Made by a program: the position numbers and the translations under genes. Positions 1 to 32,918 of a DNA stretch of 32,918 bases are shown here, piece by piece. The notes beneath the pieces were generated by a model, which was given only the letters and a program-made list of their open reading frames with translations, was not told where the DNA came from and made no database searches. The DNA comes from an uncultured Eubacterium sp. (GTDB lineage: Bacteria > Bacillota > Clostridia > Lachnospirales > Lachnospiraceae), in the NCBI GenBank assembly GCA_949959185.1, contig CATLIX010000038.1:1-32918 (forward strand), in the 5' to 3' direction. How positions within the stretch are numbered: position 1 is the stretch's first letter; the number at the start of each line of letters is the position of its first letter.

Positions 1-5
1 TACCA

Positions 6-77
6 GGATTGCAAAGCAATCCCAGGCATGGTTACAGATGCGCACGGGGGCGCGTATAATATCAGCCGATATTATAC
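6..77. repeat. Two inverted repeats upstream of recJ
   Basis: Two perfect hairpins stand in the first 80 bases. The first pairs 6-12 with 16-22 (7-bp arms, AAA loop). The second pairs 54-63 with 68-77 (10-bp arms, AGCC loop, AT-rich). The second ends ten bases before the predicted recJ -35 box and is followed by an AT stretch, so it could be the terminator of an upstream gene outside the window or an operator. The sequence does not decide between these. Confidence 0.5.
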
Positions 78-86
78 TATATTTTC

Positions 87-115
87 TTGAAAAAGTCATT
101 ACATTTTGTTATGAT
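87..115 (+). promoter_or_regulatory. Predicted sigma-A promoter of recJ
   Basis: A -35 box TTGAAA (87-92) and a -10 box TATGAT (110-115) are separated by 17 bp, close to the vegetative consensus. Transcription would begin near 122, leaving a very short leader with an AAAGGA ribosome binding site at 125-130 before the ATG at 141. Confidence 0.6.
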
Positions 116-140
116 TCAAAAGTGAAAGGATGATATCTGA

Positions 141-1904
141 ATGGAAAAATGGGTGGTGTCTGCCAAACGGGCGGATTTTAAGAAAATTGCAGAGCGGTTC
201 GGCATTGACCAGGTGACGGCAAGAATTATCAGAAACCGTGAAGTTCTGGGAGAGCAGGCCATAGATGAATATCTTCATGGAACACTGGAACATCTTCATG
301 CTCCGGAGGAAATGAAAGATATGGAGCGGGCAGCAGCCATTTTGCAGGAAAAGCTGCAGAAAAAGAAAAAAATCCGCATATTAGGGGATTATGATATTGA
401 CGGAGTGCAGTCGGTATATATTTTGTATTCCGCGCTGCGCCACTGTCATGCAGAGGTGGATTATGCCATTCCCGACAGGATTGCAGACGGATACGGTCTG
501 AATGAGCGTCTGGTACGCCAGGCAATGGCGGAGGGGGTGGACACGATTCTGACATGTGACAACGGTATTGCGGCCGCAGCAGAGGTGTCCCTGGCAAAAG
601 AACTGGGAATGACTGTCATTCTTACGGATCATCACGAGGTTCCCTATGAGGAATCATCAGATGGGAAAAAGATATATCAGGTTCCGCCGGCAGACGCAGT
701 GGTAAATCCCAAACAGCCGGACTGTCCCTACCCCTTTAAAAATCTGTGCGGCGCGGCTGTGGCTTTCAAGCTGGTACAGGTACTTTACAGAAAATCGGGA
801 TATCCCCAGGAAGAAGCAATGGCTTTTCTGGAAAATGCGGCCTTTGCCACCGTAGGAGATGTGATGGAGCTGACCGGGGAAAACAGAATCCTGGTAAAAG
901 AAGGCCTGAACATGCTGAATCATACTAATAATTATGGTATGCGGGCGCTGGCTGCATGTAATCAGATAGAAATGGGAAAAATCAAAGCATATCACATAGG
1001 ATTCGTGCTGGGGCCCTGTATGAATGCCAGCGGAAGGCTGGACACTGCCAGACGGGCGCTGGAGCTGCTTCTGGCAGACAACCCTCATACGGCGACAGAA
1101 TATGCCAGGGATTTATATGATTTGAATGCCAGCCGCAAAGAACTGACAGAGCAGGGCGTGGAACAGGCTGTCAGGCTGGTGGAGCAGACCTCCCTGAAAC
1201 AGGATAAAGTACTGGTGATTTATCTGCCGGACTGCCATGAAAGTCTGGCGGGTATCATTGCGGGGCGGATTCGGGAACGGTATCACCGTCCGGTGTTTGT
1301 ACTGACCAGAAGCGAGGAAGGAGTCAAAGGCTCCGGACGCTCCATCGAGAGTTATTCCATGTATGAGGAAATGACCAGGTGCAAAGAACTCTTTACCCGG
1401 TTCGGAGGCCATCCCATGGCGGCAGGCCTGTCCATGCCGGAGGAACATGTGGAACTGTTCCGCCGGAAGCTGAATGAAACCACTGTTTTGACAGAGGAAG
1501 AACTGCGGGGGAAAATTGTCATAGACGTCCCCATGCCTCTGGACTATATTACCAGAGAACTGACTGAAGAACTGAATCTGCTGGAACCTTTCGGGAAAGC
1601 CAATGAAAAACCGGTATTTGCAGATAAAAATATACATATCCTGTCTCTGGGCGTGTTCGGGAAGAACCGTAACGTGTGCCGGATGCAGGTGGAAAGCCAG
1701 GGCGGAACCAGAATGAATGCAGTCTGTTTCGGACAGACAGAACCCTTCCTGGATTTCCTCAGAGAAAAATACGGACGTCAGGCACTGGAGCAGACCATGG
1801 ACGGCCAGGACGGCGGAATTCGGGTGTCTTTTCTGTACTATCCGGACATAAACGTATACAATGGACAGGAAACCCTGCAGATAATTGTAAAGAACTACTG
1901 TTAG
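141..1904 (+). CDS. recJ: Single-stranded-DNA-specific exonuclease RecJ
   Basis: 587-residue DHH-family phosphoesterase, read as RecJ, the 5'-to-3' single-strand DNA exonuclease of recombination and mismatch/base-excision repair, acting in the cytoplasm with Mn2+/Mg2+. The DHH-family metal motifs are visible in order: DYDIDG at residues 83-88, CDNG at 139-142, DHH at 163-165 and VGD at 238-240. The DHHA1 substrate-binding part contains GGHPMAAG near 422-429. The end resembles the RecJ OB domain. Length fits the shorter clostridial RecJ proteins. ATG at 141 follows AAAGGA with 10-base spacing. It is transcribed alone from its own promoter; the next gene starts 262 bases later, behind a repeat array. 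A GdpP/NrnA-type DHH phosphodiesterase is less likely because of the length and the OB-like C-terminus. Confidence 0.92.
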   Translation: MEKWVVSAKRADFKKIAERFGIDQVTARIIRNREVLGEQAIDEYLHGTLEHLHAPEEMKDMERAAAILQEKLQKKKKIRILGDYDIDGVQSVYILYSALRHCHAEVDYAIPDRIADGYGLNERLVRQAMAEGVDTILTCDNGIAAAAEVSLAKELGMTVILTDHHEVPYEESSDGKKIYQVPPADAVVNPKQPDCPYPFKNLCGAAVAFKLVQVLYRKSGYPQEEAMAFLENAAFATVGDVMELTGENRILVKEGLNMLNHTNNYGMRALAACNQIEMGKIKAYHIGFVLGPCMNASGRLDTARRALELLLADNPHTATEYARDLYDLNASRKELTEQGVEQAVRLVEQTSLKQDKVLVIYLPDCHESLAGIIAGRIRERYHRPVFVLTRSEEGVKGSGRSIESYSMYEEMTRCKELFTRFGGHPMAAGLSMPEEHVELFRRKLNETTVLTEEELRGKIVIDVPMPLDYITRELTEELNLLEPFGKANEKPVFADKNIHILSLGVFGKNRNVCRMQVESQGGTRMNAVCFGQTEPFLDFLREKYGRQALEQTMDGQDGGIRVSFLYYPDINVYNGQETLQIIVKNYC

Positions 1905-1918
1905 ATTCACCATAAAAG

Positions 1919-1927
1919 TGATATAAT
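1919..1927 (+). promoter_or_regulatory. Extended -10 promoter after recJ
   Basis: TGATATAAT at 1919-1927 is a perfect extended -10 element (TGn then TATAAT). No good -35 box lies 16-18 bp upstream, which is common for extended -10 promoters. It would start transcripts near 1934, so the 21-bp repeat array would be the leader of the coiled-coil gene at 2167. Confidence 0.5.
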
Positions 1928-1945
1928 ATTTGCCATGAGGAGGGG

Positions 1946-2100
1946 CCCGCAAAGCGGGAGGAGCCCTGATGGCTATAGGAGGACTCCAGAATGCCTGAGA
2001 GGAGGAGCCCGCTTGCGGGAGGAGCCCTGATGGCTATGGGAGGAGCCCTGATGGCTATGGGAGGAGCCCTGATGGCTATGGGAGGACTCCTGAATGCCTG
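1946..2100 (+). repeat. 21-bp tandem repeats with embedded SD-ATG
   Basis: Three exact copies of a 21-bp unit, beginning GGGAGGAGCCC and ending GGCTAT, start at 2017, 2038 and 2059; a diverged fourth starts at 2080. A related copy lies at 1957-1977. Two CCCGC/GCGGG hairpins (1946-1958 and 2008-2019) are embedded upstream. Each unit holds a strong ribosome-binding-site-like GGGAGGAG followed five bases later by ATG. The period of 21 keeps one frame open across all copies, so the array could encode heptapeptide repeats. Copy number probably varies by slippage between strains. Confidence 0.85.
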
Positions 2101-2116
2101 CGGGGAGGGGCCCTGA
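1991..2116 (+). CDS. Possible 41-residue repeat peptide (uncertain)
   Basis: An ATG at 1991 follows GGAGG at 1978-1982 with 8-base spacing and opens a 41-codon frame ending TGA at 2114-2116. The peptide is a short basic start followed by three identical heptads, ALMAMGG, and a GLLNACGEGP-like end. It is hydrophobic and glycine-rich. It may be a real small membrane peptide or leader peptide of the gene at 2167, or simply a consequence of the 21-bp period. There is no homology evidence; treat it as a candidate only. Confidence 0.2.
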   Translation: MPERRSPLAGGALMAMGGALMAMGGALMAMGGLLNACGEGP

Positions 2117-2166
2117 CAGAATGAAAAACAAAACAGAGGATACTTTTGGAAGAAAGGGGAAGCCGG

Positions 2167-3150
2167 ATGTTTGGAATAGGAAAAAAACAGGAGGAGCTGG
2201 AGCAGGAAGTGCTTGCCAGACAGGAAGAAGCAGATAAATATTTGAAGAAATTATCAGAGGTGACAGATAAAATGCAAGTGGTGCAGAAAGAAACCCGGAC
2301 AGGAATTGCTGCCATGGAAGAAAAACAGAATGAACTGGACAGCCAGATGGAAAAAGTGCTGGAAACAGTAAAAGAAGCAGCCCAGGAGGCCAGAAAGCAG
2401 AATGAAAAGAACCGGGGTCTGCAGAAGCAGATTCAGGTTCTGGCGGACAGAGCGGAAAAAACAGACGGTATGTACCAGAGGTCTCTGGAAGGAATCTGCA
2501 GACGGGAACAGGAACTGCTGGAAATGATAAGCCAGGGAAGAAAACTCACCTCCCCGGAAGAAGTTCTGGAGCTGGCGGCAACAGGGATGCGCCAGGAAAT
2601 GGGCGAGATGGATCAGCGTATTGGTGAAATGGAAGAAATGGAGAAGCAGATGGGCATTCTTTCCCTGAATGCGGCCATTGAAGCAGGAAGACTGGGAGAA
2701 GACGGCGTGAAATTTGTGGAAGCGGCGGAAAAAGTACGGGATCTTTCCGGAAAATATCATCAGGCGGCTTCTTTTATGGCTGAGAAAATGAAGCGGATGG
2801 AAGAACGGCTGGAAGAAGCGGAAGTGCAGGTAGTTTACCTGACCCAAATCTGGAAAGAACATAATGCACGGCTGGAAAAAGCAGCCGAGGGATTCGGTGT
2901 TTACGCTTCCAGGCTGGAAGAATCGGAGACACGTAACCTGGTTTCGGAAATACGCACAGTTACCGGAACGCTGGAGCAGTCCATCAGCGACAGCGAACTG
3001 GTGAGCAAACAGTATGATACCGCCCAGGAAGTGGTAAAACAGGCGGGGCAGACCTTTACCAGACAGCAGGAGACACTGGAAAATCTCCGGGGGAAGGCCA
3101 GAGAGGTGGAAGAATGGCTCCGGGCTGTGGGAGAGGAAATCAGACAGTGA
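2167..3150 (+). CDS. Soluble methyl-accepting-chemotaxis-like coiled-coil protein
   Basis: 327 residues, almost wholly alpha-helical coiled coil rich in Glu, Gln and Lys. Residues about 163-194 carry a degenerate form of the conserved hairpin tip of chemotaxis receptors (LSLNAAIEAGRLGEDG, then VRDLSG). There is no transmembrane segment, HAMP domain or N-terminal sensor domain, so it is not an ordinary receptor. It could be a cytoplasmic receptor-like scaffold. No che genes are in the window. A TTG at 2146 could extend it by seven residues, but ATG 2167 sits 6-7 bases after GAAAGGGG and is preferred. The alpha/beta hydrolase gene follows 21 bases later and probably shares the transcript. Confidence 0.7.
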   Translation: MFGIGKKQEELEQEVLARQEEADKYLKKLSEVTDKMQVVQKETRTGIAAMEEKQNELDSQMEKVLETVKEAAQEARKQNEKNRGLQKQIQVLADRAEKTDGMYQRSLEGICRREQELLEMISQGRKLTSPEEVLELAATGMRQEMGEMDQRIGEMEEMEKQMGILSLNAAIEAGRLGEDGVKFVEAAEKVRDLSGKYHQAASFMAEKMKRMEERLEEAEVQVVYLTQIWKEHNARLEKAAEGFGVYASRLEESETRNLVSEIRTVTGTLEQSISDSELVSKQYDTAQEVVKQAGQTFTRQQETLENLRGKAREVEEWLRAVGEEIRQ

Positions 3151-3171
3151 CGGACTGTCAGGAGGTAAGAG

Positions 3172-4104
3172 ATGAAAAAAAGAACATTTCAGTTTCAGTC
3201 AGCAGATAAGGCGACCAGGATTCACGGGGTAAAGTGGGAGCCTGAAAATGGTGAAGTGAAAGGAATCCTGCAAATCAGCCATGGCATGATAGAATATGTG
3301 GAAAGATATGAAAAATTTGCAGAATTCATGACAGAACAGGGCTTTATGGTGGTGGGAAATGACCATCTGGGCCATGGGAAGTCCGTAAAATCCCAGGAAC
3401 TGTGGGGATATTTTGCAGATAAGGGCGGCAGCGACATTGTGGTAAAAGATCTGGACCGTCTGCGCAGAATGATTCAGAAAGAACATCCCGGTACGCCTTA
3501 TTTCATGCTGGGCCACAGTATGGGTTCTTTCCTGTTGCGGAAATATCTGGCGAAATACGGTTGCGGCCTGCAGGGAGCGGTGATTATGGGAACAGGAAAC
3601 CAGCCCGTTGTTGCGGCTGTGGCCGGGAAAGAAATCTGCCGGGTTCTGGCTCTGTTCCGGGGCTGGCATTACCGTAGCAAACTGGTGGACAAAATGGCTT
3701 TTGCCACTTATAACCAGAGATTTCAGAGAGAAAATCGGCCCAATGCCTGGCTGACCAAAGACCGGGAAATTGTGGAAGCCTATAACAGAGAACCCCGCTG
3801 TACCTTTCATTTTACATTAAACGGATTTTACAACCTGTTTGACACCATACATTATATCAGCCGGCCGGCCAATATCAATGCCATTCCCCGCAGCCTGCCC
3901 CTTTTACTGGTAGCCGGAGAGGACGACCCGGTGGGAAATTACGGTGCAGGTGTAAGAGCAGTGTATGAGAGATATAAAAAGGCAGGCATTACGGATATAA
4001 CCTGCAGACTCTATCCCACAGACCGCCACGAAATTTTAAATGAGGTGGACCGGGAACAGGTATACGCCGACATTTATGAATGGATACAGGCGAGAATGCA
4101 GTAA
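3172..4104 (+). CDS. Alpha/beta hydrolase, lysophospholipase-like
   Basis: 310 residues, serine hydrolase of the monoacylglycerol lipase/lysophospholipase group (Hydrolase_4 type). The nucleophile elbow GHSMGS is at residues 114-119 with Ser116. A likely acid is Asp252 in GEDDPVG, and the likely base is His286 in the DRHE segment. The oxyanion region ISHGM is at residues 35-39. No signal peptide is visible, so it should act in the cytoplasm on an acyl-glycerol or similar ester; the exact substrate cannot be read. ATG 3172 follows AGGAGG (3160-3165). It lies 21 bases after the coiled-coil protein gene, suggesting co-transcription. Confidence 0.85.
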   Translation: MKKRTFQFQSADKATRIHGVKWEPENGEVKGILQISHGMIEYVERYEKFAEFMTEQGFMVVGNDHLGHGKSVKSQELWGYFADKGGSDIVVKDLDRLRRMIQKEHPGTPYFMLGHSMGSFLLRKYLAKYGCGLQGAVIMGTGNQPVVAAVAGKEICRVLALFRGWHYRSKLVDKMAFATYNQRFQRENRPNAWLTKDREIVEAYNREPRCTFHFTLNGFYNLFDTIHYISRPANINAIPRSLPLLLVAGEDDPVGNYGAGVRAVYERYKKAGITDITCRLYPTDRHEILNEVDREQVYADIYEWIQARMQ

Positions 4105-4199
4105 ATATCATGGGCCTTTTGGAAGCATAAAGGTAGCATGCGGCAGGTGCTTTTTAGAGGTACGGAGGCTAAGAAGAAGAGGCAGAATGGAGGGTAACA

Positions 4200-5219
4200 A
4201 TGAAAAAGCACAGAAAACAACTGTTGAGTCTGTTACTGGCGCTTGTGACAGTATTCGCAATACCGGCACAGGTGCGGGCGTCTCAGACCGATGAAAAAGA
4301 GGTGAGTCCGGGGCCGGAAAATTCCGGCGAGGAGGTACTGGAAGAAGGAAGAAAAGAGGAAGATGTTTCTGACAGGGAATCGGATGTTCTGAATCAGCCG
4401 GGCGAAGTTACGGAGCCCATTACCAAAGAAGATAAACCTTATCTTGCGCTGGGGGCAAATCTGACGCCGGAGCAGCAGAGGACGGTTCTGGAACTTCTGG
4501 GGGTAAACGAGGCGGAGCTTTCCGAGTATGATGTGATTTACATTACCAACGAAGAAGAACATGAATATCTGGGAGAATATGTGGCGGCCGGCAAGATTGG
4601 GACGCGGGCGCTGTCTTCGGTACTGGTGGTAAAGAGAGAAGAAGGAAACGGGATTAATATTACCACCAAAAATATTTCCTACTGTACCATCGGTATGTAT
4701 AAAAATGCCCTGATTACCGCCGGAATTACCGATGCGGATATTATAGTGGCAGGGCCTGTTCCCATATCAGGGACAGCGGCGCTGGTAGGAGCCATGAAAG
4801 CATATTCCGACATGACCGGAGTGAAGGTTTCCGAAGAAAGCATGGATACCGCATTGAACGAACTGGTGCTCACCGGAGATCTGGCAGAGACCGTGGGGGA
4901 TTCTGAAAAAGCGGAAGAACTTGTTGCATATCTGAAGCAGGAAGTCATTGAAAAGGGCCTGAAATCCGAACAGGAGATAAAGGAAACCATTGCAAAGGCC
5001 TGCAGTCAGTTTGATATCAGTCTGACAGAGGAAGAAGTAGCCGAACTGACAGAACTGTTGAAAAAAATCGGCCAGCTTGATTTGGATTTGGACTCCATTA
5101 AGAGCCAGGCGGAAGCACTGTATGAGAAGCTCTCTCATATGGATGCGGGAAGCATTTTTGATAAAGTGGCAGATTTCTTCCGTTCTGTTCTGGATTTTTT
5201 CAAAGGTCTGTTTTCCTGA
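4200..5219 (+). CDS. Secreted DUF1002 protein
   Basis: 339 residues. Residues 1-28 form a signal peptide (basic start, long Leu/Ala core, cleavage near VRAS), so it is exported. An acidic, low-complexity linker (about 30-78) precedes the DUF1002 region, marked by LALGANLTPEQQ, then an IGTRALSS segment, ISYCT, and VAGPVPISGTAALVGAM. The family includes Bacillus subtilis YpuA and has no assigned reaction. The C-terminal third is helical and amphipathic. ATG 4200 follows GGAGGG with good spacing. It is 95 bases after the hydrolase gene; no clear promoter was found in that gap, so it may be transcribed from upstream. Confidence 0.85.
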   Translation: MKKHRKQLLSLLLALVTVFAIPAQVRASQTDEKEVSPGPENSGEEVLEEGRKEEDVSDRESDVLNQPGEVTEPITKEDKPYLALGANLTPEQQRTVLELLGVNEAELSEYDVIYITNEEEHEYLGEYVAAGKIGTRALSSVLVVKREEGNGINITTKNISYCTIGMYKNALITAGITDADIIVAGPVPISGTAALVGAMKAYSDMTGVKVSEESMDTALNELVLTGDLAETVGDSEKAEELVAYLKQEVIEKGLKSEQEIKETIAKACSQFDISLTEEEVAELTELLKKIGQLDLDLDSIKSQAEALYEKLSHMDAGSIFDKVADFFRSVLDFFKGLFS

Positions 5220-5301
5220 AAATCTGATTTTCAGGAATTTTCAGAATATGAATTATTATGTGTGTTTCCGCTCCGTGAAATGTGTTTTCTCGGAGCGGAA
5301 A
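5215..5301 (+). terminator. Tandem hairpins at DUF1002 gene end
   Basis: Positions 5215-5223 pair perfectly with 5227-5235 (9 bp, CTG loop), spanning the stop codon. Positions 5265-5275 pair perfectly with 5291-5301 (11 bp, 15-base loop). Neither has a long U tract, but the element immediately downstream does. The pair probably insulates the DUF1002 gene from the convergent gene that ends at 5374. Confidence 0.5.
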
Positions 5302-5312
5302 GTTATTACTGC

Positions 5313-5356
5313 ACAATCTGTTTACGCGCAGAAAATGCGCATAATTATCTTTTTAT
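5313..5356 (+). repeat. Dispersed terminator-like element, copy 1
   Basis: Begins CAATCTG, then ACGCGCAGAAAATGCGC and a T-rich end (CTTTTTATTTT). GCGCA (5326-5330) pairs with TGCGC (5336-5340). It aligns base for base over most of its length with elements at 21707 and 25641, all placed just downstream of a plus-strand stop codon. This copy is the most diverged and its second arm has decayed to an AT-rich sequence. Confidence 0.55.
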
Positions 5357-5373
5357 TTTCCTGACAGCAGAAG

Positions 5374-6441
5374 TTAAGAATTTTCAGGATTCTGCGGTTT
5401 TGATTTTCTTATTTTTTTCATAAAAGAAAAAATTTTTTCTATCTGATGAGGATACGGGCTGGCTCCGTGGACTTTGAGCCGGTTTTCCTCACTGAATCCC
5501 ACCAGAATATCGTGATTTGCCTCCGCCAGGTAGTCCATGATACCGTCTATATCGGATTTCATATTTTTGGGGCACTGGAAATACAAATGCTTTCTGGCGG
5601 TAACATGCAGCGTATAGGAAATGCTGAAGTGATGCCACAGAATCTTATGGAGGGTAGAATGCTTGTAAATCCACAGCATTTCCTGTATGGGAATAACAGC
5701 GGCGCCGTAATTGGCCAGTACAATAAAATAATGTTCCGTAATAAACATGTCTTCGGTGGCAAGCTGGGGCAGCGTGGCAAGCTCTGTTTCCGCCTGGGCA
5801 AGGAGTTCCCCCGGTTTGCCGAAACGGCCCAGCTGCCGGCAGGCAGGGGCAAACACCGGGAACCGGATATAGAGAAGATCCAGGAGAATGCGAAAGAGGG
5901 TATAGGCTCCTGTGGAAAAGCAGACCAGTACCAGAACCGCACCTGGAATAAGACCAAAAGCAGGTTCACTGATAAAACAGGAATTTACTTTTTCCTTTAT
6001 CCCTTTTTCTGTCCAGTTTAAGTCTTTGGCCAGGTGCTCCAGCAATGTATGGAAATCCGGAGTTCCTTCCATCACTCTGCCGCGGATGTGAACGGACTCT
6101 ATAAAGGGAAGCCCTTCCTCACAGGTGGACGGGGACAGCAGGACGATGGTGCACCGGCCATTCCTCATGCAGTAATAATAATAACTGGAAGTACGGCCCA
6201 GAAAACTTCCGGTATATCCGGTGAAATACAGGTCGGACAGCGTTGTTTCCACATAAGAGGAATGGTGGTCCGTATATATATTTAAATCGTCCGCAGCGGC
6301 CAGTGTCCGGGGAAACAGGATATTGTACATGGGAAAGGCCAGCCACAGAATGATGAGAAGAATCAGGTAGAGAACCGGAGAGACCAGACGCCTGGCATAT
6401 ACCCGGCGGATGTGTCCGGAGATGTAATTATTTTCACTCAT
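5374..6441 (-). CDS. Membrane protein of unknown function
   Basis: 355 residues, not recognised. One membrane segment lies near residues 17-42 (Leu/Ile-rich) and a second near 160-188, with an external-looking domain between them and a long C-terminal cytoplasmic domain of about 165 residues containing AVIPIQEMLWIYKH. Such a small YcxB/PH-like domain would suit a sensor or adaptor role, but this is a guess. The start is ATG 6441, preceded by AAGGAG; a TTG 15 bases upstream is in frame but would include the ribosome binding site. It is convergent with the DUF1002 gene and divergent from the methyltransferase gene. Confidence 0.75.
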   Translation of the reverse strand: MSENNYISGHIRRVYARRLVSPVLYLILLIILWLAFPMYNILFPRTLAAADDLNIYTDHHSSYVETTLSDLYFTGYTGSFLGRTSSYYYYCMRNGRCTIVLLSPSTCEEGLPFIESVHIRGRVMEGTPDFHTLLEHLAKDLNWTEKGIKEKVNSCFISEPAFGLIPGAVLVLVCFSTGAYTLFRILLDLLYIRFPVFAPACRQLGRFGKPGELLAQAETELATLPQLATEDMFITEHYFIVLANYGAAVIPIQEMLWIYKHSTLHKILWHHFSISYTLHVTARKHLYFQCPKNMKSDIDGIMDYLAEANHDILVGFSEENRLKVHGASPYPHQIEKIFSFMKKIRKSKPQNPENS

Positions 6442-6450
6442 AAAGGCTCC

Positions 6451-6479
6451 TTGCAAAACGTGATTGTTTTTACTATAAT
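6451..6479 (+). promoter_or_regulatory. Predicted sigma-A promoter of methyltransferase-hslO-nadE
   Basis: TTGCAA (6451-6456), 17-bp spacer, perfect TATAAT (6474-6479). Transcription would begin near 6486, giving a leader of about 85 bases before the ATG at 6571. The -35 box abuts the ribosome binding site of the divergent gene, so expression of the two may interfere. Confidence 0.65.
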
Positions 6480-6570
6480 AAAAACAGTATACATTTTCTG
6501 AAATAAATAATCAAGAAAAAGCATTCAGAATGTCAGGGCTGATTTCCCTGGCGCCGGATGGGAGGCTGGA

Positions 6571-7350
6571 ATGGAAGCATATACAGGATTTGCCCAGGTA
6601 TACGATATGTTTATGGACGATGTGCCCTATGAAGCATGGAGCAGGTATCTGACCGGTCTGCTGAAAGAGTACGGGGTGGAAGAAGGACTGGTGCTGGAAC
6701 TTGGCTGCGGTACCGGGAATATGACCAGGCTTCTGTCTGAGGCAGGTTATGATATGATAGGCGTGGACAATTCGGAGGAAATGCTCCGAATTGCAGGGGA
6801 GGCCGCAGGCTCCGGAGACGGAATGGGAAAGGAGCCGGATATTCTGTATCTTTTGCAGGATATGCGGGAATTTGAGCTGTATGGAACGGTGAAAGCCGTG
6901 GTAAGCGTCTGTGATTCTCTGAATTATATTCTGGAGGAAGAAGAACTTCTGAAGGTATTTCATCTGGTCAATAATTATCTCGACCCAGGAGGGATTTTTA
7001 TTTTTGATTTGAATACCCCGTACAAATACCGGGAATTATTAGGGGAAACGACAATTTGTGAAAACCGGGAAGAAGGCAGCTTTATCTGGGAAAATTTTTA
7101 TGATGAAGAAACCGGGCTGAATCAGTATGATATGACATTTTTTATCCGGGAGGAGGACATGCGCTACCGCAAATACGAAGAAACCCATGTGCAGCGGGGG
7201 TATGAGGCAGCCCGGATTAAGGAATTGCTGGAGCAGGCGGGGATGGAATTCTTGGCCATGTTCGACGCATTTACCAGAGAACCGGTCAGGGAAACCAGCG
7301 AGCGGATTTACGTGATTGCAGGGGAAAGAGGAAAACAGAGATTTACGTGA
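6571..7350 (+). CDS. Class I SAM-dependent methyltransferase
   Basis: 259 residues. SAM-binding motif I is VLELGCGTGN at residues 41-50, followed by the acidic residue in the GVDNSEEML stretch (motif II) and a methyltransferase post-I region including DLNTPYKYRE. It belongs to the small YqeM-like Rossmann methyltransferases seen in Firmicutes; the substrate cannot be read. ATG 6571 follows GGGAGG. Its last codons are the first copy of a 35-bp tandem repeat, and because 35 is not a multiple of three the second copy throws the frame into the TGA at 7348-7350. The C-terminus has therefore been reset by repeat expansion. Confidence 0.88.
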   Translation: MEAYTGFAQVYDMFMDDVPYEAWSRYLTGLLKEYGVEEGLVLELGCGTGNMTRLLSEAGYDMIGVDNSEEMLRIAGEAAGSGDGMGKEPDILYLLQDMREFELYGTVKAVVSVCDSLNYILEEEELLKVFHLVNNYLDPGGIFIFDLNTPYKYRELLGETTICENREEGSFIWENFYDEETGLNQYDMTFFIREEDMRYRKYEETHVQRGYEAARIKELLEQAGMEFLAMFDAFTREPVRETSERIYVIAGERGKQRFT

Positions 7351-7425
7351 TTGCAGGGGAAAGAGGAAAACAGAGATTTACGCGATTGCAGGGGAAAGAG
7401 AAAAACAGAGATTTACGTGATTGCA
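7305..7425 (+). repeat. 35-bp tandem repeat at gene junction
   Basis: A unit beginning GATTTACGTGATTGCA starts at 7305, 7340, 7375 and 7410: three full copies (the second exact, the third with two changes) and a partial fourth. Copy one is the 3' end of the methyltransferase gene. Copy four supplies the AAGGGAG region used as ribosome binding site by hslO. The array has thus lengthened a short, possibly overlapping, intergenic junction. Confidence 0.9.
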
Positions 7426-7438
7426 AGGGAGAACGAAA

Positions 7439-8329
7439 ATGAAAGATTACATGGTGAGAGCAACAGCGGCAGAGAATCAGATACGGGCATTTGCCATAAC
7501 TTCCAGAGATTTGGTGGAGCAGGCCAGGGTTTATCACAATACGAGCCCTGTTATTACCGCGGCCCTGGGAAGGCTTCTGACGGGAGGAGCCATGATGGGG
7601 GCTATGATGAAGGGAGAGCAGGATTTGCTCACATTGCAGATAAAGTGCGCAGGTGCGGCAAAGGGAATGACCGTTACAGCAGACAGCCGGGGCCATGTAA
7701 AAGGCTGTCCGCAGGTACCGGACGTAATGCTTCCTCCCAATGAAAAGGGGAAACTGGATGTGGGAGGCGCTCTCGGCCCCGGAATCTTAAGTGTGATAAA
7801 AGACATGGGACTGAAAGAGCCTTATGTGGGACAGGTGGCGCTGCAGACCTCGGAAATTGCGGAAGACCTCACGTATTATTTTGCCACTTCCGAGCAGGTG
7901 CCTTCTGCTGTGGGACTGGGCGTGCTGATGAATAAGGATAACACGGTCCGGCAGGCCGGGGGATTTATCATCCAGCTTATGCCCTTTACCGACGAAGCGG
8001 TAATTGCCGCACTGGAAAAAAAGGTGGCCGAAGTGACGTCCGTAACTGATTTGCTGGAACAGGGAGCAACTCCGGAGAAGCTGCTGGAGCAGGTGCTGGG
8101 AGAGTTCCATCCGGAAATCACGGAAACCATACCTGTGGAATATCACTGCGACTGTTCCAGAGAGCGGGTGACGAAGGCCCTTATCAGCATTGGTGTGCAG
8201 GATATTCAGGAAATGATAGAAGATGGCGAGCCCATTGAGGTGAACTGCCAGTTCTGTGATAAACACTATATTTTTACCCCGGAAGATTTGAAAGGATTAC
8301 TGGAATCTTCAGAAAGGAGCAGCCAGTGA
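7439..8329 (+). CDS. hslO: Redox-regulated chaperone Hsp33
   Basis: 296 residues, full length for Hsp33, the cytoplasmic holdase that is activated when oxidants release its zinc. The zinc site is intact: Cys237 and Cys239 in HCDCS, Cys270 and Cys273 in CQFC. Family landmarks include RLLTGGAMMGAMMKG near residue 45 and the GHVKGCPQ stretch. The start chosen is ATG 7439 after AAGGGAG; a TTG at 7421 in the repeat is rejected. The stop overlaps the nadE start by four bases (GTGA), so hslO and nadE are translationally coupled. No sequence sign of oxidant-specific regulation was found. Confidence 0.95.
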   Translation: MKDYMVRATAAENQIRAFAITSRDLVEQARVYHNTSPVITAALGRLLTGGAMMGAMMKGEQDLLTLQIKCAGAAKGMTVTADSRGHVKGCPQVPDVMLPPNEKGKLDVGGALGPGILSVIKDMGLKEPYVGQVALQTSEIAEDLTYYFATSEQVPSAVGLGVLMNKDNTVRQAGGFIIQLMPFTDEAVIAALEKKVAEVTSVTDLLEQGATPEKLLEQVLGEFHPEITETIPVEYHCDCSRERVTKALISIGVQDIQEMIEDGEPIEVNCQFCDKHYIFTPEDLKGLLESSERSSQ

Positions 8330-10254
8330 GAGACGGATTTATAAAAGTGGCGGCGGTAACCCCCGGAATCCGGGTGGCAGATCCCCTGTATAACAGACAG
8401 GCCATTATCGGGAAAATAGAAGAAGCAGAAGAACAGAGAGCAGCGGTGGTGGTGTTTCCGGAACTTTGCATTACCGGATATACCTGCGGGGATTTATTTC
8501 TGATGGAGCCTCTGTTAAAGCAGGCCAGACAGGTGCTTCTGGATATTGCGGCGGAAACCAACGGGAAAAATATGCTGGTATTTGTGGGGCTGCCCTTTGC
8601 CTGGAAGGGCAGGCTGTACAATGTGGCGGCGGCTCTGGGAAACGGGAATGTACTGGGGCTGGTGCCCAAAACCTGTATTCCCAATTACAATGAATTTTAT
8701 GAGGGACGTTACTTTACACCGGGCATGGAGCAGGCGGAAGAAGTGGTTCTGGAGGGAGAACGGAAGGTTCCCATGGGCAGCCGCCTTCTGTTTTGCGCCG
8801 ATAATATTCCGGAATTAAAGATTGGCGTGGAAATCTGTGAAGATTTGTGGACGCCTGCTCCGCCCAGTATTTCTCACGGGCTGGCAGGTGCAAATCTGAT
8901 GGTAAATCTGTCTGCCAGCGATGAGATTACGGGAAAGGACCGTTACCGGAAAAGCCTTGTGGAAGGCCAGTCCGCAAGGCTGATTTGCGGCTATGTCTAT
9001 GCCAGTGCCGGTGAGGGAGAATCCACGCAGGACGTGGTATATTCCGGCCATAATATGATTGCGGAAAACGGAGTAATGCTGGCAGAGGCACAGAGGTTTG
9101 CCAACCAGTCTGTCTACGGGGAAATTGATATACAGAAGCTGAACGGACAGCGGCGCAAAATGTCCACTTTTATGGGAGAGGCAGAAGATTATCTGGAAAT
9201 TCCCTTCCATCTGAAGAAAGAAAAGACGGAACTTACCCGTTTTGTGGATCCGGCTCCTTTTGTACCGGGAAAAGCAGAGGAACGTAAGAAACGGTGCGAG
9301 GAAATCCTGCTGATTCAGTCCATGGGCCTGAAAAAGCGGCTGGAGCATACAGGATGCCGCCATGGGGTGATAGGGATTTCCGGCGGGCTGGATTCCACAC
9401 TGGCATTGCTGGTGACTGTCAGGGCTTTTGATTTGCTGGGACTGGAGCGGAAAGGCATTCATGCGGTGACCATGCCGGGGTTTGGAACCACCGACAGAAC
9501 CTATGACAATGCGGTGAATTTAATCCGGTGTCTGGGTACCGATTTTCGGGAAGTGGACATCAGAGAAGCGGTACGGGTGCATTTTAAGGATATTTCCCAC
9601 GAGGAAACAAATCACGACGTAACCTACGAGAACGGGCAGGCCAGGGAACGGACTCAGATTCTTATGGATATTGCCAACAAGGAGAACGGTATGGTAATCG
9701 GTACCGGGGATATGTCGGAGCTGGCCCTGGGCTGGGCCACCTACAACGGGGATCATATGTCCATGTACGGAGTAAATGCTTCCGTTCCAAAGACACTGGT
9801 ACGCCATCTGGTGCGGTATTATGCGGATACCTGCGGTGACAGCAGACTGGAACAGATTCTTCTGGATGTGCTGGATACTCCGGTAAGCCCGGAACTGCTG
9901 CCTCCGGAGGACGGAAAGATTTCCCAGAAAACCGAGGACATTGTGGGGCCTTATGAACTTCATGATTTCTTCTTATATTATATGCTCCGCTGCGGTTTCG
10001 GGCCGGGAAAAATCTTTCGTCTGGCGGTATATGCCTTTGAAGACAGGTATGCGGAAGATGTGATTTTAAAATGGCTGAAAGTCTTTGTCAGAAGATTTTT
10101 CTCCCAGCAGTTCAAACGTTCCTGTCTGCCCGACGGGCCGAAAGTGGGAACGGTGGCAGTTTCTCCCCGCGGTGACCTGCGGATGCCCAGCGACGCCAGC
10201 AGCGCCCTCTGGCTGGCGGAAATCGAGGCCCTGGAATCTGAACAGTGTTTATAA
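8326..10254 (+). CDS. nadE: Glutamine-dependent NAD+ synthetase
   Basis: 642 residues. It makes NAD+ from deamido-NAD+, ATP and glutamine, the last step of NAD biosynthesis. The N-terminal nitrilase-type glutaminase domain (about 1-290) shows the triad Glu46 (FPELCITGY), Lys115 (VPKTCIPNY) and Cys171 (EICEDLW). The C-terminal synthetase domain carries the ATP pyrophosphatase loop SGGLDS at 352-357, then the GTGDMSELALGW signature. The start is GTG 8326, with AAAGGAGC at 8313-8320, overlapping hslO. Length matches the two-domain Firmicutes enzyme. It is the last gene of the methyltransferase-hslO-nadE unit. Confidence 0.95.
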   Translation: MRDGFIKVAAVTPGIRVADPLYNRQAIIGKIEEAEEQRAAVVVFPELCITGYTCGDLFLMEPLLKQARQVLLDIAAETNGKNMLVFVGLPFAWKGRLYNVAAALGNGNVLGLVPKTCIPNYNEFYEGRYFTPGMEQAEEVVLEGERKVPMGSRLLFCADNIPELKIGVEICEDLWTPAPPSISHGLAGANLMVNLSASDEITGKDRYRKSLVEGQSARLICGYVYASAGEGESTQDVVYSGHNMIAENGVMLAEAQRFANQSVYGEIDIQKLNGQRRKMSTFMGEAEDYLEIPFHLKKEKTELTRFVDPAPFVPGKAEERKKRCEEILLIQSMGLKKRLEHTGCRHGVIGISGGLDSTLALLVTVRAFDLLGLERKGIHAVTMPGFGTTDRTYDNAVNLIRCLGTDFREVDIREAVRVHFKDISHEETNHDVTYENGQARERTQILMDIANKENGMVIGTGDMSELALGWATYNGDHMSMYGVNASVPKTLVRHLVRYYADTCGDSRLEQILLDVLDTPVSPELLPPEDGKISQKTEDIVGPYELHDFFLYYMLRCGFGPGKIFRLAVYAFEDRYAEDVILKWLKVFVRRFFSQQFKRSCLPDGPKVGTVAVSPRGDLRMPSDASSALWLAEIEALESEQCL

Positions 10255-10284
10255 TCTTTTTATAAAATCTTTCTGTTTTATTCA

Positions 10285-10312
10285 TTGCAATTGCCGGTGG
10301 AAGGTTTAGAAT
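10285..10312 (+). promoter_or_regulatory. Predicted promoter of folded element and DUF5685 operon
   Basis: TTGCAA (10285-10290), 16-bp spacer, TAGAAT (10307-10312). Start of transcription would fall near 10319, three bases before the outer stem of the folded element, which fits a transcript beginning with that stem. The -10 box is one base off consensus and the spacing is slightly short. Confidence 0.45.
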
Positions 10313-10321
10313 ATATTTTAT

Positions 10322-10486
10322 AGTTCAGCCATCAGCGGCATTATGAGCGAATCATGCTGGCATGGACGAGCTCGTAATGGTGCTGATGAGCGGAGCGCCC
10401 CTTAAGCCTCAGACAGGGAGCTGCGTTAGCAGCGGCGTCTGCCTGGCAGGCGGTCTGTGGCCAGTCAGTGGGGCGCGGGCTGAACT
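10322..10486 (+). ncRNA. Candidate structured RNA (or folded repeat element)
   Basis: A dense set of nested stems. Outer stem: 10322-10330 with 10478-10486, 9 bp perfect. Long arm: 10330-10336 with 10382-10388 (7 bp), continued by 10339-10348 with 10370-10379 (10 bp, one G-U), with tip 10353-10357 with 10360-10364. Second domain: 10395-10401 with 10470-10476 (7 bp perfect), enclosing 10410-10414 with 10437-10441 and 10420-10424 with 10429-10433 (GTTA loop). It starts right after a predicted promoter and lies in the leader of the DUF5685 operon. No known riboswitch class was recognised. The outer arms resemble the hairpin at 12633, so a miniature repeat element is the main alternative. An open frame through it (ATG 10362) is not considered coding. 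Confidence 0.45.
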
Positions 10487-10529
10487 GTTACCGAACCTGA
10501 CATTTTCTGAATCTTATGGAAAGGACAGT

Positions 10530-11369
10530 ATGTTTGGATATATTATTGTAAACAAACCGGAAATGAAATTTAAGGAATTTGATTTGTACCAGTCCTATTA
10601 CTGCGGCCTGTGCAGGATTCTTAAAGAACAGTCCGGCAGGCGGGGCCAGCTTACTTTAAGCTACGATATGACCTTTCTGGTGCTGCTGCTTACCAGCCTG
10701 TACGAGCCTGAGACACAGGTAAGCTGCCGGAAATGTGCGGTCCACCCTTTTGAAAAACATCCCGCCAGAGTGAATCAGTTTACCCGGTACGGAGCAGATA
10801 TGAATCTTCTGCTGTCTTATTATAAATGCCTGGATGACTGGGAAGACGAACATAAGGTGAGCAGGAAAATGATGGCCTTTTCCCTGAAAAAGAAGTGCAA
10901 AAGGATTGGGGAAATGTATCCGGAGAAGGCTTCTGTATTTCAGGACAGCCTGGAACAGCTTCGTCGGTGCGAGAAGGAAAACAGCAGGAATCCGGATGAA
11001 GTGTCAGGATATTTCGGCAGGATTATGGAAGAAGTGTTTGTCTGGCGCAAAGATGAATGGGAGGCAGATTTGCGGCGGATGGGTTTTTTTCTGGGAAAAT
11101 TTATTTACCTGATGGACGCTTATGAAGATGTGGAGAAAGACAGAAAGACCGGGAACTATAATCTGTTTTTGCAGGAGTTGGAGACGGAAGGATTTGAACG
11201 GAGGGCGGAAGCCGTTTTAAGTATGATGATGGCGGAATGCTCCAGGGCATTTGAGCGTCTTCCCATTGTAGAGAATACGGAAATTTTGAGAAATATTTTA
11301 TATTCCGGCGTCTGGTGTCGGTACGAATATGTGAAGAAGAACAGGGAGAGGAAGGTAACAGATGTATGA
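10530..11369 (+). CDS. DUF5685 protein, isoprenoid-synthase-like motifs
   Basis: 279 residues, largely helical, with the N-terminus ([18 protein letters not shown]) that I associate with DUF5685. Two acidic motifs stand out: DDWED at residues 102-106, and DAYED at 196-200 with Asp204 following, in [17 protein letters not shown]. They resemble the paired Asp-rich motifs of squalene/phytoene-synthase-type proteins in motif, order and spacing. Two CxxC pairs (Cys25/28, Cys66/69) could bind metal. No activity is established for the family, so the enzyme idea is inference. ATG 10530 follows AAAGGA; a longer frame from 10362 runs through the folded element and is rejected. The stop overlaps the next gene by eight bases. 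Confidence 0.75.
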
Positions 11370-12093
11370 TCCATATGCGGTGCTTGGGCTGAACCGGAAT
11401 GCCACCGATGAAGAAATCAAAAAGGCATACCGTTCTCTGAGCAGGAAATATCATCCCGATGCCAATGTGAACAATCCCGATAAGGAACAGGCAGAAGAGA
11501 AGTTTAAGGAAATACAGCAGGCTTATCAGCAGATTATACAGGAAAAGGAACGGGGAACAGCAGGCGGCTACGGTCAGGGAAATCCTGGTGGACAGGGTCA
11601 GGGCAGCTACTGGGATTTTGGAGATTTTTTCGGCGGTTTCGGTGGCTTTGGCGGTTTCGGCGGTTTCGGCGGTTCTCAGGGACAGAGCAGAACAGCAGGC
11701 GGCAGTGAAGAAAGCACATATCAGCAGGCGGCCTCTAACTATATCCGCAGCGGCCATTACAGAGAGGCTCTGAATGTGCTGAACAGTATGAAGGACAGGG
11801 ACGCCTGCTGGTATTATCTCAGTGCCATTGCCAATTCCGGCACAGGAAATAATGTGGCTGCTCTGGAGGCGGCCCGGCAGGCTGCAGCCATGGAGCCTGG
11901 AAATCAGGAATACCAGCAGTTGTACGGGCAGCTTCAGAATGGAGGAAGCTGGTACTATGACAGGCGGCAGAGTTACGGAAATCCCATTGTGGGAAGCGGG
12001 GATTTCTGCATGAAGCTATGTCTGGCAAATCTGGCATGTAATTTCTGCTGCGGCGGAGGCGGTCTTTGCTGCGGCGGAGTACCCTGGTGTTAA
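11362..12093 (+). CDS. J-domain protein with Cys-rich tail
   Basis: 243 residues. Residues 1-65 are a J domain with HPD at 31-33, the part that stimulates DnaK-type ATPases. A Gly/Phe-rich region follows (about 72-112, with tandem GGF repeats encoded by 9-bp repeats). Residues about 120-195 form a TPR-like helical repeat ([16 protein letters not shown], then [15 protein letters not shown]). The last 31 residues hold eight cysteines in CC and Gly-rich context, possibly a metal or membrane-anchoring tail. The DnaJ zinc-finger and client-binding domains are absent, so it is not DnaJ itself. It overlaps the DUF5685 gene by eight bases, implying coupled translation and a shared role. Confidence 0.85.
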
Positions 12094-12108
12094 GGAAGGT
12101 GGAAGGAC

Positions 12109-12621
12109 ATGGATTATATGGTGGTTTATTCCAGTAAGACCGGTAATACGAAAAAAATAGCCACGGAAATTTTCAGTGCACTTCCGGGAATGTCCAAAGA
12201 TATGCAGAGTATGGAGGAATACAGAGGAAAGGATGCGGAGATATTTTTCATTGGATTCTGGGTAAACCGGGGAACCTGCGATATCTCCGTTATTGACATG
12301 CTGTCTGAGCTTCACGGGAAAAAAGTTGCATTGTTCGGCACCTGCGGCATGGGCAGAGAGACGGCCTATTTTAAGACCATAGAGCAGAAAGTAAATGTCT
12401 GGATTCCCGATGACTGCGAATATCTTGGAACCTTTCTCTGTCAGGGGAAAATGCCCATGCAGGTGCGGGAGAATTACGAGATTCCCATGGAAGACCCGGA
12501 ACAGGAAATCCGGAGGAAGAAAATGCTCCGGAATTTTGACGAAGGGCTGTTTCACCCCAATGAGGAAGATTTAAAGCAGGCCAGGGAATTTGTGGAACAG
12601 GTGCTGAGGAAGTGTTGTTGA
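12109..12621 (+). CDS. Flavodoxin family protein
   Basis: 170 residues. The FMN phosphate loop SSKTGNT is at residues 8-14, and GFWVNRG (about 50-56) and FGTCGMG (about 79-85) match the flavin-ring loops of the atypical flavodoxin family common in Lachnospiraceae. It is probably a cytoplasmic electron carrier. A long helical C-terminus (about 120-170) extends past the flavodoxin core and ends in Cys-Cys. Some members of this family, named BilS, are linked to bilirubin reduction, but no bilR gene is near, so that name is not used. It begins 15 bases after the J-domain gene and ends the operon before a terminator. Confidence 0.85.
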   Translation: MDYMVVYSSKTGNTKKIATEIFSALPGMSKDMQSMEEYRGKDAEIFFIGFWVNRGTCDISVIDMLSELHGKKVALFGTCGMGRETAYFKTIEQKVNVWIPDDCEYLGTFLCQGKMPMQVRENYEIPMEDPEQEIRRKKMLRNFDEGLFHPNEEDLKQAREFVEQVLRKCC

Positions 12622-12632
12622 GAGAAAGGCAT

Positions 12633-12661
12633 GTGACAGTTCAGCTTGTCTGAACTGTTAC
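12633..12661 (+). repeat. Hairpin sharing arms with the 10.3-kb element
   Basis: Positions 12633-12644 pair with 12650-12661 over 12 bp (one G-U) around a five-base loop. The right arm CTGAACTGTTAC is identical to 10480-10491, and the left arm shares AGTTCAG with the other element. It may be an internally deleted relative, or both may be terminal inverted repeats of one small element. Confidence 0.5.
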
Positions 12662-12665
12662 AAAG

Positions 12666-12708
12666 GCAGGAGAAGATACGTTCGATTCTCTTGCTTTTTT
12701 CTTTTTTT
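12666..12708 (+). terminator. Rho-independent terminator of flavodoxin operon
   Basis: GCAGGAGAA (12666-12674) pairs with TTCTCTTGC (12686-12694), nine pairs with one G-U, followed by a run of 13 T interrupted by one C (12695-12708). The downstream arm and T run also hold the -35 box of the dcm promoter. Confidence 0.85.
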
Positions 12709-12719
12709 AGTTGTATAAT
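12691..12719 (+). promoter_or_regulatory. Predicted promoter of dcm-vsr
   Basis: TTGCTT (12691-12696), 17-bp spacer, perfect TATAAT (12714-12719). It overlaps the terminator of the upstream operon. Transcription would start near 12726, with a 38-base leader. The RHH-like domain of the encoded methyltransferase could bind here to control its own synthesis, but no clear operator repeat was found. Confidence 0.65.
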
Positions 12720-12763
12720 ATGGGAAAAATCAGGGATAAAAATCTTCCCGGAGGGAGAACTCC

Positions 12764-13894
12764 ATGAAACAGGTTCATTTAAGAATGGACGATGAATTGT
12801 ATAACGAACTGCTGAACTGTTCTGATATGGCAGGACAGACCATGCAGGACTGTGTGCGGGAAGCAGTTATTTATTATATCAGCAGCAGAAGGAAAAGTAA
12901 GAAAAGAGAAAAAAAAGGGCAATTTACCTTTATAGATTTATTTGCAGGGATTGGCGGGATGCGGATTGCATTTGAACGGGCAGGCGGCCAGTGTGTGTAT
13001 TCCAGCGAATGGAACAAATACAGTCAACAGACATATTTTGCAAATTTTGGGGAACAGCCGGAAGGGGATATTACAAAGGTGGCGGCGGCTGATATTCCGG
13101 AACATGATATTCTTGTAGCCGGTTTTCCCTGTCAGCCCTTTTCCATTGCCGGGGTGTCAAAGAAGAACAGCCTGGGAAGGGCTACCGGATTTGAAGACAA
13201 GACCCAGGGCACGTTGTTTTTTGATGTATGCAGAATTTTGGAAAAAAAACGTCCGAAGGCATTTTTACTGGAAAATGTAAAGAATCTTTGCAGCCATGAC
13301 AAAGGGCGTACCTTTCAGGTAATCCGGGAATCCCTGGATGAGCTGGATTATGAAGTATTTTATAAGGTTCTGGACGGACAGGATTATGTACCCCAGCACA
13401 GAGAGAGAATTTTGCTGGCGGGATTCGACCGGAGAAGATATGGGACAGATATATCATTTGAGTTTCATCTGACGCCCAAAACACCCCGGCCGGTAATGGG
13501 AGATATTCTGGAGCGGGTAGTGGAGGAGAAATACACGTTGTCAGACAAACTCTGGCTGTATCTTCAGAATTATGCGGCAAAACATAAAGCGGCGGGGAAC
13601 GGATTCGGGTATGGAATTGCTCCTCCGGATGGAATATCAAGAACCATCAGCGCCAGATATTATAAAGACGGCTCGGAAATTCTGATTGCACAGGAAGGAA
13701 GGAATCCAAGAAGGCTTACACCAAGAGAATGCGCCAGGCTGCAGGGATTCCCGGACACCTTTAAGATTCCGGTATCCGATACCCAGGCCTATAAGCAGTT
13801 TGGGAATTCTGTAGTAGTGCCCCTGATAGAAAATGTGGCAAAGTTAATGGTGGCACACATAAAGAACATGGAGGAAATGCAGCATGGACATTAA
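12764..13894 (+). CDS. dcm: Dcm-like DNA cytosine-5 methyltransferase with RHH-like N-terminus
   Basis: 376 residues. All main C5-methyltransferase motifs are present: FAGIGG (60-65), catalytic Cys123 in [11 protein letters not shown] (170-172), QHRER (211-215), [15 protein letters not shown] (316-330) and QFGNSVVVP (345-353). The target-recognition region (about 256-313, with GNGFGYG and [14 protein letters not shown]) closely resembles that of E. coli Dcm, suggesting CCWGG or a near relative. Residues 1-43 look like a ribbon-helix-helix DNA-binding domain, joined by a Lys/Arg linker; E. coli Dcm has an unrelated N-terminus. Autoregulation is likely but inferred. ATG 12764 follows GGAGGG. 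It overlaps vsr by 11 bases. Confidence 0.9.
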
Positions 13895-14333
13895 AAGCCC
13901 GGAAGAACGAAGTAAAAATATGTCTGCCATCCGTTCCAGAGATACGAAACCGGAGGTATATTTCAGAAAGCTGCTGTTTGCGCAGGGATACCGCTACAGG
14001 CTGAACGCGAAGACAGTACCGGGACATCCGGACATATATCTGAAAAAATACAATACGGCAATTTTTGTACATGGCTGTTTCTGGCACCGCCATCCGGGAT
14101 GTAAATACACTTACATGCCCAAATCCAGAGTGGAATTCTGGCAGAAAAAGTTCGAGACGAACCAGAAAAGGGACTGTGTGGTTCAGGAGGAACTGAAAGA
14201 GCGGGAAATAAAATGCCTTGTGGTGTGGGAATGCTCCATTAAGAAAATGAAAAGAGAAAAAGAGACCTGCGACAGAATGCTGGCCTATGTTGAGAAGTTT
14301 TTAACATCAGATGAGATGTGCGGTGAGATATAG
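13884..14333 (+). CDS. vsr: Very short patch repair endonuclease Vsr
   Basis: 149 residues. Vsr nicks DNA at T:G mismatches made by deamination of 5-methylcytosine in Dcm sites. Hallmarks: [12 protein letters not shown] near residue 13, [19 protein letters not shown] near 45-63 with the active-site Asp in PDI, and CFWHRHPGC near 64-72 with zinc-site Cys and His residues. Length is typical. It begins inside the last codons of dcm, the usual pairing, so the two are co-translated. No partner restriction gene is adjacent, which argues for a stand-alone methylation and repair unit. Confidence 0.95.
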
Positions 14334-14370
14334 CCGACGCAGAGAGCCTGAAAGGGAGAAAGGAGAGGAG

Positions 14371-14526
14371 ATGGAAGTTATGAAGGAAAAAGAAATTAAA
14401 ATCGTAAAAAATTCAACAATTTACGAAATTCGCCTGGCATTTGCGAGAGGAGAAAAAGAAGAATACAAAAAAGAAGAAATTCTTGAAATGCTTGACCAGA
14501 TTGCTCTTGCAAAAGAGCAGGAATAA
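14371..14526 (+). CDS. Small hypothetical protein (51 aa)
   Basis: 51 residues, highly charged (Lys/Glu), with a central stretch TIYEIRLAFARGEKEEYKKEEILEML predicted helical. Strong AAAGGAGAGGAG site five to eight bases before ATG 14371. It lies 38 bases after vsr and 17 bases before the next small gene, in the same transcript as dcm-vsr. No function is recognised. Small size and strong translation signal could suit a regulator or binding partner. Confidence 0.6.
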   Translation: MEVMKEKEIKIVKNSTIYEIRLAFARGEKEEYKKEEILEMLDQIALAKEQE

Positions 14527-14542
14527 GCAGGAAAGGAGAACA

Positions 14543-14716
14543 ATGAGTACACTGGAAGAACAAAAGCAAATAGCTATTGACAATTATATCAATCTGATGA
14601 GAATTAAGGCAGAAGAAAAAGCTGAGAACAAAGAACTGGAAAGGCAGATAAAAATAGCAAAACTGAAATTATCAACTTTTGCTATTGATTTATCAGAAAT
14701 CGAAGCAATGTTTTAA
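14543..14716 (+). CDS. Small hypothetical coiled-coil protein (57 aa)
   Basis: 57 residues, helical throughout, with heptad-like Leu/Ile/Ala spacing (IKAEEKAENKELERQIKIA) and an acidic Phe-ending C-terminus. GAAAGGAG at 14531-14538 precedes ATG 14543 at good spacing. It is the last gene before a strong terminator, so dcm, vsr and both small genes form one unit. No family is recognised. Confidence 0.6.
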   Translation: MSTLEEQKQIAIDNYINLMRIKAEEKAENKELERQIKIAKLKLSTFAIDLSEIEAMF

Positions 14717-14733
14717 GATTGTATCAAACACAG

Positions 14734-14761
14734 AAAGGGCGGGCTTGTCACCGCCCTTTTT
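14734..14761 (+). terminator. Rho-independent terminator after dcm-vsr unit
   Basis: AAAGGGCGG (14734-14742) pairs perfectly with CCGCCCTTT (14751-14759) around an eight-base loop, followed by T residues to 14761. It separates the methylation unit from the ABC transporter operon. Confidence 0.9.
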
Positions 14762-14798
14762 GTGAAAATATTTAAGGATTTATTAATATTTCCTGTTT

Positions 14799-14804
14799 TA
14801 TAAT
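14799..14804 (+). promoter_or_regulatory. -10 box of ABC-TCS operon (weak -35)
   Basis: TATAAT at 14799-14804 has no recognisable -35 box at 16-18 bp. A consensus -10 without a -35 suggests activator dependence, perhaps on the response regulator encoded at 18022. Direct repeats for it were not clear. Confidence 0.35.
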
Positions 14805-14834
14805 ACCGGCAGAAAGACAGGAAAGGAGCAGCAT

Positions 14835-17228
14835 ATGAATTTCAGAATATTGAAAAGAGACTTAAAACGCAAGAAATCCATCAACCTGATTTTGCTGGTA
14901 TTTATTTTCTTATCCACCATGTTTATTGCGGGCAGTCTGAATAATTTTACCGTAATTTTGAACGGGGTGGAACATTTTATGGAACAGTCGGGAGTGGGAG
15001 ATTTTCTGGTTGTGACCATGGGAGGCAGTCCGGAAGAACTGTCAGAAAACGACAGAACCATTGAGGAATTTCTGGAGAAGCAGGAACAGGTGGAGCATAT
15101 TACCATTGATGAGATTCTGTATCTTTCGGAAAACCAGCTGAAAGGAAAAAATGGTAAGAAAATTTCCATGAGCAATACGGCTGTTGTGAACCGGTTTGAT
15201 ATTGGACAGCAGAAATTCTATGATGAAAAAAACCGGGAAATTACCCAGATGGAAGACGGGACCATTTACCTGAGTCAGAGGATGGCGTCAGAAAATAAGC
15301 TGGAAGCCGGAGACAGGCTGACCATCTGTTCCGAAAATGGTTTTGAGAGAGAATTTCAGGTGGCGGGGGCGCTGAAAGACGCCTTTCTGGGCTCTGATAT
15401 GATGGGGATACAGCGGTGCGTGGTAAGCGAAGCAGATTTTCAGGAGATGCTTCAGAGGAGCGGCCTGCCTTATGGCAGACTGTATTCGGCAGACTGTAAA
15501 GACATCGAGGCCTTTCAGGAAGAATACAATAACGGTGAGTTCCATGAATTGTTCAGTGCAAATCGGGAACTGATAAAAACCACTTATGTGATGGAACTGG
15601 TGATTGCAGCCGTAATTTTGCTGATGAGCCTGTGCCTGATTGTCATTTCCGTAATTATGCTGCGGTTTACCATTGTATTTACCGTAAACGAAGATTACAA
15701 AGAAATCGGGATTATGAAGGCCATTGGAATCCGTGACATTTCCATCCGCAGACTGTATATGGTGAAATATTTTGTTCTGGCGGCAGGAGGAGCTTTCTGC
15801 GGATTCGGAGCCAGCATTCCCTTCAGCCGAATACTCCTGCGGCAGGTAACGGAGAAAATTGTAATCGAAGAAGGGGGCAGCAACATTCTGTTTCAGCTTC
15901 TGGTCAGCATACTGATTGTGGCGGTGGTTGTACTGTTCGGTTACCGCAGTACCGGAAAAATCAGAAAATTCAGTCCCATGGACGCTATCCGCAGTGGGAA
16001 TAACGGGGAGCGTTTTCAGAAAAAGGGTAAGTTCCGTCTGAAAAAATCCCATGTGAGAGCCACAACCTTTCTGGCCTGCAATGATGTGCTAAGTGAAATG
16101 AGAAAGTATATGGTGCTTCTTCTGACCAGTATGATTGGCGTCTGGCTGGTGGTTATGCCGGTGAATACCATCAATACCCTGAATTCCGACGGGATTGCCG
16201 CCTGGTTCGCATTGTCAGAATGTGATTTCTATCTGATGGACGAGGAAAAGGTGGCGGAACTGATGAGGGAAGGGGACAGGAAATCCTGGTACGGATATCT
16301 GGATGAGATAAAAGAGCGGCTGGAGCGGGACGGAATTTCCGTGGAGAAAACCTGCACGGAAGTGTATTTTAAACTGCGGGTCCGCAAAGGGGAACAGTCC
16401 TGCAAATCCTTTTCCATTCAGGGCCTTGGGACTTCCACAGACCAGTATTTTTACGACGAGGGAGAACCGCCTCTGTATGACAATGAAGTGGCAGTTACCC
16501 ACAGAATAGCGGAGCAAATCGGGGCAGAGCTGGGAGATACCATCTATATTACCAGCGGAAATCAGGAAAAGCCTTATATTATCACAGCCCTTTACCAGTC
16601 CATGAACAATATGGGAGAAGGAATCCGGTTTACGGAATCCGCAGAACTGGATTACGCAGAGGCGGCAGGCGGATTCGGCGCTCAGGTTGTTCTGGAGCAG
16701 AAAACGGAACAGCCAGAACTGGAAAAAGTGATGAAGCGGGCAGAAAAATTATTCCCGGAAGCAAAGATTAAGACCACAAAAGAATTTATCGGCGATATGA
16801 TTGGGCACATTGCAGGAAGGCTCGGCCCTCTGAAATTTATGGTTCTGACAGTGGTACTGGTCATCAATGTGCTGGTGGTGGTGCTCATGCAGAAAATGTT
16901 CCTGATTCGGGAGCGGGGAGAAATCGGAATGCTGAAATCCATTGGATTTTCCGACGAATCCCTGATTGGATGGCAGACCAAACGGATTATGCTGGTACTG
17001 TTTGCCGGAATTGTGCTGGGTACCCTGACCGGAACGCCTTTTTCCGAAATTACTTCCGGCAGAGTATTTCAGATGATGGGAGCAGAAAAAATTGAATTTG
17101 TGGTAAATCCGCTGGAAATCTATCTGCTGTATCCAATAGCATTGTTTGTGGTTACGGTGCTGGCCTGCGTCATCGCCATGAGGCGGGTAAAACGTATCTC
17201 TGTACAGGAAATGAATCATATTGAATAG
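14835..17228 (+). CDS. ABC transporter permease, FtsX/MacB-like
   Basis: 797 residues with the double FtsX layout. Segments: TM1 near 15-37, a large extracellular domain to about 250, three segments near 253-280, 309-328 and 348-368, a segment near 427-447, a second extracellular domain, and three C-terminal segments (about 672-795). The KAIGIRDISIRRL and KSIGFSDESLIGW loops after two segments are the usual coupling helices. Such permeases with an ATPase and a two-component system often mediate resistance to cell-wall peptides or export of lipids or peptides; the substrate is unknown here. ATG 14835 follows AAAGGAG. The ATPase gene starts 15 bases downstream. Confidence 0.9.
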   Translation: MNFRILKRDLKRKKSINLILLVFIFLSTMFIAGSLNNFTVILNGVEHFMEQSGVGDFLVVTMGGSPEELSENDRTIEEFLEKQEQVEHITIDEILYLSENQLKGKNGKKISMSNTAVVNRFDIGQQKFYDEKNREITQMEDGTIYLSQRMASENKLEAGDRLTICSENGFEREFQVAGALKDAFLGSDMMGIQRCVVSEADFQEMLQRSGLPYGRLYSADCKDIEAFQEEYNNGEFHELFSANRELIKTTYVMELVIAAVILLMSLCLIVISVIMLRFTIVFTVNEDYKEIGIMKAIGIRDISIRRLYMVKYFVLAAGGAFCGFGASIPFSRILLRQVTEKIVIEEGGSNILFQLLVSILIVAVVVLFGYRSTGKIRKFSPMDAIRSGNNGERFQKKGKFRLKKSHVRATTFLACNDVLSEMRKYMVLLLTSMIGVWLVVMPVNTINTLNSDGIAAWFALSECDFYLMDEEKVAELMREGDRKSWYGYLDEIKERLERDGISVEKTCTEVYFKLRVRKGEQSCKSFSIQGLGTSTDQYFYDEGEPPLYDNEVAVTHRIAEQIGAELGDTIYITSGNQEKPYIITALYQSMNNMGEGIRFTESAELDYAEAAGGFGAQVVLEQKTEQPELEKVMKRAEKLFPEAKIKTTKEFIGDMIGHIAGRLGPLKFMVLTVVLVINVLVVVLMQKMFLIRERGEIGMLKSIGFSDESLIGWQTKRIMLVLFAGIVLGTLTGTPFSEITSGRVFQMMGAEKIEFVVNPLEIYLLYPIALFVVTVLACVIAMRRVKRISVQEMNHIE

Positions 17229-17243
17229 AACAGGAGAAATGAA

Positions 17244-18005
17244 ATGAGAGAAGCATTGTGCGTAAAAGATTTGTGTAAGACTTATATAACGAATAAAAGG
17301 CAGAATAATGTGCTGAAAAATGTAAATTTCACCATTGATGAAGGAGAGATGGTAGCGGTGATGGGGCCCTCCGGTTCCGGGAAATCCACCCTTTTGTACA
17401 GTGTGTCCGGCATGGACCGGCCCACTGCCGGAGAAGTGCTGCTGGGCGGGAAAAAAATTACGGATTTAAAGGAAAAAGAGCTGGCGCAGGTCAGGCTTGT
17501 CAGTATGGGATTTATTTTCCAGCAGATGTATATGCTGAAAAATCTTTCCATTATGGACAATATTCTGCTTCCGGCGTATCAGGCGGGAGACAAAAGCCGC
17601 ACCCGGCAGGAAATCAACGAATACTGCCTTGGGCTTATGCGGAAACTGGGAATCAGCGATGTGGCGGAACAGGATATCACCGAGGTGTCCGGGGGACAGC
17701 TCCAGCGGGCGTGTATCTGCCGGAGCCTTATTAACCGGCCCCGAATACTTTTTGCAGATGAGCCTACGGGAGCTCTGAACCGCAGCGCGTCGGAGGATGT
17801 GATGAAGGAGCTGCATAAACTGAATCAGGAAGGGACCACCATTATGCTGGTGACCCATGACATGAAAGTAGCTGCAAAATGCAGCAGAGTGCTGTATATT
17901 GTAGATGGAAACATCAAAGGAGAACTTTACATGGAGGACAGTGGCAGTCAGGAGAAATTCCGGGAGCGGAGACTGAACAACTGGCTGCTGGAAATGGGCT
18001 GGTAA
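17244..18005 (+). CDS. ABC transporter ATP-binding protein
   Basis: 253 residues of the MacB/LolD/BceA group. Walker A GPSGSGKST at 41-49, Q-loop in FIFQQMYM, signature VSGGQLQRA, Walker B RILFADEPTGALN, and H-loop VTHD. The C-terminus has about 30 extra residues after the fold, ending in LLEMGW. It energises the permease encoded just upstream, at the inner face of the membrane. ATG 17244 follows AGGAGA. The response regulator gene starts 16 bases downstream. Confidence 0.93.
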   Translation: MREALCVKDLCKTYITNKRQNNVLKNVNFTIDEGEMVAVMGPSGSGKSTLLYSVSGMDRPTAGEVLLGGKKITDLKEKELAQVRLVSMGFIFQQMYMLKNLSIMDNILLPAYQAGDKSRTRQEINEYCLGLMRKLGISDVAEQDITEVSGGQLQRACICRSLINRPRILFADEPTGALNRSASEDVMKELHKLNQEGTTIMLVTHDMKVAAKCSRVLYIVDGNIKGELYMEDSGSQEKFRERRLNNWLLEMGW

Positions 18006-18021
18006 ACAGGCAGGTGGTAAT

Positions 18022-18684
18022 ATGGCAGATATTATAGTGGTGGAAGATAACGAAGAACTGGGCACTCTGCTGTCGGATTTTCTGAAAGCAGAGGGATATG
18101 ATGTGTATCTGGCCGTATCCGGGGAGGAAAGTCTGGAAATTTATGAGTCCGAAGGGGCGAAACTGGTAATTCTGGATTTGATGCTGCCGGGCATGGACGG
18201 ATTCGGCGTGTGCAGCAGAATCCGGCACAAAGATAATACGCCCATTATTATTGTAAGCGCCAGAGGAGGAAAAGAAGATAAACTGAACGGTCTTTTGCAG
18301 GGAGCGGACGATTACATCGAAAAGCCCTATGACATTGATATTTTGCTGGCAAAGGTAAAGGGGATTTTTCAGAGAAGATATTCCTCGGACGAAATTCTGG
18401 AGGGCAATCTGCGTCTGGACAAACGGGGACGCCATATTTATCTGGAAGACCGGGAAATTCCCGCCACGGCCAGGGAATTTGACCTGTTGCTCTATCTGAT
18501 GGAAAATAAGGGGAAGGCGGTTCCCAAAGAGGAACTGTTCTGTAAAATATGGGGCTTCGACAGCGAGAGTGAGCCCCAGACCCTGACGGTGCATATCCGG
18601 TGGCTGCGGGAAAAGCTGGAGAAAAATCCCAGAAAACCGGAACGGATTCTCACGGTCTGGGGTGTCGGCTATCGGTTTGAGTGA
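18022..18684 (+). CDS. OmpR-family response regulator
   Basis: 220 residues. The receiver domain has the acidic pair Glu8/Asp9, phospho-acceptor Asp52 in LDLMLPGMDG, the Ser79 switch and Lys101 in EKPYD. The C-terminal winged helix (about 128-220) has ATAREFDLL and TVHIRWLREKL, then VWGVGYRFE. It probably activates the operon it belongs to, with the kinase encoded next. GTG/ATG signals of the kinase overlap its stop region. ATG 18022 follows CAGGTGG. Confidence 0.95.
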   Translation: MADIIVVEDNEELGTLLSDFLKAEGYDVYLAVSGEESLEIYESEGAKLVILDLMLPGMDGFGVCSRIRHKDNTPIIIVSARGGKEDKLNGLLQGADDYIEKPYDIDILLAKVKGIFQRRYSSDEILEGNLRLDKRGRHIYLEDREIPATAREFDLLLYLMENKGKAVPKEELFCKIWGFDSESEPQTLTVHIRWLREKLEKNPRKPERILTVWGVGYRFE

Positions 18685-18707
18685 GAGGAGGGATAAGAGG
18701 ACGGATT

Positions 18708-20006
18708 ATGAAGAAAATGAATCAACTGCTGCTGGCTGCCCTGCTGGGCAGCCTTGCAGTGTTATGTCTGGTCAATTGGATATTGTTTCATGTGGAATTT
18801 TCCGGAGACAGCAGAGCATACCGGATTTCCCTGAACAGAGCGGAACATGCGCTGAGAGCATTTGAGCAGGAAAAAGGCCGGGCGCCGGAAAACCTGGAAG
18901 AACTGAATGGTTTTGCAGGAAAAGAAACCTGTCCTGAGGTTACAAAACTTCAGGTTCTGAAACATGGTATAAAAGCAGAAGATTTCCAGGGGAATGAGGA
19001 AACTCCCTATATAGTGACTGTTACAGAGTATGCCTGCTATAAAGTGTATTACTGCTTTGGAAATCCGGCCAGAGGCCCGGTGGTTTTGCTGGTGAACGGG
19101 GCCGCGGGCTGTTTCCTCCTGCTGGCCTGGGCTGTTCTTCTGTACGTCAGGCAGAAAATACTGCTGCCCTTTTTCCGGCTTTCCGGTCTGCCTTACCAGT
19201 TGTCCAAAGGGAATCTGACCATTCCTCTGAAGGAAAATAAAAACCGCTTTTTTGGAAAATTTATGTGGGGCATGGATGTGCTGCGGGAAAATCTGGAGGA
19301 GCATAAAAAGCGGGAACTGGAATTGCAGAAAGAGAAAAAACTGCTGCTGTTGTCCCTGTCCCATGATATCAAGACGCCTTTGAGCGCCATCCATCTCTAT
19401 GCTCAGGCTTTGTGCCGGAACCTGTATCAGGAGGAAAGCAAAAAGCAGGAGATTGCCAGGAATATCAGGGAAAAGGCGGAGGAGATTGAGTCCTATGTGG
19501 GTGAGATTGTGAAAGCCTCCAATGAGGATTTCCTGGATTTTCAGGTGGAGAGCAGAGAATTTTATATCCGGGAGGCTTTGGGACAGATTCGCTCCTATTA
19601 CCAGGAAAAGATGGCCCTGAATCAGGTGGAATTTATATGGGGCTCCTGTCCGGACTGCCTGGTCAGAGGTGATTTGGACCGTCTGGTGGAGGTGGTTCAG
19701 AATGTGGTGGAAAATGCCATAAAATATGGAGACGGGAGAAAAATTGAGATTTCTGCAAGCCGGGAGGAAGAAGAATACGCGGTTCTTATCCGCAATACCG
19801 GCTGTGAACTTTCCGGGAAAGACCTGCCCCATGTGTTTGACAGTTTTTTCCGGGGCAGCAATGTGGGTAAGAATCCCGGAAGCGGCCTTGGGCTGTATAT
19901 CTGCCGCCAGCTTATGCACCTGATGGAAGGAGAAATTACTGCCGGAATCCGGGATTCGGACGGGGAAGTATGGATGGAAGTGTATATTGTGCTGCAACTG
20001 GCATGA
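18708..20006 (+). CDS. Sensor histidine kinase
   Basis: 432 residues. Two membrane segments (about 6-29 and 124-147) flank an external domain of about 90 residues. A HAMP-like linker is followed by HisKA with His219 in LSHDIKTPLSAIH, then the HATPase region with N box VVENAIKYGDG, and G2 box GSGLGLYICRQL. The start chosen is ATG 18708 after AGAGG. An in-frame GTG at 18681 overlaps the regulator stop but lacks good spacing. It is the partner of the response regulator; the external domain presumably senses the transporter substrate or an envelope state. Confidence 0.93.
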   Translation: MKKMNQLLLAALLGSLAVLCLVNWILFHVEFSGDSRAYRISLNRAEHALRAFEQEKGRAPENLEELNGFAGKETCPEVTKLQVLKHGIKAEDFQGNEETPYIVTVTEYACYKVYYCFGNPARGPVVLLVNGAAGCFLLLAWAVLLYVRQKILLPFFRLSGLPYQLSKGNLTIPLKENKNRFFGKFMWGMDVLRENLEEHKKRELELQKEKKLLLLSLSHDIKTPLSAIHLYAQALCRNLYQEESKKQEIARNIREKAEEIESYVGEIVKASNEDFLDFQVESREFYIREALGQIRSYYQEKMALNQVEFIWGSCPDCLVRGDLDRLVEVVQNVVENAIKYGDGRKIEISASREEEEYAVLIRNTGCELSGKDLPHVFDSFFRGSNVGKNPGSGLGLYICRQLMHLMEGEITAGIRDSDGEVWMEVYIVLQLA

Positions 20007-20215
20007 AAGGCTGAAAAGAAACTGGCCATAAATCCGGGGAAAAGCAGTGATTCCGGAGAAAAATATGGGAAAATATTCACAGAAATCGGGAAAAGGGAAG
20101 CCGGAAAGGCGAAATCTGGCCCTGCTGACTTTTTTCTGTATGGGACTTTATTCCGGCGCCGAAAAAGACTACACTTGTGCCTGTAATGAAAAACCCCAAA
20201 AGGAGGATTTGTGTT

Positions 20216-21094
20216 ATGAGTACAGGAAACAGATGGGAATTAAATAAAGAACTGGCGCAGATGTTAAAGGGCGGCGTTATTATGGATGTAACTACCCCGG
20301 AGCAGGCAAAGATTGCGGAGGAGGCGGGCGCCTGCGCGGTGATGGCCCTGGAACGGATTCCGGCGGATATCCGTGCGGCAGGCGGCGTGTCCAGAATGAG
20401 CGACCCCGGTATGATAAAGGGCATTCAGAATGCGGTATCCATTCCGGTGATGGCAAAATGCAGAATCGGCCATTTTGCAGAGGCACAGGTACTGGAGGCT
20501 ATTGAAATCGACTATATTGACGAGAGCGAGGTACTGTCCCCGGCAGACGATGTGTACCATATTGATAAGACACAGTTTCAGGTGCCCTTTGTATGCGGGG
20601 CCAAAGACCTGGGGGAGGCTTTGAGAAGAATCAGCGAAGGCGCTTCCATGATACGGACCAAAGGGGAGCCGGGAACCGGGGATGTGGTACAGGCTGTGCG
20701 CCATATGCGTAAAATGAACGGCGAAATTGCCAGACTGGTCTCCATGCGGGAAGATGAGCTGTTTCAGGCAGCCAGAGAACTGATGGCGCCTTACCCGTTA
20801 GTAAAGCAGATTCACGAAACAGGAAAACTTCCGGTGGTGAATTTTGCGGCGGGCGGCGTTGCAACTCCGGCGGATGCAGCCCTTATGATGCAGCTCGGCG
20901 CAGAAGGGGTCTTTGTGGGCTCCGGTATTTTTAAATCGGGAAATCCTGCAAAGCGGGCAAATGCCATTGTAAAGGCAGTGGCCAACTATACCGATGGGCA
21001 GATGATTGTGGAGCTGTCGGAACATCTGGGCGAAGCAATGGTGGGCATCAATGCGCAGGAAATTGAACTGCTGATGGAAGAAAGGGGGAAATAG
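20216..21094 (+). CDS. pdxS: Pyridoxal 5'-phosphate synthase, PdxS subunit
   Basis: 292 residues, normal length. PdxS condenses ribose 5-phosphate, glyceraldehyde 3-phosphate and ammonia into pyridoxal phosphate. Key residues: Asp24 in [13 protein letters not shown], the Schiff-base Lys81 in [10 protein letters not shown], the second lysine in the [14 protein letters not shown] stretch, and the phosphate-binding [10 protein letters not shown]. The start chosen is ATG 20216, nine bases after AGGAGG; an upstream frame from 20177 would include the binding site. pdxT begins one base after the stop. The 209 bases before it carry no recognised riboswitch. Confidence 0.97.
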
Positions 21095-21095
21095 A

Positions 21096-21692
21096 ATGCG
21101 GATTGCAGTGCTGGCGGTGCAGGGAGCCTTCACGGAGCATGAGCAGATACTCCGCAGTCTGGGGGCGGACTGTACGGAGCTCAGAAAAAGCAGCGATTTG
21201 GTCGGGACCTTTGACGGAATTGTTCTTCCGGGCGGAGAGAGCACCGTACAGGGCAGGCTGTTACGGGAACTGGGCATGTTTGAAATCCTGCAGGAAAAAA
21301 TCCTCCATGGCCTGCCTGTTCTGGCCACCTGCGCCGGGCTGATTCTTCTGGCGGAGCAGCTTTCCGGCAGTGAAACTCCCTGGTTTGCCACCCTGCCGGT
21401 AACCGTCAGAAGAAATGCCTACGGCAGGCAGCTGGGCAGCTTTTCCGCCTCCGGAACAGTGCGGGGAATCCGGGAGGAAGAGCGGGAATTTCCGATGGAA
21501 TTTATCCGGGCCCCTTATATTGTTTCCATCCGGAAAGGCGCGGAGCCCATTGCGGTGACGGATAGGCTGCCCGATGGCAGTCCCGGAGAAAATATCGTGG
21601 GCGTCCGCTACAAAAATCAAATAGGTCTGGCCTTTCATCCGGAACTGGCCGGCGATAAAAGATGCCATGAAATGTTCCTGTCTGTGTGCTGA
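21096..21692 (+). CDS. pdxT: Pyridoxal 5'-phosphate synthase, PdxT glutaminase
   Basis: 198 residues. This class I glutamine amidotransferase hydrolyses glutamine and feeds ammonia to PdxS; twelve subunits decorate the PdxS ring. The triad is Cys79 in ATCAGLILLA, His181 and Glu183 in AFHPEL. The LPGGEST glutamine-binding loop is at 44-50. It starts one base after pdxS ends. An 18-bp hairpin spans its stop codon. Confidence 0.96.
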   Translation: MRIAVLAVQGAFTEHEQILRSLGADCTELRKSSDLVGTFDGIVLPGGESTVQGRLLRELGMFEILQEKILHGLPVLATCAGLILLAEQLSGSETPWFATLPVTVRRNAYGRQLGSFSASGTVRGIREEEREFPMEFIRAPYIVSIRKGAEPIAVTDRLPDGSPGENIVGVRYKNQIGLAFHPELAGDKRCHEMFLSVC

Positions 21693-21711
21693 ACGCAGGC
21701 AGGAACATTTC
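21669..21711 (+). terminator. 18-bp hairpin spanning the pdxT stop codon
   Basis: Positions 21669-21686 pair with 21694-21711, 18 continuous pairs (two G-U), around a seven-base loop that holds part of the stop codon. There is no T tract directly after it; the dispersed element with its T run follows at once. Its role may be termination together with that element, or protection of the mRNA end. Confidence 0.6.
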
Positions 21712-21753
21712 GTTCGCGCGCCAAAAATGCGCTTGCACATTCTTTTTATAATA
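21707..21753 (+). repeat. Dispersed terminator-like element, copy 2
   Basis: Contains CGTTCGCGCGCC, then AATGCGC (21726-21732) pairing with GCACATT (21735-21741) with one mismatch, and TTTTT at 21743-21747. It matches copies at 5313 and 25641 and acts as the U-tract part of the pdxT terminator. Confidence 0.7.
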
Positions 21754-21757
21754 ATTG

Positions 21758-21786
21758 TTGACAAATAATATTATATAGTATATAGT
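21758..21786 (+). promoter_or_regulatory. Strong promoter and probable PadR operator
   Basis: TTGACA (21758-21763), 17-bp spacer, TATAGT (21781-21786). The spacer and -10 box form a near-palindrome of TATATAGTA units (about 21767-21789; three mismatches on folding), suited to a dimeric winged-helix repressor. The PadR protein encoded at 21914 is the obvious candidate. About 100 AT-rich bases follow before its ribosome binding site. Confidence 0.6.
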
Positions 21787-21913
21787 ATTAAATATAAAAT
21801 AGTAATATTTAAAAAATAGTAATGTACTGCAAACAATATTCTATGAGACAGAGCAATGGCTGCCATGGGATATTCGGAGGGTGTAATATTGAAAAACAGT
21901 AAGGAGTGATGGC

Positions 21914-22237
21914 ATGGTATTTAACACAGGTGCAGCTCTTCTGGACGCAATTGTTCTGGCGGTTGTATGTAAGGAAGAGGAGGGCACGTATGGTTACAAA
22001 ATCACCCAGGATGTACGACAGGCCATAGAGGTATCGGAATCTACTCTGTACCCGGTGCTGCGGCGCCTGCAGAAGGATGACTGTCTGGAGGTCTATGATG
22101 TGGAATGCGGCGGCAGGAACCGCAGATATTACAAAATAACGGACAAAGGGATGGCACAGTTGAATCTGTACCGGACAGAATGGGTAAATTATTCTTCTAA
22201 AATTACAATGTTATTTTCGGGAGGAGAGTCGGCATGA
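21914..22237 (+). CDS. PadR-family transcriptional regulator
   Basis: 107 residues, a winged-helix domain of the short PadR type: LDAIVLAVVCKEEEGTYGYKI, then SESTLYPVLRRLQKDDCLEVY, and RRYYKITDKG. The dimerising C-terminal helix is short. Proteins of this kind normally repress their own operon. AAGGAG lies seven bases before ATG 21914. The stop overlaps the DUF1700 start (ATGA), so it is the first gene of the DUF1700-DUF4097 operon. Confidence 0.93.
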   Translation: MVFNTGAALLDAIVLAVVCKEEEGTYGYKITQDVRQAIEVSESTLYPVLRRLQKDDCLEVYDVECGGRNRRYYKITDKGMAQLNLYRTEWVNYSSKITMLFSGGESA

Positions 22238-23022
22238 GCAGAGATGAATTTATGAGGCAGTTAGAGCGGCTGCTGGAAGATGTGGCAGAAGAGGAAAAAA
22301 GAGAGGCGTTATCTTTCTATCGAAGTTATTTTGAGGATGCAGGCGTGGAAAATGAAGCACAGATTCTGAAAGAACTGGAATCTCCGGAGAAGGTTGCCGC
22401 CATCATCAAGGCAGGCACCGGCATGGATGGAGCCGCAGGCACAGGCGAGTACACGGAGCGGGGATTTGAGGACAGCAGGTTTGAGCAGAAGCATCCGGTG
22501 GATATCCGGAAAAATACAAAGGAGCAGCAGTCCGGCTCCGGGCCATCCGGGCAGGAGTACGCCGGATATGAAGACAGAAATGAGTATGATTATGAAAACG
22601 CTTCTTTTGACAGCGGGAAAAGTTCATCCAACAGCGGAGACGGACGCTCCACTTACGGGGGACGTTCCACTGCGGAAATCCTTCTGATTGTAGTCCTTGC
22701 CATAGTGACCAGCCCCATATGGATTGGGATTGTGGGAGGAGTTGCCGGGGGTATTTTCGGTCTTGCTGTTTCCGTGGTATGTATTGCAGGTTCCTTTTAT
22801 ATTGCAGGCGGGGCGCTGGTTGGCGTTGGAATCGGCCAGATTATTACAGGCAGTATGGCAATCGGATTTGCCATGACGGGAGTGGGCCTGCTGCTGCTGG
22901 CAGTGGCAATTCTTGCAACTGTCCTCTGTGTCTGGGTATGCGGGAAGGTGATACCCTGGCTGTGCAGACTGGTTGGAAATGTGTGGAACAGAATATTTTC
23001 CGGAAGGGAGCGAAGAGCATGA
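22234..23022 (+). CDS. DUF1700 membrane protein
   Basis: 262 residues. The N-terminal 60 residues are the DUF1700/HAAS-type helical domain (MSRDEFMRQLERLLEDVAEEE, then SYFEDAG and ESPEKVAAII), followed by a polar, Ser/Gly/Tyr-rich linker (about 70-140) and three or four Gly-rich membrane segments (about 148-245). DUF1700 proteins are usually found between a PadR regulator and a DUF4097 protein, as here, and are thought to link envelope state to regulation. It overlaps both neighbours by four bases. Confidence 0.9.
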   Translation: MSRDEFMRQLERLLEDVAEEEKREALSFYRSYFEDAGVENEAQILKELESPEKVAAIIKAGTGMDGAAGTGEYTERGFEDSRFEQKHPVDIRKNTKEQQSGSGPSGQEYAGYEDRNEYDYENASFDSGKSSSNSGDGRSTYGGRSTAEILLIVVLAIVTSPIWIGIVGGVAGGIFGLAVSVVCIAGSFYIAGGALVGVGIGQIITGSMAIGFAMTGVGLLLLAVAILATVLCVWVCGKVIPWLCRLVGNVWNRIFSGRERRA

Positions 23023-23978
23023 AGAATTTTACAAAAGCGGCATTGATTATTGCATTGATTCTGGTGATACTGGGAAGTCTGCTGTGTGCGGTGGGAATGG
23101 GCATTGGCTTCCGGTTCTCAGAGTTCTGGAACCAGGTGGAGGCGGGAGAGTTCTCCATAGGCCCCATCCGTCATATTCCCTTTATCCGTTACGGGAGCAG
23201 TGATTTGGAATGGGATGACGACAGTATAGACTGGGATAGTGCCGATGAGGATGCATTTGATTTTTCCTGTGAGGATATTAAAAAAATCAAAATGGATGTG
23301 GACTACAGCGGTGTGAGGATTGTGGAAAATACGGATAGCAATCTGGTTCAAATGAATGTACAGTACCGCCGGGAAGACCACAGATATCAGGTTCAGGCTT
23401 ACATGGATGGCAGTACCCTGAAAATTGAACATAAGGGCAGCGGGCGCATACGAAATTATGATTCCAGCCGGGTGACGCTGGAGCTTCCCAGGGAGCTGAT
23501 GGAGCAGGTGCAGCTGAAAGAAATTGATTTGGAGCAGGGAAGAGGCTATATTTATATGGGAATGCCATTGACAGCGGAGAAAATAAGTATTAGTGTAGGA
23601 GCAGGGAAGTGTGAAACAGGCGAGAAGCTCACAGCGAAAAAGAAACTGTCCGTGAGCGTGGACGCAGGAGAAATCGAGCTGGGAGAGCTGGAAGCGGAAG
23701 AGCTGAAGCTGGAAGGCGGCGTGGGCACCCTTATCGCAGCCTTAATCCGGGCGGAAGAAATTGAAATAGAAGGCGGTGTGGGCACCATCGAAGTGGAGGC
23801 TGCCGGAAAAGAAAGGGACTACAGCTACGATATTGAGTGCGGGGTAGGAAGACTGGAAATCGGAGAGAATGAATATGGAGGCCTTTCTTCCAGCCGCAGT
23901 ATTGAGAATCCGGGAAGTAAGAAAATGAAAATTGAATGCGGCGTGGGAGAGGTGGAGGTTTCTTTTCAGGAACTGTAA
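23019..23978 (+). CDS. DUF4097 beta-helix protein
   Basis: 319 residues. One N-terminal membrane segment (about 7-30), then an acidic loop, then a right-handed beta-helix-like domain (about 85-319) with repeating strands such as GGVGTLIAALIRAEEIEIEGGVGTIEV and ECGVGRLEIGE. This is the DUF4097/LiaG-like fold, probably facing the outside. The GVG motif recurs four times at the turn positions. ATG 23019 overlaps the DUF1700 stop. It is the third gene of the PadR operon. Confidence 0.88.
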   Translation: MKNFTKAALIIALILVILGSLLCAVGMGIGFRFSEFWNQVEAGEFSIGPIRHIPFIRYGSSDLEWDDDSIDWDSADEDAFDFSCEDIKKIKMDVDYSGVRIVENTDSNLVQMNVQYRREDHRYQVQAYMDGSTLKIEHKGSGRIRNYDSSRVTLELPRELMEQVQLKEIDLEQGRGYIYMGMPLTAEKISISVGAGKCETGEKLTAKKKLSVSVDAGEIELGELEAEELKLEGGVGTLIAALIRAEEIEIEGGVGTIEVEAAGKERDYSYDIECGVGRLEIGENEYGGLSSSRSIENPGSKKMKIECGVGEVEVSFQEL

Positions 23979-24034
23979 GTCTCCAGGCCAGGAAGCAGAA
24001 AATTATAATTTAATTGCAGAAAGAAGGAATGAAT

Positions 24035-24220
24035 ATGGAACCGAAAAGATTATTTAAATCCAGGAAAAACAGAGTAATTTGCGGTGTGTGCGGAGGTGTG
24101 GGAGAATACTTTAATATTGACCCTACGATTATCCGTCTGCTGTTTGTACTGCTGGGCTGTACCACAACCGGGATTATTGTGTATCTGGTTGCAGCAGTTA
24201 TCATGCCGGAAGAAATGTAA
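24035..24220 (+). CDS. PspC-domain membrane protein
   Basis: 61 residues, consisting of a PspC domain: basic start (EPKRLFKSRKNR), the ICGVCGGVGEYFNIDPTIIRLL signature, and one membrane segment ending VAAVIMPEEM. PspC domains take part in envelope-stress responses. The start ATG 24035 has AAGAAGGA with seven-base spacing; the ATG at 24029 is too close. It lies 56 bases after the DUF4097 gene, so it is the likely fourth member of the PadR operon. Confidence 0.9.
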   Translation: MEPKRLFKSRKNRVICGVCGGVGEYFNIDPTIIRLLFVLLGCTTTGIIVYLVAAVIMPEEM

Positions 24221-24273
24221 TCCGAAAGGCTTCGGCCGCAGCACGTGTCACAGTATTGAAAACAGCTTTAAAA

Positions 24274-24304
24274 GGAGACTGCCGCAAATTTTGCGGCAGT
24301 CTCC
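24274..24304. terminator. Bidirectional terminator between pspC and hemerythrin genes
   Basis: Positions 24274-24287 pair with 24291-24304 around a short AT loop. On the minus strand the hairpin is followed by TTTTAAA, so it best terminates the hemerythrin gene; on the plus strand it ends the PadR operon with a weaker T region. Confidence 0.75.
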
Positions 24305-24368
24305 CTTGTTCTGCAGAAAATACGTCGTCACATCAGAACATACGGGTATTTTCTGTTTATGTATGGGA

Positions 24369-24770
24369 TTATTTCGGTACATAGAGCATATCCACTTTCA
24401 GGATATGGTTGACCAGCCAGCTGGTCAGAAATCCCAGAAGTTCCTCTACGGTATCGTTCTGGCTGTTGAAGTCGTTGCCCAGAGTATCGGGATCGAATTC
24501 CATCAGCTTATCTTCAAATTTGCGGTGCATGGCCATGTGGTCTTCAATGGCGGCATAGTTTATGCTTCTCTGGTATTCCTCCTCATGGGCAAAGTGGGTT
24601 CTGGTATAGTTAATCAGCTCGGAAATCAGGTGAATCAGGCTGTCGGTTTTGTCCTGGATAAAATCATCGTTCAGTAACTGATAAGTCTCTTCTGCCAGTT
24701 CAAACAGCCTGGTGTGTTCCTGGTCGATGGCTGCAATACCAGTATAGTATTCCGGTTTCATTTCGTACAT
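24369..24770 (-). CDS. Bacteriohemerythrin
   Basis: 133 residues, single hemerythrin domain with a di-iron centre that binds oxygen reversibly. Iron ligands are in place: His in AIDQEH, the HFAHEEE pair, His residues in HMAMHRKF, and the His/Asp of NHILKVD. In anaerobes such proteins may scavenge or sense oxygen, sometimes for chemotaxis. The start is ATG 24770 after AAGGAGAT; an upstream in-frame extension to 24842 is rejected. It is transcribed alone on the minus strand. Confidence 0.93.
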   Translation of the reverse strand: MYEMKPEYYTGIAAIDQEHTRLFELAEETYQLLNDDFIQDKTDSLIHLISELINYTRTHFAHEEEYQRSINYAAIEDHMAMHRKFEDKLMEFDPDTLGNDFNSQNDTVEELLGFLTSWLVNHILKVDMLYVPK

Positions 24771-24885
24771 AATTTCATCTCCTTGACATAATGTTATGGC
24801 TGACGGAATTTCAGTTTGCAGACAGAATCCGGTCAGCGCCAATTCTTATTTTACTTCCATTTCCTGTAAGAATCAAGACGTGAAA

Positions 24886-24914
24886 TTGAAAAATAAAGTA
24901 TTTTATGGTAGTAT
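24886..24914 (+). promoter_or_regulatory. Possible promoter of DUF3592 gene
   Basis: TTGAAA (24886-24891), 17-bp spacer, TAGTAT (24909-24914). The -10 box is a moderate match. It would give a 27-base leader to the ATG at 24947. Confidence 0.4.
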
Positions 24915-24946
24915 GGTTTGGAAAGAATTTTTACGGGAGGAAAAAG

Positions 24947-25606
24947 ATGGATAAATCTGAGATAAATACGTGCGAAGAAGTTTCAAAACGTCCTGAGAAA
25001 AAATCAGGAGGAAGCAAATTTTTGCTCCTGTTTCTGGTGATTTTTGTGCTGATTTTCGCGGTCACAGGCACGGGCATGATTTATTCGGCCCACAGGAAGG
25101 AGAAAATCTGCAGCGCAACGGCAGAGGGCGTTGTGGTCAGATACAGGGAATACACCCGCAACAATCATTCTCATGAGTACAGCCCTGTGGTGGAATACCG
25201 GGTGGGAAACAAGATTCTCACAGGGGAAACCAATGTATGGATGAGCGGCAGAAACTTCGAAGAAGGCGTTTATGTTGAGATTGGTTATAATCCCGAAAAT
25301 CCGGAAGAATTTTATATCAGAAATTATGATTTGAAAACCACATACGGTATGGGAATGATTTTTCTGGCTGTCAGTGCGGGAATCACCCTTATTTCCATTT
25401 TGCTCCTGGTATTGAGAAGAATACATATGGAAGAAAAAAGGAAGGGGAACATACAGGCGGCGGTTCTGATTGGAGGAAGTGTTTTATTTATAGCCCTGGT
25501 ATTTGTTTTTCTGGCCGGGCCTGTGATTACCTTATATATATTTGGGGGAATGGGGCTTTTTGTCCTGTTCGGGAGCCTCTGGAATAAGCGAAAAAGTAAA
25601 AAATAG
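24947..25606 (+). CDS. DUF3592 membrane protein
   Basis: 219 residues. TM1 is near 25-46, then a soluble domain of about 85 residues with the DUF3592 pattern (AEGVVVRYREY, then HSHEYSPVVEYRVGNK, and VEIGYNPENPEEFYI), then three membrane segments (about 137-157, 170-190, 193-210). The family is widespread with no known activity. ATG 24947 follows GGGAGG. A histidine-containing HSHEY stretch opens the domain. It is a single gene followed by a strong terminator. Confidence 0.8.
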   Translation: MDKSEINTCEEVSKRPEKKSGGSKFLLLFLVIFVLIFAVTGTGMIYSAHRKEKICSATAEGVVVRYREYTRNNHSHEYSPVVEYRVGNKILTGETNVWMSGRNFEEGVYVEIGYNPENPEEFYIRNYDLKTTYGMGMIFLAVSAGITLISILLLVLRRIHMEEKRKGNIQAAVLIGGSVLFIALVFVFLAGPVITLYIFGGMGLFVLFGSLWNKRKSKK

Positions 25607-25640
25607 CGGAGTAACAGAGAAGAACTGCTGCAAAACCAGG

Positions 25641-25687
25641 CAATCCGCTCGCGCGCGGAGAATGCGCTGTGCGCATTCTTTTTTATT
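25641..25687 (+). terminator. Rho-independent terminator (dispersed element, copy 3)
   Basis: AGAATGCGC (25659-25667) pairs perfectly with GCGCATTCT (25671-25679), then a T run (25679-25684). It is the best-preserved copy of the dispersed element and also pairs AGCGGA at the stop codon (25605-25610) with TCCGCT (25644-25649), making the same two-hairpin plan as the other copies. Confidence 0.85.
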
Positions 25688-26903
25688 TGATTTCCGCTCT
25701 TTTATAAATCACGTACAGTACCGGAGGCAGGACGGCGCAGGCTGCCAGATAAACGGTCAGCAGCACAGGCACAGAATTGTGAATGGTTCCGCCGATTTCG
25801 CACAGCACAAAATATCTCAGGTGGATATAGATTTCCAGGAGCTGGTCCGGGAAAAAGGAACACAGTCCGGGCAGGGTAATAATCCTGCTTAAAAAGGGAA
25901 ACAGGCACAGCAGGATAAAGGGAACGATAATTGCGAGAACCGTGGAATGGGTTTTGGCAGAAACAATCATGGCCAGCAGGGAGGAAAACAGCGTGCCGAT
26001 GTATCCGCCTGCCAGAATCAGAAGATAAGCCTGCCGGAACGTGATATTGTAGCTGCTTCTCCACATGTCAAACTGGATGGGGCAGCTCCCTCCGTCCGTG
26101 CCCAACAGCAGCAGGACAATAAAGGTGTACAGAAAGGTAAACGCCAGGTACAGTCCGGTGGCAACCAGAAATCCGGCCTCCATTTTGGCAAGAATGGCTT
26201 TGTTTCTTCCCAGTCTGCTGGAAAAGAAAATGGAGTCTGCTTTTAACTGGAATTCATCGGAAAAGATACCGGACACGAAAAATCCGATGGCCAGAGCCAG
26301 AATCAGCAGGAAGGTGGAACTGTTTTTCAGCAGCACTTCCCAGTTGATTTCATATTCGTAGTAAAAAGGGGTTTCAAGATCCTGATATTTTTTGATGAGG
26401 AACTCTTTTTCCTTATCGGTGAAGGTTTCTTCTCCCGATTCCAGCCATTGTTTCAGGGAGGCGATTCTCTGCTGATACAGACCGGTTACTTCTTCCTGAC
26501 TTACCCGGTCCGCCCGGTAATAGTCATAGTCGTTAAATTCAGAAAATGTACTGCTAATCAGTTCTGTTAAGGTGGAAAACCCCTGCTTTCTGGCATATGC
26601 CTTATCCTGTTCTTCATAATCGTCAGATAACGCTTCCGGGCTGCTGTTGACGGTACTGTTCTCCCGGATGACTTTTTTCAGCATATCTTCCGTGAGGAGG
26701 CCCGCCCACTGATTCTGTGCGTCCCGGATTTTCCTGGCAGCGGCAGCTCCGGTGTATACCTGTTTCTGTCCCTGGTCATATGCGATATATTCCACATTGT
26801 TAATGGTCAGTATGCTGACGATAACCAGTGCCCCGGTCAGAACCAGCAATGCCATTTTACTGATGGATTTGGAAAATATTTTTTTCATTTCAAATAAAAT
26901 CAT
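25683..26903 (-). CDS. ABC-2-type transporter permease
   Basis: 406 residues. TM1 near 18-38 is followed by a large extracellular domain (about 40-185), then five or six segments from about 190 to the end, the usual plan of bacterial ABC-2 exporters. It pairs with the ATPase gene immediately upstream (ATGA overlap). It is the last gene of an ECF-sigma-led operon on the minus strand. The substrate is unknown; antimicrobial peptide or lipid export is typical of such systems. Confidence 0.85.
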   Translation of the reverse strand: MILFEMKKIFSKSISKMALLVLTGALVIVSILTINNVEYIAYDQGQKQVYTGAAAARKIRDAQNQWAGLLTEDMLKKVIRENSTVNSSPEALSDDYEEQDKAYARKQGFSTLTELISSTFSEFNDYDYYRADRVSQEEVTGLYQQRIASLKQWLESGEETFTDKEKEFLIKKYQDLETPFYYEYEINWEVLLKNSSTFLLILALAIGFFVSGIFSDEFQLKADSIFFSSRLGRNKAILAKMEAGFLVATGLYLAFTFLYTFIVLLLLGTDGGSCPIQFDMWRSSYNITFRQAYLLILAGGYIGTLFSSLLAMIVSAKTHSTVLAIIVPFILLCLFPFLSRIITLPGLCSFFPDQLLEIYIHLRYFVLCEIGGTIHNSVPVLLTVYLAACAVLPPVLYVIYKRAEIK

Positions 26904-27778
26904 GCTTCTTCACCAACCTTTTCTCCGAAATAATATAAAAATACATCCTCCAGGGAGGGCTCTGCCGGGACTGCATTCGGAAAAGGTATTTCCGGTGAAA
27001 TAATCCGAAGCAGAGCTCCCTGGGGTTCCGATTTCATATTGGATACTTTGTACTGTTTCATGGCTTCTGAAATTCGGGCGTGTTCCACCCGGCAGTGCCA
27101 GACTTTTTCCGGCATGGACTCCAGCACCTCCTGAGCAGTGCCTTCCTGCACCAGAGTACCGTCTTTCATCAGCCAGATTTTGTTTGCAATGTACTCAATG
27201 TCTGAAACAATATGGGTGGACAGCAGTACCAGACGTTCCTCCGAGAGTTCGCTGATTAAATTCCGGAACCGGATTCGCTCATTGGGGTCGAGGCCTGCGG
27301 TGGGTTCGTCCAGTACCAGAATTTTCGGGTCGTTTAACATTGCCTGGGCTATTCCGGCCCGGCGCTTCATGCCGCCGGACAGCTTTTTCATTTTGCGGCC
27401 GGCAGCCTTTGTAAGGCCCACCTGGGGAATCAGTTCCCGTACTCTTTTTTTTGCCAGTTCAGGCCGGATTCCCTTGATGGCCGCAATGTACAGAAGATAG
27501 TCCTGTACGGTAAATTCCGGATAGAATCCGAAATCCTGAGGCAGATAGCCCAGCAGCTTCCGGTATTCTCCGTCCATTTTGAAAATATCTTTTCCGTCGC
27601 AGCAGATACTGCCGCCGGTGGGCCGCAGCAACGTGCATAACATGCGCATTAATGTGGTTTTTCCCGCACCGTTTACGCCCAGGAGGCCGTATACCCCGTT
27701 GGACATGGTAAGGTTCATATGATCTACAGCCGTAAAGCTGCCGAATGTTTTTGTCAGGTTATTCAGTTCCAGTTCCAT
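26900..27778 (-). CDS. ABC transporter ATP-binding protein
   Basis: 292 residues of the drug/peptide exporter (CcmA/NatA-like) group. Walker A GVNGAGKTT at 34-42, Q-loop YLPQDFGFYPEFTV, signature KLSGGMKRR, Walker B ILVLDEPTAGLDP, and H-loop STHIVSD. About 80 residues beyond the core form a C-terminal domain ending SLEDVFLYYFGE, usual for this group. ATG 27778 follows GGAGGA. It overlaps the permease by four bases. Confidence 0.94.
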   Translation of the reverse strand: MELELNNLTKTFGSFTAVDHMNLTMSNGVYGLLGVNGAGKTTLMRMLCTLLRPTGGSICCDGKDIFKMDGEYRKLLGYLPQDFGFYPEFTVQDYLLYIAAIKGIRPELAKKRVRELIPQVGLTKAAGRKMKKLSGGMKRRAGIAQAMLNDPKILVLDEPTAGLDPNERIRFRNLISELSEERLVLLSTHIVSDIEYIANKIWLMKDGTLVQEGTAQEVLESMPEKVWHCRVEHARISEAMKQYKVSNMKSEPQGALLRIISPEIPFPNAVPAEPSLEDVFLYYFGEKVGEEA

Positions 27779-27868
27779 AGTATTCCTCCGTTTTTTACAA
27801 AAAATATTCTGTTATGCCAGAACGTACAGAAAGGCAGGCAGTTTCCGGCAGATGCAGGTGTTCAGCCT

Positions 27869-28615
27869 TCACTCCGGAATTTCCAGGTATTCATCGCAGA
27901 AGTCAAGGGTTCGTATTACCGTCAGACATAAGAGCAGCAGGGAAGCTCCGAAAATTCCGGCCCATGCAGGCAGTGAAATCATGCGGTAAACCTGCTCATT
28001 TAAAGTGATTAGCAGCCACAGGGCGCTCCACAGCACAGACAGAACAATGGCAGAAGATTCCGTTACTTTATGTCTGCTGCTTAAGGTGCCAAAGCAGATG
28101 GCGGAAGTGACGGTTACCGGCAGCAGAAACTGAATCAGCAACTGTTCAGGAGGGAACCGGAGTCCAAGGACTGCCGTACCGCCGAACAGGGTGAGCAGCA
28201 AAATGTCCGCAATGCCGAACAGCAGTATTCTGGCTGCATAAATCTGCCGCAGGGAGTAAAGAGCAGCTTTTTCGATTTCCATACTCTGGCAGGAACGGTT
28301 TTTCCAGAGTTCCGGTATGGTGAGAATGGAAAATAAAGTGGAACATACGGCCATTCCCCGCTGAATCTGGTTTTCCTCCCAGGGAGAGGCCAGCATGGCT
28401 CCTGCCGCACATAAAAGTAAAAACTGAAGCAGCCACCATCGTTTCCGGATGAGTTTTAGCTGTATCCGCAGAAATTCACCGGGGGACAGCAGGAGTTCCT
28501 GCCGGGCTTCATAAAAGGCATATGCTGATTTTTGAATGGTTTCTGATATTTTTTCTTCCGCCGGCGCCGGGCGGTACAGTTTCTGACAGGATTTGAACTG
28601 TTCTTCCAGATTCAT
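27869..28615 (-). CDS. Six-span membrane protein, unknown function
   Basis: 248 residues. A hydrophilic start of about 55 residues (EEQFKSCQKLYRPAPAEEK) precedes six hydrophobic segments. No family is recognised. Its start overlaps the sigma factor stop (ATGA) with AAAGGAGGA before it, and it lies 90 bases upstream of the ATPase gene. Position after an ECF sigma gene suggests either a regulator of that sigma factor or a third transporter part; nothing in the sequence decides. Confidence 0.75.
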   Translation of the reverse strand: MNLEEQFKSCQKLYRPAPAEEKISETIQKSAYAFYEARQELLLSPGEFLRIQLKLIRKRWWLLQFLLLCAAGAMLASPWEENQIQRGMAVCSTLFSILTIPELWKNRSCQSMEIEKAALYSLRQIYAARILLFGIADILLLTLFGGTAVLGLRFPPEQLLIQFLLPVTVTSAICFGTLSSRHKVTESSAIVLSVLWSALWLLITLNEQVYRMISLPAWAGIFGASLLLLCLTVIRTLDFCDEYLEIPE

Positions 28616-29145
28616 GGATATCCTCCTTTCCTGAGCAGCTGTTCCAGCCGGATTTTTGCCTGCCGCAGGCGGTATTTCACCAGCGGAAGCCCTACGTTCA
28701 GAATGTCTGCAATTTCCGTCATTTTCAGTTCCTGAAAATAATAGAGAATGATTACTTCTCTGAATGCTTCCGGGAGCTGCTGCAATGCCTGGTCTACCGT
28801 CAATTTGTCTATTACATGTTCTGTTTCTTCTGAATCCGGTGAAAAGACGCTGTTCAGTTCGGTATCTTCCAGGGGAATTTCCCTTTTCTTTCTGTAAAAG
28901 TCTCTGCACAGGTTCCCGGCAATGGTGTACAGGTAATTTTTAGCCTTTCCTCTGTGGTGGTAGGAGGCTGCGTGTTTGAAAAACCGTATAAAGGTTTCCT
29001 GGGTCAGATCTTCCGCGTCTCTCTGGTCCGCGCAGTGGTATTTGCAGTAGGCCAGGATTTCCGGATAGTATTTTCGGACGAAACCGTCGAATGCGGTTTC
29101 ATCGCCCTGTTTTATTTTTCGGATGAAAAGAAAATCAGCATCCAC
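28612..29145 (-). CDS. ECF-type RNA polymerase sigma factor
   Basis: 177 residues with the ECF layout. Region 2 (about 10-75) has YYPEILAYCKYHCADQRDAEDLTQETFIRFF and the following YLYTIAGNLCRDFYRKK; region 4 (about 115-170) has LPEAFREVIILYYFQELKMTEIADILNVGLPLVKYRLRQAK. The start is GTG 29145, five bases after AAAGGAGG; the nearby ATG at 29141 is out of frame. It heads the operon with the membrane protein and ABC transporter and may control it. No anti-sigma zinc domain is present in the neighbours. Confidence 0.93.
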   Translation of the reverse strand: MDADFLFIRKIKQGDETAFDGFVRKYYPEILAYCKYHCADQRDAEDLTQETFIRFFKHAASYHHRGKAKNYLYTIAGNLCRDFYRKKREIPLEDTELNSVFSPDSEETEHVIDKLTVDQALQQLPEAFREVIILYYFQELKMTEIADILNVGLPLVKYRLRQAKIRLEQLLRKGGYP

Positions 29146-29226
29146 GGAAGCCTCCTTTGTGATTGAAAGTCAAACGTTTTCCCTTCTGTTAAGTATAACG
29201 AATCAGAAAGGGAAAAGGACAGGGAA

Positions 29227-29463
29227 ATGTTATCGTGCATGGAAGCAGAATATACGAGTATACGGCTTGCGGAATTTGTAACAGGGGAATCCGCCAGCTA
29301 TTTTGATTTTGCAGCACTTTGTGATATGCATCCTTATATTTTTCAGGATATTTATGAATGGGTAGAATTATTTTCAAAATATTTAGCTGAGCTTTGGAAA
29401 GTACATCCATATCGGGAGTGGAAGAACAGTATAGGGAAAAGGAATATAAAGTTAAATGCATAG
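29227..29463 (+). CDS. Small hypothetical protein (78 aa), uncertain
   Basis: 78 residues, acidic start then a helical segment rich in aromatic residues (DIYEWVELFSKYLAELWKV). It lies divergent from the sigma gene. An AAGGA is eight bases before ATG 29227, weaker than most sites here; ATG 29242 is an alternative. No family is recognised. It may be a fragment of a degraded gene in this decayed region. Confidence 0.35.
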   Translation: MLSCMEAEYTSIRLAEFVTGESASYFDFAALCDMHPYIFQDIYEWVELFSKYLAELWKVHPYREWKNSIGKRNIKLNA

Positions 29464-29578
29464 AGAATTTTTGAAATAAAAAAGATTGATTTTTTTTAAT
29501 TATAAATTTTGTTGAAAAAGAAAAGCAGAACTCAATAACGAATGGACAGGCTCCAAAGCCATATTTAAGGGGCGTATA
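29464..29578. other. AT-rich spacer without recognised feature
   Basis: About 115 bases of AT-rich sequence with a run of eight T near 29492. No gene, promoter or hairpin of note was seen. The right half shows the drop in order typical of decayed sequence and borders the frameshifted small gene on the other strand. Confidence 0.5.
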
Positions 29579-29883
29579 TCATTCATCAGCTTCAACGCAT
29601 TTAATCGGCCCCAGGGAAACAAGTATGCTGACGGTATCCTTGATGCCGCACATATAAGAGATGTCGGCGTAGCGTTGGCTGGATGATAAGGTACATGCAA
29701 TATAATCGTTTATGAGCTTTCTCTGCTCTTTGGTTAAATCAAGATTCTCATACTGCCGCTCCAATTCATGCTCATCCCTGCGGTCATTGAGGTAGGTTTC
29801 ATCTGCCCACGTTAATGCATCCCTGCTGCGATCCATGAAATTCCCCATGCCTTTTTAATTAAGTCTTCAATCAGCTTATTCAT
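29579..29883 (-). pseudogene. Frameshifted small conserved-looking gene
   Basis: An ATG at 29883 with a strong AAAGGAGAC site opens MNKLIEDLIKKAWG, but this frame stops after 23 codons. The main frame restarts from 29848 (GNFMDRSRDALTWADETYLND and on) and runs to 29579. Adding one base in the GGGG run at about 29842-29845 joins them into one protein of about 101 residues ending IKDTVSILVSLGPIKCVEADE. The DLTKEQRKLINDYIA and YMCGIKDT stretches suggest a small helical family common in Lachnospiraceae next to Rpn-type transposases. A sequencing error cannot be excluded. Confidence 0.65.
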
Positions 29884-29903
29884 TTGCGTCTCCTTTCGAT
29901 GGT

Positions 29904-30404
29904 TTATTTCACAAATGCACCTGTGTTCTTTTTTTCGCAGACTGTAAAAGGGCGATAAAAAAGGCGTAAAAAAAACAGACTACCCGGCTGAAAATCAGGA
30001 CGTCCCTGTCTTTACAGATGTTGATGGTATTGGTAACTGCTTCCCTGGTTCGTCCATATAATTTCACCGGTTCGTCATATACTTTTGTAAAAGTGACATA
30101 CTGGCTGATAATATCGTTGTATCAATGCCCGGATAATGATATTCATCGTCCACGTGGTCTGAGCCTCCGTCAAAATCATAATTTTGTCCCCTGCTGTGAA
30201 GCCCAAATCATTATAGCAGGCATCCACTAATATGTTTTTAATTGTGATGTCCTTCAGTTCATCTTCCATGGTTTCTGTATCTTCCGGGTGGAGCGCCCGG
30301 TATAGCTCTATCAGGTATTTTTTATCCTGAAATAAATTCGTAAAAAGGCTGTTTTTAATTGTATATTTTGCAATATCTGTTTTTCCATTCCTTCTTCCTT
30401 TCAT
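29904..30404 (-). pseudogene. Decayed Rpn-family nuclease/transposase
   Basis: The first part, read from about 30404, encodes the start of a PD-(D/E)XK Rpn-type transposase: YTIKNSLFTNLFQDKKYLIELY, then ALHPEDTETMEDELKDITIKN, YNDLGF and ILTEAQTTWTMNIIIRAL. After this the frame shifts and the C-terminal part of the same family appears in another frame: YNDIISQYVTFTKVYDEPVKLYG, then TREAVTNTINICKDRDVL. About 95 residues between them, expected in intact relatives, are missing. The remaining open frame to 29904 looks non-native. So this copy is inactive, with an internal deletion. Confidence 0.8.
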
Positions 30405-30484
30405 CCCCGCCTTTCCAGCGGGGAAATAATCAGGTGTCATCCTGGTTTCATTATACAAAAAAACCATCCTATATTCAAGGGTGA

Positions 30485-30567
30485 TTCCTCATTGGTTTGT
30501 TGGATAATGCCGTTTCAAATCCTGACACATTTTTCGTCAGTGACACAATTTCTGACACTAATTTTTT
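30485..30567 (+). repeat. IS-end-like scar and TGACAC direct repeats
   Basis: Positions 30486-30500 match 32754-32768, the region ahead of the transposase at the right edge, at 14 of 15 bases, so this may be a leftover IS end. Just after it, TGACAC occurs at 30523, 30541 and 30553, each followed by an AT-rich tail, and CTGAC (30522-30526) pairs with GTCAG (30536-30540). Confidence 0.4.
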
Positions 30568-30604
30568 GTAAATTTACGCTTTTTTATGAGAGAAGATGAA
30601 AAGA

Positions 30605-30648
30605 CAGAATGCCGGAAATCCCCAGAAACAGGCACTTAAGGCATTCTG
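30605..30648 (+). repeat. Inverted repeat, 9-bp arms
   Basis: CAGAATGCC (30605-30613) pairs perfectly with GGCATTCTG (30640-30648) around 26 bases. No T tract follows. It lies in the gene-poor stretch between the Rpn remnant and moaC and may be a degraded repeat or a weak terminator. Confidence 0.4.
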
Positions 30649-30696
30649 CATAGACAAATGAAAGCCACACCATAATAAGTATCGGGTATCGTGCCC

Positions 30697-30960
30697 ATGA
30701 TTTTGTGCCGGTATGGGGCGAAAGGAAAAAAATGCCTGAAAGTGCAGATAAAATACCTCTCGGAAATGCCCTTTGAATGCCATTACTATCTGAAACCGGA
30801 GAAAAAAGAAATGTTACGGAACGTATGTTATCCGGCCTCCGGAGACAGTTCTGAGCCGGCCATCTGCTGGTTTGTGCAGAAGGACAGATACGTTCAGACA
30901 GAGGAAGCAGGGCTGCCGGACTGGCTGCAATTCCGGGAGGAAAAGATAATGCTGTTTTAA
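30697..30960 (+). CDS. Hypothetical protein, possibly truncated
   Basis: Open frame of up to 87 residues to the TAA at 30958-30960. The second half (MPFECHYYLKPEKKEML, then CWFVQKDRYVQTEEAGLPDW) reads like ordinary coding sequence, but no good start exists: ATG 30697 lacks a ribosome binding site, and the first 20 codons look unlike protein. It may be the C-terminal remnant of a longer gene. It lies 72 bases before moaC on the same strand. No family is recognised. Confidence 0.4.
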   Translation: MILCRYGAKGKKCLKVQIKYLSEMPFECHYYLKPEKKEMLRNVCYPASGDSSEPAICWFVQKDRYVQTEEAGLPDWLQFREEKIMLF

Positions 30961-31032
30961 AGGCTGCTGTCATGAAAGACAGGAATATCAGAGAACGGGA
31001 ATATGGAGGAAACAGAAATGGAGGGAACGGGA

Positions 31033-31512
31033 ATGGAACTGACGCATTTTGATGAAAATGGAACAGCGGTGATGGTGGATGTAACAGATAAAGACGTCAC
31101 GGTAAGAACTGCAGAGGCAGCAGGAAAGATTGCAGTAAATCAGGCCGTATATCATGCCATTGAAGCAGGGACCGTGGAAAAGGGGGACGTCCCTGGTGTG
31201 GCGGCCACAGCGGGAATTATGGCAGCAAAGAAAACAGCGGAGCTGATTCCCATGTGCCATATCCTTCCCCTGACAAACTGCAGGATTCAGTTTGAAAAAA
31301 ACAGTGAAAAGAGAGAAATCTACTGTTATTGCACCGTCAAAGTAACCGGAAAAACCGGAGTGGAAATGGAGGCTCTGACCGGGGCCAGCATTGCTCTTCT
31401 GACCATTTACGATATGTGTAAGGCGCTGGACAGACATATGAAAATCGGAGATATTTATCTGCTGGATAAAACCGGAGGGAAGAGCAGATTCCACAGGCAG
31501 GAGCCTTTTTGA
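31033..31512 (+). CDS. moaC: Cyclic pyranopterin monophosphate synthase MoaC
   Basis: 159 residues, standard length. MoaC makes cyclic pyranopterin monophosphate from the product of MoaA, the second step of molybdenum cofactor synthesis. Hallmarks: MVDVTDK near 14-20, Lys50 (active-site lysine), MCHILPLT (74-81), EMEALTGAS (111-119), Asp127 in YDMCKALD, and KTGGKS (146-151). The start is ATG 31033 after GGAGGG; the frame opens at 31003 but that start has no site. No other moa or mog genes are in the window. Its 3' end merges into a tandem repeat array. Confidence 0.95.
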   Translation: MELTHFDENGTAVMVDVTDKDVTVRTAEAAGKIAVNQAVYHAIEAGTVEKGDVPGVAATAGIMAAKKTAELIPMCHILPLTNCRIQFEKNSEKREIYCYCTVKVTGKTGVEMEALTGASIALLTIYDMCKALDRHMKIGDIYLLDKTGGKSRFHRQEPF

Positions 31513-31513
31513 T

Positions 31514-31655
31514 GAGAGCAGATTTCACAGGCCCTGGGGGCTTTGTTATTCGATTGTATGACATATGGCCCTGGGGCTTTGCTATTCGATTGCATGACAT
31601 ATGGCCCTGGGGGCTTTGTCATCCGACTGCATGACATATGGCCCCGCGGGCTTTT
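31514..31655 (+). repeat. 36-37-bp tandem repeat array after moaC
   Basis: GGCCCTGG-like unit starts lie at 31530, 31567, 31603 and 31640 (spacing 37, 36, 37). Units hold a mini-hairpin, GGCCC-TGG-GGGCT followed by TTTG, plus CATATG and GATTGCATGA blocks; they differ by one to four bases. A 15- to 18-base block around GAGCAGATTCCACAGG at the end of moaC is repeated at 31515-31531, tying the array to the coding end. Each hairpin is a weak terminator. The units follow one another with no unique spacers. Confidence 0.85.
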
Positions 31656-31658
31656 GTC

Positions 31659-32654
31659 TTATTCTGTCAGAAATCCCGCCGCCAGTTCCTGAAGCTGTGC
31701 GGCTGTCTCAGGCTCCAGTTCTCCCGTATAGCTGCAGCCCACGGGAGATTCCCGGAAAATTACCGCATAAGCAGTACATGCTGCAAGATAGGAGCCTTCC
31801 GGTGACGGGTGCATACCGTCTTCCGCCCAGAGTTCTGTCTGAGGATATTGATCCAGACAGCGCATGAACCCGATTCCGCCCGGAATCAGAAGGCTGTCCA
31901 GACGTTCAGCTACTGCCATGGTGTTCTGAGCCAGAGCAGACTGTACCAGTTCGGGCCCCATGATACTGGCGCCCTCTTTGGGAGTCCAGGTCATAAGCAG
32001 TGCGGTCTGTCCTCCGGCGGCGCGGATTTTTTCATCCAGAGCTGCGGCGGCGGGAAGCATGTTCTCTTCCGCATAAGCGAATGCATCGTTGGTATTCTCC
32101 TGCAAAATCACGAAATCCCAGTGTTCTTCCGTCAGCTTCTGATGCAGGGCTGCGCCCAGTTCATCAGAAGTATCTGCAAACTGTGTCAGGGTGTAATAGC
32201 CTTCGGAAAGTTCCTGTACCTCGCACTGGCGGCCCATGCCTCTGACTACTTCCCCGAACATGGCGGGCAAATCATTGGTAAAGGTATGGCTGTTGCCTGC
32301 AAACAGAATGCGGGGATTTTCTCCTGCCGCCGGGTCAGGAACCTTTAAATCCAGGGTCTGGCTGAAGTCAAAATCTTCTTCTGACGAATCAGAATCTTTC
32401 TGTGGCGGAGTTTCAGAATCTGCGCTTTCGGAGGGCGGTTCTTCCGGAGCTTCAGATTTGTCCGTTTCTTCTGAAACTTCCGGGCCGGAAGTTTCATCTG
32501 TGGACGGTTCGGTGGAAGCAGAAGTGTTCTCCGGAGCAGAACAGCCTCCCGCAAACAGCAAAAAGGCCAGCAGGAGAGCGCACAGAATCATCGGAGTTCT
32601 GTTCCGGCGTTTTCTGAAAGAGATGATGTTTTCGTTGAAAATGTCATTGTTCAT
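31659..32654 (-). CDS. SGNH-type (DUF4886-like) lipoprotein hydrolase
   Basis: 331 residues. A lipoprotein signal (basic start, hydrophobic core to residue 37, lipobox FAGGC with Cys38) places it on the outer face of the membrane. An acidic Ser/Glu/Pro linker (39-105) leads to a hydrolase domain. GNSHTF with Ser122 is block I; LQENTND near 184-190 may supply the block III Asn; Asp279 and His282 in DGMHPSPEG complete the triad. The likely activity is ester or acyl hydrolysis of a cell-envelope or carbohydrate substrate, not known. The start is ATG 32654 after AAAGGTG, a modest site. An upstream frame to 32717 is rejected. Confidence 0.85.
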   Translation of the reverse strand: MNNDIFNENIISFRKRRNRTPMILCALLLAFLLFAGGCSAPENTSASTEPSTDETSGPEVSEETDKSEAPEEPPSESADSETPPQKDSDSSEEDFDFSQTLDLKVPDPAAGENPRILFAGNSHTFTNDLPAMFGEVVRGMGRQCEVQELSEGYYTLTQFADTSDELGAALHQKLTEEHWDFVILQENTNDAFAYAEENMLPAAAALDEKIRAAGGQTALLMTWTPKEGASIMGPELVQSALAQNTMAVAERLDSLLIPGGIGFMRCLDQYPQTELWAEDGMHPSPEGSYLAACTAYAVIFRESPVGCSYTGELEPETAAQLQELAAGFLTE

Positions 32655-32749
32655 GAGTTTCTTCACCTTTCTTATAAATATAATTAATAGGCATTTGCGA
32701 AACACCAGAACCCACATAAATACGGGATTCTCTTTGTTACAAAATAAAA

Positions 32750-32918
32750 CAACTCCTCACTGGTTTGTGGTAAAATTGAGATGCCGAGTAACAATCAACC
32801 ATATCCACCAGTAAAGGAGTTGTACCTACATGATAACATACAAACAGCTCTCTTTGGCAGATATTTTTACCGATTGCCAAAATAAATTTGATAATGATAA
32901 ATATCAGTTCCCTGCACT
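32750..32918 (+). mobile_element. Left end of an insertion sequence, cut by window edge
   Basis: Sequence from about 32750 (ACTCCTCACTGGTTTG) looks like an IS terminus leading into a transposase gene. The true end and any target duplication cannot be fixed because the right end is outside the window. It stands upstream of the lipoprotein gene, divergently, and may have altered that gene's promoter. Confidence 0.6.
32830..32918 (+). CDS. Transposase, N-terminal fragment (runs off the window)
   Basis: ATG 32830 follows AAAGGAG (32813-32819) by ten bases. The 29 visible residues (MITYKQLSLADIFTDCQNKF, then DNDKYQFPA) match the start of a DDE transposase that I recall from Lachnospiraceae genomes. 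The family number is not certain. The rest lies outside the window, so whether it is intact is unknown. Confidence 0.7.
   Translation, partial: MITYKQLSLADIFTDCQNKFDNDKYQFPA

Follow-up and report, generated by a model that had tools for sequence, protein, structure and literature searches.

A folded element in the leader of a DUF5685 operon is probably an ISBst12-type miniature transposon

Introduction

Lachnospiraceae are major bacteria of the human gut. The window analysed here, a stretch of 32,918 nucleotides from an uncultured Eubacterium sp. of this family, contains an intricate predicted fold followed by a DUF5685 gene (PF18937), a DnaJ-domain gene and a flavodoxin-domain gene. An initial annotation offered two readings of this fold, a structured RNA that controls the operon and a miniature repeat element. 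Which of the two does the locus hold, and, if the sequence is mobile, what might move it and what might its fold be for?

Results

The segment in question, positions 10322-10486, has a minimum free energy (MFE) of -88.5 kcal/mol, against a mean of -67.1 for shuffled sequences (z -4.75; 0 of 200 shuffles as stable). The initial annotation had described seven or more stems inside a 9-bp outer stem, with 17 pairs in the long arm. The outer stem (AGTTCAGCC/GGCTGAACT) is confirmed, the 17 pairs are present (7+10, with 5 apical pairs in addition), several further stems occur, and seven helices appear in the consensus fold of related copies. The fold in this segment thus stands, but its limits are not those of the element: because other copies start with GTAAC and finish with GTTAC outside it, the real unit spans 10317-10491 (175 bp, plus strand), slightly beyond the segment first marked. 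In this full extent, repeat to repeat, it was aligned with 28 other full-length copies from the genus. An intact copy is bounded by a 14-bp terminal inverted repeat, reading GTAACAGTTCAGCC at its start and GGCTGAACTGTTAC at its finish. Comparison with these copies identifies an intact right repeat in the window (10478-10491, GTAACAGTTCAGCC on the minus strand) and a decayed left one (10317-10330, plus strand, TTTATAGTTCAGCC for the consensus GTAACAGTTCAGCC), whose first five bases, GTAAC, are replaced by TTTAT.

The architecture is that of a three-way junction, in which the terminal repeats form the outer stem and enclose two arms, all on the plus strand. Arm A is the long hairpin of 17+5 pairs (10331-10387, MFE fold). 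Arm B (10395-10476, MFE fold and consensus of copies) is a stem enclosing two small hairpins, GCTGC....GCAGC at 10420-10433 and one of the CCTG..CAGG type at 10436-10452, both placed by the MFE fold and the alignment; the pattern of the former, AGCKGC..GCMGC, was found in 91 of 128 copies. A covariance model built from 15 copies with the window copy excluded (R2) recovered that copy from end to end (78.8 bits, E 1.8e-18). As the initial annotation had noted, no riboswitch or known RNA can be recognised. Rfam covariance models gave no match at gathering score in the window or in 20 more sources, and in 7 further sources they gave only two tRNAs, which adjoin elements; a permissive scan of the window returned four weak hits, named as microRNA, sRNA and snoRNA families and well short of their thresholds. 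A riboswitch or known RNA was therefore rejected.

We looked for compensatory base changes, a check that had been proposed at the outset, in alignments of the repeat copies, and found covariation in two sets. The alignment of 29 full-length genus copies (A1; partial copies, among them L012, L014-L025 and L287, were left out) has a consensus of 54 pairs in seven helices, in which 94.0% of cells pair, against 86.8% after shuffling and 28-45% with the partner slid. Double changes occur in 21 of the 54 pairs (119 double-change cells versus 37 shuffled), and in arm A 14 of the 17 pairs of helix 2 have changed on both sides. In a second type of copy, represented in alignment A3 by 15 sequences matched in length and type (one belongs to the window's genome and 14 to other genera), 35 of 44 pairs show double changes, in 129 cells versus 38.

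A model of the 29 genus copies (R1) matched 30 of 200 genomes of the family, the window's own included, drawn from 199 genera; most matches ran end to end, and of 20 Butyribacter stretches 18 gave a full-length match. Scores of this kind might come from the ends by themselves, so an interior-only model (R3) was built with the ends removed. With E required to be below 1e-3, it recovered every one of the 29 other-genus loci, three in part, these loci having been chosen by the full model R1; for Butyribacter the match was weak, with 2 of 18 loci under that threshold. Conservation between genera extends to unpaired positions and to both small hairpins. At the level of the class, R2 matched 11 of 391 genomes, 9 of them in the family. 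Two class-level matches outside the family are not claimed: in L321 the fold is not alike, and L323 (1501-1643, from another family of the class) has a similar fold with an ATGAGC..GCGAATG motif and different ends.

The position of the element in the operon leader, as initially claimed, is well founded. The DUF5685 gene (10530-11369, plus strand; PF18937, E 1.4e-111) has its start placed by the conserved ATGTTTGGATAT of relatives, and a leader scan found a promoter-like site, TTGCAA-16-TAGAAT (9 of 12 matches), at 10285-10312 on the plus strand, just upstream of the element. This site also occurs in element-free leaders: a TTG[CA]AATT box with a -10-like hexamer lies upstream of the start codon in all 25 orthologous leaders, from the 25 of 29 genomes of the genus in which the gene was found. 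The element therefore sits in the leader. This sense placement between a conserved promoter and the start codon, together with the strong fold, is what one would expect of a cis-acting RNA, akin to a riboswitch or an attenuator, with control of the operon as its evolved function.

The orthologous leaders themselves, which the initial annotation had advised collecting, largely refute such a leader RNA. Nineteen of the 25 have no insertion of this kind, and the full element and fold are confined to the window species, being present in both of its genomes. The leader of G024, whose gene is 87% identical, holds a deleted remnant; that of G010 carries a different end-like insertion close to this site; and those of G027 and G004 (L218 and L220) exceed the short leaders by over 200 nt, their insert beginning with GATAACGATTCAG, being weakly similar and lying where the window species carries the element. 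A conserved operon leader was rejected on these grounds. Nor is there a rule of orientation relative to flanking genes: at 99 loci (none from Butyribacter; 2 of 101 were dropped at contig edges) the element was antisense in 35, sense in 27, between divergent genes in 21 and between convergent genes in 16. The leader scan found no terminator-like site, the genome holds 24 further blast matches, and the Rfam names of the permissive scan look like chance. The proposal of a structured RNA controlling the operon is thus not supported, and we consider a cis-acting origin of the fold highly improbable. The element adds about 175 nt to the DUF5685 leader, of which any regulatory effect is putative. 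The element-free leaders L226, L227 and L228 (G007, G026 and G006) have a different hairpin, CCCAAAGGATTAG...ATCCTTTGGGAG, which overlaps the -10 region.

The alternative of a miniature repeat fits what the genomes contain. Counting copies in the window's own genome (3.40 Mb in 114 contigs), as had been suggested, gave 25 blast matches to the 165 bases, itself included; the other 24 are full or partial, 73-88% identical, and some stand in tandem. A 12-base core of the ends, allowing at most one mismatch, occurs 146 times in this genome versus 2 for the reversed pattern, and one genome of Butyribacter intestini has 228 end matches versus 6 for the reversed control. Three to four copies stand head to tail, repeating roughly every 160-180 bp, at each of G027:C33:16962-17384, G061:C1:448177-448699 and G072:C3:77376-78020.

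Target duplications accompany many of the scattered copies, a combination that the initial annotation had itself named as evidence against a controlling RNA. Among full-length copies, 7 or more of 8 bp are duplicated in 50 of 127, against 0 of 127 in a control shifted 20 bases outward, and the 50 duplicated targets are 81% AT versus 54% in the fetched loci. The fraction varies by genome, from 15 of 17 in Butyribacter and 6 of 6 in G111 to 3 of 12 for the main type in the window's genome, where copies are therefore mostly old. The window copy, which has one decayed end, shows no target duplication.

Elements with these ends range from 29 to 255 bp, and the shortest derivatives lack most of the interior. 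A scan for two ends 44-74 bases apart, in one genome per species, found at least 119 short stretches, nearly all in Lachnospiraceae, in genera presumed to belong there or to unplaced Clostridia, or in bacterial sequences without a taxon label; the exceptions are L173 (Desulfobacteraceae) and L192 (Family XIII). In the former contig (L173:3892-3976) the same end pair surrounds an unrelated palindrome. Of the 118 short elements tested, one further element having no flank, 63 have at least 7 of 8 bases identical between the two flanks that adjoin the 14-bp ends. This 8-bp register was the best of 36 tested; overlapping neighbours at the same spacing gave 18-49 and the rest 0-5. Nine elements of 29-73 bp were inspected, and six have 7-8 of 8 duplication matches while three have 3, 5 and 6. 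The window contains a minimal element of 29 bp at 12633-12661 (GTGACAGTTCAGCTTGTCTGAACTGTTAC), identified by its end pattern, in which the two terminal repeats stand back to back. It lies between the flavodoxin-domain gene and a gene that we take to encode a DNA cytosine methyltransferase-like protein, and its left and right target duplications (AAAGGCAT at 12625-12632 and AAAGGCAG at 12662-12669) match at 7 of 8 positions.

GTAA ends combined with 8-bp duplications are a signature of IS66 transposons, and we searched for a member of this family with ends like those of the element. A viral contig (L497) carries an intact IS66-family element of 1796 bp (PF03050, 2.5e-39; NF033517, 1.4e-75) with a perfect 8-bp duplication and ends GTAACTATTCAG, also given as GTAACTATTCAGCACCCC and GTAACTATTCAGAACCCC. 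Its 12 end bases recur without a mismatch at the left end of the copies in L310 and in L313 (12 of 12) and match the window type at 10 of 12; its relative L496 (G152) holds a transposase remnant with a stop codon six bases before CTGAATAGTTAC. For ISDge4, of the ISBst12 group, the available part of the source (PMC12898284) gives ends GTAACTGCTCAGCA and GTGACTACTCAGCA, which agree with this family at 11 of 14 and 9 of 14 positions, and an 8-bp repeat. The element family has both the GTAAC..TCAG-type ends and the 8-bp duplication of that group. Because of the ends of L497, their identity with L310 and L313, and the ends and 8-bp repeat of ISDge4, an ISBst12-group transposase is, judging by these sequences, the likely mobiliser.

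Among the end pairs listed, none encloses an autonomous element with exact GTAACAGTTCAG ends, and this includes the window species. Spacings were read for G061, G000, G024, G019, G027, G004, G030, G127, G182, G111 and C. asparagiforme G062, and for the ends listed in Butyribacter G066 (100 of 228), Konateibacter G064 (10 of 16) and G134 (1 of 114). At 16 IS66 loci of ten element-bearing genomes, no pair of these ends surrounds the gene; at 2 mismatches in 12, we estimate that a few end-like sites would arise by chance in the loci scanned. Placeable IS66 copies in element-bearing genomes end in GTAAGCG or GTAAAC, those of the window's genus in GTAAGCG. An IS66 transposase was not detected in 2 of 6 (G019, G004) and 2 of 10 (G134, G116) element-bearing genomes; these are draft assemblies, and a copy inserted long ago can persist without an active transposase. 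Viral contigs searched for exact end pairs at two spacings gave none, and one copy (L292) had no plasmid match. We rejected as partners an end pair on Butyribacter contig C5 (1692 bp) and two spans in G127, which enclose ordinary genes, and also L493, an IS66 remnant followed by element-like sequence, whose relatives L483, L499 and L500 seem to end in GTAAAC; L493 may be just a truncated IS66 beside an element remnant and was not counted.

Copies are unevenly distributed between the replication strands in two genomes. On two large contigs of Butyribacter, with strands assigned by GC skew, the element strand is the lagging strand in 47 of 57 copies (p 7.5e-7). These are 57 of 67 matches, since 8 on C6-C8 were left out of the skew analysis and 2 near the skew switch were dropped; the count becomes 47 of 59 if both of the latter are held against the bias. 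For contig C5 the strands of the copies were known before its skew was obtained, and the 20 Butyribacter loci inspected were chosen rather than random: C1 supplied 14, and the other 6 are minus-strand exceptions from C5. In G061, a well-assembled genome of the window species, the element strand is lagging at 16 of 20 loci (p 0.012), a count made by hand from 36 matches after merging tandem copies and dropping short, symmetric and overlapping hits and one on C3. The window copy is an exception to this bias. Seven of 10 inspected loci in G061 are antisense to both neighbours and none is sense on both sides; the strand bias is therefore confounded with gene direction, and replication and transcription are not separable as its cause.

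Discussion

A multicopy sequence with conserved ends, many 8-bp duplications, element-free orthologous sites, a fold that covaries in many genera and a strand bias in two genomes is best explained as a miniature inverted-repeat transposable element (MITE), probably one that is mobilised in trans by an ISBst12-type transposase and of which the window holds an old copy. MITEs are short, non-coding, non-autonomous DNA transposons. Here, 14-bp inverted repeats end the copies in many genomes, 8 bp are duplicated around many full-length and short copies, and a unit of 175 bp without a transposase gene occurs as 25 blast matches in one genome and in 30 of 200 genomes of the family. Past movement of the element is presumed, the observation that bears on it being the orthologous sites that lack it. 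In the DUF5685 leader it lies between the promoter and the ribosome-binding site. We infer that its GTAAC..TTCAG-type ends are most likely recognised by an ISBst12-group (IS66 family) transposase acting in trans, which would place the element in AT-rich targets and duplicate 8 bp there. The interior is not transposase coding sequence; it is predicted to fold on one defined strand into the three-way junction, which may help the element to move or persist, whether the folded molecule is RNA or single-stranded DNA of the lagging strand.

The role of this fold is where other explanations compete. G.U pairs make up 400 of 8132 pairs (4.9%) on the element strand versus 206 of 7891 (2.6%) on the other, an excess seen in 28 of 29 genomes; in 115 of 128 copies the element strand also has the lower MFE. 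A second-type motif, ATGAG...CGAAT, present in 58 of 128 copies and 20 of 29 genomes and absent from arm B of the window copy, could be read as tandem G.A pairs that are possible on the element strand alone. These features, and the conservation of the fold and its unpaired motifs over many genera, would suit a mobile functional RNA, in which the transcribed element strand acts through its fold in trans or for the element itself and transposition is its means of spread. Isolated mismatches in the window's genus point the same way (20 G.T versus 8 A.C), but the ratio is 35 to 26 in other genera and 4 to 11 in Butyribacter, and over all 128 copies 59 versus 45 is not significant (p 0.20). Furthermore, G.U pairs are few even on the favoured strand, the antisense setting of most inspected G061 loci does not favour transcription of the element strand, an internal promoter is hypothetical, and the shortest derivatives dispense with most of the interior. 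We therefore judge a mobile RNA unlikely.

It is possible, if somewhat doubtful, that the element is instead an ordinary MITE whose fold has no function, with template-switch (quasi-palindrome) correction keeping its repeats perfect and so producing covariation without selection. The stems of the subfamily consensus sequences are almost entirely Watson-Crick (1 G.T and 3 A.C isolated mismatches in 13 sequences), and elements of many lengths from 29 bp upward retain their ends, many with duplications, as such a process would allow. Correction alone, however, should not maintain loops or a three-way branch, and copies from different genera have unpaired positions and both small hairpins in common. 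Taken together, the data lean toward the fold of one strand mattering, and they are compatible with RNA, single-stranded DNA and template-switch correction alike; selection on the fold is not proved, given the p of 0.20 in the G.T/A.C comparison and the covariation that correction of inverted repeats could also yield. As to the means of movement, a different transposase that duplicates 8 bp, or a single-strand mechanism like that of IS200/IS605, would be consistent with the want of an exact autonomous partner among the end pairs listed and the IS66 loci, and single-strand transposons show a comparable lagging-strand bias. IS200/IS605-type movement, as also that of REP/REPIN, is not known to leave a target duplication, whereas 8-bp duplications are clear in copies of the element, and the resemblance of its ends to those of ISBst12-group IS66 elements argues against another transposase; we regard either route as quite improbable.

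With an ISBst12-type MITE as the preferred reading, a more speculative extension, which we put forward as doubtful, is that this DDE-type IS66 system evolved miniature partners in which the three-way junction of one strand, with its non-Watson-Crick motifs, was selected through replication-coupled movement, folding while single-stranded on the lagging side. If true, replication-coupled folding would explain the roughly 80% lagging-strand bias in two genera, and it would add a fold-dependent, replication-coupled route to a class of transposons known for double-stranded ends. The question raised is why a branched fold of one strand should be conserved in a transposon at all, and why one replication strand should be preferred.

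Bacterial MITEs are a known kind of element; what appears to be new is that a putatively ISBst12-type MITE ranges over a whole family, conserves a three-way-junction fold and is biased in its replication strand. In the part of the open-access literature searched, no description was found of these end sequences or of MITEs of Lachnospiraceae, Clostridia or IS66, and the papers returned for the end 12-mers were unrelated by title. ISBst12-group IS66 elements (ISDge4, PMC12898284, as far as its text was available, and the relative in L497) share the GTAAC..TCAG-type ends and 8-bp target duplication but encode transposases of 449 and 423 residues, respectively, whereas the element is 175 bp of non-coding DNA; models R2 and R3 gave no match to the L497 element. 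MITEPsy1 (PMC3189936) is likewise short, with terminal inverted repeats and a target duplication, and is thought to be mobilised in trans, but it has 100 nt, a 4-nt duplication and other ends. The Tn3-derived TIMEs (PMC13367494) are also short, bounded by terminal inverted repeats that differ from those here, and thought to be mobilised in trans; for neither group does the text compared (PMC3189936, PMC13367494) report a branched fold conserved between genera. In the passages available, bcr1 of the Bacillus cereus group (PMC6542083, PMC2267715) resembles the element in its length of about 150-170 bp, its dispersal in many copies per genome, its predicted fold and its mobile features, whereas bcr elements are linked there to a TTTAT motif and to one species group, against GTAAC ends, an 8-bp duplication and a family-wide range. 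ERIC sequences, in the excerpt compared (PMC2267715), are intergenic repeats of about 127 bp with terminal inverted repeats in several species; that of E. coli is described as one long stem-loop, in contrast to a three-way junction with other ends.

The fold is absent from Rfam yet occurs in 30 of 200 genomes spanning 199 genera, and the covariance models become usable for its annotation. These data also illustrate the caution needed before such leaders are taken for riboswitches. A separate group of elements with AGAC-type ends and a constant length of 133 bp was also noted in the window species, with three pairs listed in each genome: G061:C1 72654-72786, 2757294-2757426 and 3613027-3613159, and G000:C10 29458-29590, C28 22834-22966 and C29 33392-33524.
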